A DNA stretch of 64,000 bases from an uncultured Planctomycetaceae bacterium (GTDB lineage Bacteria; Planctomycetota; Planctomycetia; Pirellulales; Pirellulaceae), in contig CAIPEB010000768.1 of the NCBI GenBank assembly GCA_903863885.1, positions 1 to 64,000 on the forward strand, in the 5' to 3' direction. A program made the translations under genes and the position numbers. Below are positions 1-64,000 of this stretch, piece after piece (position 1 is the first letter of the stretch; each line of letters opens with the position of its first letter). A model generated the notes under the pieces. That model was given only the letters and a program-made list of their open reading frames with translations. It was not told the origin of the DNA and made no database searches.

Positions 1-593
1 ACCAGTTCGTCGCGCACCATCGGCTGCAGTTCCCGGGGCGGGCCAGGAAGTGCAACAATCACGTGCCGGTCCTTCTCGAAAACCAGCCCGACGGCCGTGC
101 CCATACTGCTCTTCAGGTACGTCCCGTTCACCGGCACACGAGCCTGCTTGCGGAGATTGGGCCTCAACTGGTCGCGCGTCGTGCGAAACCGCTTTTCCAT
201 CGCCGCCACGACGTCGTTCTGTTCGGCGAGCGGGATGCCCGTGAGTTCCTCCAGCGTTTCGCGCGTAATGTCGTTGTCGGTCGGCCCCAATCCGCCGGTC
301 ACGATCACCAGCGGAACCCGTGCCTCGGCGTACCGCAGCGCCTCGCGAATATCGTCGCGTCGGTCGTCTACGGTCATGGAGCCAACACAGTGATAGCCGA
401 GCGGGTAGAGGGTGCGAGTCACGAAGAAGGTGTGCCCGTCCGGATAGGCGCCGGCCAGCAATTCCGCTCCGGTGACCACGATCATGTAATCAACGGTTTC
501 CCGCGGCCCCGACGCAGCCGGGTCCACTGCCCAAGTGCCGGCGCAGCCGAGAATCGCGAAGATGAACACATACGACGAACGCCCCGTGACCAT
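1..593 (-). CDS. Exported CinA-type (molybdopterin-binding fold) domain protein, partial
   Basis: The gene runs off the left edge. The ATG at 593 follows an AAGGTG ribosome site by about 6 bases; an in-frame GTG lies at 602. Reading leftwards it starts with a hydrophobic leader (YVFIFAILGCAG), then IVVTGAELLAGAYPDGHTFF, VTGGLGPTDNDITRETLEEL and, near the edge, IVALPGPPRELQPM. These are the hallmark blocks of the CinA N-terminal (MoCF/MoeA-like) domain, known from nicotinamide-nucleotide amidase and competence/damage-inducible proteins. The leader is unusual, since CinA is normally cytoplasmic; it suggests an exported or membrane-tethered relative. Whether the amidase domain follows cannot be seen. 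The domain call is firm; the substrate is unknown. Confidence 0.8.
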   Translation of the reverse strand, partial: MVTGRSSYVFIFAILGCAGTWAVDPAASGPRETVDYMIVVTGAELLAGAYPDGHTFFVTRTLYPLGYHCVGSMTVDDRRDDIREALRYAEARVPLVIVTGGLGPTDNDITRETLEELTGIPLAEQNDVVAAMEKRFRTTRDQLRPNLRKQARVPVNGTYLKSSMGTAVGLVFEKDRHVIVALPGPPRELQPMVRDEL

Positions 594-668
594 CAGCAGC
601 ACCTTATGTTCCCGCCGAACCGACAGATGCCCGTTGCAAGACAGCGGGGCGGGCCCGGCCAAAATCGA

Positions 669-1442
669 TCAGACGCGAGTACGGTCATGCATCTGAGGAA
701 TCAGGCGGCCGACTTCACGCTGGAGAACTTCCCAGGCAACGGCAGCCTCATCCAGTCGCGAGTCCCGCGCCAGGTATTCCAGGTTCCGGGCGGCAACCGA
801 AGTGGCTTTCGCGCAGAACATGTTCGCTGCGCCTTTCAGCGTGTGGGCTGCGCGACGCAACTTCGCGGCATCGGCCGCGGCGAGCGATTCGCGGATTTGT
901 TTCATCAGCGAGTCGCACTCAGCGAAGAAGGTACCCGCAAGATCGCGCAATACGTCGTCGCGTCCCTGCAGTTCCTTGACGGCCGCTTCCCAGTCCAACA
1001 CCTGGTCGGGTATCGGCTCTTTCCCGGCAGTATCGGAAGGTTCGTATTCCACGGCAGCGACCAATTCCTGAGGTTGAAAAGGTTTGGAAATCACCGGCTC
1101 GGAAGGACCCCGCGATTGGCCGGTCCCGTCCTGCCCGCCCACAGTCAGCCAGATCCGACGAGTCCCCGCGCCAAAGCGGGCGAAAACGGAAAGCGCGCCC
1201 CTGTCGGAGATTGCGTCAGCGAACGAATCATCCAATACAACGACATCGAACGGTTGCTCGCCGGCAAGTTGCTCCAGTTCGCGCAGCGTACCCACGGCTG
1301 CTACCGAATGCCCTCGCTCTTCGAGCAGCGTGGTGGCAATTCTTTGCACGACGCGGCTGGGATCCGCGACGAGAACCCGCAGCCCGCGGGCCACCGCAGC
1401 AGCGCCGTCCGCAGCAATCGATGCGTCGTAAGAGCTGAACAC
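669..1442 (-). CDS. Receiver domain plus Hpt histidine phosphotransfer protein
   Basis: A 257-residue protein. Residues about 21-130 form a receiver-like domain with D27, probable phosphoacceptor D71 (VVVLDDSF) and the conserved lysine K120 (ISKPF). The acidic pocket is reduced, with one Asp instead of two after the first strand. Residues about 150-250 form an Hpt four-helix domain with the canonical motif AHTLKGAANMF, giving phosphoacceptor H200. It is the last gene of a minus-strand signalling set below the receiver-STAS gene and the hybrid kinase. The kinase's own C-terminal Hpt-like domain lacks its histidine, so this protein may supply the working Hpt for the relay. That partnership is inferred from position and residues. 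Confidence 0.85.
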   Translation of the reverse strand: MFSSYDASIAADGAAAVARGLRVLVADPSRVVQRIATTLLEERGHSVAAVGTLRELEQLAGEQPFDVVVLDDSFADAISDRGALSVFARFGAGTRRIWLTVGGQDGTGQSRGPSEPVISKPFQPQELVAAVEYEPSDTAGKEPIPDQVLDWEAAVKELQGRDDVLRDLAGTFFAECDSLMKQIRESLAAADAAKLRRAAHTLKGAANMFCAKATSVAARNLEYLARDSRLDEAAVAWEVLQREVGRLIPQMHDRTRV

Positions 1443-1473
1443 AGCGATTCAACCACCTGCACGCGGGGATGGA

Positions 1474-2238
1474 TCAGTCGGCCTGAAATCGTTGCAGCGC
1501 CGAAGCCTCATCCGGCTGGATGTCGAACAGCTTGTGAAACTGGCGCACGCTCAAGTGCTCCATTACGTTATCGCTCAAGTCGCACAGCCGGAGGGTGCCC
1601 CCGGCCTGCAGCATCTTTCGGCGCACGGCCAAGAGCGCGCTGAGCGCGCCGTTGGAGACGTAGTCCACCTCGGCAAAGCTGATCAGCAGTTTCTTACAGC
1701 CCGAGTCGACCAGCCGCAGCAGTTTTTCGCCCAGGAGGGCTATATCGCCCGCATCGAGCAAACGCTTTTCGGTGAAACGGGCAACCGTTACCTGATCCGC
1801 GTTCCTGAAGTCGATGATCTGCCGCAGCGGAACCTCCGCCTCGGTCTTCGGCTTTTCCTCGGCGCGTTTCACGCCGCGCCGCGCCATCGCATGTTGTATG
1901 GAGCGGATCAGCCAGTTCTGGTTGACCTCGCCCTTGACCAGATAATCCTGGGCCCCCTGGCGCAGGGCGGTGGCGGCCAGCAGTTCATCGTCCACGTTGG
2001 TCAGGACAACCAGCGGCGTGTCGGGTGCCTGGGCGCGCGCAGTCAGAAACGTCTGGAGTCCTTCGCTGTCGGGCAGCGTGAGGTCCAAGAGCAGGGTATC
2101 GATGCCCCCCCTGGCAATGCGTTGAATGCCGTCTCGCAGGGTACCCTCGCACTCGACCTCAAACCCTCCTTCCGCAAGCATCAGCGCAAACCGCTTGGCT
2201 TGCGTCGGGCTGTCCTCGATGATCAGCACTTTGGGCAT
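1474..2238 (-). CDS. Response regulator with STAS (anti-sigma antagonist-like) output domain
   Basis: A 254-residue protein. Residues 1-125 are a complete receiver: acidic pair in IIEDS, phosphoacceptor D52 (LLLDLTLPD), a threonine in VVLTN and a lysine in YLVKG. After a charged linker (about 125-145), residues about 145-250 match a STAS domain, with the EVDYVSNGALSALLAV segment where SpoIIAA-type proteins carry their phosphorylated serine. Such proteins usually act in partner-switching control of sigma factors or cyclases. It lies about 30 bases before the receiver-Hpt gene and about 140 bases after the hybrid kinase, so it is likely a target of that kinase. No anti-sigma kinase is visible in the window. 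Confidence 0.85.
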   Translation of the reverse strand: MPKVLIIEDSPTQAKRFALMLAEGGFEVECEGTLRDGIQRIARGGIDTLLLDLTLPDSEGLQTFLTARAQAPDTPLVVLTNVDDELLAATALRQGAQDYLVKGEVNQNWLIRSIQHAMARRGVKRAEEKPKTEAEVPLRQIIDFRNADQVTVARFTEKRLLDAGDIALLGEKLLRLVDSGCKKLLISFAEVDYVSNGALSALLAVRRKMLQAGGTLRLCDLSDNVMEHLSVRQFHKLFDIQPDEASALQRFQAD

Positions 2239-2262
2239 GACGTCGGCTTTATTTCTGACGAA

Positions 2263-2292
2263 CCGGTAAAAGGAATTTCCCTTTTTTACTGG
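2263..2292. promoter_or_regulatory. Imperfect palindrome upstream of the receiver-STAS gene
   Basis: CCGGTAAAAGG is followed after a short spacer by CCTTTTTTACTGG, a near-perfect inverted repeat about 25 bases upstream of the ATG at 2238. It could be an operator or the end signal of the upstream kinase transcript. It is AT-rich compared with its surroundings. Only the symmetry is seen; function is a guess. Confidence 0.3.
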
Positions 2293-2378
2293 CTGAGCGG
2301 GTGACCCGTCAAACCCGTACCGGCCCGTTGGACGTTTTCTTTCCGAATCGGCCCCCCCGAACCGCCCGCTCCCGAGCG

Positions 2379-5300
2379 CTACGTAACAGCATTACCGGCC
2401 TCTCGCAGCCTCTCCAGCCGCCTCCCGATTTCCTCACGAAGCAGCCCAAGTTCGACCGCCAGGAGTGCCAGCAGTTCGCGTCCGCCCGGCATGTCGGTTG
2501 AGTGAGCCGATGCCTCCAGGGCGACCAGAGACGATTGAGCCTTGTTTTCCGGAAAGAAACTCAGCGAACCGCGGAGTGCCCGCGCCGAGCGTTCCAGCAG
2601 CGGGGCGTCCCCGTCGTTGATCGCCTGCTGCATCTCGCTCAATCGCCGCGGCGTTTCCTCCAGAAAGACCTCAAGCACTTCGGCGAGCAGTCCGGAACGG
2701 TTCTCCACGAAACGGGCAACCTGCTCCCAATCGACTCGCTGTACTCCCTGCAGGTCCGTGAACGCGGCAGGTTCGCCCTCCGGGGGATAGAGCCGAGCGA
2801 GTTTTTCGTAGAGCAATTGCGATCGGATTGGCTTGGAAATGTAATCGTCCATGCCAGCCTCGATGCAACGCTCCCTGTCTCCCTTCATGGCGTGCGCCGT
2901 CATGGCCACGATGGGAATATGCGTGCCGGCGGCCTGTTCGCGCTCCAGACGTCGAATCAACCGCGTCGCCTGAAATCCATCCAGTTCCGGCATCTGAACG
3001 TCCATCAGCACCAGATCGAAGTGCTGAGACTGCACGGCATTCACGGCCTCCTGCCCCGTGGAAACCACCACGACGGAATGTCCGACCTTCTTCAACAGCG
3101 CCACGGCCAGCCGCTGGTTCACCAGGCTGTCTTCGGCCAGGAGCACCCGCAGCGGCCGCTCGACCAAGCCCTTGCCGTCGCCGGCATGGCCGCGCGACGC
3201 CGACTCGTCCAGATGCCCCCCCAGACTGCGCACCACGGCTCGGAAGAACTCGGTCTGGTGGACCGGTTTGAGCACGTGAGCGGCGATGTGCAGCTGTTCG
3301 CAGCGGGCCACATAGCCCGGCCGTTCGCCCGAAGTAAGCAGAATGATCGGCAGGTCGGCCAGCAGCGGATCGTTGCGGATCTGCTCGGCAAGCGAGAATC
3401 CATCCACCACCGGCATGTTGACATCGGACACAAGCAGATCGCACGGCTGCCCCTCGCGGACGGCGCGAGCCAGAAACTCCAGCGACTCCGCGGCACTCGA
3501 AGCCACGGTCACCTGCATGCCCCAGTTCTGCAGCAATTCGCACAGGATCAGTCGGCTCGTCCCATTGTCGTCGGTGACCAGAACTCGCGCATGTTCGATA
3601 ACGGCCGCCGCCGTATCCGGCTCCGCGTTCCTTGCAGCCCCGACGCCGAAATTGCAGGTGAAGTGAAAGGTGCTGCCCTTGCCCGGTTCGCTCTCGACCC
3701 AGATCCTGCCGCCCATCAGCTCGACGAGCCGGGACGCGATCGACAATCCGAGGCCTGTTCCGCCGTAGCGGCGCGTCATGGAGACGTCCGCCTGCACGAA
3801 GGCCTCGAATATGCTGGCCAGTTTTTCCGCCTGGATGCCGATCCCGGAATCCCGCACCGCGAAATGCAGTTCCACTCCGCCCTCGTCACGACGCGAAGCC
3901 TCGATCTGCAGCAGAACTTCGCCATGGTCCGTGAACTTGATGGCGTTGCCCACCAGGTTGACGATGACCTGACGCAGACGCCCCGCATCGCCGATCAGCG
4001 AACGAGGCGTTTCGTGCTCGACGCGCCAAGCCAATTCGAGATCCTTGCGGTGGGCCCGTACCGCCAGCGACTTCATCGTCGCGCCCACCGTATCGATCAG
4101 ATCAAAATCGGCGCTTTCCAATTCCAGCCTGCCGGCCTCGATCTTGGAAAAATCCAGGATGTCGTTCAGCAGCGTCAGCAGCGACTCGCCGGACTCGTGA
4201 ACCATCTGCAGATATTCGCGCTGCGAGTCGGAAAGCGGCGAGTCGAGCAGGAATTCCGAAATCCCGAGCACGGCGTTCATCGGGGTGCGGATCTCATGGC
4301 TCATGTTGGCCAGGAAATCGCTCTTCGCGCGATTGGCCGATTCGGCCGCCTCCTTGGCCTTCTGCAATTCCTGCTCGAAATGTTTGCGTTCCGTAATATC
4401 CCGGCAGATGCCGACCAGACCCTCCACGCGCCCGTTGCGGTCGCGCAGCGGAACTTTCGTGGTCAGCAGCCAGCGTTCCTCGCCGAGGAATCCGAGTCCC
4501 GCTTCCTCGCGATTGATCAGCGATTCGCCGCTATGAAGCACCGTCTGGTCGTCCGCCGCATATCGTTCCGCAAGGTGTTCCGGCCAGAACTCGCGATCCG
4601 TCTTCCCGACGATCTGATCCCAGCTTTCAGCGCCCAGATCCTTGAGCAGCGTCTTGTTGACCATCGTGAACCGGCCCGAGGCATCTTTGGCGAAAATGTA
4701 GTCGGGCAGGTTGTCGATCAGCGTCAGCAGCAGATCGCGTTCCTTCTGCAGCATCTCGTCGATGCGCTGCCGCTCGGCGATCTCGCTCCGGATTGCCTCC
4801 TCGGCCATCTTGCGATCCGTGACGTCGCGAAGAAACACGGTGAAGACCGGTTTCCCTTCAAGCGTCACGGCCTGGGTCGCCATCTCGGCAACGAATTCGG
4901 TCCCGTCCTTGCGATACGCGGGCACGTCGACGCGGCGGCCGAATATCGAACCGCCGCCGGTCCGTTCGAACCTCTGGAAACTCCTCCGCTGCCGCTCCCG
5001 CACATCGGGTGGCATGAAGAGTTCTCCCATTTCCTTGCCGATGACCTCCTCGCTGGTATACCCGAACGTCGACTCCGCCGCCGGATTGAACTGAATGACG
5101 CGTCCATCGGCGTCCATCGTAATGATGCAGTCGAGCGATGCGTTGATGATCGCGCGGATGCGGGACTCGCTCTCCCGCAGCGCCTCGCTCGCGCCGGCGG
5201 ACATCGGCGTGTACTTCTTGCGTTCAATGGCCAGTCGAATCGCGCGGAGCAGCATCTCCCCCGACATCCGGGTCTTGGAAAGCACGTCCTGGGCCCCGCA

Positions 5301-5600
5301 GCGGACAGCACCCTCGATCAGTTCGTCGTCGTCGCGCGAACTGACCACCAGCACCGGAACGTGCGAAGCGACGCTCACCAGCTGCGACACGCAGCTCAGC
5401 CCCTGGCAGTCGGGCAGACGGGGATTCGCGAGCACCGCGTCGATACCCCCAATTCCCAACTTTGACAATCCCGTTTCGAGGCGATCCCGCACTTCGACCT
5501 CGACGCGTCCCCCGCTGGCCCGCACCAGATGCTCGCGCATCAAGCGAGCATGCTCGGGGTTGCCCTCAATCAGCAGTATGCGTAAGCCCTGTTCCGCCAT
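2379..5600 (-). CDS. Hybrid sensor histidine kinase (REC-PAS-PAS-HisKA-HATPase-REC-REC-degenerate Hpt)
   Basis: A 1073-residue soluble hybrid kinase with no membrane segment. Order: N-terminal receiver-like domain (5-128), PAS (about 143-265), PAS (about 288-405), HisKA with H435 ([10 protein letters not shown]), HATPase with N-box N552 and GTGLGLS (615-620), receiver with D726 (LLVSDVNMP), receiver with D867 (LVLMDVQMP), and a C-terminal Hpt-like helical domain. Two key sites are lost. In the first receiver the phosphoacceptor is N59 ([10 protein letters not shown]) and the acidic pair is reduced to EGN. In the Hpt domain the histidine is R1007 (ARALRG where AHTLKG is expected). The kinase core and two internal receivers look intact. 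The partner genes downstream carry an intact receiver and an intact Hpt. Confidence 0.92.
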
Positions 5601-5951
5601 CGGGCCGTCCTTGAAACCTGGGCCAGCCAGTCAGCCAACGCAAGGCAACTCAGCGGCCTTGCGAGATCGGCCATCAGGACAAGCTAAGTCGACGCCTTGC
5701 GGCCGCAGCACCGGTCACAGATACCGATGCCGAATTCCCCGTAGACTAACACAGTCGGACCAAGCGAACAAGTTTTCGATCGGCCGCCCATGCCGCCGGC
5801 CAACAGTTCATCGGCCGACATTCACGGTGGCACGACCTGAAGCGTGTTTTAGGTTTCGTGGGATTCGCACCCAGGATTTTCATGGCCTCGGTCTGTACCT
5901 ATCATTGCGGTCTACCGATACGATTCGGGATGGCGGTAGACTGCCTGCTGC
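5601..5951. other. Intergenic region before pgi, no gene seen
   Basis: About 350 bases between the divergent kinase start and the pgi leader. No frame here has coding character. A segment near 5850-5880 (GGGATTCGCACCC) faintly recalls a tRNA T-arm, but no tRNA fold could be built. Promoters for both flanking genes should lie here; none is clear enough to call. Confidence 0.5.
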
Positions 5952-5993
5952 AGTCCGAAGTCGGACGGATATTTGTCTTCCTTCGGACTTTTT
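5952..5993 (+). promoter_or_regulatory. Leader with alternative hairpins and a T-run upstream of pgi
   Basis: AGTCCGAAG (5952-5960) pairs perfectly with CTTCGGACT (5981-5989), and TTTTT follows at 5989-5993, like an intrinsic terminator 16 bases before the pgi ATG. A second TCGGAC copy (5961-5966) can pair with the same GTCCGA (5953-5958), giving a small competing hairpin. Two mutually exclusive pairings ending at a T-run resemble an attenuator. The pairing is seen; regulation is inferred. Confidence 0.4.
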
Positions 5994-6009
5994 CGAACGA
6001 GGATCACAG

Positions 6010-7650
<1,641 letters not shown>

Positions 7651-7778
7651 CCACTCGGACCGGGTGGGAATTTGTGCCGAAAAGGCCGGATTTAACTGCC
7701 AGGATGTTGGGCAATTCGGGGTAGAATTGTAAACTGAACGACGACAAATCGAATTGACCGATCACGGCTCGGAATGCC

Positions 7779-10247
7779 ATGGCAACTACTCTCACGGTCG
7801 ACGCGTTTCTCGACGTTGTTCGCCGTAGTCGGCTGATGCGTCCCGAAGAGCTTGAGCAGGTCACCAAGGATCTCCAGCACAGCGGAGTCGACCTCTCGTC
7901 TCCGCAAGCGATTGCTCAAGCCCTCACGGACCGGCAAGTCCTGACTCGCTGGCAGGCGGACTACCTGTTGCAGGGAAAGCACAAGGGCTTTTTCCTCGGC
8001 CCTTATCGTTTTCTCAAGATGCTCGGCAAGGGCGGAATGGGAGCCGTCTACCTCGCCCAGCACGAGATGATGAAGCGACGCTGTGCGATCAAAGTGCTTC
8101 CGACGAAACTCCTGAAGGGCAAGTCGTCGCTCATCGAGCGATTTTACCTGGAAGCTCAGGCCGTCGCTTCGCTGGACCACCCGAACATCGTGCGTGCGTA
8201 CGACGTAAACAAGGAAACGGTGGGCACTTCCGACATCCATTATCTGGTGATGGAGTACGTGGAAGGCCGGGACCTGCAGACCATTGTGGAAGAACGTGGC
8301 AGCGGCTTGGACTTGGCGGAAGTGGCCGAATATGCCCGTCAGGCTGCGGCCGGTCTGGCCCACGCTCACGAAAGCGGTCTGATCCACCGCGACATCAAAC
8401 CGGCAAACCTGCTCGTGGACGCCAAGGGAACGGTCAAGATCCTGGACTTGGGCCTGGCGCGTTTCTTCGATGATCGACTGGATGCGTCGCTGACGAAGGC
8501 CTACAACGAGTCGCTCCTCGGCACCGCCGACTACCTCTCGCCCGAACAGGCACTCAACAGCCATCAGGTCGATACCCGCACCGACATCTACAGCCTCGGG
8601 TGCACGTGCTACTTCATGCTTACGGGCCAGCCGCCATTCCCTGACGGCTCGGTCGCGCAACGACTGATTGCGCATCAGGTCAAATCGCCCACGCCGATTG
8701 AGAAACTGCGGCCGGACGTGCCGGGCGACCTGGTATCGATCGTGGAAAAGATGATTGCCAAGAAGGCCGAACATCGATTCGCTTCGGCCGCCGATGTGGT
8801 CGAGGCATTTGGAAACTGGCTGCAGACACATTCCGGCTCGTCCGGCAAGAGTTTCCGCGGAACGGCTCCGAACGGCAGTTCAGGTTCGCCGAAGACCGCA
8901 GCTCACGAACCCACGCGAACGAGAGCCACATCGACCGAAGACACGGAAGTCGAGATGGAATTGGCGCCGCAGGATGACGCCGTACCGCTGGCTGCGCCTT
9001 CGTCCGAGCCCGCGGCAAATTCAGCGCGGGGGTCGTCTCGTAATCTGAGCAAAGACGCGACGATGGTGACGCCAGCTCCCGGTGATCTCGAGGCCCTCCC
9101 CGACTCGAATGCAAAATCGCCGGAACCGGCCACGCCGCCGCTCGATAATTACCTGCTTTCGCAGCCGTTGGACGATCTGTTCGCCGATTCGGCCGACGAT
9201 CCGCTGGCTGCGGACGCGTTCGGCGCTTCGCCATTGGATTTACAAGGCCCGACAAACTCGGGAATTCAGCGTCAGCCCGCACCGGCTGAACCGGCGGGCG
9301 AGGGGCGCCAACTGCTTCGACTGCTGCTCATTGGCCTGGCGATCAGCATTCCGCTGGCGCTGGTGATTCTGTTCGTCTCCGACGCATTCAAATCAACATC
9401 CGCGCCGGCGACCGCGAGCGTGGCGGACGCATCGCCGCGAGGTACGGCTCAGACAAGCACCATGCCGCCGCAACCGGCGGCTGCCGCGCCGAGCACAACA
9501 CCGCCCGCGCCGGCTTCAGTGCCCGGTCCCCCGCCTGTTCAACCTGTGCCGCCGCCGGCAAACGGGAACCAGTTGCCTCCCGCGCCGGCCCCCGTGGGAA
9601 ATCTCAACCAGAATCCTCAGACAGCGCCCCCGCCAAGTCAACCAGCGCCGCCCGTCGTGAATCCGAGCCAGCCGACTCCGCCCGTCGCTCCGTCGAATCC
9701 GGGCAATCCACCGCAAATGACACAACCCTCAAACACTGCCGGACTGCCCGGAGCGAACCCCGAGCCGTCGGGCGGGCAACCAGCGGCCCCCCCTCCGGAA
9801 AAGCAGCCGAAGTCGGAGGAATTGTCGAGCGAGGAACGGGCCGCACTCCTCGCATCCCTGCGCAGCGAAACCATCTGCGTTGTCCCGGATCACAAGGTGG
9901 AGTCGCGTTTGGAACGGATGATCGCACGAGCCTGTCTCGACGCATGGCAGATGGAGGGATTGCGAGTCAGTCCGGTGGCCGACAAGGACGACCGCGTCCA
10001 ATTGAAGCTCGCGATCTCGTACGACAAAATCACCGGCAGTACCAACCTCGCGGTGAGAGTCTCCGTGGATCTGCAGATCCTGCGCGACGGCGGCAAGCGC
10101 GTCAGCGTCTTGAAATCGTCGAACGAAATCGGGGAACTGCCGCAGCAGGCAATCAAGCGTGATCAGGCCTCGACGTCGAACATGCTTCGCCCTAAAGCGA
10201 ATGAGTTCTTCCAGTCGGTAACGCGAGAATACCGCGAAGCGCTGTAG
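7779..10247 (+). CDS. Membrane-anchored Ser/Thr protein kinase with periplasmic C-terminal domain
   Basis: An 822-residue protein. Residues 1-73 form the N-terminal helical segment often seen before planctomycete kinases (WQADYLLQGKHKG). The kinase domain is about 76-350: glycine loop GKGGMGAVY (83-91), ATP lysine K105, catalytic HRD at 203-205, and DLG (223-225) in place of DFG, common in this group. A disordered Ser/Thr/Pro stretch leads to one membrane helix near 515-535 (LLLIGLAISIPLALVILFV), then a very proline-rich tether. A folded domain of about 135 residues ends the protein (from about 685). That domain, with TICVVPDHKVESRLERM and alternating beta strands, is not recognised; it could sense a periplasmic ligand. 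The gene is probably monocistronic. Confidence 0.92.
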   Translation: MATTLTVDAFLDVVRRSRLMRPEELEQVTKDLQHSGVDLSSPQAIAQALTDRQVLTRWQADYLLQGKHKGFFLGPYRFLKMLGKGGMGAVYLAQHEMMKRRCAIKVLPTKLLKGKSSLIERFYLEAQAVASLDHPNIVRAYDVNKETVGTSDIHYLVMEYVEGRDLQTIVEERGSGLDLAEVAEYARQAAAGLAHAHESGLIHRDIKPANLLVDAKGTVKILDLGLARFFDDRLDASLTKAYNESLLGTADYLSPEQALNSHQVDTRTDIYSLGCTCYFMLTGQPPFPDGSVAQRLIAHQVKSPTPIEKLRPDVPGDLVSIVEKMIAKKAEHRFASAADVVEAFGNWLQTHSGSSGKSFRGTAPNGSSGSPKTAAHEPTRTRATSTEDTEVEMELAPQDDAVPLAAPSSEPAANSARGSSRNLSKDATMVTPAPGDLEALPDSNAKSPEPATPPLDNYLLSQPLDDLFADSADDPLAADAFGASPLDLQGPTNSGIQRQPAPAEPAGEGRQLLRLLLIGLAISIPLALVILFVSDAFKSTSAPATASVADASPRGTAQTSTMPPQPAAAAPSTTPPAPASVPGPPPVQPVPPPANGNQLPPAPAPVGNLNQNPQTAPPPSQPAPPVVNPSQPTPPVAPSNPGNPPQMTQPSNTAGLPGANPEPSGGQPAAPPPEKQPKSEELSSEERAALLASLRSETICVVPDHKVESRLERMIARACLDAWQMEGLRVSPVADKDDRVQLKLAISYDKITGSTNLAVRVSVDLQILRDGGKRVSVLKSSNEIGELPQQAIKRDQASTSNMLRPKANEFFQSVTREYREAL

Positions 10248-10359
10248 CCCCGGCCAGTACTGTAGCCACGCGGCCTGCCATCGGTTATCGTCGCCACTTT
10301 CCCGTTCGGTCTTCGGTCTCGGATCCGTTGCGGCCAGCGAGCCGTACCTGGAGTTGGGC

Positions 10360-11805
10360 ATGAGTGGCAAGCAGATTGCGATCGGTCTCGACCTCGGAAC
10401 GGGCGGCGCGAGAGCAGTCGCCTTCAGTCTGTCCGGGGAACTGGTCGGCGAGAGCCAGAGTCCGTTTCCGCGCGGCGCAACTCATGTCGACGGTCCTCGC
10501 GTCGAGCAGTCGCCGGAATGCTGGACGGTTGCAGCGCAGGCCGCACTGAAGCAGCTCACTTCTTTGCTGCCTCGTCCTGCGGAGATCGTCGGAGTCTCCG
10601 TGGACGCCACGTCGGGCACGTTTCTGCTGGCCGACGGCGACTCGCGGCCATTGACCAGCGGCCTGATGTACAACGACCTGCGTGCCGCGGAGTTGGCGGA
10701 CGAAGTCGCCGAGGCCATGTCCTCGACTCTCGAGCGGTACGGAATCCAGATTGCCTCGTCGTTCGCGCTGCCCAAACTCGTCCACATAGCACGCAGCGAT
10801 CCGTCGCTGTTCGCCCGTGCGCGCCGCGTTGTGCATCAAACCGACTGGATCGTGGGAATGCTCTGCGGCCGCTTCGACGTGACGGATGTCTCGACCGCGC
10901 TGAAGACGGGCGTGGATCCCGGGACGATGACCTGGCCTTCCCCGATCAGACAGCTGGGTGTGCCTCTGCAGATGCTTCCTCGAGTTGTCTCTCCGGGCAC
11001 GCCTATCGGTGAAGTGACTCCGTCGGCTGCCGAAGCGACCGGCCTGCCGCCGGGTGCGCCGGTTGTGGCCGGATGCACGGACGGAACCGCAGGTTGCCTC
11101 GCGTCGGGCGCTCGCGATCCGGGCGATCTGAATGTCACGCTTGGAACAACGCTCGTATTCAAGGCAATCTCGAATTCGCCGATCATCGATCCTCAAGGCG
11201 CCGTTTACAACCATCGGCATCCCTGCGGCGGCTACCTCCCCGGAGCGGCGTCGAGCACGGGCGGCGATTGGGTCGAACAGTACTTCCCGGGCGCGGACCT
11301 TGCCGAGTTGAACCGGGCGGCTCTGGACCATCTCCCGACCAGCCATATCGTCTATCCGCTCGTCAAACAGGGCGAACGGTTCCCGTTCTCGTGCGCTCGC
11401 GCCCAGGGGTTCGGCCTCGAGCGGATCGGAAGCTCCGCATCGGCCTTCGCTTCCGGAATGGAAGGCGTGGCGTTCCTTGAGCGTCTGGCCGTCGAACGGC
11501 TCGAATCGATGGGCCTTCCGATCGGCCCGACCGTCTATGCGACGGGCGGCGGATCGGCGAGCGACGTCTGGATGCGCATCCGTGCCTCAGTCAACGAGCG
11601 GTCTTACTCCGTCCCGCAGAACGCCCAGTGCGCAGTCGGCGCAGCCGTGCTGGCCGCGATGCCGTGCCTGGGAAGCTGCTCGGCGGCGATTGCCCGACTC
11701 GTCCGTGCCGGGAAGACGTATGAGCCACAATCCGAATGGGTGCGGGCCTATCGCGATCGATACCCGCGATTTGTTGCCGCGTTGAATGAGCGAGGCTATC
11801 TGTGA
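10360..11805 (+). CDS. FGGY-family carbohydrate kinase (ketose kinase)
   Basis: A 481-residue cytoplasmic kinase. The ATG at 10360 follows GGAG by 6 bases; the upstream TTG at 10354 touches the ribosome site and is unlikely. FGGY features: phosphate-1 loop IGLDLGTGGARAVAF, GVSVDATSGTF, the sugar/ATP segment GCTDGTAGCLASGARDPG with VTLGTTLVFKA, and the C-terminal ATGGGSASDVWMRIRAS adenosine motif. The family phosphorylates xylulose, ribulose, fuculose, rhamnulose, glycerol or related substrates. Its stop overlaps the GTG start of the phosphohexomutase, and a class II aldolase follows, so it probably makes a ketose phosphate for that aldolase. The exact sugar cannot be read from sequence. Confidence 0.88.
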   Translation: MSGKQIAIGLDLGTGGARAVAFSLSGELVGESQSPFPRGATHVDGPRVEQSPECWTVAAQAALKQLTSLLPRPAEIVGVSVDATSGTFLLADGDSRPLTSGLMYNDLRAAELADEVAEAMSSTLERYGIQIASSFALPKLVHIARSDPSLFARARRVVHQTDWIVGMLCGRFDVTDVSTALKTGVDPGTMTWPSPIRQLGVPLQMLPRVVSPGTPIGEVTPSAAEATGLPPGAPVVAGCTDGTAGCLASGARDPGDLNVTLGTTLVFKAISNSPIIDPQGAVYNHRHPCGGYLPGAASSTGGDWVEQYFPGADLAELNRAALDHLPTSHIVYPLVKQGERFPFSCARAQGFGLERIGSSASAFASGMEGVAFLERLAVERLESMGLPIGPTVYATGGGSASDVWMRIRASVNERSYSVPQNAQCAVGAAVLAAMPCLGSCSAAIARLVRAGKTYEPQSEWVRAYRDRYPRFVAALNERGYL

Positions 11806-13187
11806 GCATCTTCAAGGCCTGCGACATCCGCGGTGTGGTGGGAGCCGAATGGGGCGAGGCCGAAGCCAGGGACATAGGCAAGGGCCTGGCACTGATGGCT
11901 CAATCCCAAGGGCGACCCGAAATCTGCGTTGCCGGCGACTTTCGCCGATCGACGGCCGGGCTCAAACAGTCGCTGATCGACGGAATCACCTCCGCCGGAA
12001 CTTCGGTGATCGATTTCGGTCACTGCCCGACGCCCGTCGCGTACTTTGCCACAATGCACCGCAATCTCGACAGCGTGGCCATCGTCACGGCGTCGCACAA
12101 TCCGGGACGATACAACGGCATCAAGTTCATGATCGGCGGACAGCCCGCCGTGCCGGATATCGTGGCTCAATTGCAGCAGTTCATGCTCGAACCCGTTGCG
12201 GCCAAGAAGCGCGGCCGGATCGATCCATTCGATGCGATCCCCGTTTACGAATCCTGGGTTGCGGAGCAGTGCATCGCCGGTTCTCCCCCCGTACAGAGTT
12301 CCTCCCCGGTATCCATCGTGCTCGATACGATGCACGGCGCCTTCGCGCAGGTCGCTCCGCGGGTACTGCGAGCCGCAGGATGTGACGTCACCGCGTTCGG
12401 CGACACGATCGACCCGGATTTCACGGACCGGTCACCGAACCCCGCAGCCGATGCCAACCTGAAGATGCTCGTCGGCGCCGTGCGGAAACAGAACGCGGAT
12501 GCGGGAATTGCGCTGGACGGGGATGGGGACCGCGTGGTATTCGTCGACCGCCGGGGCGGGATTATTCGCCCCGAACAGATCGCCGCCATCCTGATCCGGT
12601 CCGGACCCGCAAATCCGCGCGTCATCTACGATCTCAAGTGCGCATCGCTGGTCCCTCGCGTCACGCGCGAGGCCGGCGGCACGGCCGTGATGAGGCCAAG
12701 CGGCCACGGCTTCATCAAGACGAGCATGATCCGAGAAGGCGCCGACTGGGGAGTGGAAGTCAGCGGCCATCATTTCTTCCGGGCGCTGCACGGCGGCGAC
12801 GACGGACTGTTTGCGGCATTGACAATCCTGGCGCTGATGCGGCACACCGGGAAATCGCTGGACGAACTCGTCGCGCCGTTCCCCTGGCCGCTGATCACTC
12901 CCGATCTGCGCATCCCCTTCACCGGCGACTCGGCCGCGATGATCGCGAGAATCGCGGACCGGTGCGGCGGGGCGATTTCACGTCTCGACGGTGTCCGCGC
13001 GGAATACCCGCTCGGATGGGGACTCGCTCGAACATCGATCACGGAACCGGCGGTCACCTTTCGATTCGAAGGGCCGGACGCCGGAGGTCTGATAGATATT
13101 GCGACCAGCATGCTCGCAGGCGCGGGCGATTTAAAGGACACGGTCCTGGAGGCAATCCATGAATGGTTCGCTCGATCAGCTGATTGA
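11802..13187 (+). CDS. Phosphomannomutase/phosphoglucomutase family protein
   Basis: A 461-residue alpha-D-phosphohexomutase that shifts phosphate between C6 and C1 of a sugar. The start is GTG, overlapping the kinase stop as GTGA, so translation is probably coupled. Seen: FKACDIRG at the N-terminus, phosphoserine loop VTASHNPGRYNG, metal-binding DGDGDR, the sugar-specificity loop VEVSGHHFF (GEMSGH-type in relatives), and a C-terminal phosphate-binding region. It sits between a ketose kinase and an aldolase and opposite a sugar-1-phosphate kinase/nucleotidyltransferase pair, so it could link sugar-6-phosphate and sugar-1-phosphate pools. Mannose versus glucose specificity is undecided. Confidence 0.9.
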   Translation: MSIFKACDIRGVVGAEWGEAEARDIGKGLALMAQSQGRPEICVAGDFRRSTAGLKQSLIDGITSAGTSVIDFGHCPTPVAYFATMHRNLDSVAIVTASHNPGRYNGIKFMIGGQPAVPDIVAQLQQFMLEPVAAKKRGRIDPFDAIPVYESWVAEQCIAGSPPVQSSSPVSIVLDTMHGAFAQVAPRVLRAAGCDVTAFGDTIDPDFTDRSPNPAADANLKMLVGAVRKQNADAGIALDGDGDRVVFVDRRGGIIRPEQIAAILIRSGPANPRVIYDLKCASLVPRVTREAGGTAVMRPSGHGFIKTSMIREGADWGVEVSGHHFFRALHGGDDGLFAALTILALMRHTGKSLDELVAPFPWPLITPDLRIPFTGDSAAMIARIADRCGGAISRLDGVRAEYPLGWGLARTSITEPAVTFRFEGPDAGGLIDIATSMLAGAGDLKDTVLEAIHEWFARSAD

Positions 13188-13905
13188 AATGTCGCGCCAA
13201 CTCGGTGATCCCGCGTTGGATCTCGTAATCCTCGGCGAAGGCAACACGTCGACACGCGCCGACGCCGCCACGTTCTGGGTCAAGGGCTCGGGGACGCAAC
13301 TGATCCAAGCCGACCAGGGTTCCTTCGTGCGAGTGAAGTTCGAGCCGATCCTTGCCGCACTGAACCGTCATTCGATGAACGACAAGGATGTCGCGGACCT
13401 GCTGAAGTCGTCAACGGTCGAAGGCACGCGGACGCCTTCGATCGAGACGTTTCTCCACGCGCAATGCCTCGAATTGCCGGGCGTGCACTTCGTCGGACAC
13501 ACGCATCCCACGGTCGCCGTCGGGTTGTTGAGCTGCCTCAAAAGCCGCGAGCTTTTCGCCGGCCCCCTGTTCCCCGACCAGATCGTGCTGACCGGCGCCT
13601 CGTGCGCTTACGTGCCGTACACGGATCCCGGCCTGCCGCTGGCCAAATCGGTGCAGCGTGAACTCCGCCAGTTCACCCATCTGCATCATCGGGTCCCGCG
13701 CGTTCTGCTGATGGAAAATCATGGCGTGATCGCCCTCGGTGCGACCGCCCAGGAGGTACTTAACATCACAAACATGCTGGTCAAGAGCTGCCGTGTCCTC
13801 GCCCTCACGCTGGCCGGCGGCGGCCCGAGATTCCTCGCCCCCGACCAGATCGACCGCATCGACAAACGGCCCGATGAACTGGCACGCCGCGCCGATATGA
13901 AATAG
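13159..13905 (+). CDS. Class II (zinc) aldolase family protein
   Basis: A 248-residue protein of the FucA/RhaD/AraD class. The ATG at 13159 has a strong GGAGG 7 bases upstream and overlaps the mutase end by 29 bases. Seen: phosphate-binding GEGNTSTR, WVKGSGT, zinc-ligand HTHPTVA, and a later conserved histidine in LLMENHGVIALG. Such enzymes cleave ketose-1-phosphates to DHAP and an aldehyde, or epimerise ribulose-5-phosphate. Being third in an FGGY kinase operon favours cleavage of the product of that kinase (fuculose- or rhamnulose-phosphate-like), which is inference. It ends 4 bases from the convergent GHMP kinase gene. Confidence 0.87.
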   Translation: MNGSLDQLIEMSRQLGDPALDLVILGEGNTSTRADAATFWVKGSGTQLIQADQGSFVRVKFEPILAALNRHSMNDKDVADLLKSSTVEGTRTPSIETFLHAQCLELPGVHFVGHTHPTVAVGLLSCLKSRELFAGPLFPDQIVLTGASCAYVPYTDPGLPLAKSVQRELRQFTHLHHRVPRVLLMENHGVIALGATAQEVLNITNMLVKSCRVLALTLAGGGPRFLAPDQIDRIDKRPDELARRADMK

Positions 13906-13909
13906 CGAT

Positions 13910-15304
13910 TCAGCGATCCGCGTCTTCGTCCAGCGAAAACGCCGGGGGCCCCGGCCGCGTGGCAAAAAACGCCGACTTCGCCGCGGCCTCCGGAAAGACC
14001 CTCGCATATTCAGCTGACCAGCGCGAGAGAAACGGTTCGAGATCCGCCTCGCGAACCAGTGCCCAGACGCTGCCGCCAAAACCGGCACCGAAGGCCGACG
14101 CAGCCAGCGCCCCTTCCTGTCGGGCAAACCGCGCCAGCCATATCGTTTCGGGCGTCTGGTTCTGAAGTCGTTCCGCGCCGATCGCCTGCGAGCGATCCGC
14201 GAGTTGCCCGAAGTCGGCGAGCGACTCGTTCGTGATCGCATCCGGAACGGCCGGAATGATCACACCGCTCTCCTCCACGAACTGCTCGAACCGATGCTGC
14301 AACTGCTCCCGCATGTAGAGCGGATGATGCGAGGCCTGGAGAATTCCGCGCATCCGGTTCGCCGCATCGGCGGACGATGCGAGCACGGCCGCCAGATGCG
14401 GATCGTCGCGACCGGTCGCCTCGCGCCAGAGCTCCACGACGGCCCTGGCCAGGTTCGACACGCGATTGTACTTGTCCATCGCGCCGCCCGTTTTGTCCGC
14501 GACGATGCCGCTTTGAGCAACCGCGAAGACAAGGTCCTCCTGGACGCGGATGCAGCGCTCGAATCGAACCGGACAGTACGAGTACTGCACGATCTGGCCG
14601 GGACGCGCAAACAGGATCGCGGTGTGATCTTCACTTCCGCCGAACGTGCCGACTCCGCGATCGCCGTCCAGCGATGCGAAGCTCAAGCCGTTCTCGATCG
14701 TCGCGAGGTACCCCGCCAGATCGAGTCGGCTGGATATATTCGATCGGTACTCCTCGCGCTGGTCGAGCCGATTCACTGCGGCCAGCATCGAGTAGACGGC
14801 GATCATCAGCGCGCTCGAACTGCTCATGCCGGCCGCGCGGGGAAGATCGCTGTCCAGCACGATGTCGGCGCCGAACAGCGGCGGCGCGAAATTGCGGGCG
14901 AGCCTGCGCGCGACGGTCATCGGATAATTCGACCAGTGACCGACGGGGGGCAGGATGTCCGGACGAATCTCGAACTCCGCGGGCCTCGCTTCCTCCGTGG
15001 AGAAGACGCGCACCCGTCCGTCCTGACGCGGCGTTGCGACCGCACAGAACCCGCGATCCACGGCAACAACCAGGCTGCGTCCGCCGGCATAGTCCGTGTG
15101 TTTTCCGAGGACTTCGATGCGCCCCGGAACGAGGCAGGCGAACGGACGCCGGGAAATTCCGACACCCTCGCCCACCAGCCGTTCCGCGGCACCGGCGAGC
15201 ATGCGGGCTTTCGCGTCCGCCGCGTTGCGATGCAGCCCGCGGCGAGTCAGCTGTTCCTCGAGGCCGGCGCCTGTGCGAAGACCATCCAACGTGAGCGGGT
15301 TCAC
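13910..15304 (-). CDS. GHMP sugar kinase, galactokinase-like with altered sugar site
   Basis: A 464-residue GHMP kinase, longer than typical galactokinase (about 390) through a roughly 50-residue N-terminal extension. The galactokinase signature appears as PGRIEVLGKHTDYAGG: where galactokinases have Glu (GEHTDY), here it is K68, while H69 and D71 remain. The ATP loop is LPRAAGMSSSSAL (154-166), the usual catalytic MDQ motif is replaced by GGSEDHTAIL (D226), and GAGFGGSVWALV is near the C-terminus. It overlaps the nucleotidyltransferase stop by 4 bases, so the pair very likely makes a sugar-1-phosphate and then an NDP-sugar. The changed sugar-contact residue argues against plain galactose; uronic acid, arabinose, fucose or heptose types are possible. 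Confidence 0.85.
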   Translation of the reverse strand: MNPLTLDGLRTGAGLEEQLTRRGLHRNAADAKARMLAGAAERLVGEGVGISRRPFACLVPGRIEVLGKHTDYAGGRSLVVAVDRGFCAVATPRQDGRVRVFSTEEARPAEFEIRPDILPPVGHWSNYPMTVARRLARNFAPPLFGADIVLDSDLPRAAGMSSSSALMIAVYSMLAAVNRLDQREEYRSNISSRLDLAGYLATIENGLSFASLDGDRGVGTFGGSEDHTAILFARPGQIVQYSYCPVRFERCIRVQEDLVFAVAQSGIVADKTGGAMDKYNRVSNLARAVVELWREATGRDDPHLAAVLASSADAANRMRGILQASHHPLYMREQLQHRFEQFVEESGVIIPAVPDAITNESLADFGQLADRSQAIGAERLQNQTPETIWLARFARQEGALAASAFGAGFGGSVWALVREADLEPFLSRWSAEYARVFPEAAAKSAFFATRPGPPAFSLDEDADR

Positions 15305-16107
15305 AGGCGGACCTCCAGTGCGCTGAGGTGGCGGGCCAGTGGTTCGATGTCCTGGCGGCTCGACAGATCGAGTACCGGCTCATTCGTCGGAAACACGCGA
15401 TACGACTGCCCGAGATGTTCGATCGAGTACATGACCGCGTCGGGAATTTCGAATTCGCCCCGGACCGACGGCACGATGCGGTCGCACGCGGTGAAGATCG
15501 CGGGGGTGAACTTCCAGCAGTTCATGCTGACCAGAATCGGCTCGGGCAGCCCGTCCAGCAACTTCGGATCCGGCTTCTCGATCGCACGCCGCAGGTAACC
15601 TCCGGTATCCACCTGCAATATCGCGAACCGAGCGACTCGTTCCGCTGGAATATTGCTTCCGGTGGTCAGTCCGCGCCGATCGAACCCGGCCAGCGCGCCG
15701 CCTTCCACCTGCCGCATTTCGGCCATCACGCTCGCCGGATAGCAGTTGTCCGAGTTGATCACAAGAAAAGAATCGTCGCCTACGAAGTCGCGGGAGGCGG
15801 CCACGGCATTGGCGGTCCCCAGCGGCCGTGGCTGGACCGCGAAGTGAATCGAGAGCCGCGTCTTGACGACGTCGCGGTAGTATTGACGCAGCACGTCGTG
15901 CTGCGGCCCCACGACGAGACAGACTTGCCGATAGCCGGCATCCGCGACGCGCGTCAGCACATAATCGAGAAAGGGACGGCCGATCGGAATCATCGCCTTG
16001 ATTCCCTCCGCCGCGATCCTCTCTTGTTCGGGAGTCAATTGCGCCGATGCATCGGCCCGCCGCATTCGCGTACCGGCCCCAGCCGCCAGAATCACAACCT
16101 TGCTCAT
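15301..16107 (-). CDS. Sugar-1-phosphate nucleotidyltransferase
   Basis: A 268-residue nucleotidyltransferase. The frame opens at 16206, but the conserved fold begins at MSKVVILAAGAGTRM, so ATG 16107 is chosen. Seen: the nucleotide-binding G-x-G-T-R loop, KAMIPIGRPFLDYVL, INSDNCYP (metal-binding Asp region), and VSMNCWKF. Unlike RmlA or GlmU it is short, with no extra left-handed helix domain. It heads a two-gene operon with the GHMP kinase (4-base ATGA-type overlap), so its substrate should be that kinase's sugar-1-phosphate. UTP, GTP or dTTP preference cannot be told from sequence. Confidence 0.88.
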   Translation of the reverse strand: MSKVVILAAGAGTRMRRADASAQLTPEQERIAAEGIKAMIPIGRPFLDYVLTRVADAGYRQVCLVVGPQHDVLRQYYRDVVKTRLSIHFAVQPRPLGTANAVAASRDFVGDDSFLVINSDNCYPASVMAEMRQVEGGALAGFDRRGLTTGSNIPAERVARFAILQVDTGGYLRRAIEKPDPKLLDGLPEPILVSMNCWKFTPAIFTACDRIVPSVRGEFEIPDAVMYSIEHLGQSYRVFPTNEPVLDLSSRQDIEPLARHLSALEVRL

Positions 16108-16172
16108 CTGCCGCACAGTCACTTGCGAATGGAACCTGCGTTGCCTGCTCACGCCGCGCGGTGGTTTCGGGC

Positions 16173-17528
16173 TCACGCCGTGAGATACTTGACCGGAAAC
16201 TTCCAAGGTGCCCGATACTCGGGAATCGAAAGCCGCGACGCTTCCTCATCGCCGACGATCTTCAGGTTCGCCCCGTCAAAGCGGATGGAGCGTCCGAGTT
16301 TCAGCGACAAGTTCGCCAGCACCAGCGGCACATCGATCTTCGTGTGGTACCCCACGTTGCAGCTTGGCTGAGTGCGGGACTTGACGCAATCCAGCCACTC
16401 GCGCTCGTGGCCGGGTGAAGGTGGAATGGACGCGGGAGGCGTCTTGGCTTCCTTCATTCGATCGCCTTCCGGGACGATCTTGTACATGCCGTAGTCGCAG
16501 TACATCGTGCCGTTGACGCCATGGAAGTAAATGCCCAGTCGGCGCCGCGGCTCCGGAGAGCCGTGCAGATCAAAGCCGTAGCTGTTCGCGAGCATTCCCA
16601 TCCAGGTCATCGTGATCTGCGGATACTGCCACAACACTTCCTGGACATCCGGCGCGTCCCCGTCATCGCGAATGACATAGCGACCGCCGCAGCAACTTGT
16701 GACCGTCGGGTAGTCGAGTCCCAGTGCCCAGATGGGCAGGTCGATGATATGCGGCGCCATTCCCGGCAGCCATCCGCCGCTGTAATTCATGAACGAGCAG
16801 TGATGGTAGGAACTGGCAATCAGGATGCTGTTGTAGGGTCGCATCGGTCCGGGACCGATCCACATGTCCCAGTCCACGCCTTCTGGAACGTTCGTATTCG
16901 GATCTCGGCCGACCCCCTCGGGCCCCTGATTCATCACATTGAAGGTCCGCACGGCACTGACAGCGCCCAGGCCGCCGGCCTGGATATATTCGACAACGCG
17001 GCGGTAGTTGTCGCTCGCGTGGATCTGCGTTCCGACCTGACAGATCCGGTTGTGCTTCTTGACGGCGTTCAGCACGGCGATGCTCTCGCCCAGGTGCAGC
17101 GTCATCGGTTTCTGCAGGTAAATGTCCTTGCCCGCTTCACAGGCCTCGATCGCCTGCAGCGCATGCCAGTGCGGGGGCGAAGCGATGATCACGGCGTCCA
17201 CGTCCGGCGAAGCCAGCACTTCGCGATAGTCGCGGTACGCCTTGGCCGATCCCTTGTAATCCTCTCGGGCCGATTCGACGCGTGCCTTTTGAACGTCGCA
17301 GACCGCAGTCACGACGACGTCCTTGTGCACGGAGCAGTTCGTCAGGTTGGCGCGTCCCATGCCTCCGCATCCGATCAATCCTACGCGAATGCGGTCGTTC
17401 GCTCCGGTCCCCGGGCCTTGCCCCAGGGCGCTGGCCGAAACAAAGTACGGCACGGATGCCCCAACCGCGCCCGCCACGACCGACTTGCCGATAAAGGCAC
17501 GCCGCGATACCGAATCCTGCGTCGACAT
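16173..17528 (-). CDS. Tat-exported Gfo/Idh/MocA family oxidoreductase (1)
   Basis: A 451-residue protein starting at ATG 17528, with GGGAG about 10 bases upstream. It carries a twin-arginine signal (VSRRAFIGKSVVAGAVGAS), then the NAD(P)-binding fold (GLIGCGGMGRANL, near residue 50), IIASPPHWHALQA, the lysine motif YLQKPMT (QKP rather than the usual EKP) and a C-terminal substrate domain with HIIDLPIWAL. Relatives oxidise sugars or glycosides at C3; some (GH109) are NAD-dependent alpha-N-acetylgalactosaminidases. The Tat signal implies export with bound cofactor. It lies 51 bases downstream of the thioredoxin-domain gene and may be cotranscribed. Substrate unknown. Confidence 0.9.
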   Translation of the reverse strand: MSTQDSVSRRAFIGKSVVAGAVGASVPYFVSASALGQGPGTGANDRIRVGLIGCGGMGRANLTNCSVHKDVVVTAVCDVQKARVESAREDYKGSAKAYRDYREVLASPDVDAVIIASPPHWHALQAIEACEAGKDIYLQKPMTLHLGESIAVLNAVKKHNRICQVGTQIHASDNYRRVVEYIQAGGLGAVSAVRTFNVMNQGPEGVGRDPNTNVPEGVDWDMWIGPGPMRPYNSILIASSYHHCSFMNYSGGWLPGMAPHIIDLPIWALGLDYPTVTSCCGGRYVIRDDGDAPDVQEVLWQYPQITMTWMGMLANSYGFDLHGSPEPRRRLGIYFHGVNGTMYCDYGMYKIVPEGDRMKEAKTPPASIPPSPGHEREWLDCVKSRTQPSCNVGYHTKIDVPLVLANLSLKLGRSIRFDGANLKIVGDEEASRLSIPEYRAPWKFPVKYLTA

Positions 17529-17579
17529 GATGCTGTTCTCCCGTCGGAAGGAATACCCGCCCGATCCGCCCCGTTTACG

Positions 17580-18752
17580 CTATTTCGAGGCTTCCTTCTT
17601 CTTGTCCAGAGCTTTCTGCACGAAGTCGGTCAGACCGGGCCCGCGCAGTTCGCGCGACGTGCCGAGGATCTCGCCCGAGTCGCCGTCAACCAGCAGAGTA
17701 AACGGAATGCCGCTCACGTCGTACATCCCGCCCAATGTCGTATCCCAGTACTTGCCTTCGTAGATCTGGGGCCAAGGCATCTCTTCCTTGCCGATGAACT
17801 CCTTCAGCTTGTCGGCCATGTTCTCGCGATCGAAGCTGATGCCAAGCACTTCAAAGCCTTTTTCGTGCAGGGCGTTGTAAGCGGCCTTCACGTTCGGAAG
17901 TTCGGCGCGGCACGGCCCGCACCAGGTTGCCCAGAAGTCGATCAGCACGATCTTACCGGCATAAGTCTTCGGAAACTCGATCTGCGATCCGTCGAGCGTT
18001 GCGCTATTGAACGGCAGAGCCTTCTTGCCGATCGACAGGTCCGGGGGAAGCGGAGCCTGCGGCAGCGTCTCCGTGGCCTTTTCCAGAGTAAGATTCCCTT
18101 CCTTCACGCCAAGCAAGTAAGTCGTGCCCGTGAAGTTGAACGGCTTTCCGACCACGGCCGTCTCAAGCTTGACACTTCTCTTGCCGTTGCCGTCGCGATC
18201 GATAAAGAGCTGCATTCCCGGAGCGAAAACGCCCGCCACAAACGAAGTAAAGCTCTTACCGTCAAGATTCAAGGTGACTTCAGAGCCGTAATCGGTGAAG
18301 TACAGGACTGTGTTCTTCAACATCTCGCGCTGCGGGTCCTTGGGGTCGAAGCGATACAGGCCGAGCGAACCGATGCGCCCCGAGCCGAGATCGACCTTGG
18401 CCGTTCCCTTGTACATCGTCAGGTCGCCGACTTTCTGGGCATCCCACTCGGCCGGCGGGTCGTTCGTCAGGTCGCCGTCGCCGTTGGTATCGACGAACAG
18501 CTTCGCCGGCTTGCCTTCCGGTTCATCCACGATGAAATTCCAGCTCTTGTCCTCGATCTTGATCGTGCCGTATTTCGGAGCGGCCAATCCTTCGGGCGCC
18601 TTCTTCACCAACTCCGGCGCACCGTTCATTTCGGCTCGCATCGGACGATAACCGCCGACTTTGGCAGTCGCGCCGCTGTCAATGAATTTCACGCTCACGT
18701 CCTGATTTTGAAGACTGACCAGCGCAAACAAGGCCAAGGCGGTGACCATCAT
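17580..18752 (-). CDS. Exported TlpA-like thioredoxin-fold protein
   Basis: A 390-residue protein with a signal peptide (MMVTALALFALVSLQ) and start ATG 18752 behind AAGGAG. The first roughly 240 residues are a beta-rich domain of the type found before TlpA domains in Planctomycetes and Bacteroidetes, including an EF-hand-like DTNGDGDLTND near residue 90. The C-terminal thioredoxin domain (about 245-385) has the redox motif WATWCGPCRAELP, a cis-proline region SGIPFTLLVDGDSG and a Lys-rich end. It probably works as an extracytoplasmic thiol-disulfide reductase or cytochrome-maturation-like partner. It sits upstream of oxidoreductase 1 on the same strand. Confidence 0.88.
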   Translation of the reverse strand: MMVTALALFALVSLQNQDVSVKFIDSGATAKVGGYRPMRAEMNGAPELVKKAPEGLAAPKYGTIKIEDKSWNFIVDEPEGKPAKLFVDTNGDGDLTNDPPAEWDAQKVGDLTMYKGTAKVDLGSGRIGSLGLYRFDPKDPQREMLKNTVLYFTDYGSEVTLNLDGKSFTSFVAGVFAPGMQLFIDRDGNGKRSVKLETAVVGKPFNFTGTTYLLGVKEGNLTLEKATETLPQAPLPPDLSIGKKALPFNSATLDGSQIEFPKTYAGKIVLIDFWATWCGPCRAELPNVKAAYNALHEKGFEVLGISFDRENMADKLKEFIGKEEMPWPQIYEGKYWDTTLGGMYDVSGIPFTLLVDGDSGEILGTSRELRGPGLTDFVQKALDKKKEASK

Positions 18753-18908
18753 CAGAACTCCTTCGGGTCTTTCAGAATGGGGATATTCAGCGAAACTGCC
18801 GAGCGAACTCCGACGACGTCGGATGGAAATCTCGCTGGCGGGAAGCCGAGAACCGGTCCTGAGTATTTCGCGTCAAAAACAAGAATTTGAAAGGGATTTC
18901 TATAGCAA

Positions 18909-18948
18909 GCTGCACCGTGGACCGCTCGCGCTGCGTCCACGGTGCAGC
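18909..18948 (-). terminator. Strong hairpin downstream of oxidoreductase 2
   Basis: GCTGCACCGTGGAC (18909-18922) and GTCCACGGTGCAGC (18935-18948) form a perfect 14-bp stem with a 12-base loop, about 70 bases past the stop of the minus-strand gene at 19016. No long T-run follows. It could be a terminator, an mRNA 3' stabiliser or a dispersed palindromic element. Confidence 0.55.
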
Positions 18949-19015
18949 CTGACGTATCAAGAACCGATGCGAAAGCGGAAGGAGCGGCCAGGCCGCGTCG
19001 TCCCGCCGCTGTGCA

Positions 19016-20407
19016 TCAATATTCCTTGTCGGTCAGAATGCCCGGCATCGGAATCGGGTACTTGCCTTCGGCATCGCACTTGACCGGGGCCGGCGAGTCC
19101 ATGGTGAACTTGTCCGCGCCGGGAGCGTAGTCCTCCGGCGAATTGAGCATCGCATCGTACGTGATTTCCACGCCGGTGTGGGCTGCCTTGCGGCCCAGCG
19201 AACTGACGACGCTCGCTTCCACGCCGCGCCGTGCCTCGTTGTACGGCTTGTCGTTGCGAATCGCCTCGACCAGATCGTTCCATTCGTTCTGGTACGGATT
19301 CCGCTGATCGGGAGCGATGTCGGATTCCCAGGTCTTGCTCGCCGAGGACAAGCTCTGGTCCTTGTAGATGCTCGACGGCGGACCGCAGTCACCGGCCTTC
19401 GACACGACGGCGGAGCCCTTCGTGCCGTGGGCGTAGCTCGAGTAGATATTCTCGCAGCCGGCGATGCATCGGCCGTCGCAGATCAGCTTGGCGCCGTCGG
19501 CGAAAGTGTATTCCACCGAGTACGCATCGAAGTTCTGGTCGATGGCCGGCTTGCCATCGGGGCTCATCCGATAATGCCGCCCGCCGACCGCCTGGGCCTT
19601 TACCGGCCAAGCGTTCTTCATCCAGCAGCAGTGGTCAATCACGTGGATGTAGAAGTCGTTGAAGCACCCGCCGCTGGCCCAAATGAAGCTGTGGAAGCGG
19701 CGAAGCTGCCAGAGCAATTCGTTGGGCTGTCCCGGCCACTTCTCGGAGAATGCCGAGCCCACCGGCCCCGTCATGCGATACGCACGCATCAGGACGATAT
19801 CGCCGATTTCGCCATCCTGAATCCGCTTCTGCAGTTCCTGCAGCGCCCGGCTGTGACGCGACATGAGGCCCACGCCGACCTTCAGGTTCTTGGCCACCGA
19901 CTCGTCGGCCAGCTGCAGCATGCGGCGCGACGTCGGACCGTCGGCCGTCACCGGCTTCTCCATGAATACGTTCAAGCCCTTCTGGATCGCATAACCGAAA
20001 TGGACCCAGCGGAAAGCCAGCGGACTCGCGAAAATGGCGATATCGCCGGGCTTCAGGCAGTCCATGGCTTTCTGATAAGCGTCGAAACCGATGAACTTGC
20101 GGTCCTGCGGCACGTCCATCTTGTCGCCGAACTGCTTGCTCAGGTTGTTGTAGCTGCCGGTGAGGCGGTCCTCGAAAACGTCGGCCATCGCGATCAGCTT
20201 CACTGGCCCCCGATTAACCGACATGGCGTCGGCGGCGGCACCGGTTCCACGACCGCCGCAACCGATCAGCGCGACAGTGATTGTGTTGTCTTCGGCCGCA
20301 TGGACCCGCGGGATCGCCATGCCGGCAACGGCGGACGCCACCGCGATGGTGCCGGTGCTTTTCAAAAAGTCACGACGCGACGTGCCGCCGCTCTTGTTTT
20401 CGCTCAT
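19016..20407 (-). CDS. Tat-exported Gfo/Idh/MocA family oxidoreductase (2)
   Basis: A 463-residue protein. The open frame extends to 20707, but ATG 20407 has AGGAG 7 bases upstream and is followed at once by a Tat signal (TSRRDFLKSTGTIAVASAVAGMA), so that start is chosen. NAD(P) loop ALIGCGGRGTGAA, lysine motif FMEKPVT, GGCFNDFYIHVIDHCCW with the conserved histidine, and a Cys-rich patch (CDGRCIAGCENIY). The C-terminus carries a long tail (NSPEDYAPGAD onward) common in exported planctomycete members. Likely acts on a glycan-derived sugar outside the cytoplasm; substrate unknown. A strong hairpin lies 3' of it. Confidence 0.9.
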   Translation of the reverse strand: MSENKSGGTSRRDFLKSTGTIAVASAVAGMAIPRVHAAEDNTITVALIGCGGRGTGAAADAMSVNRGPVKLIAMADVFEDRLTGSYNNLSKQFGDKMDVPQDRKFIGFDAYQKAMDCLKPGDIAIFASPLAFRWVHFGYAIQKGLNVFMEKPVTADGPTSRRMLQLADESVAKNLKVGVGLMSRHSRALQELQKRIQDGEIGDIVLMRAYRMTGPVGSAFSEKWPGQPNELLWQLRRFHSFIWASGGCFNDFYIHVIDHCCWMKNAWPVKAQAVGGRHYRMSPDGKPAIDQNFDAYSVEYTFADGAKLICDGRCIAGCENIYSSYAHGTKGSAVVSKAGDCGPPSSIYKDQSLSSASKTWESDIAPDQRNPYQNEWNDLVEAIRNDKPYNEARRGVEASVVSSLGRKAAHTGVEITYDAMLNSPEDYAPGADKFTMDSPAPVKCDAEGKYPIPMPGILTDKEY

Positions 20408-20855
20408 CAAACGACTCCTAGTGGCAATGTTTACCCAGTCGCGAAACAGGGTGGTAACGTGTCCAGGCCGAACCTCTGGCCTCGCACAACTGCCGACCAG
20501 ATTACGCCCCGGCGAAGCCTCAAGCAAGCTCCCGCTACCTTTTGTCGTCTCTTCGGAACCCCAAGCCTTTGGGGCACCGTCCCTGAATTTCGCAACGCTG
20601 ATGAGGGGCGGTCGACCGTTGCGGGGCGGGGTGGATCTTCCGAATGGTTCTTCTGTGACTCGAGGTTCGGTCGCACCAGCCCGCAAACGCCGATTCAAGC
20701 CCGACAAGTCAAGTCGACTTTACTGTGGAAAGACGCTGGACAAGTCCCCTGCTTGCCCGGTTTCGCGTTGCATACGAGCCGAAAGGGCATGCACAAAACG
20801 GCTCGTCGATGTGCCCCGGACCGCCGGATTCGTCCGACACTTTTTCCACAGGTTG
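20408..20855. other. Intergenic region with a small hairpin, no gene seen
   Basis: About 450 bases between two minus-strand genes. All frames are short or are out-of-frame extensions. A compact stem CCCCAA / TTGGGG with tetraloop gcct lies at 20559-20574. The promoter of oxidoreductase 2 should be here. No reliable coding sequence was found. Confidence 0.5.
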
Positions 20856-21254
20856 TCAAAGCACGCCCCAGACAGTCATCCGCCAGACAATGACGGCGGC
20901 TGCAACTCCCAGACCGGCCAGCCCCACTGCCAAGCCGGCTCGGGCCGGACGCTGCGGCTCGTACGCAAGTCCGATCAAGCTCACGATGCAACCGGTCGCT
21001 GAAAGAAACCCGTTGAACAACAGGCCAACCAGACCGCTGCTGACTCTCGCCAGATAGGTGAGCAGATTCCCAAGCTGGATCAGGAAATCCCGCTGTCCGT
21101 CTCCCGTCAAGTCTTCGTAGGAAAACGACAACATCACGCCGAAGGTCACCAACCAACCGACCAGCCCAAGGACCGAGAGCGTGAGCCCTACGATCCCGTT
21201 GATGTTCTGCCGAGGGCTGGAAGGAGCACTCTCCTTCGGGGGCTCGCACTTCAT
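20856..21254 (-). CDS. Small multi-pass membrane protein of unknown function
   Basis: A 132-residue protein if started at ATG 21254, which has GGAGA about 8 bases upstream; a longer frame to 21302 has no ribosome site. A short polar N-terminus (MKCEPPKESAPSS) precedes about three to four hydrophobic helices (GIVGLTLSVLGLVGWLVTFGV, a middle helix near LARVSSGLVGLLFNGF, and GLAVGLAGLGVAAAVIVW). It resembles DUF4190/DUF4870-type small membrane proteins only in general layout. No catalytic motif is seen. Confidence 0.7.
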   Translation of the reverse strand: MKCEPPKESAPSSPRQNINGIVGLTLSVLGLVGWLVTFGVMLSFSYEDLTGDGQRDFLIQLGNLLTYLARVSSGLVGLLFNGFLSATGCIVSLIGLAYEPQRPARAGLAVGLAGLGVAAAVIVWRMTVWGVL

Positions 21255-21366
21255 GCAACGTTCTCCACGATGGTCTACCGAAGGGTAAAGGCATATCGAC
21301 AAGAACTCATTCCCGCCACGGTCGCCGGAAACGGCAATCTGTCGACGTCGGAGTCAAAGACCGGAT

Positions 21367-22116
21367 TCAGGCAATCCGCATCGTGAGCCCGCCATCAACG
21401 ACCATGGTCTCGCCGGTGATGTAGTCGTTGGTCGCGACTTCCGCGATCAACGTGGCCACTTGATCGGGAGTGCCTTCGCGACGCAGCGGAATTCGGTTAT
21501 CGAGATTGTGTTTCTGCTGCTCCGCGGTCATTCGGTCATGGAACCGGGTGCGGATAATCCCTGGCGCCACGCAGTTCACGCGGATGTTGTCGTTGGCAAC
21601 TTCGCGCGCCAGCGCACGGGCAAACTGAGGCAGAGTGCCCTTCACGACCTGATAGGGCAGGTTGAAATGAATGCCCCGAATCCCGGCGACCGACGAGATC
21701 ATGACGATCGCACCCTCGCCTCGGCGGCGCATGTGGGGAATCGCTGCGCGGCAAAGATAAAAGAGGGCGTGCACGTGGACGTCGAACGCCTCATACCAGG
21801 CCTCCTCCGTGACGTCCATCAAACCTCCGGCAATCGCGCCTCCGGCCGAATGGACCAGCACGTCGACTGCCCCGAGCGCGCCGACCGCCTCTTCGACGCA
21901 TGCGGTCGCTTCCCCGCCCCGTCCGACGTCACGCACCACCAGTGCGCAACGCCGCCCCAGAGCAGTGATCCGGTCCCGCACATCGCGGGCCTCGGCATCG
22001 TCGTACCGGCCGTTGATGGCCACATCGGCACCGCGGCGAGCCAGTTCAATGGCAGTCGCCGCCCCGATGCCCTTGGTCCCGCCTGTAACCAAAGCCACTT
22101 TTTCCTCAAGCAACAT
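21367..22116 (-). CDS. Short-chain dehydrogenase/reductase (FabG-like)
   Basis: A 249-residue classical SDR. NAD(P)-binding TGGTKGIGAATA near the N-terminus, NGRYDD after strand 2, HSAGG in place of NNAG, catalytic Ser in MISSVAG, and catalytic Tyr/Lys as YQVVKGT. It ends with TGETMVVDGGLTM, typical of the 3-oxoacyl-ACP reductase/glucose dehydrogenase group. The usual A/S after the catalytic Tyr is Q. It lies 32 bases downstream of the receiver gene on the same strand, so the two may be cotranscribed. Substrate is undetermined. Confidence 0.9.
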   Translation of the reverse strand: MLLEEKVALVTGGTKGIGAATAIELARRGADVAINGRYDDAEARDVRDRITALGRRCALVVRDVGRGGEATACVEEAVGALGAVDVLVHSAGGAIAGGLMDVTEEAWYEAFDVHVHALFYLCRAAIPHMRRRGEGAIVMISSVAGIRGIHFNLPYQVVKGTLPQFARALAREVANDNIRVNCVAPGIIRTRFHDRMTAEQQKHNLDNRIPLRREGTPDQVATLIAEVATNDYITGETMVVDGGLTMRIA

Positions 22117-22148
22117 GCAGTTCTCCCGATCCCGCGATAGCGGACGGT

Positions 22149-22559
22149 TCAGTCCTTTCCTTCCAGATAAATGGTTGGGCGTCCCAGCAACCGGTCGAGC
22201 GCCATGCAGAATTCCGGAAAATCGACAGGCTTCTGAATGTAATCCGTCACAGGCAAACGAGCCCGATCGTCATCCGGTTTGTCGCTTTCCAGCGAAAAAG
22301 CCTGCTTGACCGAGGTAATTATCAAAATCGGCAAATCGGGAAATTCTTTCCGGATTTCGCGAGCCAGCGTAATGCCCGCCGTTTTGTCTTCGGGAAACAT
22401 GATGTCCAGAATCAATGCGTCCGGAAGCTTCTGGTTCAGGCGAGGAAGAACGGCTTTCGGCTCCGTTTCCATGGCCACATCGTAACCACGCGACTGCAGC
22501 ATCACGCGAAAGGCGCCCGAGAAATCCTCGTCGTCGTCAACGATCAACAGGTCTGCCAT
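22149..22559 (-). CDS. Single-domain response regulator (receiver only)
   Basis: A 136-residue receiver with no output domain: acidic residues LLIVDDDED, phosphoacceptor Asp in ALILDIMFPED, a threonine/serine in LIITSV and a lysine in YIQKPVD. A roughly 15-residue insertion (AFSLESDKPDDDRARL) sits between strand 4 and strand 5. It is CheY/DivK-like in layout. The cognate kinase is not adjacent. It precedes the SDR gene on the same strand. Confidence 0.88.
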   Translation of the reverse strand: MADLLIVDDDEDFSGAFRVMLQSRGYDVAMETEPKAVLPRLNQKLPDALILDIMFPEDKTAGITLAREIRKEFPDLPILIITSVKQAFSLESDKPDDDRARLPVTDYIQKPVDFPEFCMALDRLLGRPTIYLEGKD

Positions 22560-22705
22560 CAGTCGGTTCTCTTTGGAAGTGAAAAGTAATTGAGAAAAGA
22601 CACGACAGTTGCCACGTCGGAAATGGGCTTCGCGAAGTGTAGTGCACGACCGACGGATTTTCCATCACCCGCCGACAATGAAAACAGCGACGACTCCATC
22701 GCCGC

Positions 22706-25363
22706 TCATTTATCATAAGCCATAACCTCGACGAGGTGCCGCCCCGAGTTGGCCGAATTCGAAGTGACATCGACGCGCAGATACCGAACCTCACGCGATG
22801 AGAAACGGCACTCGACGCCGGCCGACGACGATGCCTCCGGACTGTCGCGCCGATCCACAACGGTCTCCCAGTGCCGGCCATCAAGCGATGTTTGCACCGT
22901 AAACCCGTAGCGACGCTCGTCGCCGTAGTAAAACACGAGAACCACTCGACTCACCGTTGTCGCTTTCTGCAGATCCACCTGCCACCAGGTCTCAGCAGCA
23001 GCATGTGTGTCGGTCGCCCAGTAACTGTCCGTGTCGCCGGCCATCCCGTCGTTGGCCAGTGCTGCCGGATAAGCGGGCAATGCGTGCGAGCAGGTCGCCG
23101 GCTTGTCGGTAGTCAGGCTGATCGCATCGCGCTGACGGAATACCGAACCGTACTTGTCGAACAGCCGCTGCGAAAGTTCCACCGCATTCCCTTTCGGCTC
23201 AGCCGGATAATCCGAAGTGGAGCGGGTCCAATTCTCTTCCCATTGACGGATGTCGCGTTCGAACCCGACCGCATCAAATTCCTTGCCTTCGGCCAGCGAC
23301 GCGTCCAGGCGGTCCAGGAACTGTATCCAGCGTGCTCCGTAGAAATCCCGAACCACCCCGGCCCATTGCTTTTGCGCATAGTCATGCAGATCGCTGTCCC
23401 GCGGCCCCCACAACGTGATCTGATTTCGCGCGTTCCATTCGTACAGCTTTCGTTCGTCGTCGGTCGTCGCCCAGCGTTTCGCATCGGATAACCAGCTTCC
23501 AAGCAGAAATTCCGGCCGAGCAGCGAGCAGCGTGTCGAGATCGCCGATCATCTCCGCGAATCGGACTCGCGCTGCGGACAACGCCTTACGGTCGCGGCGC
23601 TGATACGCCATCACGGCGTCGCGCTGGGTTCTGCCGATCAATCCAGACAGCGATTGCCGGGCGATGTTGACGACGTCGTACTGATACGCATCTGCGTCGC
23701 GCAGTTCGGCCGATGCCGACAGCAGCGTCTGCCATGCCGCGGCAACCCGCGCATCTCCCGAACCGCCCGGCAAGTGGAGCGAGGGACGTGTGCACAACGT
23801 ACTGGCCGAAGCCCCCGGCGAGGAATATGCGCTGCCAAGCAGTTGATTCCACGCTTCAATCGCCTTGGCCTGCTCCTTGCCGTAGCGGCGAACCACGTAC
23901 TCGTTGAGCCACTCGTCGACGCCGGGCACCTCGCTCCGCCACGTGATGTCCGCGAGGAAATCGTGGACGACCGGATTGCACCCGAGTCCTTCCATAATGT
24001 GCGCGGTGCCCCGCAGTTTCGGACCGGCGGGCGAGGCGATCGCCTCTTTCAGGTTCGCGGCAATCTGCGGCAGCCCGCCGTGCAGACTGACCGTGTCACC
24101 GAACGTCTGAATGATGCCGAACAGCCACGGCTTGCCGTAAAAGGCCTCGGCGTGCTTCCACGCGGGACTCGACTCGCACATCAGGTCCAGCACCAGCAGC
24201 CGATCGTCGGGCACGGAGGTGAGCAGCGCCTTAGCCTGGGGCGGCTTCCAGAAATTCGGGTTGTTGATGAACAGCCATCCCTGCATCACCCACACCGCAT
24301 CGGGGTCGGCCTGCTGCATCGCCGCGAAGACCGACTTGCCCATCGCATCCAGAAACGCGGGATCGTTGCTCGGAGGCGACATCTCGATGAACGTATCCGC
24401 AGCATACAAATGATCCGTGCCAAACAACCGGGTCTGCTCGCGAACAAAGTCACTGCCCAATCGGCGGAACAGCGGATCGAGCGGATCGAGAAAGTGCGTG
24501 CCCGGAAAGCCGCACCAACTGGGCAACTGCTGGAACTTCGCCTGCGGAAAAACCCGCTTGAGCGCCATCGGCACGTGCCCTGTGAACCCCTGAAGCACAG
24601 GCTTCATGCCCAGTTCGCGCTCGCGGGCAGCGATCTTCCGGCCTAATTCAAGGTGCGAATCGATCCATGTCTGCGGCAGCGGACCGCCCCATCCGTCGAT
24701 GCATCCCATCCAGCCGAAGGGCAGATAAGCCGGCCCCACCAGAAACTCGGCCATCTCCGCGTCGGTCAACCCGAGCGATCGCCCGAGGTTTCTCCACACC
24801 GCCTCCTGGCCAGTAACCGCCAAAGGCATGTTGATGCCGTAAAGCGCCATCCAGTCAATCATGTGTTCCCACTGCGCCCAATCCCACCACGCCATCGTGT
24901 AACTGAACGCGCAGTAATTGAAGAAGTAACGATACGCGTACGGCGTGACCTGCCGCACTCGCGGCGATACGCGAGGAAGGATAGACGGAAACGCGATCTT
25001 GCCCGTGCGCCAGGAGATATCACAGCGGCAACAGTGCCGGGCGTACCATCCCACACCCGCCGCAATTGCATTGGCCGAAGAACCGCGCACGGCCACTCGG
25101 TCGTCCACCGTCTCGATCTCGAAGACGTCTCTCCCATTCTCCCCGGGGATCATCGACAGGACGAACTCCTCGGCTCGTTGCGGCGCAACCCGCTGCAGCA
25201 TGCCTCGCACAGCCGCAACCGCTGCGTCTTTCTTCGCTGCGTCGGCTTGCGAAGCGTCCTCGCCATTTGCAGAGCTCATCCCGCACGCAAATCCAAGCAG
25301 CAGCGTCATCGCTCGGAGCATCGTTTTCACACTCGCACCATCTCGTAAATCGTATTCACACAT
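22706..25363 (-). CDS. Secreted alpha-N-acetylglucosaminidase (GH89) with C-terminal CBM32
   Basis: An 885-residue enzyme. ATG 25363 has GGGAG upstream; an alternative ATG at 25321 would begin right at the signal peptide (MLRAMTLLLGFACGMSSANG). The N-terminal small domain and the catalytic barrel show NAGLU-family blocks: YAYRYFFNYCAFSYTMAWWDWAQWEHMIDWMALYGIN, GFTGHVP, ADTFIEMSPPS (acid/base Glu region), MQGWLF, and HIMEGLGCNPVVHD (nucleophile Glu region). About residues 740-885 are a discoidin-like F5/8-type-C/CBM32 domain ending in RYLRVDVTSNSANSGRHLVEV. GH89 removes terminal alpha-GlcNAc from mucin-type glycans or heparan-derived chains. It is the clearest specificity marker of the glycan region. 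Confidence 0.93.
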   Translation of the reverse strand: MCEYDLRDGASVKTMLRAMTLLLGFACGMSSANGEDASQADAAKKDAAVAAVRGMLQRVAPQRAEEFVLSMIPGENGRDVFEIETVDDRVAVRGSSANAIAAGVGWYARHCCRCDISWRTGKIAFPSILPRVSPRVRQVTPYAYRYFFNYCAFSYTMAWWDWAQWEHMIDWMALYGINMPLAVTGQEAVWRNLGRSLGLTDAEMAEFLVGPAYLPFGWMGCIDGWGGPLPQTWIDSHLELGRKIAARERELGMKPVLQGFTGHVPMALKRVFPQAKFQQLPSWCGFPGTHFLDPLDPLFRRLGSDFVREQTRLFGTDHLYAADTFIEMSPPSNDPAFLDAMGKSVFAAMQQADPDAVWVMQGWLFINNPNFWKPPQAKALLTSVPDDRLLVLDLMCESSPAWKHAEAFYGKPWLFGIIQTFGDTVSLHGGLPQIAANLKEAIASPAGPKLRGTAHIMEGLGCNPVVHDFLADITWRSEVPGVDEWLNEYVVRRYGKEQAKAIEAWNQLLGSAYSSPGASASTLCTRPSLHLPGGSGDARVAAAWQTLLSASAELRDADAYQYDVVNIARQSLSGLIGRTQRDAVMAYQRRDRKALSAARVRFAEMIGDLDTLLAARPEFLLGSWLSDAKRWATTDDERKLYEWNARNQITLWGPRDSDLHDYAQKQWAGVVRDFYGARWIQFLDRLDASLAEGKEFDAVGFERDIRQWEENWTRSTSDYPAEPKGNAVELSQRLFDKYGSVFRQRDAISLTTDKPATCSHALPAYPAALANDGMAGDTDSYWATDTHAAAETWWQVDLQKATTVSRVVLVFYYGDERRYGFTVQTSLDGRHWETVVDRRDSPEASSSAGVECRFSSREVRYLRVDVTSNSANSGRHLVEVMAYDK

Positions 25364-25512
25364 CGTTGTCGTCTCCCGTTGATACTCGACTCAGTGCCCC
25401 AGCAGTCTCCTGCGCCCGCACACTGAAATAAAGAGGGCAGGAAACAGGTCCAGGTGCCGAGACATTCTATTCGTCGCTCGCAAGCCGGCGGCGATTCAAA
25501 CCGAAAGGGCCA

Positions 25513-25587
25513 CCACAGAGGGCCCAGAGGACACGGAGGCGACGGCGGAGTTCATTGGCCTCTGTGTTTTCTCTGTGTGCTCTGTGG
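25513..25587. repeat. Palindromic CCACAGAG-type intergenic repeat
   Basis: The left arm (25513-25539) has CCACAGAG, CCCAGAGGACACGGAGG; the right arm (25559-25587) is its imperfect complement (CCTCTGTG ... CTCTGTGG). The same CACAGAGGACACAGAG unit recurs at 59059-59085. It is a dispersed intergenic repeat common in Planctomycetes and Verrucomicrobia and often misread as small TEDTEHTE or HRGHRGH ORFs. Confidence 0.75.
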
Positions 25588-25772
25588 TTCCCCTTTTCCC
25601 GTCGGAATGGCCACCGACGAGACGGAAAAGAGTCGCGCCCGCTTTATTCTCGCGTTGCTTGAGAACGCGGCGCGGGTGTGCGACATTGTCTCTCTCGCAC
25701 ACGAAGCCGCGGACGAGTGGCTTCAGCTGTTGGCTGACGAAACCTTCGAGACAACGTCCACAGGGTACTCCG

Positions 25773-26918
25773 ATGAAGAAAGCTGCTGTTTCATTGCTCG
25801 TTGCCGTCTCGATCTTCTCGGTCGCACAGGCAGCCGACCAACCGAAAGCGTGGCAGTTCTCGCGGGCCGCACTGAGTCCGTTCTGGGAATCGACCACGAT
25901 GGAAGGCGAGAGCGTCTTGTTTGTCCGTGAGTCCAACGAAAAAACACCCGAGGCGTCTTTGCTGTTCGAGCCGACGAAGATTCTCTCGGTGTGCAGTTCG
26001 TCCGGCGAGACGACGTACGTCGAGGGCCAGGACTACGTATGGAAGCCCGGCACAAAGCAGATCAGCCTGCCCGCCGGATCCCGAATCGTCTCCAAGACGG
26101 CCCAGGACCTGCGGAAACAGCCCGGATCGCAGCAGTACAGGCTCACACACCGCGACGGGAACGGCGAGATCATGTTCGGCGGCGGGCATGAATACCACGA
26201 CATGCAGACACTTGTTACTTACACACATCAACCCGGACAGTGGGCGGGTCCCGCGACGAAGTTCGCCGGCGACCAGTTGCCGAAGACCATGGAAAAGCTC
26301 GCGTCCAAGAAGCCGATTACCGTCGCGTTGCTCGGAGACAGCATTTCAACGGGCTGCAATGCTTCCGGTTGGGCGAATGCTGCGCCGTTTCAGCCGCCTT
26401 ACCAGGATCTGCTTGTCCGCAACCTGGAAGAGTCTTACGGGACGAAAGTCACGCTGAAGAACTTCGCCGTCGGCGGCACGGACACGGGATGGGGAGTTTC
26501 GAACGTCCCCAAGTTGAACGAGGTTCATCCCGATCTGGTAATCCTCGCATTCGGAATGAACGACGCCGCCGGCCGCCCCGCCAAAGATTATCGGGCCAAC
26601 ATCAGCACGATGATCGACTTGATTTCCAAGGCCAATTCCGACACAGAGTTCATCCTTGTCGCCACCATGCTCGGCAATCGCGACTGGGTGACGCTGAATC
26701 AGCAACTTTTTCCGCAGTATCGGGACGCTCTGGCTCAACTGTGTCGAAAAGGAGTCGTACTTGCCGACATGACTTCCATGTGGGACGAGATGCTCAAGCA
26801 CAAGCAGGATCGCGACGTGACCGGCAATGGCGTAAATCATCCCAACGACTTCGGCCACCGCGTCTACGCCCAGGTACTTTCCGCGCTGCTGATCCGCGCG
26901 GACAGCGCAAGACAATAG
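25773..26918 (+). CDS. Secreted SGNH-family esterase
   Basis: A 381-residue protein. ATG 25773 has AGGGTA 7 bases upstream and starts a clear signal peptide (MKKAAVSLLVAVSIFSVAQA); the frame upstream is noise. Residues 20-165 are a beta-rich N-terminal domain, as in carbohydrate esterases with a jelly-roll. The SGNH catalytic domain follows: block I LLGDSISTG (Ser), block II Gly in VGGTD, block III GMND, and block V HPNDFGH (Asp/His). Relatives deacetylate xylan or other acetylated polysaccharides. Located between GH89 and a GH-like gene, it probably removes O-acetyl groups from the target glycan. Confidence 0.88.
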   Translation: MKKAAVSLLVAVSIFSVAQAADQPKAWQFSRAALSPFWESTTMEGESVLFVRESNEKTPEASLLFEPTKILSVCSSSGETTYVEGQDYVWKPGTKQISLPAGSRIVSKTAQDLRKQPGSQQYRLTHRDGNGEIMFGGGHEYHDMQTLVTYTHQPGQWAGPATKFAGDQLPKTMEKLASKKPITVALLGDSISTGCNASGWANAAPFQPPYQDLLVRNLEESYGTKVTLKNFAVGGTDTGWGVSNVPKLNEVHPDLVILAFGMNDAAGRPAKDYRANISTMIDLISKANSDTEFILVATMLGNRDWVTLNQQLFPQYRDALAQLCRKGVVLADMTSMWDEMLKHKQDRDVTGNGVNHPNDFGHRVYAQVLSALLIRADSARQ

Positions 26919-26981
26919 CGCACGGCACAAACACTCTGCAGATGCGGGCGAGTCCGATACGGGGGACCTGCGGTCGGCAGC

Positions 26982-27007
26982 GTGGGGCGATCGGGTGACC
27001 GCCCCGC
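26982..27007. terminator. Hairpin between convergent genes
   Basis: GTGGGGCG (26982-26989) pairs with CGCCCCGC (27000-27007) around a 10-base loop, in the short gap between the convergent esterase and GH-like genes. It could end transcription from both sides. No T-run is present. Confidence 0.4.
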
Positions 27008-27059
27008 AACGCAGATCTGCCCGACCTGATCTACGTCACACCATCGCAAGACGCACCGC

Positions 27060-28634
27060 TCAGGGCTTTGCACTCCCGGGGTCGATGCAAATCTCGACCC
27101 AGACGATTTGCTGGTCTCCGCCCGCATCGGACTGCTTGACGCACAACTCATTGTCGCCGTCTTTGGCCGCGTCGAGCGGAAATGAAATGCAGATGGCGCG
27201 TGCCGGATTGCCGCCCAGACTCTGCCTGTCCGCCACATCCGCAATAGCTGTCATCGCAGTGCCATTGAGCGTCGCCTCGAAAGTCGCCCCGGCTACTCCG
27301 TCGCGGCCAGCCAGCCCAACGATGGCCGTGATGGTCCCGCTGGTCGGCTTGGCACCGATCGGCACTCGAATGGCCTTGCCCGCGCGTGCATCGGCCGGCA
27401 ACTGCGCGCCGTCCGGGAATCCCGCGGGGACCGTGTCGCGGAAACAGACGAGATGCCGGCGCGGCGAACTGAACACCGTCGCACGCGTCAGCCCATCCCG
27501 CACGAGCCGCGTGTAATCGGTCTCGGTGACCGGGCGAGTTTCACTGTCCATCCAGTTGAACAGGTACAGGTTCTCGGCGCCGCGATACCACGCGGACGCA
27601 GCAAAGCCCCTCAACGCCGCCAGGTCATTCGCTACCGGCGCTCCGCCCGACCAGGGCCGCGAGTTATATTCGACCCCCGGCGCGATGGCGACACGCTGCG
27701 CCACATCGCCCAATCGCTCGCGCCACAGTTCGACGGGAATATCAAAGTCCGACGATGTCCAGAAAGGGCAGGGGATGATCAGATCCACCCACCCGTTTTT
27801 CGCCCACGTGATCGCGTCCATTCCGAGTCCGGTCGCCGCATCGGGGTGAGCTGGGACTCGCACGGCAAGCTGGATCTCGTGGCCGCGTTTGACTGACCAC
27901 TGCTTGACGAGCGAACGGGCCTCCTCGACGAACTGATCCAGGAAACCGTGCTCCTCGCGCTCACGCCCGGGCGCCAGATGATATCCGAAACGCATCCAGT
28001 CCAGTTCCAGCCCATCCGCATCGTACCGTTCCAGCAATTCCCGCACGAAAGCCATGTGATGTTCGCGAACTTCGGGTCGAGCGTAGTTCATTGCCCGGTT
28101 GACCCAAGGACTCGGCGATCCGTTGGGAACCCGCCAGCACTCGGGATGCTGACGCCAGAACGTTGAATGCATGAAGTTGTCGTTTTCGTCGACGCTGTGG
28201 ACGTCGTTCATGCGCATCGAGATCCATGGCGTCACGCCCTTTTCGCGGCAACGCGCAATCCAGATCGTGTAAGGGTCGAGCCCCATTTCAAAAAGCTTCT
28301 TCTGATTCTGCGGCCAGCGATCCGTCGGCTCTTTGCCGTTGACCGGATCCCAGATCGCATCGCGGGTCTTGCTTCGGAAGCTGGCTCGCATCGCATTGGC
28401 GTTCAGGAACAGGTGCGTGACCGTACCGCCCGCGTATTGGTCGACGAACGCTTTCAGATTCTCGAGCGTCATATCCTCTGGCTTGCGACTGCTGTAGAAG
28501 TGGCTGTTGTCTTCATTCAGCGCGACCATGTTGACGATGTGCGGGTGTTCAGTCTTTCGCGCAGCGTCCTCGGCTCCAACTGCTCCGACCGATAGTACGG
28601 CACAAAACCACAGCATCATCTGTTGCTTCGTCAT
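27060..28634 (-). CDS. Secreted glycoside-hydrolase-like TIM-barrel protein
   Basis: A 524-residue protein with signal peptide (MLWFCAVLSVGAVGAED). Residues about 30-400 look like a TIM barrel related to GHL10/YddW-type putative glycoside hydrolases: VTHLFLNAN (strand 2), GVTPWISMRMNDVHS, and a probable catalytic Asp in DADGLELDWMRFGYH, then LIIPCPFW. About 410-524 form a beta-rich C-terminal domain. It precedes the GH123-like and beta-helix genes' downstream end (27 bases from 28662), so these three minus-strand genes (33245 to 27060) probably form an operon. Substrate unknown. Confidence 0.78.
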   Translation of the reverse strand: MTKQQMMLWFCAVLSVGAVGAEDAARKTEHPHIVNMVALNEDNSHFYSSRKPEDMTLENLKAFVDQYAGGTVTHLFLNANAMRASFRSKTRDAIWDPVNGKEPTDRWPQNQKKLFEMGLDPYTIWIARCREKGVTPWISMRMNDVHSVDENDNFMHSTFWRQHPECWRVPNGSPSPWVNRAMNYARPEVREHHMAFVRELLERYDADGLELDWMRFGYHLAPGREREEHGFLDQFVEEARSLVKQWSVKRGHEIQLAVRVPAHPDAATGLGMDAITWAKNGWVDLIIPCPFWTSSDFDIPVELWRERLGDVAQRVAIAPGVEYNSRPWSGGAPVANDLAALRGFAASAWYRGAENLYLFNWMDSETRPVTETDYTRLVRDGLTRATVFSSPRRHLVCFRDTVPAGFPDGAQLPADARAGKAIRVPIGAKPTSGTITAIVGLAGRDGVAGATFEATLNGTAMTAIADVADRQSLGGNPARAICISFPLDAAKDGDNELCVKQSDAGGDQQIVWVEICIDPGSAKP

Positions 28635-28661
28635 TGCCTTGGATTCCCCGGTGAAAAGGTT

Positions 28662-31163
28662 TTACTTCTGCTGCTTGCCTTTTTCTGCCCATGGATTCGT
28701 ATCGCCGGCGCCGGATTTGTCGATCAGTTCGCCGATGCGGTTCCGCCACGCATAAAGCGCTGATGGATCGCGCGGGTATTCGGTCATCGATTTGACCACT
28801 GATTCGGGCGGCGTCTTGAACCATTCGCGATCTTGTTCACTCAGCCAGTTCCCTTGATTTCCACGAGTCCGGATGATCTCGTCGAGGATCCGGGCATAAG
28901 CATAATCCTCGAGTCCGTCTCGGAAATTCTCGAGCCGGATTGTCGGCAGCGGAGTTCCATCGGGACCGACACACGTCCACGAACCGTCGCCGTGATAGGT
29001 TGTCCAGCTCCGCGCCATCCAATCCGTATACGGCCCCGATGCGATCGGATGCTGCGAGTTCCAGATGCTGATCTGGTAATACAGGAACCCGTCGGGCCGC
29101 TGCTTCACCGCCATGGCGCCCATCAGCAACCGGCCTTCAATCGCCGGATACTCGATGAACATGTTGGCGTGCGGATGATGCGGACCGCAGCAGATATACC
29201 ACCACACCTGCTTTCCGGCAGCTCGCGCCACTGCCGCCTTTGCGGGATCGAAACTCGGAGTGAGCGGACAAAAGGCGTCCATCGACTTGATGACCGACTG
29301 CATTCCGTAACTCTGGTCGTACGTCGTGGTCATCACCTGGACATCCGGGAATTCGGACTTGAGCACTGAAGCCGCCGACTGGACCAACGGAAAGAGATCG
29401 GCAGGCGCCTCGTCGCATCCGTAGATATACGCATGGTCGAGGATGCCTGCTTCCTTGGCTCCGGCGTAGGCCGCGCGAAGCCGCGGAAGATGCTCGGCCT
29501 TCCAAGCCTCGAGATCCTCAGGCTTCGGCCCCGGATGACCGTAATAGCCAAGGTTAAAGCGGCCGAGCCGGTTCTGTCGGTGCAGATGGGTGAGCACTTC
29601 ATAATCGGGCATGCCGCGGTGGTAGAGGCTGTCGTAGGTGATGTAATAATCCGCGAGGAAGTCGGCCCATCGGAGCTTGTGCTTCCGCCACGCGTGCACC
29701 GGAAACTCCGGCGATTTGCGCCACTCGGACTGGTCCTTTGCCGTTTCCTCGATCGGCGATTCTTCGGGTGAGAACGTGATCGCAAGAGGCAGAGGGGTCG
29801 CAACGGGCAGCGAAAAGCTATAGACCCGCACCTTCAGATCCAGGCTCACAGGAGCTTGCCCCTCGGCGGATACAGTCACCTTGCCTGAGTACACGCCGGG
29901 CGTCTGATCGAGCGGGCAGCGGATGCGAATCCAGAAGGATTGAAGATCGGATTCCGCAATGTCGATCGGCCCCAAGAAGTCCAGAATCGGATCCGGCCAC
30001 CATCCGACATGTGACACAGCATAGGGAGGACGCTTGTGCGTTTCGACGTATCCCATCACGTCGCAATCGACGTTGCCGCTCGCCAGAACTGCACCGCCGT
30101 CCGCCTTCAAGTCGGTCACCTGCACAGAGACTTTTCGCAACGAGGTTTCGACGGGCAACACAGCCAGCTGAAAACTTTCTTTCTCGTTGCGGGCCAGCGT
30201 CACGCTGATTTCGCGACTCGCTCGGATTTCAAAAGGCACGCCCCTCGGCAACAGCTTTTCCATGGAACTTGCCCACCCGACCAACATGCCGCGGCAGGGA
30301 AGTCCGGCGTCCAGACACGCCTTCTGGAGTCGAATCACCGAGAGCGTCCGCTCCGTCCGCGCAGGCAACTCGGACAGTTCCTTGTGGATCTCATCGAGTC
30401 GAGCAGGCGTCACCGACGGCGATGCGATTTCTTCGCGCAGCTTGCTCAACCGCGAACGGAAAGCTCCCAATTGTGTTCTTGCGCTGGCAGCAATCTCCTC
30501 GGCGGGCGCAATCGACTTGGCCTTGTCTTCCGCCTCGGCGATTACTTGTTCCGCAGACTTAATTGCCTCTACCGATAAGGACGCCAATTGCCTCGCAAAG
30601 GATGCGGACGGTTCGGGCGGACTTTCACCCGGCTTCAACAACACGATATTGTCGAGGTACAGCGTGAGATCCGACGCCGGCCGAGTCGTGAAGAAGTGCA
30701 CGATCGCAATGTCGGATCGATTCACTCGCTCAGGAAACCCGGACAAGGGAATCACGAAACGGCGATACCCGTGCGACGGCAGTTCGAACGTGTACGACAG
30801 CGATTCGCGAAACGGGACCTTGCTATCCGACGCGAACATCGCGAAATGAAACGCCTCTTGCGACGGATTCGAGATGCAGACGACCAGCCGATCGAAGGAC
30901 AACCAGTCCGTGATGGGCGGTTTCGCTTCAAAGAACGGCCATTCAGCCATTCCCTTCTTCCAGGCTGCCGTCTTAAAGCAAAGCGACGACTGACCACTGA
31001 CCGCGAAGTGCGACTCTCGCGTCAAACGGGTCACTTCGCGAGGCCCATAGCTCCAGGCCTGCACTTCGGCATCCTGTTCGAAGTCCCACACGGGGCTTGC
31101 GGCAATAGCCGGAGCAACGCAACCGAAGAGGCAGGCAACCGACAGAACAAGGTGTCGTTTCAT
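28662..31163 (-). CDS. Secreted GH123-like (DUF4091) glycosidase
   Basis: An 833-residue protein with signal peptide (MKRHLVLSVACLFGCVAPAIAA). Residues 24-175 are a carbohydrate-binding-like jelly roll, about 195-290 a helical linker, about 310-460 a beta-sandwich, then a TIM barrel with YIYGCDEAPAD and a C-terminal RLENFRDGLEDYAYARIL helix typical of DUF4091/GH123. Characterised GH123 enzymes are beta-N-acetylgalactosaminidases that use an Asp-Glu pair with substrate-assisted catalysis; the DE pair is present here. It is the middle gene of a likely three-gene operon. The GH123 assignment is by motif, not by close similarity. Confidence 0.82.
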   Translation of the reverse strand: MKRHLVLSVACLFGCVAPAIAASPVWDFEQDAEVQAWSYGPREVTRLTRESHFAVSGQSSLCFKTAAWKKGMAEWPFFEAKPPITDWLSFDRLVVCISNPSQEAFHFAMFASDSKVPFRESLSYTFELPSHGYRRFVIPLSGFPERVNRSDIAIVHFFTTRPASDLTLYLDNIVLLKPGESPPEPSASFARQLASLSVEAIKSAEQVIAEAEDKAKSIAPAEEIAASARTQLGAFRSRLSKLREEIASPSVTPARLDEIHKELSELPARTERTLSVIRLQKACLDAGLPCRGMLVGWASSMEKLLPRGVPFEIRASREISVTLARNEKESFQLAVLPVETSLRKVSVQVTDLKADGGAVLASGNVDCDVMGYVETHKRPPYAVSHVGWWPDPILDFLGPIDIAESDLQSFWIRIRCPLDQTPGVYSGKVTVSAEGQAPVSLDLKVRVYSFSLPVATPLPLAITFSPEESPIEETAKDQSEWRKSPEFPVHAWRKHKLRWADFLADYYITYDSLYHRGMPDYEVLTHLHRQNRLGRFNLGYYGHPGPKPEDLEAWKAEHLPRLRAAYAGAKEAGILDHAYIYGCDEAPADLFPLVQSAASVLKSEFPDVQVMTTTYDQSYGMQSVIKSMDAFCPLTPSFDPAKAAVARAAGKQVWWYICCGPHHPHANMFIEYPAIEGRLLMGAMAVKQRPDGFLYYQISIWNSQHPIASGPYTDWMARSWTTYHGDGSWTCVGPDGTPLPTIRLENFRDGLEDYAYARILDEIIRTRGNQGNWLSEQDREWFKTPPESVVKSMTEYPRDPSALYAWRNRIGELIDKSGAGDTNPWAEKGKQQK

Positions 31164-31184
31164 TGGATTATCCCTGGCCGAAGA

Positions 31185-33245
31185 CTATTGAACGGGCCAC
31201 GATGCACGATCCTCGCTCGAGTAGACGCCGATCTTCTCAAACGGAATAGTCTGGAATCCCAGCTTGAAAGCCGGTGAATCTTTCTGCAGCTTGAAATTGC
31301 CGCCCGCCGGGTCTATCAGTTTCGGATCGGCGTCGATCAGATTGTCCTTGAATGACACAAGCGGCTGCGCCTTCGCCTCGGTCTGGCCCCATGGCCCGTC
31401 CCAGCAGATGCTCCGGGCGACAACATTTCCCTTCGGCGCGAGCGGTTCATCTTCGAGAATTCCGATCAGTTCCGGGTATTTCACGGACCACGGCGGCTGC
31501 TTGTAGTTGAGCGATCGAAGCTCCTCGGTCGCGAACTGCCCCACGGAACTTGCCCAGCCCAGGCCCCGCGCGTCGATGCTGAACGCGCTCTTGCACTTGA
31601 TGAACATGTTGTTGGTCATCAGGTTGTCGCGTCCGCCGCCGATGAGGATGCCGGCCGCCACGTTGTGAAAAATGTTGCTCGAGATATCGGCCGACGAGAA
31701 GCAGTCGTCGAGATAAACACCGAAGCAGCCTTTGCCCTGAAACCCCTGAATATCGTGAAGATAATTGAATCGGATCTTGTGGCCCCGCATCGACCACGTT
31801 TCATCGGGCGGCGACGTATAAATCGCACCGGCGTCGTTGGACTGGAAAACCGCGTGGTGGATTTCGTTGTATTCGATGGTCTGTTCGTTGCCGGTGAAAC
31901 CGATCGCGATGTGCGGCACGTGATGGATCAAGTTGTGCGTCGCGCGGTTTCCGACTCCGATCAGCGCAATGGCCTGTTGATATACCGGATCCCAACGCGA
32001 GGTGTGATGGATGTGATTGTTGTCGGCATAATGCCCGCCCGGAACGAGGCTCTTGCGGTCGCCGCCGTCGAGGTGGATGCCGCCCTGACCGGTCTGGTAG
32101 ATGTCGCAACCCGTGACGCTGTGTTCCTTTCCTCCGAAGACTTTTGCGCCCCAATTCCCCATATTTCGAATCGTAGCGGCCGCGATCTGCACGTTGCTTC
32201 CGCCGCGCACGACGAACGCGGTGCCGCGTCCCGCTTCCACGCAGACGCCGCGAATCCGGACGTGCGAGACGCTGTTCAGTTGAAACAGGTCGCGTGTCAT
32301 CGACAGAACCGCGTCGCCGTCGCGCAATTCGCCGGGGGGCCAGAAATAGAGGACCGCTTTTTCGCGGTCGATGTACCATTCGCCGGGGCTGTCGAGTTCG
32401 GACAGCAGGTTTTCCGCATAGAACCACTGGCCCTTGCGCAGTTCAATCGTGCCGCCCGCGGGACGACCGAGCGTCACAAGGCGTTTCGCCGGATCGAGGG
32501 AGACAAGCGGCTTGCGCTGGTCGGCCCAATCCCAGACCCAGAATCCGTGCAGCCAGACTTCTTTCTCCTGCAGCCACCGTTCGATGCGCGCATCGTCACA
32601 GATAAAGCGACCTTCGGCTGTAGCCGCCCGCTCCGGCGCAGCGGTCCCCTGTGCGTCGAGCACCTCGGCGAGGTGCATGTAGCCCGTGTTTGGATAACGA
32701 GCCAGCGTCATCGGTTGATTCATGAAAAACAGTTCGATGCCCGGATCCGACTGGTACACACCGGCGTTGTTGATTCCCTGCAGATCCGTGATGCCGAGCG
32801 CCTTCAGATCGGCCTGCTGAACATGCCCTCGAGCGGCCGCATCGAGACGGGCGGTCACCGCCGCATCGGTGACCGCGGTCCAGCCCCGCACGCCGCGGCC
32901 TCCGGACAAATAGACGCTCTCTCCGCGACGGGCCTGATAGGTGATCGGCGAGTCCGCTGTGCCGCTGTCCTTTTCTGCAAATTCGATGGGACGCAGAAGT
33001 TCGTAGCGGCCGGCGCGTATTTCGATCGTTACGCCGCCCGAGGGCAGCGGACCTGCTTCCTTCAACTGCCGGACCGCATCGCGGGCTCGCTCGAGCGTTG
33101 CGAACGGCGCACTCTCACTTCCCGCATTCGCATCATTGCCTGTCGTGCTGACCACGAAGTTCGCAGCAAACAGCGATGAGGTAATGAGCAGCGCGACCGA
33201 TCCCGCCAGCGCCGAGCAACATTTCATGGTGGCCTCAGTTCGCAT
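31185..33245 (-). CDS. Secreted right-handed beta-helix protein, GH141-like or lyase-like
   Basis: A 686-residue protein. A signal peptide begins at either ATG 33245 (GGAG upstream) or ATG 33227 (MKCCSALAGSVALLITSSLFA, GAGG upstream). Mature N-terminus VSTTGNDANAGSESAPFATLERARDAVR is the typical start of parallel beta-helix glycan enzymes (GH141, pectate-lyase-like, mannuronan epimerase-like). Helix repeats with N-H-I-H-H and N-L-I-H-H steps run from about residue 300 to 600, e.g. GIHLDGGDRKS and NYLHDIQG. First gene of the 33245-27060 minus-strand group. Fucosidase/xylanase (GH141) or lyase activity is possible; not decidable here. Confidence 0.8.
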   Translation of the reverse strand: MRTEATMKCCSALAGSVALLITSSLFAANFVVSTTGNDANAGSESAPFATLERARDAVRQLKEAGPLPSGGVTIEIRAGRYELLRPIEFAEKDSGTADSPITYQARRGESVYLSGGRGVRGWTAVTDAAVTARLDAAARGHVQQADLKALGITDLQGINNAGVYQSDPGIELFFMNQPMTLARYPNTGYMHLAEVLDAQGTAAPERAATAEGRFICDDARIERWLQEKEVWLHGFWVWDWADQRKPLVSLDPAKRLVTLGRPAGGTIELRKGQWFYAENLLSELDSPGEWYIDREKAVLYFWPPGELRDGDAVLSMTRDLFQLNSVSHVRIRGVCVEAGRGTAFVVRGGSNVQIAAATIRNMGNWGAKVFGGKEHSVTGCDIYQTGQGGIHLDGGDRKSLVPGGHYADNNHIHHTSRWDPVYQQAIALIGVGNRATHNLIHHVPHIAIGFTGNEQTIEYNEIHHAVFQSNDAGAIYTSPPDETWSMRGHKIRFNYLHDIQGFQGKGCFGVYLDDCFSSADISSNIFHNVAAGILIGGGRDNLMTNNMFIKCKSAFSIDARGLGWASSVGQFATEELRSLNYKQPPWSVKYPELIGILEDEPLAPKGNVVARSICWDGPWGQTEAKAQPLVSFKDNLIDADPKLIDPAGGNFKLQKDSPAFKLGFQTIPFEKIGVYSSEDRASWPVQ

Positions 33246-33447
33246 GAGTTCTCCAATCGTCCGCCTGCAATATCAAGGTTGACAACCGTCCGCGATTATC
33301 GGCATGCGCTATGCGCATGTACATCCGTCTCAGCCCGCTCGCTCGCAATCGCGGCCAAGTGCAAGTTATATTGGTCCCGCGCCGGCACCCCTTTTTTCTC
33401 ACGCCGGCAGTCAGGCAGTTGAACCGATCTTCGCCGGAGGCACCACT

Positions 33448-34941
33448 ATGCGTTTTGCCCGATTTTCGGCCGCCCTGCTGGTCGTCATCGCCAGCGTCGC
33501 GAGTGCCTATTCCGCTGAACCGTTGAACGTCGGCAACCGTCGCGAACTGTTTACGGATACCTTTCTGATCGAACGGCTCGTCGGCGAGGCGAGGCGCGAG
33601 CTTCAGCATCCGGTGGCGCGCGAGATCGCGTTCTTCACCGATCAGCCGTGGGAAGGGAACGGCACGAATTACGTCACGGTTTTCCAGGACGGCGACCTGT
33701 ATCGGATGTACTACCGGGGCGTTGATGTGCAGTACAACCCGGACGGTTATCGCCAGCCGCACCGCGAAGTGTACTGCTGCGCGGAAAGCAAGGACGGAAT
33801 CCACTGGAACAAACCCAAGCTCGGTCTGTTCGACTTCAACGGTTCCAAGGAAAACAACATCGTCTGGGACGGAATCGGCACGCACAACTTCACGCCGTTC
33901 AAGGACCCGAACCCGTCGGCCCCGCCGGATGCCCGTTATAAAGCGCTCGGTGTCGGCGAGAACGCAAACGGCTCGGGACTCTTCGCGTTCAAGTCATCCG
34001 ACGCAATTCACTGGTCGCTCGCCGCGGACAAGCCGGTAATCACCAAGGGCGCGTTCGACTCGCAGAACCTGGCGTTTTTCGACGCGTTGCGAGGCGAGTA
34101 CCGCGAGTACCACCGCGACTTCCGCGATGGACGCGACATTCGCACGTGCACCTCGAAGGATTTCCTGAACTGGACCGAGCCGGTATTCCTCGAGTACTCG
34201 CCCGATCGCGTCAGCGAGTTGTACACCAACGGCGTCATTCCCTACTATCGCGCACCGCATATCTTCCTTGGCTTCCCGACGCGGTACGTGGATCGCGGAT
34301 GGACAGAGGCCGTCAAATCGCTTCCCCGCTTCGACTACCGGAAGATCCGCGGAGCCAAGTCGCCGCGCGAAGGATCGGCGGTCACGGACGGAATGCTGAT
34401 GACCAGCCGTGATGCAACGCGGTTCGAAATCTGGCCCGAGTCATTCCTGCGTCCAGGACTGCGTCGCACGGACAGTTGGTTCTATGGAGACGATTACCAG
34501 AACTGGGGCCTTATTGAGACCGCATCCGCGATCGCCGATGCTCCGCCCGAAATCTCGTTCTTCGTCACGGAATCCACGCTGCAGGATCGCCCCGCCTATC
34601 TGCGCCGCTACAGTCTGCGGATTGACGGATTCGTCGCGGTAGAAGCGCCGCTTTCGGGCGGCGAGTTGATCACGCGTCCGCTACAGTTCAAAGGCAGCCG
34701 AATGCTGCTCAATTATTCGACTTCCGCCGTCGGCAGTCTGCGCATCGAGGTCCAGGACGAGTCGGGCAATGCGTTCCCCGGCTTTGCACTGTCCGATGCG
34801 CCCGAACTGTACGGCGACTCCATCGACCAGCCGGCTTTGTTCAAAGAGGGCTCCAGCCTCGCGACGCTTGCCGGCAAGACCGTCCGGTTGCGATTCGTGC
34901 TTCGCGACGCGGACTTGTTCTCGTTTCAATTCGCCGATTAG
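33448..34941 (+). CDS. Secreted five-bladed beta-propeller glycosidase-like protein (GH32/43 fold)
   Basis: A 497-residue protein. ATG 33448 has GGAGG 7 bases upstream and opens a signal peptide (MRFARFSAALLVVIASVASAYSA); the upstream frame is noise. Repeated blade motifs include YVTVFQDGDLYRMYYRG, CAESKDGIHWNKP, FAFKSSDAIHW and CTSKDFLNW, the pattern of GH32/GH43/GH117-like propellers seen across Planctomycetes. A C-terminal beta-sandwich covers about 390-497. It is divergent from the beta-helix gene, sharing a roughly 200-base promoter region. Catalytic residues cannot be fixed by eye. Confidence 0.78.
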   Translation: MRFARFSAALLVVIASVASAYSAEPLNVGNRRELFTDTFLIERLVGEARRELQHPVAREIAFFTDQPWEGNGTNYVTVFQDGDLYRMYYRGVDVQYNPDGYRQPHREVYCCAESKDGIHWNKPKLGLFDFNGSKENNIVWDGIGTHNFTPFKDPNPSAPPDARYKALGVGENANGSGLFAFKSSDAIHWSLAADKPVITKGAFDSQNLAFFDALRGEYREYHRDFRDGRDIRTCTSKDFLNWTEPVFLEYSPDRVSELYTNGVIPYYRAPHIFLGFPTRYVDRGWTEAVKSLPRFDYRKIRGAKSPREGSAVTDGMLMTSRDATRFEIWPESFLRPGLRRTDSWFYGDDYQNWGLIETASAIADAPPEISFFVTESTLQDRPAYLRRYSLRIDGFVAVEAPLSGGELITRPLQFKGSRMLLNYSTSAVGSLRIEVQDESGNAFPGFALSDAPELYGDSIDQPALFKEGSSLATLAGKTVRLRFVLRDADLFSFQFAD

Positions 34942-34978
34942 CGAACCCTCTTTCGCAAATGAGCCAGGGCCGATCGGT

Positions 34979-35965
34979 CTAATTGCGTGGAGCCTCCGCG
35001 ACACGAGCCGATTTTAAAGCAAGATCGTCGAAACGGCAGGGCGACTCGCCGGTTGCCCAAGCCATGCCGCGCAGCAACAGCAGCCGAAAGTACGGATCGT
35101 CGAACGTCCAGTTATTGTGGCCGAGCACGCATCCGAAAACGCGTCCCGAACCGACCCGATACGTCCAATACAATGGCTGCGGCGGAGAAAGCTGGCCCGA
35201 ATCGGTCGTCTCGCGACAGGTTGCAAGCACCTTGACGCGAGCCTTGTCCAAGGCCGGAGACGGGAGCCAATACGTCTCGTCCTCGAACTTCAGATTTCGC
35301 GGCAACCCGCGGCAGATCGGGTGCTCGGGGTCGGCAAGTTCCATCTCAACCGATCCATGCCGCCAGCGCTCAAAGCCCCCGACGCCCACAAGGTCCGCTA
35401 CTTCGGCGGACGGCGAAGGCATAGTCCATGTCGCCGAGTGAATCAGCACAAGCCCGCCGCCGCGTGTCAGAAAACGGCGAACCTGTTCGACACGTTCAGG
35501 ATTCCATTTCAAGTAACAGAACGCAACGACAAGATCCGCCGAATCCCACTGTGCGGTCTCCGGCCATTGCCAGGCACGTTCGACATGAACGCCGGGGGCC
35601 CCGCCCCTGACCGATTCGTCGCGAAGGTCCACACCGTTGGAAGCAGCCGCCGCTTCGCTCGAGTCGGCCACTCCTCCCAGCATGAACGACCATCGAGCCT
35701 GCCAGCGCGGATAATCATGCTCGCCAACACCGTGGTCCTTCTGATCCGCAAGCAGAACGATCTTGAGCTTCCTGAGCGAGGCGGTGTCCGACTTTGCCGC
35801 TTGTGATGCGGCCAAGACTCGTTCCACTTCGCTGAGCTGGCGAGGATCTGGTTCGGCGCACCAGCCGAGTGTCGATGCCACGCAAAGCAGCGCACCGATG
35901 CTGACGGCGAATCGTGCAGAGAGACGCGAACGAATTCTGGCGGTGCTGAACATGGAATGATCCAT
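34979..35965 (-). CDS. Exported ThuA-like protein
   Basis: A 328-residue protein; ATG 35965 or 35953 are both possible and neither has a good ribosome site. A signal peptide (FAVSIGALLCVASTLGWCA) is followed by a ThuA (class I glutamine amidotransferase-like) domain: KIVLLADQKDHGVGEHDYPRW, ADLVVAFCYLKW, GGGLVLIHSATW, FEDETYWL and GRVFGCVLGHNNW. ThuA domains are linked to trehalose or 3-keto-disaccharide use and are frequently exported together with Gfo/Idh/MocA proteins in Planctomycetes. It is 3' of oxidoreductase 3 on the same strand and convergent with the propeller gene. Confidence 0.85.
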   Translation of the reverse strand: MDHSMFSTARIRSRLSARFAVSIGALLCVASTLGWCAEPDPRQLSEVERVLAASQAAKSDTASLRKLKIVLLADQKDHGVGEHDYPRWQARWSFMLGGVADSSEAAAASNGVDLRDESVRGGAPGVHVERAWQWPETAQWDSADLVVAFCYLKWNPERVEQVRRFLTRGGGLVLIHSATWTMPSPSAEVADLVGVGGFERWRHGSVEMELADPEHPICRGLPRNLKFEDETYWLPSPALDKARVKVLATCRETTDSGQLSPPQPLYWTYRVGSGRVFGCVLGHNNWTFDDPYFRLLLLRGMAWATGESPCRFDDLALKSARVAEAPRN

Positions 35966-36028
35966 TGGAACTGTGTCGCTTTCCGCTCCGCGAAGAGCCG
36001 GTCCATCGTTGCGAAAAACCGGCTATCT

Positions 36029-36066
36029 GCGGAGCAAAAAGCGACAATCGCGGAGCAAAAGGCGAC
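36029..36066. repeat. Short tandem duplication
   Basis: GCGGAGCAAAAAGCGAC (36029-36045) and GCGGAGCAAAAGGCGAC (36050-36066) repeat with one mismatch at a 21-base period, in the gap between oxidoreductase 3 and the ThuA gene. It probably reflects replication slippage. Confidence 0.6.
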
Positions 36067-36095
36067 TTCAAAGCGAACGGTAACTATCGCGTTTA

Positions 36096-37403
36096 TCAGA
36101 GCGACCAGCCGTTATTCATCGGTCGGGTCAGCATCTTGTTGGCTTCGTCGCTTCCGGTGAACTGTTCCTTCTTCGGATCCCAATTCAGCTTTTGCTTCAA
36201 GCGGGCGGAAATGTCGGCGACCAATCCCAGCGTCGATGCATGATAGGCCGCGTCAACATTCGATACGGGGTCCTTGCGGTTGCGCACGCACTTCAGAAAG
36301 TCTGCCTGGTGATTGTCCGAGTTGCTCAGGTGGACTTCTTCGGGCGTAAGCCGGACCTGCAGCAGCGACTTCGGTTCGGCATCGGTCCCGGAACGATCGA
36401 CGTAGACCCATCCCTTGTCGCCGATGAACTTGCAGCCGAGCTTGAGCGTCTTTTCATCGGTGAAATGCATCTTCAGTCCGCTCGCATACTCGAACGTTGC
36501 ATCCCACGAATCAACGTTGTCGGTAAATCCTTCGTTGCGGTAAGTGGCCTTGCACTCGACGGAGCAGGGCTCGGAACCTACCTGCGGGCAACCCCAGTTC
36601 GCGATATCCAGGTGGTGCACGCCCCAGTTCGCGATGAAGCCGGCGCAGTAGTCCCAGATCAGGTACCAATCGGGCCACGCAACGCGTCCCGGGTTGTACG
36701 GCTTGTCCGCGGCCGGTCCGCGCCACATGTTCCAATCAAAGCCTGCAGGTACCGGTTGAGGGTCGAGCGTTCCCTTGTAGGCCGGACGATATCTGGGTCC
36801 CTCGGCCGCAACTTCCACCGTGTGGATCTTGCCGAGGTATCCGTTGCGGGCCAGTTCGCAGGCATGTTGGAACTTCCGCTGCGAACGCTGCCAGGTGCCG
36901 GTCTGGAAAACACGTTTCGCCTTTCGCACGGCGTCGCGAATCCGTTTTCCTTCGTCGACACACACTCCCAGCGGTTTTTCGCAATACATGTCCTTTCCGG
37001 CTTTGACGGCCGCCGTCGCGATCAGCGCATGCCAGTGGTCCTGCGCCGCGATCATTACGGCGTCGATGTCTTTTCGGGCCAGCAGTTCGCGAAAGTCGCC
37101 ATAGGTCTTGCAGCCTTTGTCGCCGTACTGTGCGTCCACAAGTCCCTTCGCCTTGGCCTGGCGGTCTTCGTACGCATCGCACACCGCGACTACGCGGCAA
37201 TCCTCCAACCCGAGAAACGCCTGCATGTTGTTCGTGCCCATCCCGCCGACGCCGATGCAGCCGATCGTGATTTTGTCGCTGGGCGGCGTGGCCGCCTCGA
37301 GACCCAATGCCGAGGACCTGACGATCAACGGGACGGAAGCGGCCGCTGCCGCCGCGGAAGCTGTTCGTTGAATAAATCGACGACGATTCATCGCTTTCGT
37401 CAT
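36096..37403 (-). CDS. Tat-exported Gfo/Idh/MocA family oxidoreductase (3)
   Basis: A 435-residue protein; ATG 37403 has GGAG 7 bases upstream, and another in-frame ATG at 37391 starts NRRRFIQRTA, the twin-arginine motif followed by an Ala-rich h-region. NAD(P) loop CIGVGGMGTNN, MIAAQDHWHALIA, lysine motif YCEKPLG, and GVHHLDIANWG with the conserved histidines. This type with the AQDHWH block is widespread and exported in Planctomycetes; some relatives are GH109 glycosidases, others C3 dehydrogenases. Followed by the ThuA gene on the same strand, divergent from the GH29-like gene. Confidence 0.9.
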   Translation of the reverse strand: MTKAMNRRRFIQRTASAAAAAASVPLIVRSSALGLEAATPPSDKITIGCIGVGGMGTNNMQAFLGLEDCRVVAVCDAYEDRQAKAKGLVDAQYGDKGCKTYGDFRELLARKDIDAVMIAAQDHWHALIATAAVKAGKDMYCEKPLGVCVDEGKRIRDAVRKAKRVFQTGTWQRSQRKFQHACELARNGYLGKIHTVEVAAEGPRYRPAYKGTLDPQPVPAGFDWNMWRGPAADKPYNPGRVAWPDWYLIWDYCAGFIANWGVHHLDIANWGCPQVGSEPCSVECKATYRNEGFTDNVDSWDATFEYASGLKMHFTDEKTLKLGCKFIGDKGWVYVDRSGTDAEPKSLLQVRLTPEEVHLSNSDNHQADFLKCVRNRKDPVSNVDAAYHASTLGLVADISARLKQKLNWDPKKEQFTGSDEANKMLTRPMNNGWSL

Positions 37404-37629
37404 GACACGACTCCATGGCGCGGTAGAGAATGACTGCAACGGACGCCATTGTGCCTCAGACGATCCCGCGACGCAAAGCGCCCGCCCGACACCGCATCGA
37501 TTTCGCATCGCCTTTTTGTATAGAATCACCACAACCGCCTGCGTCGGCCGCTGCGGAATCAGCGCAGTGAATGATCTTGCGGCGAGTCACAAAAAACACA
37601 ACCTTGATTCACTGCGGAGGTTCCCAATC

Positions 37630-38700
37630 ATGCGCGGCCGTTATTTCGTTCCACTGGCATTCCTTCTGGCAACGGTGTGGACGAGCGCAAGTGCGTCAAT
37701 CGGCGCAGAGACCGTCTCGGCGCATCGCACCGACTGGTTTCAAAAGGCCCGCTGGGGCGTGATGACCCACTACCTCGGCGCACCGCCGAGCACCGCGGGC
37801 GGCGCGGAACTTACCGCTGAAATGTGGAACAGGCAGGTGGATGCATTTGATGTTCCCGGCATTACCGGCCAGCTGACTTCCGCGCACGTGCCTTACCTGC
37901 TGTTCACGATAGGCCAGAATTCCGGCCATTTTTGCGCTCCGAACGCGACGTACGACCGGTTGACCGGCATTGAACCGAGCAAGTGCTCGAAGCGCGACCT
38001 GATCGGCGATCTGGCCAAGTCGCTCTCCCCTCATCAGATCCGCGTGATGGCTTATCTGCCCAGCGGCGCGCCGGCCGCCGATCACGTGGCACGCAAGAAA
38101 CTCGAGTGGCGCTGGGGCAGCCCGGGCGACTGGCAGTTGCCTGGCGAACCCGTCGGCGGACGGCTCGTCAGCTTCCAGCGTAAATGGGAAGAGGTGATCC
38201 GCGACTGGTCAAAGCGTTGGGGAACGAACGTCTCGGGCTGGTGGATCGACGGCTGCTATTTTGCCGACGAAATGTATCGCGCCCCCGATGCGCCGAACTT
38301 TGCGAGTTTCGCCGCGGCGCTGCGGGCCGGCAATCCCGACTCGATCGTGGCCTTCAACCCCGGAGTGAAGATCCCCGTCGTCGCTCACAGCGGAGCGGAA
38401 GACTATTCGGCCGGAGAAGTGAACCTGCCCCAGCTTCCCGATGCCGTCGCTGCCATGCCGGGCCGCTGGCTGAAGTGCGAGGGATCCCGGGTACAGTTCC
38501 ACATCCTCACCTATCTCGGCCAGACCTGGTGCGGCGGTGATCGCCCTCAGTTCTCCGACGAAAAGGTGATCGAATTGACCCGGCAGGTCGCCGCCGCGGG
38601 AGGCGTCATCACCTTCGATGTGCCTATCGAGCAGAATGGCCACATCCGGGAATCGTTCGTTCCCCAACTCAAAGCCATCGGCGCCGCGATGAAGGATTGA
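37630..38700 (+). CDS. Secreted GH29-like (alpha-L-fucosidase-like) protein
   Basis: A 356-residue protein. ATG 37630 follows GGAGG by 9 bases and opens a signal peptide (MRGRYFVPLAFLLATVWTSASAS). The mature N-terminus TDWFQKARWGVMTHYL matches the WF..ARFGMFIHWG opening of GH29 alpha-L-fucosidases, and SGWWIDGCYF corresponds to the strand carrying the GH29 nucleophile Asp (WFDG-type). It is shorter than full GH29 enzymes (about 450 or more) and lacks their C-terminal beta-sandwich. The stop is 3 bases before the fhcB start. Fucosidase activity is plausible but not certain. Confidence 0.75.
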   Translation: MRGRYFVPLAFLLATVWTSASASIGAETVSAHRTDWFQKARWGVMTHYLGAPPSTAGGAELTAEMWNRQVDAFDVPGITGQLTSAHVPYLLFTIGQNSGHFCAPNATYDRLTGIEPSKCSKRDLIGDLAKSLSPHQIRVMAYLPSGAPAADHVARKKLEWRWGSPGDWQLPGEPVGGRLVSFQRKWEEVIRDWSKRWGTNVSGWWIDGCYFADEMYRAPDAPNFASFAAALRAGNPDSIVAFNPGVKIPVVAHSGAEDYSAGEVNLPQLPDAVAAMPGRWLKCEGSRVQFHILTYLGQTWCGGDRPQFSDEKVIELTRQVAAAGGVITFDVPIEQNGHIRESFVPQLKAIGAAMKD

Positions 38701-38703
38701 CCG

Positions 38704-39987
38704 ATGCACGAATCCCGCGTTGTCAGCGATGTGGCCTGCACGATTTGCGGCTGCGTCTGCGACGACCTGCGCATGACGATCGACGGTGGACGGATCACCA
38801 AGGCCGAAGGCGCATGCCATCTGGCGGAACCATGGTTTCTGGCCCAGGAAACCCAGGAGCCGCCCGCCGCGGAGATCGAGGGTCAACCGACGTCAATCGA
38901 CGAAGCGACCGCCCGCTCGGCCGCCATTCTGCGCGCGGCGAAATGGCCGCTTGTATTCGGCCTATCGCGGAGCAGTACGGAGGGCCAGCGGGCCGCCGTC
39001 CGGCTCGCGGACCTGATCGGCTCGAATATCGATACAACCGCGTCGACGTGCCACGCGCCGTCGATCCTGGCAATTCAGGATGTCGGTGAATCGACCTGTT
39101 CTCTGGGCGAAATCAAGAATCGCGCGGACCTCGTGGTCTTCTGGGGAGTCGATCCCGTCGTAACGCATCCGAGGCACGGCGAGCGTTATTCGATGAGTGC
39201 GACGGGCATGTTCGTTCCGGGCGGACGCAGCGATCGTACGATTATTCTGGTTGATGAAGCGGAAAACGCGACTCGAGCACATGCAGATCACTTCGTGCGA
39301 ATCGAACCCGATCGTCATTTCGAAGCGATCTGGACGCTGCGTTGCCTTTTGCGCGGCATCGCCCCGGAGCCGAACGCGGAACTCGGAGCCGACATCGGCG
39401 CGCTGCGAGATCTGTGCGAACGCATGAAATCCTGTCGCTGCGGCGTCTTCTTCTTCGGACTCGGCCTGGCCCAATCGCGGCTGGGCCACCTCAGCGTTGA
39501 CGGGTTGCTGCGGCTCGTGGCTGAATTGAACGCTCACACGCGGTTCCATGCGCGACGCATGCGAATGCAGGGTGACGTCACGGGCGCGGACACGGTCCTC
39601 TGCTGGCAAACGGGCTTTCCTTTCGCAGTCAATTTAAGTCGCGGGTATCCAAGATACGGACCGGACGAGTTCTCCGCGCAGCTGATGCTCGAGCGCGGCG
39701 AAGTCGATGCGTGCCTGTTCGTCGGCACCGAAGGCGTATTGCAGATGAGTGCGAAAGCCAGATCGCATCTGGCTCGCATTCCGACGATTGCGCTCGAGTA
39801 TCCCACGATCAGGTCATCGATCGAACCGACGGTTCGATTCACGACGTCAGTGTACGGGGTGCATCATGCCGGGACGGCATACCGCATGGACGAAATACCC
39901 ATTCCGCTGCGCGCACTGCTTCCGCCAAAGTACGCCAGCGATGCAGAGATCCTCGAGCGAATTGCCGATCGTTTTCGAGCCGGTTAG
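38704..39987 (+). CDS. fhcB: Formylmethanofuran dehydrogenase subunit B (C1 metabolism)
   Basis: A 427-residue protein of the molybdopterin-oxidoreductase fold. N-terminal CTICGCVCDDL (12-22) supplies cluster cysteines and EGACHL follows; the active-site region ASTCHAPS gives C116, the position of the Cys/SeCys ligand in FwdB/FmdB. FFFGLGLAQSRLGHLSVDGLLRLVAELN is typical of the family. In Planctomycetes and methylotrophs the Fhc complex handles formyl transfer from tetrahydromethanopterin to formate. The partner subunits A, C and D are not in this window. It starts 3 bases after the GH29-like gene, so cotranscription is likely, an odd pairing. Confidence 0.9.
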   Translation: MHESRVVSDVACTICGCVCDDLRMTIDGGRITKAEGACHLAEPWFLAQETQEPPAAEIEGQPTSIDEATARSAAILRAAKWPLVFGLSRSSTEGQRAAVRLADLIGSNIDTTASTCHAPSILAIQDVGESTCSLGEIKNRADLVVFWGVDPVVTHPRHGERYSMSATGMFVPGGRSDRTIILVDEAENATRAHADHFVRIEPDRHFEAIWTLRCLLRGIAPEPNAELGADIGALRDLCERMKSCRCGVFFFGLGLAQSRLGHLSVDGLLRLVAELNAHTRFHARRMRMQGDVTGADTVLCWQTGFPFAVNLSRGYPRYGPDEFSAQLMLERGEVDACLFVGTEGVLQMSAKARSHLARIPTIALEYPTIRSSIEPTVRFTTSVYGVHHAGTAYRMDEIPIPLRALLPPKYASDAEILERIADRFRAG

Positions 39988-40210
39988 GATCGCGTCAAGC
40001 GAGTGAAGTGGCATTTCGGCGCGACGAACCCATTCCCGTTTGAGTCCCATCTGGCTGCGCCAGTGTTCCGGTGCGATCATCGGACATTAACTCGGCTTGC
40101 CGCATGTCCAGTCGAACAGGCCAGATGCTGAGTGCTGCCCCGCGACACTGGCACAGCCCGCGGCACACGAGCAAAGTCGCAAACTGGTTCTTTTTGTCTT
40201 CCTGTGCCGA

Positions 40211-40702
40211 TCAGGAATTCCTCTTGTCGGCGTTGTTCGACTGCTTTGCCGCCTTGCGGATCTGACGCTGGATTTGCAGGAGAAATTGCTCGAAATTGGC
40301 CTTGTCCGGTCCGGCGCAGCCGATGTCCAGCCCAGGGCGGCCGAGGCGCGATTGGAATAGCGCAAACCGGATGCGGCGCGAAGTCAGCCATCCCAGGGCC
40401 ACGCCGAGAAAGGTGACCACCAGTCCAGTTACTGGCACCGGCTCCATCGCGCGAAGCCGCTCGATATTTCCGGCGAAGAAGATGATCACCACTCCGGCAA
40501 GCAGGAGAAACAGCGACACTTTGAACAGCTTGTTGCGGATGAAGACTGCGCGGAAATTCGGATCGAGGCCGGCGAGGTGCACGGTCGTCGTAAAACCGCC
40601 GCTTACCCGCCACCTGGCCTGAACTTCCACGCGGTCCGGATACAACTCAAAGCGACGCGACACCTGAAGAAGGCGCTCGCGATAAACGGCTATCGGGTCC
40701 AT
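40211..40702 (-). CDS. Small membrane protein of unknown function
   Basis: A 163-residue protein from ATG 40702 (AAGGA upstream). A soluble N-terminal segment (about 1-60, MDPIAVYRERLLQVSRRFELYPD) with PH/bPH2-like strands precedes two membrane helices (LFKVSLFLLLAGVVIIFFAG and VPVTGLVVTFLGVALGWL) and a basic cytoplasmic tail with FEQFLLQIQRQIRK. It resembles the group of two-helix membrane proteins with a PH-like domain. No function is assigned. The 220 bases on its 3' side to fhcB hold no gene. Confidence 0.65.
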   Translation of the reverse strand: MDPIAVYRERLLQVSRRFELYPDRVEVQARWRVSGGFTTTVHLAGLDPNFRAVFIRNKLFKVSLFLLLAGVVIIFFAGNIERLRAMEPVPVTGLVVTFLGVALGWLTSRRIRFALFQSRLGRPGLDIGCAGPDKANFEQFLLQIQRQIRKAAKQSNNADKRNS

Positions 40703-40741
40703 GGCATGTCCTTGCCGACGCAATTGACTCATCAATTTCGC

Positions 40742-40761
40742 CCCGGCGAACTCTCGCCGGG
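40742..40761 (-). terminator. Compact GC hairpin between two minus-strand genes
   Basis: CCCGGCGA (40742-40749), loop actc, TCGCCGGG (40754-40761): a perfect 8-bp stem with a tetraloop. It lies 60 bases past the stop of the (alpha/alpha)6 glycosidase and just upstream of the small membrane protein gene. No T-run follows. Confidence 0.45.
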
Positions 40762-40821
40762 ACTCTCTCCAAACTCAATTATCTGATCGAGCGCCGTCTG
40801 TTGCACTGCCACTTTACCGCA

Positions 40822-42939
40822 TCACTGCGATTTGGCGCGCGCAACCACGTTCCAACCCGACGGTGCTTTGATCTGCAGCGGCGCATCGCTCTTCGATTCG
40901 TCCACAACCTCGATATTGTTGCCCTGGACCTTCACATCCAGCACATGGTCGTGCAAATGGATCCGAGTGATCTCGAGTGACGGCCAGGCTTTCGGCAGAC
41001 GCGGCTCGATTTCGCATCCGTCGGCCGTCGGCTTCAATCCGAGGAATCCGTACAGCATGACCTGCGGCACCAGGATCGACTCAAAGAACTCCTTATCCAG
41101 CCCGAGTCCGCCGGGCACGTTCCCTCCCTGCATCGTACCGCGCGCCGGGTCGCTGTAGTAAGCGCGATAGCCGCCGGCTGCCTGGACTTCGTCGAACCAG
41201 ACGCAGATCTCGTCAAGACGTTTCGCGGCATCATCCGGCCCGGCCGTCATCAGTCGGGCCATCAAGTCGTGGTAGGAGAAGCCGAGCACGCCGCCGCCGT
41301 CCTGGACCTGGTATCCAAACGGAATCGACTCGGGCGCCGACCAGGCCCAGAAGTAATAGTCGACGTTTCGTTTCGTGGTGGATCGCGGGCCGAATCGCCA
41401 GCGGTAAATGTCCTGGCCCTGCGATGTATCGTCTGCGATCGTGCGCGAGCCGGACATCCATTCGTGAATGCTCTTCGCCTGTTCCGGCGTCGCGAATCCG
41501 TAGTACACGGCCTCGTTGTTCAGAAACGTGAAGCCGTAATCGTGGAGATTCCCGTCGAGATCGACGGTGCCGAATCGACCCGTCTTGTCGTTCCAGAAAC
41601 GTTTGCTGGCGTATTCCCTGACGTCATTTGCATGGCGCCGAAGGTCCTCGGGATCAAACGCATCGGCCCCGCCGGCCACGCACCATTGCGGATGAATTGC
41701 GATCTGCTGCTCGAGGTCGGCCATGTCGAGCAGCGCGTCGTAGTAGTAAATCGTCGCGAGGGCATCCTCGCCGCCGAACGGAAGCAGGTCCCAGTAATTG
41801 CTGCCAATCCCTTCACCAGGCACGATCACCTTCTTGCCGTCCGCATAACGGACGCCGCTTCGGCCTTCGTGCCCCGGCCACGTGGTATAGACGCAGCGGC
41901 GTCTTCGCGTATCGAACTCGCGCATCATGAAGCGCAGGGCCGTGCGGATACGGCCGATCTGGTCTCGCAGAAATCCAAAATCGGCCGTCCAGACAAAGTA
42001 GTCATGACAACCGCGGATGAAGTTCGTGTTGTTGATGTTGTGCCGGGAATCGCAGGCTGTGTGAAACGATTTGATCACCGCACGCGCCGGTCCCGCATTG
42101 CCAAACGCGATGCGAATCCTGGTGATCGTCCCTTTCCATTCGGGAAGGCGAGCGACCGGGATCATCGTCCGGGACTCGACGACGTTCGTGTTAAGTTTGC
42201 CACCGCCGCCCCCCATCGGAAGATGCTCGACTGCCTGCCCGCCTCCGGAAGCCGGGGAGAAGAAGATCCGGCGCTCGGGGCTGAACTCGGAATGCTCAGC
42301 CGTCGTCCACTCAAGGTAGCAGTTGGCTCCGTCGAGAGAACTTGCCCACCAATTCAGCCGCAGCCACGGCGCGATGCCCGCGTCGATGGAAAAAGCAGGT
42401 GTCGTGGCCGTCGCGCCGGGTTCCGTCAATTCGATCTCCCAGCCTTTCTCGCCGATCGACATGCCTTTCGCATGAGACAGCGTCCATCCGTCGGTCGTCG
42501 CCGCCGGTCCGTCATACCCCGGCACGCCCGTGCCGCGGAAGTGCCATCCGATGCCGCCCGCTTGCGTCCACAGTGGAAAGGGCCAGCCTTCCGAGTGCGC
42601 CAGCCCGTCGTGCTGCAGTGTCTTCACGTATCCTTCGGCGTTGATTCCGCGACTCGACAGCGCCGCGGACCATCGCTTGCGCATCGCCTGGAGCGAACCG
42701 CCTTCGCCAACAGCCGGCCACAGCGTGGACATCGGCATCCATTCGTCCCAAAGCGGAATCAGCGGTCCGGCGGGCTGGTAATGCAACCAGTACAGCCGTC
42801 GCAGGCTGTCCAGTTGTTTCTCGTAACCCGGAACTGAAAAACGTGGAAAGTCGTCCGGCGCGGGCGGGGCTTCAGCGGCCGTCGCCCCACTCAAGGAAAT
42901 CAAAAAGGTCGCCAGGATCCCGTAAAACAGTCTCGACAT
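40822..42939 (-). CDS. Secreted (alpha/alpha)6-barrel glycosidase-like protein
   Basis: A 705-residue protein with signal peptide (MSRLFYGILATFLISLSGATAA). After an N-terminal helical and beta-sandwich part (about 25-300), residues about 310-650 fit an (alpha/alpha)6 barrel of the GH63/GH65/GH78 type: FVWTADFGFLRDQIGRIRTALRFM, GIGSNYWDLLPFGGEDALATIYYYDALLDMA, LNNEAVYYGFAT, and a beta-rich C-terminal end. Similar planctomycete proteins are annotated as glycogen-debranching or rhamnosidase-like. Asp/Glu candidates include GGEDA and WDEW. Specificity unknown. Monocistronic, divergent from the aldo/keto reductase. Confidence 0.78.
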   Translation of the reverse strand: MSRLFYGILATFLISLSGATAAEAPPAPDDFPRFSVPGYEKQLDSLRRLYWLHYQPAGPLIPLWDEWMPMSTLWPAVGEGGSLQAMRKRWSAALSSRGINAEGYVKTLQHDGLAHSEGWPFPLWTQAGGIGWHFRGTGVPGYDGPAATTDGWTLSHAKGMSIGEKGWEIELTEPGATATTPAFSIDAGIAPWLRLNWWASSLDGANCYLEWTTAEHSEFSPERRIFFSPASGGGQAVEHLPMGGGGGKLNTNVVESRTMIPVARLPEWKGTITRIRIAFGNAGPARAVIKSFHTACDSRHNINNTNFIRGCHDYFVWTADFGFLRDQIGRIRTALRFMMREFDTRRRRCVYTTWPGHEGRSGVRYADGKKVIVPGEGIGSNYWDLLPFGGEDALATIYYYDALLDMADLEQQIAIHPQWCVAGGADAFDPEDLRRHANDVREYASKRFWNDKTGRFGTVDLDGNLHDYGFTFLNNEAVYYGFATPEQAKSIHEWMSGSRTIADDTSQGQDIYRWRFGPRSTTKRNVDYYFWAWSAPESIPFGYQVQDGGGVLGFSYHDLMARLMTAGPDDAAKRLDEICVWFDEVQAAGGYRAYYSDPARGTMQGGNVPGGLGLDKEFFESILVPQVMLYGFLGLKPTADGCEIEPRLPKAWPSLEITRIHLHDHVLDVKVQGNNIEVVDESKSDAPLQIKAPSGWNVVARAKSQ

Positions 42940-43332
42940 CCGCCATTCCTTATTCTCTTAACGCCGATAATCAGGAAGGAGCTTCGGGCCTCGCACTCGC
43001 ACAACCGCAAACGATTCTGATTCGGGCGATTTATTCCATCAACGATCAAAGTGACGAGGCGAATCTACGGAAACTGTCGCGATCGGTCAAGAATCGGCCG
43101 CGGGGTTTGAAACGGGGTCGAAATCACGCGGCGCCGCGCGAGCGCTCTTCATTCGAGTCAACCCGTGCCCGTCCGTGGCCTCCTCGACCACTCCAAAAGC
43201 CGCAGGCGGCCAGAGGAAAATTGGACAGCAAGCCGGCGACCCACAACCGTCTGAGGGCTGGAGGTTCCGCGACATTCCCAGTTAATATGGAGCGCGGATA
43301 ACTTCGCTCTTGCATCAAGGAACTCGTAATTC
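42940..43332. other. Divergent intergenic region with a degenerate dispersed repeat
   Basis: About 390 bases between divergent genes, with no coding sequence. At 43149-43185 a 37-base stretch matches the repeat found exactly at 58996-59040 and 59179-59223 at 29 of 37 positions (core GTCCGTGGCCTC). Promoters for both neighbours must lie here. Confidence 0.6.
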
Positions 43333-44463
43333 ATGAAATACCGTCGATTGGGCAGGACTGGAGTGCAGGTCTCTGCGCTCGGATTCGGGACGATGCGGCT
43401 TCCTCGCGGCAAGACGGAAGCCGATGTGAACGAAGCTGAGTCGATCGAGATGATCCGCTTCGCAATCGACCAGGGCGTGAATTACATCGACACGGCTTAC
43501 GTGTATCACGGCGGGAACAGCGAACGGATCGTTGGTTCAGCGTTGGAGGGCGATTACCGCTCGCGTGTTCACATCGCGACAAAGCTGCCGGTCTGGATGG
43601 TGAATGAGACGCGAGATTGCGATCGGCTGCTCGATGAACAGCTCACCCGGCTGCGGTGCGGCCATATCGACTTCTATCTGCTTCATTGCCTGCAGAAGAA
43701 GTCGTGGGAGAAGATGCGGGACATCGGCGTGCTGGAATGGGCGGAAAAAGCCCGCTCCGAGGGACGAATCCGCCATCTCGGGTTTTCCTTTCACGACGAT
43801 TACGACACGTTCGAGCGGATCGTCGATGAGCACGACTGGTCGGTCTGCCAGATCCAATACAACTACCTCTGCGAGGAAGTGCAGGCGGGAACGCGTGGTC
43901 TTCAATATGCCGCTTCGAAGGATCTGGGGGTGATCGTCATGGAACCGCTGTTCGGCGGAACGCTGGCGTGCCCGCCGCGACCGGCCCAGGAGATCTGGGA
44001 TTCGGTACTTGACCGTTACCGGCCGGTAGATCTGGCGCTGCAGTGGCTGTGGAATCGGCCGGAGGTGGCAACCGTGCTCAGCGGCATGAACGAGCTGAGC
44101 CAGGTGCAGGAAAACATCGCCAGCGCGAACCGATCGGGCGTCGGCACGCTCGACACGGATGCGATCGAGTTGATCCGGCGCGTCCGCGACGCCTACATGC
44201 AGCTTTCGCCGATCCCGTGCACTAAGTGCGGATACTGCCTGCCGTGCCCGCACGGAGTGAACGTCCCGCAGAATCTCGAGCTGTTCAATCACGCGACGGT
44301 GCTGAAGGGCAACAGTGCGGTCCTCTGCAAGAATCTCTATTTTGCCATGCCGGAAAACGAGCGAGCGGCGGGCTGTGTCGAATGCGGCACATGCGAAGAC
44401 CACTGCCCCCAACACATTTCAATCCGTCAGATGCTGAAGGAAGTCGACAAGACGTTTCGCTGA
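43333..44463 (+). CDS. Aldo/keto reductase with C-terminal [4Fe-4S] ferredoxin-like domain
   Basis: A 376-residue protein. Residues 1-275 are an aldo/keto reductase barrel: LGFGTMRLP, Asp/Tyr dyad in YIDTAYVYHGGNSE, the catalytic-region lysine in IATKLP, and LHCL. The C-terminus holds two cysteine clusters, IPCTKCGYCLPCPHGV and CVECGTCEDHCPQ, predicted to bind [4Fe-4S]. This AKR-plus-ferredoxin type is common in anaerobes and Planctomycetes and probably couples carbonyl reduction to an Fe-S electron carrier rather than only NADPH. It lies just before the iron locus, but a roughly 240-base structured gap separates them. Confidence 0.92.
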   Translation: MKYRRLGRTGVQVSALGFGTMRLPRGKTEADVNEAESIEMIRFAIDQGVNYIDTAYVYHGGNSERIVGSALEGDYRSRVHIATKLPVWMVNETRDCDRLLDEQLTRLRCGHIDFYLLHCLQKKSWEKMRDIGVLEWAEKARSEGRIRHLGFSFHDDYDTFERIVDEHDWSVCQIQYNYLCEEVQAGTRGLQYAASKDLGVIVMEPLFGGTLACPPRPAQEIWDSVLDRYRPVDLALQWLWNRPEVATVLSGMNELSQVQENIASANRSGVGTLDTDAIELIRRVRDAYMQLSPIPCTKCGYCLPCPHGVNVPQNLELFNHATVLKGNSAVLCKNLYFAMPENERAAGCVECGTCEDHCPQHISIRQMLKEVDKTFR

Positions 44464-44543
44464 CAACCGTCTTTTCCGGATCCGCAAGTTTTCTAGGATG
44501 CTAGGTGGGGAGCTACGGAAACGAACGCGCCGTGACGAACTCA

Positions 44544-44555
44544 GACACGTGTGTC
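44544..44555. promoter_or_regulatory. Inverted repeat GACAC-gt-GTGTC upstream of the feo locus
   Basis: A 5-bp inverted repeat with 2-base spacer, about 150 bases upstream of the DtxR-FeoA start. Because that gene encodes a metalloregulator, an autoregulatory operator is conceivable. It does not match the known DtxR or MntR boxes. Confidence 0.2.
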
Positions 44556-44563
44556 ACAATTCG

Positions 44564-44648
44564 CTCTCCTCTTGGGGAGAGTCGGACCGGACAGAGGGGG
44601 CACAGCCCCTCCCCGGACGCTATTGCGTCCATCCCTTCCGCGTTGCGG
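44564..44648 (+). repeat. Cluster of four small hairpins in the feo leader
   Basis: Four consecutive stems: CTCTCC/GGAGAG (44564-44581), GAGGGG/CCCCTC (44594-44611), GGACGC-tatt-GCGTCC (44615-44630) and CCGC-gtt-GCGG (44638-44648). They lie within 145 bases upstream of the DtxR-FeoA ATG. They may form a structured leader or be a dispersed palindromic element. Confidence 0.5.
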
Positions 44649-44707
44649 CTGGAGGGTAAATTGGGTTTTTCGAACACGTTCTCCGAAAGGGGATCGGGAG
44701 CAGGTCA

Positions 44708-45730
44708 ATGGAAAACGTTTCGTTGGTGATTCTCGCCAGCCTGACCGCGGCGCTGGTACTGCTTCCGAAATGGGGGCTCATCGCGCGCTGGCGCGAGTCG
44801 CGGCGCATGACCGAGAAGTGCCGGCGGGAGGACGCGTTGAAGTACATTCTGAAGCGGGAGGTAAACGGCCAGACGCCGACGCTGAACGGTGTCGCAGGCG
44901 CGCTGGAGATCCACTCCAACAAGGCCGCCGAACTGTTGTCCGAAATGGAACGTCGAGGTCTCATCTCGTTCGATTGCGGGCAACTGCGACTGCGGCACGC
45001 CGGCCGCGAACTGGCGCTGCACGTGATCCGCGCCCATCGATTATGGGAGAGCTATCTGGCCGATCAGACCGGTGTGGAGGAAGCCAAATGGCATCATCTC
45101 GCAGAGAGGAAAGAGCACCTGATGACGCCCGACGAGGCCGAAGAGTTGTCGGCGAGACTGGGCCATCCGGTGCGAGATCCCCACGGAGACGCAATCCCGA
45201 CAGTCGGCGAGGAACTGGCTGCCGACGCCGGCCAGTCGCTGAACTCCGCGCCGCTGAATGCGGTCATGCAGATCGAACACATCGAAGACGAACCGGAAAC
45301 CGTGTATGCCCAGCTTTCCGCAGTCGGAATTCGACCCGGCATGCGGGTCTGCGTGTTTGAAAAGAGCCCGGAGCGAATCCGATTCTGGGCCGATGGCCAG
45401 GAACATGTTTTGGCGCCGATTCTCGCCCACAACATTTCGGTGATCCCGCTTCCCGAGTCGGCCGGACAGGACTTGTTCGACGAGGAATTCCTGGCCGGGC
45501 TCAAACCCGGGCAAAACGCCCGTATTCTCGGCCTGACCACGGCCTGCCGCGGAGCGGAGCGGCGCCGGCTGCTGGACCTGGGGTTTGTCCCCGGCACTTC
45601 GATCGAAGTCGAAATGGTCAGCCCAGGCGGTGATCCCACGGCCTACCGCGTCCGGGGCACGTTGATCGCGCTGCGTCGCGAACAGGCGCGGCTTATCCGC
45701 ATCTCGACCTCGGAGGCCCAGCCGTTATGA
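44708..45730 (+). CDS. Membrane-anchored DtxR/MntR-type regulator fused to FeoA domains
   Basis: A 340-residue fusion. One hydrophobic helix (about 5-26) is followed by a DtxR-type winged helix (39-97) and metal-binding dimerisation segment: HRLWESYL, HHLAERKEHLMTPDEAEEL, LGHPVRDPHGDAIP. By alignment with DtxR the ligands are H110, E114, H129, E133, E136, H137; E133 replaces Cys102, as in MntR. Residues about 180-250 and 260-335 are two FeoA/SH3-like domains, the second canonical (LKPGQNARILGL, GAERRRLLDLGFVPGTSIEV). The stop overlaps the feoB-N start (ATGA). It likely links iron or manganese sensing to FeoB activity or transcription at the membrane. The N-terminal anchor is unusual. Confidence 0.87.
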   Translation: MENVSLVILASLTAALVLLPKWGLIARWRESRRMTEKCRREDALKYILKREVNGQTPTLNGVAGALEIHSNKAAELLSEMERRGLISFDCGQLRLRHAGRELALHVIRAHRLWESYLADQTGVEEAKWHHLAERKEHLMTPDEAEELSARLGHPVRDPHGDAIPTVGEELAADAGQSLNSAPLNAVMQIEHIEDEPETVYAQLSAVGIRPGMRVCVFEKSPERIRFWADGQEHVLAPILAHNISVIPLPESAGQDLFDEEFLAGLKPGQNARILGLTTACRGAERRRLLDLGFVPGTSIEVEMVSPGGDPTAYRVRGTLIALRREQARLIRISTSEAQPL

Positions 45731-46563
45731 GCGAGACAAATCCAATGCCGAATGGTGCCGGAACCGCATGCGGCTCGTGCAGCCTCAATCGTGCGGCGAA
45801 CTTGAAAAGACTCGGCGTCACGATGGATGACTGGGACTATGTTGTCGCGCTGGCCGGCAATCCGAACGTGGGAAAAAGCACGGTATTCAACTCGCTGACC
45901 GGCCTGCGCCAACACACGGGCAACTGGCCGGGAAAGACCGTTTCGCGAGCGGAAGGAGGCTTCGAATTTGCGGGCAAGCGGTTCAAGCTGGTAGACCTGC
46001 CGGGCACCTACTCGCTGCTGTCGACCAGCCTCGACGAGGAGATCGCCCGCGACTTTATCCTGTTCGGACGTCCCGACGTCACGCTCGTTCTGGTCGACGC
46101 CACGCGGCTGGAGCGAAACCTGAACCTCGTCCTGCAGGTGCTCGAAATCACCGACCGCGCTGTGGTCTGCGTGAACATGGTTGACGAAGCACGGCGGCAT
46201 GGCATGACTGTGGACGATCGTCAACTCGCACGCGATCTGGGAGTTCCGGTGATACCGGCAGCAGCGCGATTCGGACGCGGTATACCTGAAGTGCTGCAGG
46301 CGATCAGCGACGTGGCGACCGGGAAGTTTGAATGCAGGCCGCATCGTTTGCACAACGAGCCGCCCGCGATTCGCAGATCGCTCAACGAACTTGTAACGAG
46401 AATCCAGGATATGTATCCGGACCTCCCCAACGCACGATGGGTCGCGATGCGTCTCCTGGCCGGCGACGATCACGTCCATGCCGCCTTGCGCAACGGCGAT
46501 CTGGGAAGCGCCGGCATGCACGGTGCGACGGGCGGCCGAACGGAGAGCGGCAGAGCCGTGTAG
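45727..46563 (+). CDS. feoB: FeoB N-terminal part: G domain plus GDI domain
   Basis: A 278-residue protein equal to the cytosolic part of FeoB, the ferrous iron transporter. A Cys-containing N-terminal extension (CGSC) precedes the G domain: G1 GNPNVGKS (44-51), G2 T71, G3 DLPG (90-93), G4 NMVD (150-153), a G5-like AAARFGRG, and the GDI helical region RWVAMRLLAGDDHVHAALRNGDL. It ends with MHGATGGRTESGRAV and a stop where intact FeoB would continue to the membrane part. That part is in another frame starting 80 bases later. Start overlaps the DtxR-FeoA stop. It is either a naturally split FeoB or a frameshifted gene. Confidence 0.88.
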   Translation: MSETNPMPNGAGTACGSCSLNRAANLKRLGVTMDDWDYVVALAGNPNVGKSTVFNSLTGLRQHTGNWPGKTVSRAEGGFEFAGKRFKLVDLPGTYSLLSTSLDEEIARDFILFGRPDVTLVLVDATRLERNLNLVLQVLEITDRAVVCVNMVDEARRHGMTVDDRQLARDLGVPVIPAAARFGRGIPEVLQAISDVATGKFECRPHRLHNEPPAIRRSLNELVTRIQDMYPDLPNARWVAMRLLAGDDHVHAALRNGDLGSAGMHGATGGRTESGRAV

Positions 46564-46642
46564 GATGGCCGGACGATGAAGAACGTGTTTGGAGAACGCA
46601 ACAGTTCGGGGCCTCGGCAGAGTGCCGTAGATTGAACGTCTT

Positions 46643-48088
46643 ATGAACGCAGACCAAGCGGATGCCGGTGCGGAATCCCCGGCGGAAGACATTCTGAGAA
46701 CTGCCCAGCGGCTTCGCCAAGGCATCACCGGCGACCTGCACGAATACTGGGTGGAGGCGATTTACGCTGATGCCGCCCGCATCGCGGACCGCGCGGTCTC
46801 CCGCCCGGAAAAAAAAGCACGCCCCACGTGGGATCGCACCATCGACCGCATCGTGACAAGCCGCCTCTGGGGTTTCCCCATCATGGCTGTGCTGTTTACG
46901 GGAATGTTCTGGATCACCATTTCCGGTGCCAACATTCCGTCGGGCTGGATCTCGAATCTGCTGATCGACAGAATCTGTCCGCTCCTTCGACAATCTGCCG
47001 ACGCGGTGGGCTTTCCCTGGTGGCTCAAGGGGCTGTTGGTGGACGGGATCTACCTGTGCACGGCGTGGATCATCGCCGTGATGCTGCCGCCGATGGCAAT
47101 CTTTTTTCCGCTCTTCACCATCCTCGAGGATTACGGCTATTTGCCGCGTGTGGCATTCAACCTGGATAACCTGTTTCGGAAGGCGGGTGCTCACGGCAAG
47201 CAATCGATGAGCATGATGATGGGCTTCGGCTGCAATTCGGCAGGTGTCGTCGCCACGCGGATCATCGACAGCCCGCGCGAGAGGCTGATCGCCATCCTCA
47301 CCAACAACTTCGCGTTGTGCAATGGTCGCTGGCCCACGCAGTTCCTCATCGCCTCGGTCTTCATCGGGTCGCTGGTGCCGGCCTACCTCGCGGGATTCGT
47401 GGCCGCAGCCTCGGTCACGGGCATCGCGATGCTGGGCGTTGCAGCGACGTTCGTTATCTCGTGGCTGCTGTCCCGATCGGTGCTCAAGGGCGAAGTCTCG
47501 ACATTCAGCCTCGAACTTCCGCCGTATCGGCCGCCGCGGATCTGGCAAGCGATCTACACCTCGCTGCTCGACCGCACCCTGTTCGTGCTCTGGCGAGCGA
47601 TCGTGTTCGCCGTTCCGGCCGGCGCAGTGATCTGGCTCAGCGCGAATCTGAGCATCGGCGGGCAGAGCATCGCGGAACACTTCGTCAATCTGCTGAACCC
47701 GATCGGTCTGCTGATCGGATTGAATGGCGTCATCCTGTTCGCCTACGTTGTGGCGATTCCCGCAAACGAGATCGTCATCCCCACGATCCTGATGCTCACC
47801 GTGCTGACCACCGGTTCAACCGCAATGGGGCAGGGGGCAGGCGTCCTGTTCGAGATCCAATCCGAGGGAGCGCTGCGTGAATTGCTGCACTCCGGCGGGT
47901 GGACCCTGCTCACCGCCGTGAACCTGATGCTGTTCAGCCTGCTCCATAATCCGTGCAGCACGACGATCTACACGATCTACCGCGAAACGGGCAGTGCCCG
48001 ATGGACGGCCATCGCCACGCTGCTGCCCCTGGCCATGGGGTTCGCCGTCACGTTCACGGTCGCTGCGATCTGGCGCATGTTCACCTGA
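46643..48088 (+). CDS. feoB: FeoB C-terminal part: membrane transporter domain
   Basis: A 481-residue membrane protein. Residues 15-55 ([39 protein letters not shown]) continue the GDI/linker helices of FeoB, then about eight to nine membrane helices follow with FeoB core motifs: [24 protein letters not shown] (Gate I, conserved Cys) and [15 protein letters not shown]. No good ribosome site precedes ATG 46643, and the same frame has a stop at 46628, so translation probably depends on the upstream gene. The Gate motifs vary from the usual GCNVPGI and SCSARLP. It forms the iron channel with the G-domain protein. Confidence 0.88.
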
Positions 48089-48134
48089 ACCAGGCGGCAT
48101 ATTTTCGAGCGACGCACTTCGGAGATTCCGCAAG

Positions 48135-48926
48135 ATGAGAGTCGGATACGTTCAATTTGCTCCCTCGCTCGGAGACCTGGACGCGACACTCGGCAACCTG
48201 GAAGAACTGCTGCCGCGCGTCATGCCCGCCGACCTGATCGTGCTCCCCGAACTCTGCAACTCGGGCTACAACTTTGCCAGCCGCGAGCAGGCTATATCGA
48301 CAGCCGAACAGATCACCGACAGCAGCTTTATCGCATTCCTCGCGGAGCATTGCCGAAAGCGGCGATGCCACATCGTTTCGGGATTCAACGAGCGCGAAGG
48401 CGAACGTCTGTACAACTCGGCCGTGTTCGTGGGACCAAGCGGCTGCAGCGGCCTCTATCGCAAGCTGCATCTGTTCTATCGTGAACAGGATTTTTTCGAA
48501 CCTGGCAACGTCGGACTGCCTGTGTTCGAATGCGGTCCCGCGAAGATCGGCATACAGGTCTGCTTCGACTGGCTGTTTCCCGAATCGTGGCGAGTGCTGG
48601 CAATCCAGTCGGCCGATATCATCTGCCATCCCTGCAATCTCGTGCTGCCCGGCATGTGCCAGCGCGCGATTCCCATCCATGCGATGATCAACCGATTCTA
48701 CATCGTGACAGCAAACCGGGTGGGGAGCGAGGGAGACCTGTCGTTCACCGGAGCATCGCTGATTGCGTCTCCACGCGGCGAAGTCCTGACTCAAGGGCCC
48801 CCGGATACCGCGCACGTTTCGGTCGTGGACGTGGACCTGAGTCGCTCGCGCGACAAACAGATCACGCCGATGAACCACCTGATCCAATGCCGCAGACCGG
48901 ATCAGTACGGACTGCTGACGGAGTGA
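48135..48926 (+). CDS. Carbon-nitrogen hydrolase (nitrilase superfamily)
   Basis: A 263-residue cytoplasmic amidase-type enzyme. ATG 48135 follows GGAG by about 10 bases; the frame upstream overlaps feoB and is rejected. The Glu-Lys-Cys triad is present: ILPELCNSGYNF style Glu (VLPELCNSG), Lys in LYRKLHLF and nucleophile Cys in IQVCFDWLFPESWR. The overall pattern resembles N-carbamoylputrescine amidase/omega-amidase-like branches. Located 46 bases after feoB on the same strand, it may be cotranscribed, but no functional link to iron is evident. Confidence 0.9.
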   Translation: MRVGYVQFAPSLGDLDATLGNLEELLPRVMPADLIVLPELCNSGYNFASREQAISTAEQITDSSFIAFLAEHCRKRRCHIVSGFNEREGERLYNSAVFVGPSGCSGLYRKLHLFYREQDFFEPGNVGLPVFECGPAKIGIQVCFDWLFPESWRVLAIQSADIICHPCNLVLPGMCQRAIPIHAMINRFYIVTANRVGSEGDLSFTGASLIASPRGEVLTQGPPDTAHVSVVDVDLSRSRDKQITPMNHLIQCRRPDQYGLLTE

Positions 48927-49081
48927 GGGTTCCGATTGCAGGATCCGAGTACGGCAAATGCCTGCGTTCGACGCCTATCTCCGATGCACAACGGATTCTG
49001 GCAGCTGTCCATGGCGACTGGGGAAATGGACAGCTACGTTTCAAAATGCCGCCGGCGAAAAAGAAATGAGTTGAGCCACGC

Positions 49082-49130
49082 AGCCGCGTCTCTCCAAGAG
49101 GCGAAGTTCGCGTCTCGGAGAGACGCGGCT
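49082..49130. repeat. Perfect 14-bp palindromic hairpin between convergent genes
   Basis: AGCCGCGTCTCTCC (49082-49095) and GGAGAGACGCGGCT (49117-49130) are exact complements with a 21-base spacer containing further partial copies of the GCGTCTC core. It lies between the convergent amidase and DUF362 genes. It may terminate both transcripts or belong to a REP-like family. Confidence 0.65.
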
Positions 49131-49192
49131 ACATGGGCACAACCGCTAACCTGCTAAATACGGCCACCAAAAAGCAAATCTCGAATTCGCTC

Positions 49193-50539
49193 TTACGCTC
49201 GTGCGTCCACGGATACCAGATCGATGCCTTCGCCCGAGCCGAGGTTTCGCGAGTATTTCTTTTCGCTCGCGTTGTTCCAGTGCTCGTGCACGCCGAGGCT
49301 TGCGAGCCGTTCGGTGGGTGCCGCGTGATTGGGATCGTAAAACGTCCCCGACGGCGGATCGTGGGCGAGCGCTGCCTCGCGCAGATAGTCGTCGACGCCG
49401 GGTTGCCGCGGAAAATCGTCCCACTCGGCCTGCAGAAAATCCAGGCCGACCGAATCGACCGCGACGGGATCCTGCGAGGCCAACAGGCTGCAGGTCCAGC
49501 TTCCCGAGAAGGGCGGCGATGCCCAGCGGCGCGGAACCGGATCAACGGGATGCTTGCCCGAATAAATGCCGTCGATCAGATAGACCATGGTCTTGCCGCC
49601 CAGATGAGCGTGTCCCATCAGATCGACCTGTTCGCGGTACGCGCCCCACCGTTTGGCAAACGACGCACGATGCATGTCGTAGTAACCCGCCTGCACCGGC
49701 CAGCGCACCAGCGAACCGAAATGGTTCTTGCCGCAGAGGGTAACACCCGTTGCGGTGTGCGCCTTGAGACTGGCGAAGTTGATCATGTAGTCCGTCTCGG
49801 CAATGCAGCTTGGCAGGAAGTCGGGAGAGACTCCTTCGGGACGGCAACTCCAATACAGCGAGATCGGCGAATTGGCAACCTGGATGCGGTCGAACCGCCC
49901 CGCATAATCGCTGTACTGCGAATCGGGGAAATCGCGTTTCAGAATGTCGTAGTACTCGTGCACCAGATACGCCAGCGAATCGCACACCATGATGTCGCGC
50001 GGTCGAACGCCGATCGCTCCGACCAATTGCCGCATCACGGCGATGATCATCTGCGGCGAGGTGTTCATATAGTCCTGCCGCTTGATCAATTTGTACGTAT
50101 CCGGATCGACGGCCCCCTCGCGCCAGATCATGCCTACCCAGTTGGGCTTGATCACGATCTTCTGTCCGGCCTGATATGCCGTATCGCCTTTGCCGCGCGA
50201 CTTGTTGAAATGCCGGAACAGTTTGTCCCAGGCGGCTGCCGCCGTACTCTCGTTCGTCAACTCGCACACCGCGCGCAGCACCATGGCATCCGCGCGATCC
50301 TGCCGAGTCCGGTCGCCCTCATACCAACGGCCGTCGCCCGGGCCTTTCCAGGTCGTAATCGAAGGGTCGTGCACCCACACCACGCGACCGGGATAAATGC
50401 CCTTGGCCGTGCCGATCGGCTTGGCAGGTTCGCCAGTCACCGCCTTGGATTCGCCCGCCCAGACAGTTGACAGCCCGGCTGCTCCACCAATCGCCGCGGC
50501 ACGTTCCATGAACTTGCGTCGGTTGAGTCGGTCGCACAT
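49193..50539 (-). CDS. DUF362 protein with Tat-like signal
   Basis: A 448-residue protein. ATG 50539 has GGAGGG 7 bases upstream; the frame to 50572 is noise. A twin-arginine-type leader (LNRRKFMERAAAIGGAAG) precedes the DUF362 domain: IVIKPNWVGMIW, DIMVCDSLAYLVHEYY, NFASLKAHTATGVTLCGKNHFGSL, and YLIDGIYSG, with the Asp/His-rich pocket typical of DUF362. These proteins are widespread and uncharacterised; some carry Fe-S clusters. The gene is 37 bases downstream of the GH99-like gene on the same strand, and the two may form an operon. Confidence 0.82.
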   Translation of the reverse strand: MCDRLNRRKFMERAAAIGGAAGLSTVWAGESKAVTGEPAKPIGTAKGIYPGRVVWVHDPSITTWKGPGDGRWYEGDRTRQDRADAMVLRAVCELTNESTAAAAWDKLFRHFNKSRGKGDTAYQAGQKIVIKPNWVGMIWREGAVDPDTYKLIKRQDYMNTSPQMIIAVMRQLVGAIGVRPRDIMVCDSLAYLVHEYYDILKRDFPDSQYSDYAGRFDRIQVANSPISLYWSCRPEGVSPDFLPSCIAETDYMINFASLKAHTATGVTLCGKNHFGSLVRWPVQAGYYDMHRASFAKRWGAYREQVDLMGHAHLGGKTMVYLIDGIYSGKHPVDPVPRRWASPPFSGSWTCSLLASQDPVAVDSVGLDFLQAEWDDFPRQPGVDDYLREAALAHDPPSGTFYDPNHAAPTERLASLGVHEHWNNASEKKYSRNLGSGEGIDLVSVDARA

Positions 50540-50576
50540 GAGGGAACCCTCCATCCGGATGTGAAAAGACAAGCGG

Positions 50577-52592
50577 CTATTGTTTCCAGCTGAACCGATA
50601 GTTGAAGCGGCGATTCGGCGCGCTGTCGCCGTCCGTGCACAGAGAAATCGCGTCTTTCAGTTCTGCCGGATGATCGCACCAGTGAAAGTCGAATCCGCAA
50701 GCGTCGCCGGCAGCTCCCAGCAACTTTCGCGGCACGCAGACTTCCACCGCCGCACCGGCGCAGGCGTACTGAACTTCGACCGGATCGCCCCAACTCTGCG
50801 AATTCGCGTCATATCGCATCAGTGTCGTGGTATCGGCATCGATCACCTTGTTATTCAACAGGAAATCATAACCGCACCAGCCTGTGGAAGCATTCCGATC
50901 CGAATCGACAAGCAGCAACATCCATCGTTCGTCCGTGGAGGGCGTAAGCGGTTCGCGGGTGCCGGCATAGAAATAGACATTTTCCGCATCGACGCCGACT
51001 TTGCACGAGACGATGTCGTTGCGGCCCGAATCGTTGCGGTAATGCAGCCCGCCATAACCGGCATAATCGCGGTGGAACGTATCTCCCACCGTGTCCCGAT
51101 ACTCAACGTCAACGCTTTTCCAATCCGAAAAGTCGCCGTCCACTTTGATCGCCACTGTGCCTTTCGACTCCGGCACGGGGCGCGCGCCTTTGTAGCGGCG
51201 AATATTCTCGACCATCTGCATGTAGTAGTTGTCGGTGTAGCCCCCTCGCATGGGTTGAATGCAGCGGTTGAACTCGGCGTTGTACTGGTCGATGAACTGG
51301 TACGTTCCGGCGCGGCGCATGAACGGGACCGTCTTGCCCTCCCCGGGCTGATACTTGCCGGCCGTCCATTCGTTCCAGTCGTTGATGTAAAGGAACTGGG
51401 GATCGGACGCGATTGCTTCGTCCCACCGTTGCTGAAAATAGATTCCATATCCTTCCGGGTGCTCGACCGTCTTTCCCAGCCATGGCACATGCGTGGGAAC
51501 CGGCAGGTCAAATTCGTTCAACTGCGGTTCTCCGTGCTCCTTCGTCCAGCACTTGCCCGTCAGCGACGAAGGATGTTGAGCCGGCGTCACTGCGGCCTCT
51601 TCGCGCACGCCCCGATGCGTGGACACCCGCGAATCGGGAGCCATTGCCGCAACCCGCTTGTCGCCCATGTCATAGCCGAAACTCCAGTTGTCCTCGGTGC
51701 CGATAAAGCGTTTGCCGGCCCACTCATAGTAGCCCCACCACATCGTCCGGAGCGTAAAGAAGTCTTTCACTTCCTTCGTATAGTCCTTATAGAACTGCTC
51801 AGTATATTCGGGATCTTTATAGTGAGGGTGCTTTTCGTCCGTGGACGCGGCCGGATCATAGTGCGGGTTCGGGCATTTAATCCCGGTGCCGTTCGCATCG
51901 ACCGACGGCGAACCGTTGTAGAGCAGCAGCGGCTTGTCGTCCCAGTAGAACCAGAGGTCTTTGTAGCGTTCGGTCTTGTAGATCTGCTCGTACAGATCCT
52001 GCACCACGGTGATGCAGGGACCGTTGAACGCCCAGAAGCAGAACTTCGGGACGCGATTACCCTCGGCCTTCATTTTCTGCATCACCGGAAAGACCACGTG
52101 CCACTCGTCCCAGTAGCGCACGGCGTTGGTGACATCCATAACGAGCACATCCACGCCCGCGTCGGCGAGCATCGCCATGTCCTGCCGGATGACATACTCG
52201 TCCTTGCTGAGGAAATACCCCGTTTCCGGTTCGCCCCAGTGGTACGATCCCCATTTCCAGAGCGGGTTCTTTGCGTCGAGCCTCGCGTTGGGATCCTGCG
52301 CGAGGATCTTCGACACATCAGCCCCGAAGGGGCCGGGCACATTGGCCAGAGAATCGCTATGCCAGGTGATGTAGAAGATGCCCACCACGCGGCGTTTGTC
52401 GGTTCGCGGCGCACCGACCTTGGAAGCGTCCGGAGTCACGCGTCCCAGCGCATCGGTCGCCACCCAGGTGTCCTGGAAAAGATCACGCCCCGCTTCCTCC
52501 GCGCGGCCGGAGAACGTGGCAGCACAAGTCGCCGCCAACAGGACCGTGAAGAGAAGGCAGGACCGCCAATTGATGAGGTGCCGCTCACGCAT
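50577..52592 (-). CDS. Secreted GH99-like (DUF5010-type) glycosidase with C-terminal CBM9-like domain
   Basis: A 671-residue protein. ATG 52592 (GGAG about 9 bases upstream) starts the signal peptide (INWRSCLLFTVLLAATCAATFSG); the frame to 52664 is rejected. Residues about 40-480 form a TIM barrel: VVGIFYITWHSDS, MLADAGVDVLVMDVTNAVRYWDEW, FYWDDKPLLL, and YINDWNEWTAGKYQPG, the WNEW motif of GH99/GH71-like endo-acting mannosidases and WbsX-like proteins. About 495-671 are a CBM9-like sandwich (IKVDGDFSDWKSVDVEY, LLLVDSDRNASTGWCGYDFLLN). It probably acts on an extracellular glycan; the substrate is not known. Confidence 0.8.
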   Translation of the reverse strand: MRERHLINWRSCLLFTVLLAATCAATFSGRAEEAGRDLFQDTWVATDALGRVTPDASKVGAPRTDKRRVVGIFYITWHSDSLANVPGPFGADVSKILAQDPNARLDAKNPLWKWGSYHWGEPETGYFLSKDEYVIRQDMAMLADAGVDVLVMDVTNAVRYWDEWHVVFPVMQKMKAEGNRVPKFCFWAFNGPCITVVQDLYEQIYKTERYKDLWFYWDDKPLLLYNGSPSVDANGTGIKCPNPHYDPAASTDEKHPHYKDPEYTEQFYKDYTKEVKDFFTLRTMWWGYYEWAGKRFIGTEDNWSFGYDMGDKRVAAMAPDSRVSTHRGVREEAAVTPAQHPSSLTGKCWTKEHGEPQLNEFDLPVPTHVPWLGKTVEHPEGYGIYFQQRWDEAIASDPQFLYINDWNEWTAGKYQPGEGKTVPFMRRAGTYQFIDQYNAEFNRCIQPMRGGYTDNYYMQMVENIRRYKGARPVPESKGTVAIKVDGDFSDWKSVDVEYRDTVGDTFHRDYAGYGGLHYRNDSGRNDIVSCKVGVDAENVYFYAGTREPLTPSTDERWMLLLVDSDRNASTGWCGYDFLLNNKVIDADTTTLMRYDANSQSWGDPVEVQYACAGAAVEVCVPRKLLGAAGDACGFDFHWCDHPAELKDAISLCTDGDSAPNRRFNYRFSWKQ

Positions 52593-52673
52593 GAGAACTC
52601 GCTCCGTTGGTTCGCTCGATTCTATGGGACAAGGTGCGTTAGAGACGATTAGTGACACACGCACCTCCGTATT

Positions 52674-54608
52674 TCAGGGATCTTGACCGACCGTCAACAT
52701 GGCCTCAGTCCACTCACGCAATTCCCAGTCGCCCCAGGCCACGTCGGCGGTCAGCAATCGAATTCCGTCGGCCGTTTCCGCTGGAGCGGCAGCGGTGATT
52801 TCCACGGCCGCCTCGGTCCTGGCCGGAATGCTGATCGGTTGGGGAGTCATCGACACGAGCGTGAAGCCCGCCGGAAGGTTCGGCTTCACGCAAAACGTCT
52901 GTGCTTTTTCCGAGTGGTTCCAAATGCGCAACTCAACGCGACTCGGCGTTCCGGGCCGCATCTTCAGCGCATATGGATAGAAACGGGCCCACCCCTCATC
53001 GAGCCCGAAATTGGGATCGTCCCAGGGAAGCAGCGCTCGCAGCAGTTCAATTCGTTCGCGAATCGTCCGCTCCATCCGTTCGATCTGAGAGGCGCTGAAA
53101 CGAAACGCCGGTTCGACGTGCTGGTTGATCAGCATCGCGTTGGGAGCGACCCGCTTGACCAGCCCCAGGCACAACAGGAAGCCCGCTCCGTCCGCAAGGA
53201 GATCACGATTCTGCAGACAGTAGTCGTCGATCCCCGAAGGCGTGAACGAGTCGCCGATGAAGAAGTACTGTTCGCCCCCCTCCTTGTCCACCAGCAGTGC
53301 ATCGTGCAGCAGCGTCTGGCCGGGGAAAAAGAAAAGAGTGAACTTGAACTCCTTCCACTTCCAGGTGGTGCCGCTCGGGTCGCAGCTGGTAATCCGCACG
53401 GGGTTCATGGTCAGACAGGGAAGGCGATACGCGGACGGATTCTCGAGGATATCCCGGCATTGGGGCGAGGCGTGCACGACAGCCCTGAACTCGGCCGCCG
53501 CCCTGGCAACCTCGTTCGTGTGATCGTCGTGATAGTGCGTAATGAAGATGTGCTCGATCGACTTCACTTTGCCCACAGCTTGGAGTTTCTTCACTTCATC
53601 GAGGATGTGTTGACTCCCGCAATCGACGAGAAAGCCCGTTCCATCGGCCGAAATCAGCAGCCTCGCGTTGTCGATCGGAACGATCCAGTCAGGCAGTTTC
53701 TGCACCGTCTCGGCCAGCGGCATCCACTCCACGGTCGCGTCTTTTCCCAGGACCCTCCGGGCTTTCGCGAGTATGTGCTCATCGTGGAAATACCAGCGCA
53801 GCGCATCGATCGACAAGTAGTTCCTGTAGAACTTCTCGATGCGGCCGATCAGCGTTTCGATGGCCTTGGCTGGTTCGGTGATCACGGGCCCGCGACTCGG
53901 TACGATCACATCCGGTTTCTCGGCAGCGACCTTGCGCAAACTCGCGACCACATCGGCGAGTCGTGCCGCGTAGCCGTGATAGCCGCCGATCTTCGCGGCG
54001 GGAATGGCGTCCTGCAGGCTGTAGAGGTCGAAGAGCCTGCCGCCGTCGCAGAGCAGGTCGCCCGTGAAGGCGAAACGCCGCCCCTCAAGATCCATGAGGT
54101 ATGTCACGCTGCCGCGAGTGTAGCCCGGAGTATCGAGCACACGGATCGGCACTCCGTTCCAGTCCAATCGATCGCCGTCTCTGGCGGTCGCAGATACCGC
54201 GATCGGTTCGCCGAGAAGCTTGCTGGTCTGCTGAGCGTAGTCGTGGAAGCGTTTCTGCGCGAACTCGGACCAGAACTGCGCGGCCTGCGTGAATTGTTCG
54301 GCCTCGGCCGCCGGCACGATGGCTTTGGCTCCGCCGGCCACCAGAGATCTTGCGGCCCAAGCCGCATCGCGGCGCGCATGGGTCAGCAGGACCGTATCGG
54401 CCGCAGGCGGATTCTCGCGAGGATCGCCGTAGATTGAAAGCGTTTTGCCGTCGCGTGAAACCAGCACTCCGTTTACAGCGCCTCGCACCACGCGAACCTG
54501 CTTGCCCAGCTCTTCGATCCGGGACTCACCCGCACGTGTCGGACCGGCATTCAACACAGCGAGCATCGCAACGATGCCTGCGGTCAGTTGGATTTTCGAG
54601 TGATTCAT
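52674..54608 (-). CDS. Exported tandem metallo-beta-lactamase-fold protein (first domain degenerate)
   Basis: A 644-residue protein. ATG 54608 opens a signal peptide (IQLTAGIVAMLAVLNAGPTRAG); the frame to 54746 is noise. Domain 1 (about 35-265) keeps MBL layout but has lost ligands: THARRDA at 76-82 for THxHxDH, TPGYTRG for PGHT, and PSRGP for PGHGP. Domain 2 (about 300-500) has an intact THYHDDHTNE (H358, H360, D362, H363), FFIGDSFTPS and NQHVEP. A C-terminal beta-sandwich (about 540-640) follows. Domain 2 is probably a zinc hydrolase; domain 1 may be a pseudoenzyme or substrate clamp. Substrate unknown. Confidence 0.85.
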   Translation of the reverse strand: MNHSKIQLTAGIVAMLAVLNAGPTRAGESRIEELGKQVRVVRGAVNGVLVSRDGKTLSIYGDPRENPPAADTVLLTHARRDAAWAARSLVAGGAKAIVPAAEAEQFTQAAQFWSEFAQKRFHDYAQQTSKLLGEPIAVSATARDGDRLDWNGVPIRVLDTPGYTRGSVTYLMDLEGRRFAFTGDLLCDGGRLFDLYSLQDAIPAAKIGGYHGYAARLADVVASLRKVAAEKPDVIVPSRGPVITEPAKAIETLIGRIEKFYRNYLSIDALRWYFHDEHILAKARRVLGKDATVEWMPLAETVQKLPDWIVPIDNARLLISADGTGFLVDCGSQHILDEVKKLQAVGKVKSIEHIFITHYHDDHTNEVARAAAEFRAVVHASPQCRDILENPSAYRLPCLTMNPVRITSCDPSGTTWKWKEFKFTLFFFPGQTLLHDALLVDKEGGEQYFFIGDSFTPSGIDDYCLQNRDLLADGAGFLLCLGLVKRVAPNAMLINQHVEPAFRFSASQIERMERTIRERIELLRALLPWDDPNFGLDEGWARFYPYALKMRPGTPSRVELRIWNHSEKAQTFCVKPNLPAGFTLVSMTPQPISIPARTEAAVEITAAAPAETADGIRLLTADVAWGDWELREWTEAMLTVGQDP

Positions 54609-54851
54609 CGAATGCCACCTTCTGTTGCCTGTGGGTTCATTCGGACGTTTTCGCGTGCTGGATCTCGGAAGGTCACCGGACATGGGCGGGAAAGTGCTGG
54701 ACGGTCGCGGTCGTTGGATTGTCGATGTGCCCGGCAAGCATGTCAATCATCGGCCTCGCCCATTTCCCGAGCGTCCGTAATTCGCCACAATACTTCATAC
54801 TGCACGTGAGACAATTCGCTGACGATTTCACCAATCGACGAGACTTGCGTT

Positions 54852-57146
54852 ATGAAATTCGATTTCAGACCCGCCATGATTGCAGCCTGGGCAACGGCAC
54901 TGTTGTGCTGCGCGCCGGTGCGAGCCGAGATTCCGCGTCCCGAACATCCCCGCCCGGACTTCCAGCGCGATACGTGGCTGAATCTGAACGGCGAGTGGCA
55001 GTTCGAGATCGATGCGAAGGCCGACGGCGAGGCTCGAGGCCTGATGACCGGACGCGATCTGTCCGGCAAGATCACTGTGCCCTTCTGCCCGGAATCCAAA
55101 CTGTCGGGCGTCGGCGTAACCGACTACATGCCGCACGTCTGGTATCGCCGCATGTTTCAAGTGCCCGATTCCTGGAACGGGCAACGCGTGCTGCTGAACT
55201 TCGGCGCGGTGGACTATCGCGCAAAGGTCTGGTTGAACGGCACTCCGATCGGCGAGCACGCGGGCGGCTACGTTCCCTTTACCTTCGACGTGACCGACAC
55301 GGTGAAGGGCGGCGACAATGAACTGGTCCTGCACGTCATCGACGAGCTGCGATCGGGCCTGCAGCCCGGCGGGAAGCAGACGCACGGGGTGAGCGAAGGC
55401 TGCGTCTACACGCGCACAACGGGTATCTGGCAGACGGTCTGGCTGGAAGCGGCCGGCGCGGCCTATGTGCGAGAATTCTCGGCGGTGCCCGATCTGGACG
55501 GCGGACGGGTGTTCCTGCAGGCCTCGGTCAGCGGCCCGCAGAAAGACGCGCGAGTTCGCGTTCGTGCAATGGCCGAAGGCAAACAGGTCGCTGAAGAGAT
55601 CGTGCCCGCGGTCTGGCGAAACACCATGGCCATGCTGAAACTCGAACGCGTCGTCGCCTGGGAACCGGGCAAGCCGTTTCTTTACGATCTGACCATCGAG
55701 ACGATGCAGGGCGACAAGGTCGTGGACTGCGTGCACAGCTATTTCGGACTGCGCAAGATCTCGATCGAGGGCAACCGGTTCCTTATTAATGGAAAGCCCG
55801 TTTTCCAGCGGCTGATTCTGGACCAGGGATTCTATCCGGACGGCATCTATACCGCGCCGACCGACGAAGCGCTGCGACGCGACGTCGAGCTGTCGATGGC
55901 CGCGGGCTTCAACGGAGCGAGGCTGCACCAGAAGGTGTTCGAACCGAGGCTGCTGTACTGGGCCGACCGGCTCGGCTACCTGGTTTGGGGCGAGTTCCCG
56001 AGCTGGGGCATCAATCTCAGCAAACCCGAGGCGATGGTCGCTTTCGTAGATGAATGGCGAGAGGCGCTTCGCCGCGACCGGAATCATCCGGCAATCATCG
56101 GCTGGTGTCCGCTGAACGAAACGGGAACCGAGGAGTACATCGCGTGGATGGAACGTCTCCTGGCCGCAACACAGACGATGGACCCGACGCGTCCGTTCCT
56201 CGACTCGAGCGGCTACACGCATTTCCTCGGCGAAACCGATGTCTACGACGCGCACGATTACGAAGGCGATCCGTTGCAGTTCCGCAATCGCTATAACCTG
56301 TTCAGCCTGACGGGCGAGAATCCGTTCAACAACAACCCGCAGGATCCGAGGAGCCGTTACCGCGGCCAGCCGTATTTCGTCAGCGAGTACGGGGGCATCC
56401 GCGTGCGCACGGATCGCGACACCGGCGCGGGCTGGGGCTATGGCGGCCAGAGCCTTGACGTGCCGACGTTCCTCAAACGATACCAAGGATTGACCGACGC
56501 GCAGCTCGACAATCCCAATATCTTCGGCTTCTGCTACACGCAGTTGACCGACATCGAGCAGGAGCAGAACGGCGTCTATTTCTACGACCGGCAGCCGAAG
56601 TACGATCCGGCGCAGCTGCACGCCATCAACAGCCGGCCAGCGGCGTGCGAGACTCAGCCGCCGCGCATCCGTCACCTGAAATGGCAGACGGTCGTGCCGA
56701 CTTCCGAACGGACGAAACAGGAGTGGCGGTACACGACCGCAGATCCCGGAGACCGCTGGACTTCGCCTGACTTCGACGATGCGTCGTGGCAGAAGGGCCC
56801 GGGCGGCTTCGGCACAGCGAGCACCCCCGGCGCAATCGTCGGCACTGAATGGAAGACGAACGATATCTGGATCCGCCGTCATTTTGTGATCGAGAAGGCG
56901 ATTCCCGCATTGGCCGGCCTGCGGGTCCACCACGACGAAGACGCGCAGATTTTCGTCAACGGAACCAAGGTCGCCGAGCTTGGCGGATTCGTCGGCGGCT
57001 ACTCCACATTCCTCAACGAAGAACTGCCGAAAGCATTGCGGCAGGGCGACAACGTGATTGCGATCCATTGCCGGCAGACGGCCGGCGGCCAGTTCATCGA
57101 CGCCGGCGTTGACGTGGCGGCGGAGAGCGGCGGCGCGAATCGCTGA
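54852..57146 (+). CDS. Secreted glycoside hydrolase family 2 protein
   Basis: A 764-residue enzyme with signal peptide (MIAAWATALLCCAPVRA). Layout: N-terminal jelly roll (about 40-190, SLNGEW-type NLNGEWQFEID, AVDYRAKVWLNGTPIGEHAGGYVPF), immunoglobulin-like domain, then the TIM barrel with acid/base Glu in WCPLNETG (about 421) and nucleophile Glu in FVSEYGG (about 514). An extra C-terminal sandwich (about 610-755, TSPDFDDASWQKGPGGFG, IFVNGTKVAE) resembles a second sugar-binding domain. The family covers beta-galactosidases, beta-glucuronidases and beta-mannosidases; the present sequence does not decide. Divergent from the tandem MBL gene. Confidence 0.92.
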   Translation: MKFDFRPAMIAAWATALLCCAPVRAEIPRPEHPRPDFQRDTWLNLNGEWQFEIDAKADGEARGLMTGRDLSGKITVPFCPESKLSGVGVTDYMPHVWYRRMFQVPDSWNGQRVLLNFGAVDYRAKVWLNGTPIGEHAGGYVPFTFDVTDTVKGGDNELVLHVIDELRSGLQPGGKQTHGVSEGCVYTRTTGIWQTVWLEAAGAAYVREFSAVPDLDGGRVFLQASVSGPQKDARVRVRAMAEGKQVAEEIVPAVWRNTMAMLKLERVVAWEPGKPFLYDLTIETMQGDKVVDCVHSYFGLRKISIEGNRFLINGKPVFQRLILDQGFYPDGIYTAPTDEALRRDVELSMAAGFNGARLHQKVFEPRLLYWADRLGYLVWGEFPSWGINLSKPEAMVAFVDEWREALRRDRNHPAIIGWCPLNETGTEEYIAWMERLLAATQTMDPTRPFLDSSGYTHFLGETDVYDAHDYEGDPLQFRNRYNLFSLTGENPFNNNPQDPRSRYRGQPYFVSEYGGIRVRTDRDTGAGWGYGGQSLDVPTFLKRYQGLTDAQLDNPNIFGFCYTQLTDIEQEQNGVYFYDRQPKYDPAQLHAINSRPAACETQPPRIRHLKWQTVVPTSERTKQEWRYTTADPGDRWTSPDFDDASWQKGPGGFGTASTPGAIVGTEWKTNDIWIRRHFVIEKAIPALAGLRVHHDEDAQIFVNGTKVAELGGFVGGYSTFLNEELPKALRQGDNVIAIHCRQTAGGQFIDAGVDVAAESGGANR

Positions 57147-57301
57147 GACACGCCGATCGATGCGGCAGAGCAAAAGAATAAGCTGACGGATTCGTTCGTG
57201 TGCCACTTTCACGACCAATAAGTAGGCCGTGCCGCACTGCGAGGTTGATGTAAGGATTCGTTTGCTGGCAAGCAATTGACGACTTGTTCAGATTGTTGTT
57301 T

Positions 57302-57321
57302 CGCGAACCCCTGGGTTCGCG
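57302..57321. promoter_or_regulatory. Palindrome upstream of the RidA gene
   Basis: CGCGAACCC-ct-GGGTTCGCG is a perfect 9-bp inverted repeat 40 bases before the RidA ATG and 155 bases after the GH2 stop. It could be an operator for the RidA/PLP-enzyme pair or an RNA hairpin ending GH2 transcription. The symmetry is certain; the role is not. Confidence 0.4.
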
Positions 57322-57361
57322 GCAAATACTGGACCATTCCTCTGACTTTCAAGGTTAACCA

Positions 57362-57823
57362 ATGAGCGCTGACGCAAAACTCGCAGAATTGAAGATCGAA
57401 CTGCCTCCCGCACCGAAACCCGCCGGCGTTTACAAACCCGCGCTGGTTCAGGGCAGCCTGATCTACGTATCGGGGCACGGACCGATGAAAGCCGACTCGA
57501 CATTCATCACCGGACGAGTCGGTGCGGACATGACGCTCGAAGACGGCAAGAACGCCGCACGACAGACCGGCCTGTCAATTCTCTCGACATTGCGCCGCGA
57601 ACTCGGCAGCCTGGACAAGGTGCTCCGCGTCGTCAAGGTGCTGGGCATGGTGAACAGCACGTCCGATTTCACGGCACATCCCCAAGTTATCAACGGCTGC
57701 AGCGAGTTGTTCGCGGACATCTGGGGACCGGATCACGGCGTCGGCGCTCGCAGCGCCGTCGGCATGGGTTCGCTCCCTTCCAATATCGCGGTCGAGATCG
57801 AGGCCATTTTCGAATTGGCTTGA
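57362..57823 (+). CDS. RidA (YjgF/YER057c/UK114) family enamine/imine deaminase
   Basis: A 153-residue protein of the Rid superfamily, which hydrolyses reactive 2-aminoacrylate and related enamines to keto acids and ammonia. Seen: LIYVSGHGPM, GKNAARQTGLSILSTLRRELGSLDKVLRVVKVLGMV, and GARSAVGMGSLPSNIAVEIEAIFEL. R130 and E147 match the conserved arginine and C-terminal glutamate of active RidA. It is slightly longer than E. coli RidA (128) at the N-terminus. The next gene, 10 bases away, is a PLP enzyme of the D-serine dehydratase/D-threonine aldolase group, which fits a 2-aminoacrylate-producing partner. Confidence 0.9.
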   Translation: MSADAKLAELKIELPPAPKPAGVYKPALVQGSLIYVSGHGPMKADSTFITGRVGADMTLEDGKNAARQTGLSILSTLRRELGSLDKVLRVVKVLGMVNSTSDFTAHPQVINGCSELFADIWGPDHGVGARSAVGMGSLPSNIAVEIEAIFELA

Positions 57824-57832
57824 GGTGCGACG

Positions 57833-58954
57833 ATGACCGAGACAGCGCGGCCGTGGTATGAGGTGGTCGATCCGCGGGAGATCCCAACGCCCGCGCTGCT
57901 CGTCTACCCGGAACTCGTGGCCGCCAACGTGCGGCGATTGATCGAGATCGCCGGCGGAACCGAGCGGCTCCGGCCGCACGTCAAGACGCACAAGATGGCC
58001 GATGTCGCGCGTCTGCAGGTATTCATGGGCATCACGCGTTTCAAGTGCGCGACGATCGCCGAGGCGGAGATGCTCGCCGAGTCCCGAGCGCCGGACGTGC
58101 TGCTGGCCTACCCGCTCGTCGGTCCGCAACCCGCCCGCGCTGCCCTGCTGGCTGCCCGCTTCCGCTCGACCCGCTTCTCTTTCCTGGCCGACGATGCGGC
58201 CGCGATACGCTGCCTGTCGGACGCGTTTGCCGCGCGCGGGGATGTCGCAGATGTCCTGCTCGATCTGAACGTGGGCATGGATCGAACGGGAGTCGATCCG
58301 ACACTGCCCACAGCGATGGAACTCTATCGCCTGCTGAGCAACTTGCCCGGTGTCAGACCCGGCGGGTTGCACGCCTACGACGGCCATATTTCCGATACAG
58401 ATCTCGCGCGCCGCACGGAACTGTGCGACAAGGCGTTTGAACCGGTCCAGCGGCTTGCACAGCAGATCGGCGCCGAGGGGCTCGCGATGCCCCGCATCGT
58501 TGCGGGCGGCACGCCGACGTTCCCGATTCACGCGCATCGAGCGAACGTCGAGTGCAGCCCGGGAACGTGCATTTTCTGGGACTTTGGCTACTCGGACAAA
58601 CTGCCCGATCTCGTGTTCGACTACGCTGCCGTGCTGATGACTCGCGTCGTGAGCCGTCCTTCGCCCGCGCGCGTCTGCCTCGACCTTGGCTACAAGGCGG
58701 TCGCCGCCGACCAACCCCAGCCTCGAGTCCGCCTGCTGGAGGTCCCCGATGCCGAATTCATCACGCACAACGAAGAGCATCTGGTGTTCGATACACCGCG
58801 GGCCGATCAGTTCCCCGTCGGCAAAGTGTTGTACGCGGTGCCTCGCCACATTTGCCCCACGGTGGCACTACATCGCGAGGCGTACGTCGTGCGTGACGGC
58901 GCAGTCGTCGGCACGTGGCCGGTTACCGCACGCGACCGGCGATTGACAGTTTGA
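57833..58954 (+). CDS. D-threonine aldolase / D-serine dehydratase family PLP enzyme
   Basis: A 373-residue fold-type III PLP enzyme. GAGGTG precedes ATG 57833. Seen: IPTPALLVYP, the PLP lysine in PHVKTHK (K51), LDLNVGMDRTG, LHAYDGH, VAGGTPTFP, CSPGTCIFWDFGY, and a C-terminal metal site PRHICPTVAL with the His-x-Cys pair of Zn/Mn-dependent members. Relatives cleave D-threonine/D-beta-hydroxy acids or deaminate D-serine. Coupled to RidA, the dehydratase route is attractive because it releases 2-aminoacrylate, but both remain possible. Probably a two-gene operon. Confidence 0.88.
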   Translation: MTETARPWYEVVDPREIPTPALLVYPELVAANVRRLIEIAGGTERLRPHVKTHKMADVARLQVFMGITRFKCATIAEAEMLAESRAPDVLLAYPLVGPQPARAALLAARFRSTRFSFLADDAAAIRCLSDAFAARGDVADVLLDLNVGMDRTGVDPTLPTAMELYRLLSNLPGVRPGGLHAYDGHISDTDLARRTELCDKAFEPVQRLAQQIGAEGLAMPRIVAGGTPTFPIHAHRANVECSPGTCIFWDFGYSDKLPDLVFDYAAVLMTRVVSRPSPARVCLDLGYKAVAADQPQPRVRLLEVPDAEFITHNEEHLVFDTPRADQFPVGKVLYAVPRHICPTVALHREAYVVRDGAVVGTWPVTARDRRLTV

Positions 58955-58995
58955 GCCCATCGATCAATGTGATACATGAGCCGCGAATTTCGCGG

Positions 58996-59040
58996 ACGTG
59001 TTTTCATCCGTGAAAATCAGTGCCCATCCGTGGCCTCTTC
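58996..59040. repeat. Dispersed repeat, copy 1
   Basis: This 45-base block is identical to 59179-59223, with core TCAGTGCCCATCCGTGGCCTC. The pair is 183 bases apart, upstream of the exported isomerase gene. A shortened inverted copy lies at 60277-60314 and a degenerate copy at 43149-43185. In frame it reads as the known spurious peptide VFSSVKISAHPW, not a gene. Confidence 0.85.
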
Positions 59041-59058
59041 TCTTCACAGGGAAATTAA

Positions 59059-59085
59059 CCACAGAGGACACAGAGCACACAGAGG
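59059..59085. repeat. CACAGAGGACACAGAG intergenic repeat
   Basis: CCACAGAGGACACAGAGCAC ... CAGAGG lies between the two 45-base repeats. It is the same family as the palindrome at 25513-25587 and is read in frame as TEDTEHTE, a well-known artefact peptide. Confidence 0.75.
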
Positions 59086-59178
59086 CCGGCAAAAGAACGA
59101 ATGTCGTGACCTCCGTTTTGGGTGCCACGGGTGGCTCGTCCAACCGTGTGAACTGCGAGTGTGTCTTGAGTTGTTCAA

Positions 59179-59223
59179 ACGTGTTTTCATCCGTGAAAAT
59201 CAGTGCCCATCCGTGGCCTCTTC
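59179..59223. repeat. Dispersed repeat, copy 2
   Basis: Exact copy of 58996-59040. It ends just before the AGGAG ribosome site of the isomerase-fold gene, so transcription and perhaps the 5' end of the mRNA pass through it. Confidence 0.85.
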
Positions 59224-59237
59224 CAGGAGCAATCCCC

Positions 59238-60245
59238 ATGCAGTTTCAGCCAAACCGATCGACAGCATCCTCGACCGAAGGCCGCCCGCGCGTTGAATCG
59301 CGACTGTCGCGGCGCAGCCTGCTGGCCGCATCGGCGGCCGGGACGTTCATGAGCCTGGCTGCCGGGCCTGCAATTTCTTCGGCCGAAGAAAAGCCGGCCG
59401 GCAGCGTCCGCCCGAACCGCATCGCGGTATCGACCTATTCTTACTGGCGATTCCAGGACGACACAAAGCTGCCGATCGAAAAGTGCATCGATCTTGCAGC
59501 GGATCAGGGTTTCGACGGCGTCGAGATCCTGCACATGCAGATGGAAAGCGAGCAACGCGGCTACCTGCAGAAACTCAAGCGGCGGGCCTTCACGCAGGGC
59601 CTCGACCTGTGCGGGTTCTCCACTCACCAGACCTTTGTCTCGCCCGACCCGGCCGTGCGCAAGAAGAATATCGACCACACGCTGAACTGCATCGAATTGG
59701 CCTACGAAATGGGCATCCCCACGGTGCGAGTGAACACGGGCCGGTGGGGTACGTCCAAGGACTTCGACGAGTTGATGAAGAACAAGGGGATTGAACCGCG
59801 ACTCGAGGGTTACTCGGATGACGACGGTTTTAAATGGGTGATCGATTCGCTGGGGGAGTGCATCAAGAAGGCCGAGGAATGCGGCGTCGTGCTGGGCCTG
59901 GAGAATCACTGGGGACTCGGCCGAACCGCGGCGGGTGTAAACCGCATCGTGGATGCAGTGAACTCGCCCTGGCTCCAGATCACGGCCGACACGGGCAACT
60001 TTCTGGATAACACCTACGAACAACTCGACCAGATCATGCCGCGCGCCGTGCTTGTTCAGGCCAAGACCTATTACGGCGGCGGAACGTGGTACACGCTGGA
60101 TATCGACTACGCACGAGTCGCGGAAATCCTGCGACGCCACAAATACCGCGGCTACATTTCGCTCGAATTCGAGGGCAAAGAAGACTACGCCACCGCGATC
60201 CCGAAGAGCCTCGCCGTATTGAGACAGGCTGTTGGTCGCGCGTGA
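59238..60245 (+). CDS. Exported sugar-phosphate isomerase/epimerase-fold protein (xylose-isomerase-like TIM barrel)
   Basis: A 335-residue protein. The open frame begins at GTG 58998 inside repeats, but ATG 59238 with AGGAG 8 bases upstream starts a leader with RRSLLAASAAGTFMSLAAG, Tat- or Sec-type. The TIM barrel (AP-endonuclease family 2 fold) shows ISTYSYW-type strand 1 (VSTYSYWRFQDD), GFDGVEILHMQM, VRVNTGRWG, a metal-ligand Glu in VVLGLENHWGLGR, ITADTGNFLDN, VQAKTYY and SLEFEGKEDY. Cytoplasmic relatives isomerise sugars; exported ones pair with Gfo/Idh/MocA oxidoreductases. A role in epimerising or eliminating oxidised sugars is inferred. Flanked by repeat copies on both sides. Confidence 0.87.
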   Translation: MQFQPNRSTASSTEGRPRVESRLSRRSLLAASAAGTFMSLAAGPAISSAEEKPAGSVRPNRIAVSTYSYWRFQDDTKLPIEKCIDLAADQGFDGVEILHMQMESEQRGYLQKLKRRAFTQGLDLCGFSTHQTFVSPDPAVRKKNIDHTLNCIELAYEMGIPTVRVNTGRWGTSKDFDELMKNKGIEPRLEGYSDDDGFKWVIDSLGECIKKAEECGVVLGLENHWGLGRTAAGVNRIVDAVNSPWLQITADTGNFLDNTYEQLDQIMPRAVLVQAKTYYGGGTWYTLDIDYARVAEILRRHKYRGYISLEFEGKEDYATAIPKSLAVLRQAVGRA

Positions 60246-60276
60246 TTTCGCGTGTCTCGATGCGCGCAACAAGATA

Positions 60277-60314
60277 AAGAGGCCACGGATTGGCACGGAT
60301 CAAACACGGATGAA
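60277..60314. repeat. Inverted, shortened copy of the dispersed repeat
   Basis: AAGAGGCCACGGATTGGCAC followed by a CACGGATGAA end matches the reverse complement of the 59179-59223 repeat with a few changes and one length difference. It lies 32 bases after the stop of the isomerase-fold gene, so that gene is bracketed by the element in inverse orientation. Confidence 0.75.
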
Positions 60315-60404
60315 GGCAAGCTCTTCCGCGCGACGTCGCGCCATGTGGATTGCCTGACTACCTGTTCGAAACGTGTCGCCGCGAACAGAACTGAGCAGAC
60401 CGCT

Positions 60405-60992
60405 TCAAGCGGCCTTCGACAGCGGCGAGCCGGACGGAACAGGCAGCGCCTGGGTCGGGGGCGTTCGGCGGCGCCGGCTGATGGCAGCAACGTACAACAC
60501 ACCCACAAGAAACGGCCCGATGCTCTGAATCGGACGCATCGAGCTGCCCACACCAAATCCGAGCGTGAGCTTGCCCGAATTCGGCTGCGCCTTCGGAGCC
60601 ACACAATCAACGAACAAACAGGCAGCCAATACAGCGATGAGGCAGCAGCCGGCCATTGCCCAGCGGGCTTTCCTTCCCGATCGAGCGACTCGCCAGCAGA
60701 GCCATGCGGCCGCGACGATAGCCGGCACGAACGCTACGGCCTTCGCGGCCGACATGAAGACCGAAAGGGCCGCGGGGTTGGTTTCCATCGTCGGCCGCCC
60801 GGCCGCGGAACCGGCGCCGATCAGAACGAGCATGTAGACGATGACACAGATCAGGAACAGCGACGGAGCTCCGAACACAAACGCGAGCCACGGATGACGA
60901 CTCGCCCAAGTCGGCTTTTTGGCCGGAGGTGAGTTGGCTGAATCATCACGGTCAACAACCCGCAGAACTGCGTTGGAGTCCACGTTGCTCAT
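60405..60992 (-). CDS. Small multi-pass membrane protein of unknown function
   Basis: A 195-residue protein from ATG 60992, which follows GGAG by about 9 bases; the longer frame to 61118 is noise. A polar N-terminus (about 1-35) precedes four predicted helices: WLAFVFGAPSLFLICVIVYMLVLIG, FMSAAKAVAFVPAIVAAAWLCW, WAMAGCCLIAVLAACLFVDCV and IQSIGPFLVGVLYVAAIS, then a basic tail (RRRR). No family is recognised. Convergent with the isomerase-fold gene and divergent from the ChaN-like gene. Confidence 0.65.
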   Translation of the reverse strand: MSNVDSNAVLRVVDRDDSANSPPAKKPTWASRHPWLAFVFGAPSLFLICVIVYMLVLIGAGSAAGRPTMETNPAALSVFMSAAKAVAFVPAIVAAAWLCWRVARSGRKARWAMAGCCLIAVLAACLFVDCVAPKAQPNSGKLTLGFGVGSSMRPIQSIGPFLVGVLYVAAISRRRRTPPTQALPVPSGSPLSKAA

Positions 60993-61329
60993 TATCTCTT
61001 TCTCCTCGAGCGAGGCCGGGCGAGGTGCCAAAGGCCGTGTGTGCCGCCGGCTGCCACGCCGCGATTCGGGGGAATCCCCTTCTTGAATTTGGGCGGCAGA
61101 GTATCCCGTCGAACGCAATTTCCATCAAGACGAGTTCCCGCATCCGGAGACAGGCAACTCTCGGAAACTGGGAAAGACCGGCTGGATACGGATGTGCTCC
61201 CTTCGGGTCTCTGGATGCCGCGACCCGCGCAAGTCGCTATGCTTGACGGCAATTGATGTGCCAGCATGTCCCGGTCTGCCGGAACAGAACCGCGAGATAC
61301 TCATCCCGCTTGAGAAAGGGCTGCTACCC
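60993..61329. other. Divergent intergenic region, no gene seen
   Basis: About 335 bases between divergent genes. A short imperfect stem GATTCGGGGGAATC is at about 61062-61075. Nothing else with clear symmetry or coding pattern was found. Both flanking promoters must be here. Confidence 0.5.
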
Positions 61330-62298
61330 GTGTCAAAAAACTGCACTCTCACGTTATTTTCTGCAGCGATCGCCATGTTGTTCACGCGATTGCCGATGAC
61401 CGGCGGCGCCGAGACGGAGAAAGGTCGTATCTCGCTTTGGGTGGATCTGTATCAGGGCGAGCCGATCAGTTACGGCTCGGTGCTCGAGGATCTCGCCTCG
61501 GTGCAGGTCATATATCTCGGCGAGAGCCATTCGATCGAACGGCACCACGACATCCAGGCCCAGATCCTGGATGATCTGTGCAAGTCCGGCAGTCCGGTCG
61601 CACTGGCCATGGAGCAGATCGAGGCTTTCAACCAGCCTTCGCTCGACCGTTATTCGCGAGGCGAAATCGACTTTGACGAACTCGTCAAGGCAATCAAGTG
61701 GGACGAACGCTGGAACAACTACGCCCAGTACCGAGAAATCGTCGAAACCGCGCGGCGTCACAAAACGCCGGTCCTTGCTCTGAACGCAAGGGCCGAGACA
61801 ATTCGCCAGGTGGCGCGCAGCGGCGGATTGGACAAACTTGACGCGGAACTTCGCAGGGAATTGCCCGCCGACGTGGAACTGCATGATCCTCTCTACGAAA
61901 AGCTTCTGAACATGCAGATGATGGTCCACATGTCAGCCTCACCCGAAAAACTGCGGCCTATGCTCGAGGCCCAGATGTGCCGCGACGAAATGATGGCCTC
62001 CGTGCTTGCCAACTACCTCAAGTCCGAAGAAGGCAAGGGACGCAAGGCGGTCGTGCTCTGCGGAGCGGGACACGCATCCTACGGATTGGGCACGGTGGCC
62101 CGCGTCCGACGACGGATGCCCGAATTGAAGGACCGTGTTGTCCTGCTGACTCAAAGCGGCGATCTGCAGCTATCACAAGAAGAGAAAGCAATGGCCCGGG
62201 AAGTCGATATCACTCACGAGCAGCTTCGCGAGATCGGACGGCCCATCGCCGACTACCTCCAGGTTCGCAGCCTGACGGAAAGCGATGACGCGAAATAG
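61330..62298 (+). CDS. ChaN-like (DUF399) exported protein
   Basis: A 322-residue protein if GTG 61330 is used, which opens a signal-like leader (LTLFSAAIAMLFTRLPMTGG); the upstream frame to 61192 is noise and AAGGG lies about 9 bases before the GTG. The ChaN/heme-binding-uptake-type domain covers the mature protein: VIYLGESHSIERHHDIQAQILDDL, ALAMEQIEAFNQPSLDRY, VLALNAR, MQMMVHMSA and a C-terminal VVLCGAGHASYGLG. ChaN binds heme in Campylobacter; other members look enzymatic. The feo locus is in the same window but 15 kb away, so any iron link is only suggestive. Confidence 0.82.
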   Translation: MSKNCTLTLFSAAIAMLFTRLPMTGGAETEKGRISLWVDLYQGEPISYGSVLEDLASVQVIYLGESHSIERHHDIQAQILDDLCKSGSPVALAMEQIEAFNQPSLDRYSRGEIDFDELVKAIKWDERWNNYAQYREIVETARRHKTPVLALNARAETIRQVARSGGLDKLDAELRRELPADVELHDPLYEKLLNMQMMVHMSASPEKLRPMLEAQMCRDEMMASVLANYLKSEEGKGRKAVVLCGAGHASYGLGTVARVRRRMPELKDRVVLLTQSGDLQLSQEEKAMAREVDITHEQLREIGRPIADYLQVRSLTESDDAK

Positions 62299-62361
62299 AG
62301 ACCAGACCAACGCCGATGCGACAGCACAGTCCGTCACTCAACAGAGCGCGGAGAAGCACCG

Positions 62362-64000
62362 ATGAAAGCGGCATTCACCGTCTGTATCTTGCTTGTCCTG
62401 TCATCGCCGGTTCGGAGTGCCGATGTGACGCCTTCGATTGCGGTGCGCGAGATCGGAATTCCGGTTCGGTCGGTGAATTGGGTGCATCTGCATGCGGGCC
62501 GCAACGGCGAGGGCGCTCCCTGCATTCTCGGCGTGATGGGTCAGTCGGCCGCCAACCTGTTCGTGCTGCAGATCGATCCGACGAACGGTTCGCTGCAGCA
62601 GTTTGTCGCCAAGGTGCCGGAAGCGAGTTATCCGACCGCCACGTTGATGAGCCGCAGCGGACTCCTCTACATCGGCGCAGCGTATGCCGGCCACCTGCTG
62701 TGCTTTGATGCGGCGAAGGGCGAACTGCGGGACTGCGGCGTGATTCACGCGGGAGCGGCCACGTTTCCGTGCCGCATGGACGAAGATGCGGATGGACGCA
62801 TTTGGATTGGCAGTTATGGCACCGCGGACCTGACGAGTTATGACCCGCGGAACGGTCAATTCGAGCCGCGCGGCCGCATGGACGAAACCGACATGTACAA
62901 CTACCCGCTGGTGAACACCGACGGGACAGTGGCCAACCTCGTGCGAGTGACCAAGCCGCATGTCGTCGTGTTCGATCCTCGCACGGGAAATAAGCAGACC
63001 GTTGGGCCGGTGACCGTGAAAGGCGAGTCCTCGCTGGAAATGCTGCGCGGCGTCGATGGCAAGCTGTACATCGTAACCGGTGCTCAGAAATTCCGCATCG
63101 AAGGCATGGCTGCCGTTCCGGTCGATGCAGTTCCAGCGGCGGCGACGAAACCGCCGCTGCCGGATGGGTCCACCTTTCGCTTCGCGGATCATGCCTCTCG
63201 CGAGTTGGTAGTTCGCACGTCTGCGGGCAAGGAGCAGACCTTCAAGCTTGCGTACGACGCCACGGGCACGGACATCTTCTATCTGCACGGGGGCCCGGAC
63301 GGTTGCGTCTACGGATCGAGCGTCCTGCCGCTCGATCTGTTTCGTTACGATCCGGCCAGTTCCGCGCTGACCGACCTGGGCCGGTGTTCGGAATCCAACG
63401 GTGAACTGTATTCGATGGCCAATCTCGAGCAGAAGCTCTATCTGGCCGCTTATCCGGCGGCGCGGCTCTCGGTCTACGACCCGAAGTTGCCTTACAGTTT
63501 CGGCTCGGATGCGAATTCCAATCCTCGCGACCTTGGCCGCATGGATGATGTTTCCTACAGGCCGCGATCGAGTCTTGCCGGTCCGCTGGGGCGAGTCTGG
63601 GTCGCGTCGATTCCGGACTACGGCCGATGGGGAGGTCCTCTCTCGTGGTACGAGCCCGCGACCGGTGCAAAGAAGGCGTACAACTCAATCGCAGGCGATG
63701 CGAGTTGTTATACTCTGGCCCATTTGCCCGCGTGCGAGTGTCTGGCGGTCGGCACCAGTATTTCGGGCGGATCGGGAACTCAGCCGCGAGTTAGCCAGGC
63801 ACAGTTGTTCCTCTGGGATTTTCGCCGAGAACGCAAGCTCTGGGAAGGCACGCTTGATCGTCCGGTCTCCGCGTTCAACGCGCTGCTGGCTTTACCGAGC
63901 GGCCAACTCCTGGGAACCGTGGTCGGGGGCGACAAGCCCGAGTTGTTCGTCTTCGATCCGGCATCGCGGACTTTTGTCCGCCGCATGGATACGCCTCCGG
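62362..64000 (+). CDS. Secreted beta-propeller protein, partial
   Basis: Begins at ATG 62362 with signal peptide (MKAAFTVCILLVLSSPVRSA) and stays open to the right edge (546 codons). Repeated short blade signatures include LLYIGAAYAGHLLCFDAAKGEL, DGRIWIGSYGTADLTSYDPRNG, LYLAAYPAARLSVYDPK and VFDPASRTF, typical of YVTN/NHL-like or two-component-sensor-type propellers. No catalytic residues are evident. It lies 63 bases after the ChaN-like gene and may be cotranscribed. Function unknown; binding or hydrolysis of glycans would fit the neighbourhood. Confidence 0.8.
   Translation, partial: MKAAFTVCILLVLSSPVRSADVTPSIAVREIGIPVRSVNWVHLHAGRNGEGAPCILGVMGQSAANLFVLQIDPTNGSLQQFVAKVPEASYPTATLMSRSGLLYIGAAYAGHLLCFDAAKGELRDCGVIHAGAATFPCRMDEDADGRIWIGSYGTADLTSYDPRNGQFEPRGRMDETDMYNYPLVNTDGTVANLVRVTKPHVVVFDPRTGNKQTVGPVTVKGESSLEMLRGVDGKLYIVTGAQKFRIEGMAAVPVDAVPAAATKPPLPDGSTFRFADHASRELVVRTSAGKEQTFKLAYDATGTDIFYLHGGPDGCVYGSSVLPLDLFRYDPASSALTDLGRCSESNGELYSMANLEQKLYLAAYPAARLSVYDPKLPYSFGSDANSNPRDLGRMDDVSYRPRSSLAGPLGRVWVASIPDYGRWGGPLSWYEPATGAKKAYNSIAGDASCYTLAHLPACECLAVGTSISGGSGTQPRVSQAQLFLWDFRRERKLWEGTLDRPVSAFNALLALPSGQLLGTVVGGDKPELFVFDPASRTFVRRMDTPP

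Follow-up and report, generated by a model that had tools for sequence, protein, structure and literature searches.

Within the window, by which we mean the whole stretch of 64,000 nucleotides that was analysed, a gene for 340 amino acids joins a predicted membrane helix, a DtxR/MntR core and a FeoA domain in one polypeptide and overlaps the first of two genes that between them encode the parts of a FeoB. The features of this locus are:

44708..45730, + strand: whole membrane DtxR-FeoA gene (membrane helix, DtxR/MntR core, FeoA; 340 aa), delimited by open reading frame, Pfam, AlphaFold2 and superposition
44711..44761, + strand: predicted membrane helix at the N-terminus (residues 2-18), with P-x-x-G and a basic junction after it (AlphaFold2, family alignment)
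44828..44992, + strand: degenerate winged helix, residues 41-95, with its recognition helix at 69-83 and the metal ligand D42 at its start
44996..45202, + strand: metal-binding/dimerisation domain, residues 97-165, with H110, E114, H129, E133, E136 and H137
45239..45451, + strand: SH3-like third DtxR domain (the 'first FeoA'), approximately residues 178-248, with H191 and D194 invariant and E195 nearly invariant
45485..45712, + strand: true FeoA domain, residues 260-335 (Pfam, superposition)
45727..45730, + strand: ATGA overlap between the stop of the membrane DtxR-FeoA gene and the start of the FeoB G-protein gene
45727..46563, + strand: separate FeoB G protein, 278 aa (PF02421, 198.4 bits), with P-loop GNPNVGKS and a CxxC at approximately 45769-45780
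46643..48088, + strand: separate FeoB membrane part, 481 aa (Gate PF07670, 91.9 bits; FeoB_C PF07664, 48.3 bits), with two gate motifs of 10 and 13 residues

An aldo/keto reductase carrying a 4Fe-4S region at its C-terminus (43333-44463, + strand) lies just 5' of the membrane DtxR-FeoA gene, and a carbon-nitrogen hydrolase (48132-48926) directly 3' of the FeoB membrane gene.

The membrane DtxR-FeoA reading frame starts with ATG, with GGGAG seven bases 5' of it. Its AlphaFold2 model, built from 79 family rows (pLDDT 95.4, pTM 0.89), runs from the helix at residues 2-18 through a long helix (24-52), a winged helix and a dimerisation domain to two SH3-like domains. Deinococcus radiodurans MntR (5zr6_B) superposes on residues 39-248 (Z 23.5, 1.8 Å over 206, 25% identity), with Foldseek giving the same result for the DtxR part, and FeoA (7r7b_A) superposes on residues 260-335 (Z 14.4, 1.4 Å over 74). 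Pfam matched Fe_dep_repr_C (PF02742) at residues 98-165 (76.3 bits, cut-off 27) and FeoA at residues 262-332 plus a second, weak copy, and found neither PF01325, the DtxR DNA-binding family, nor an ABC-3 permease domain in the polypeptide. The weak copy falls in the third domain at 22 bits, below the 23-bit cut-off, and Pfam FeoA matches the third domain of all 10 soluble DtxRs scanned as well, which rules out two added FeoA domains. The protein is a membrane helix followed by a complete three-domain DtxR and one extra FeoA, and its Fe_dep_repr_C domain, three-domain fold and primary metal ligands make it a member of the DtxR/MntR superfamily. Among named NCBIfam families, those of the MntR and DtxR regulators come closest, with both scoring far below their cut-offs, so that a name borrowed from such a match could mislead. 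The preliminary description of this gene, made from the letters alone, had listed a predicted N-terminal membrane helix, a DtxR winged helix, two FeoA domains and an overlap with feoB. The helix is borne out by the model; the winged-helix fold is likewise present in the superposition, but it is unmatched by PF01325 and its recognition helix and wing are degenerate; of the two FeoA domains one is genuine (260-335), the other being the normal third domain of a DtxR; and the overlap is real, except that feoB comprises two reading frames rather than one.

GTDB species genomes scanned with five full-length members yielded at least 558 relatives, from which we fetched the best 80; counts over these best 80 differ in scope from counts over all relatives. 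Their record titles span approximately 9 to 11 phyla depending on the taxonomy used, with MAG labels being fallible, and among the best 80 name Verrucomicrobia, Planctomycetes, Chloroflexi, Bacteroidetes, Ignavibacteria, Balneolales, Calditrichaeota, Acidobacteria, Gemmatimonadota, Omnitrophota and a Methylococcaceae. Protein length was 331-389 aa in 77 of the best 80 (the others being L063, which is cut, L045, 329 aa at a contig edge, and L081, 317 aa). The family alignment has 79 rows, P0001 together with the 78 loci that remain when L051 and L063 are set aside, and every one of these members carries PF02742. Only 4 of 397 genomes in the host's class encode the protein. In the phylum of Maribacter it was found in 26 of 198 genomes, and in every case the N-terminus is hydrophobic and a FeoB G-protein gene lies within 100 bp; the phylum as delimited here includes an Ignavibacteria genome, and three of the 26 (G440, G447 and G456) overlap with the earlier family set. 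A survey of the fusion across genomes, proposed at the outset, thus returned what is, judged by sequence, one coherent family across many bacterial groups.

The membrane anchor was scored as a helix of mean hydropathy of at least 1.6 within the first 41 residues, and soluble paralogues from the same genomes served for comparison (41 of the 80 genomes, 30 loci returned and 26 rows kept; L145 and L150, the family protein itself, and L161 and L162, without a reading frame, were left out). An N-terminal hydrophobic helix was present in 76 of the 79 family rows from the best 80 relatives, the exceptions being L045 (1.59), L107 (1.42) and L081 (none), whilst none of the 26 soluble paralogues reached 1.6 (highest 1.56). 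P20 is kept in 77 and G23 in 75 of the same 79 rows. In the 76 helix-bearing rows, lysine plus arginine averaged 0.08 ahead of the helix and 5.72 across the 20 residues that follow, which places the sensor in the cytosol. These observations support the N-terminal helix as a predicted membrane tether with a cytosolic sensor. An internal ATG at M34 speaks for an annotation artefact in which the true start lies after the helix, one of the two circumstances named at the outset as refuting the membrane reading; such a start is very unlikely in view of the conservation of the helix, P20 and G23. Two proteins, L005 and L081, start almost at the winged helix with no clear membrane helix, so that the anchor can be absent; L081 nevertheless has a split FeoB, and L005 lies outside the 79 rows.

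The FeoB domain set, the FeoB_N G domain and Gate/FeoB_C, is present at the window locus in two polypeptides, and this arrangement recurs. A FeoB G-protein gene lies directly 3' of the membrane DtxR-FeoA gene at 79 of the best 80 loci, with a spacing of approximately -67 to +192 bp, and the one locus where none is visible, L045, is at a contig edge. The G and membrane parts are in different reading frames at 61 of 75 of these loci, as in the window, and in one at 14, two of which are cut by contig ends. From P-loop to stop, the separate G proteins measure 222-244 aa in all 60 cases, including the 235 aa of the window, and this constancy identifies the split as a stable gene boundary. The recurrence of the split and the constant length together rule out a sequencing frameshift in feoB, the second form that an annotation artefact could take, and with the conserved helix they leave either form extremely improbable.

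The partner is also a distinct type of FeoB. Among 76 membrane parts from the window and the best-80 loci, 72 carry CNGRWP, mostly as NNF[A/S]LCNGRWPTQ; it is missing in three short reads (80, 130 and 310 aa) and in L104 (487 aa). A CxxC precedes the P-loop in 74 of 76 G proteins and is missing in two. The ordinary FeoBs of the host's class (15 read, L176-L190) have the gate SCSARLPVY or SCSARMPVY, as against CNGRWPTQ in the partner type. Some FeoB match at E 1e-20 was found in 343 of the 397 class genomes, and a CNGRWPTQ-type membrane part, 62-71% identical to that of the window, in exactly the four that encode membrane DtxR-FeoA; outside those four, the best FeoB-membrane matches were at E 1.3e-40 (a fragment in G275) and then 2.8e-36 and above. 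The G275 fragment (L191, contig C74, 5519-5836) is a lone piece of FeoB membrane part, 65% identical over 106 aa and possibly a decayed locus; the 7 kb read there contain neither a G protein nor a regulator-like gene. A PDB sequence search with the window's FeoB membrane part (46643-48088) gave no match. Across 64 loci, pairwise distances of membrane DtxR-FeoA correlated with those of the FeoB G protein (r 0.64) and of the FeoB membrane part (r 0.68; maximum after shuffling 0.12), a correlation that may reflect joint inheritance alone. By gene order and co-occurrence, membrane DtxR-FeoA is linked near-obligately to one distinct FeoB type, and the link to FeoB proposed in the preliminary description thereby gains support.

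The metal site is strongly fixed. D42, H110, E114, H129, E136, H137, H191 and D194 are identical in all 79 family rows from the best 80 relatives, and position 133 is Glu in 60 and Asp in 19. Primary ligands are reported as M10/C102/E105/H106 in DtxR and D8/E99/E102/H103 in Bacillus subtilis MntR, in the available text of the source (PMC4805248). The site had been described as MntR-like on account of Glu133, and indeed all ligands are present, but Glu133 itself is nothing special: the equivalent residue is Glu in 21 of the 26 same-genome soluble paralogues, 21 of which also have the D42 equivalent, and in 22 of 23 soluble DtxRs of the host's order, so that it is ruled out as a mark of MntR. 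The bound metal may be Fe(II) and/or Mn(II), the ligands being MntR-like, yet those of the soluble paralogues likewise. His166, Asp169 and Glu170 of Porphyromonas gingivalis MntR (PgMntR) are named as potential ligands, and Glu11 as the site-A ligand of B. subtilis MntR, in that source (PMC4805248). By spacing, H191, D194 and E195 match the PgMntR residues, and Lys45, present in all 79 family rows, falls at the place of Glu11, so that a two-metal site of the B. subtilis type is unlikely to be complete. His at 191 occurs in none of the 26 soluble paralogues compared with 79 of 79 family rows. A second metal site is probably formed around H110, E114, H129, H191 and D194-E195, an assignment that follows the numbering of the second site in DtxR. 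The suggestion that the protein could sense metal at the membrane is upheld as far as sequence reaches, by the tether, the cytosolic position of the sensor and the intact MntR-like site.

The surface with which a DtxR would read DNA has fared differently. For this comparison, which rests on conservation, we set 41 family rows against the 26 soluble same-genome rows. Pairwise identity was lower in the family than among the soluble proteins for the recognition helix (0.28 vs 0.46) and the wing (0.16 vs 0.45), and higher for the first helix (0.69 vs 0.56), the dimerisation domain (0.61 vs 0.54) and residues 150-165 (0.75 vs 0.65); over the whole winged helix there was no difference (0.41 vs 0.43). 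Thr or Ser occupies position 74 in 25 of 26 soluble rows and 9 of 41 family rows, and Tyr90 and Gly92, each present in 25 of 26 soluble rows, are not conserved in the family (7 of the 41 rows keep Gly92). Residues 41-95 carried a mean net charge of -2.98 in 42 family rows and +0.42 in the 26 soluble rows. At E 0.01, 6 of the 79 family members from the best 80 matched PF01325 (best 0.00018), as against all 10 soluble DtxRs scanned, which exceeded the cut-off with 51-71 bits. The DNA-reading surface thus seems, by its conservation pattern, to have been lost, although a degenerate recognition helix and wing do not prove loss of DNA binding, and the winged-helix fold is intact.

The features of the winged helix bear on whether the protein could be a repressor of its own feo operon, tethered or proteolytically released. 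Two published systems would be precedents: PgMntR binds the P1 promoter of its FB2 operon in vitro at approximately 700-1000 nM, also without metal (PMC4805248, in part), and YtgR of Chlamydia is cleaved off the YtgC-YtgR fusion and represses with Fe(II), such fusions being reported from 11 phyla in the accessible text of PMC5599777. The complete DtxR fold and metal site are compatible with this role, and so is the finding that, of the DtxR-type proteins in the window genome, this one alone exceeds the cut-off. Set against it are the degenerate, acidic recognition helix and wing relative to the same-genome soluble paralogues, the loss of the PF01325 match in most members and the yield of an operator search upstream of the gene, which gave only two weak inverted repeats, a 12-nt one (83%; 44446-44476) and a palindrome of 9 nt (44474-44487), both located where the preceding gene ends. 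Furthermore, a soluble DtxR gene (open frame of 217-256 aa) lies directly 5' on the same strand at 24 of the 74 best-80 loci whose upstream sequence extends to 770 bp or more, which gives DNA control a protein of its own at those 24; it is absent at the other 50, and the window genome is likewise among those without one. A further PF02742 match was present in 35 of 41 genomes tested, with permease fusions and fragments counted in, and the window genome encodes one Fur protein, which also weighs against the repressor role. We regard a DNA-binding repressor as unlikely, and it keeps some weight because of PgMntR, YtgC-YtgR, the intact winged helix and the two members with no clear anchor. The claim that the protein acts on DNA finds no support here, so that action on DNA and FeoB at once, as first proposed, is only half plausible: the link to FeoB holds, whilst the DNA surface is degenerate, acidic and mostly unmatched by PF01325. 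The window genome contains in addition a second, ordinary feo operon (L193, G000:C597:84500-89500, reading frames 2095-2367 and 2423-4666), with a FeoA of 90 aa and a one-piece FeoB of 747 aa bearing the gate SCSARLPVY.

An origin for the anchor is suggested by ABC-3 permease-DtxR fusions. A profile of the helix region matched 16 of 22 such planctomycete fusions and left six unmatched, and in all 16 it matched best at the final permease helix, just ahead of the DtxR domain (lowest E 2.9e-7 for 1000 sequences; 13 at or below 0.01 and three above). Against 76 FeoB membrane parts it found no credible match (two hits, E 12 and 140), and the window genome has no ABC-3 permease at E 0.01. In a tree of the DtxR part (89 rows: 27 family, 22 fusion, 40 soluble, with four soluble rows lost at trimming), the anchored family (99/98), the permease fusions (99/89) and the soluble proteins (100/99) form three separate groups; the tree is unrooted and has few columns, its bootstrap is unsettled and it does not give the order of origin. 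Membrane DtxR-FeoA is likely, on this resemblance of the helix, to have descended from a permease-DtxR fusion. The winged helix of the 22 fusions (L006-L021, L024-L027, L029 and L030) also lacks a recognition helix of the soluble type, and these proteins may be transport sensors rather than cleavable repressors.

Taken together, we consider it reasonably probable that membrane DtxR-FeoA is a metal sensor derived from a DtxR and anchored in the membrane, which recruits its FeoB and gates it; its target would thus probably be the importer and not genes. The N-terminal helix would fasten this DtxR/MntR-derived subunit to the cytoplasmic membrane and leave its sensor on the cytosolic side, where the DtxR core would bind incoming Fe(II) and/or Mn(II) at D42/E133/E136/H137 and probably a second metal at H110/E114/H129/H191/D194-E195. 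The C-terminal FeoA would contact the separate FeoB G protein and set it on the FeoB membrane part, a contact that would parallel that of FeoA in the Bacteroides fragilis FeoAB, where it is fused to the FeoB G domain and stabilises the GTP form (PMC8980893, in the portion available). Metal occupancy of the DtxR core would then alter the contact between FeoA and G protein, such that uptake is lowered when cytosolic metal is sufficient. Feedback inhibition as the sign of control is a guess that we put forward tentatively; the accessible text of a review presents substrate feedback as a widespread feature of metal transporters (PMC10710835).

A purely structural role, in which FeoA anchors the separate G protein and the DtxR core is a non-regulating metallochaperone or structural site, would also suit the conserved membrane helix, the frequently split FeoB and a FeoA domain encoded beside the FeoB G protein. 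Nonetheless, the sensor residues are invariant, and the protein is still kept at the 14 of 75 best-80 loci with a one-piece FeoB, where docking is unneeded; we therefore hold this role to be quite improbable. For the metal-sensing subunit, a broader proposal stands at about an even chance: a distinct and widespread Feo class may exist, in which a former DtxR, now without a DNA role and anchored by a permease-fusion helix, serves as the metal-sensing, G-protein-holding subunit of a CNGRWPTQ-bearing, CxxC-bearing and mostly split FeoB. If true, this would clearly exemplify the conversion of a transcription factor into a subunit of a transporter. Membrane DtxR-FeoA loci bear on two open questions, FeoB gating and the role of FeoA, the relation of FeoA to FeoB being called enigmatic (PMC8980893) and the roles of Feo components poorly understood (PMC10353542) in the portions of these sources available. 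Since such loci make the G protein apart from the channel and build FeoA into a metal sensor, docking, GTP state and metal feedback become separately testable, partly with soluble proteins.

In relation to known systems, twin-FeoA DtxRs, permease-DtxR fusions and FeoAB fusions have all been described, and a search of one open-access library found no description of a membrane-anchored DtxR-FeoA, a degenerate DNA surface, the FeoB-type linkage or the FeoB splitting. The closest characterised relative is the soluble PgMntR (PG1044), a DtxR with two C-terminal FeoA domains whose gene shares its operon with FB2, a FeoB-type manganese transporter, according to the available text of PMC4805248. By that published layout, the domain order after the helix is shared, a DtxR core with a second C-terminal FeoA, Asp19, Glu111 and His112 correspond to D42, E136 and H137, and linkage to FeoB is common to both. 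PgMntR differs in having Cys108 where the anchored family has Glu or Asp, and in having no membrane helix, for which there is no room since its DNA-binding domain starts at residue 13; such a helix is predicted in the window protein and in the great majority of best-80 family rows. The ABC-3 permease-DtxR fusions resemble membrane DtxR-FeoA in their membrane-attached DtxR, in the last permease helix that its anchor recalls and, among the planctomycete fusions, in the winged helix, whereas membrane DtxR-FeoA has no permease, has FeoA, is partnered with FeoB rather than an ABC transporter and forms a separate group in the tree. FeoAB likewise couples FeoA to the FeoB G protein but has FeoA fused to FeoB itself and lacks a DtxR core, and the study that describes it set FeoA-DtxR fusions aside from its survey (PMC8980893). 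With the soluble MntR, DtxR and IdeR proteins (5zr6, 7b1y, 1c0w), membrane DtxR-FeoA shares the three-domain fold and the primary metal site, to which it adds a predicted membrane helix, an extra FeoA and a degenerate DNA surface.
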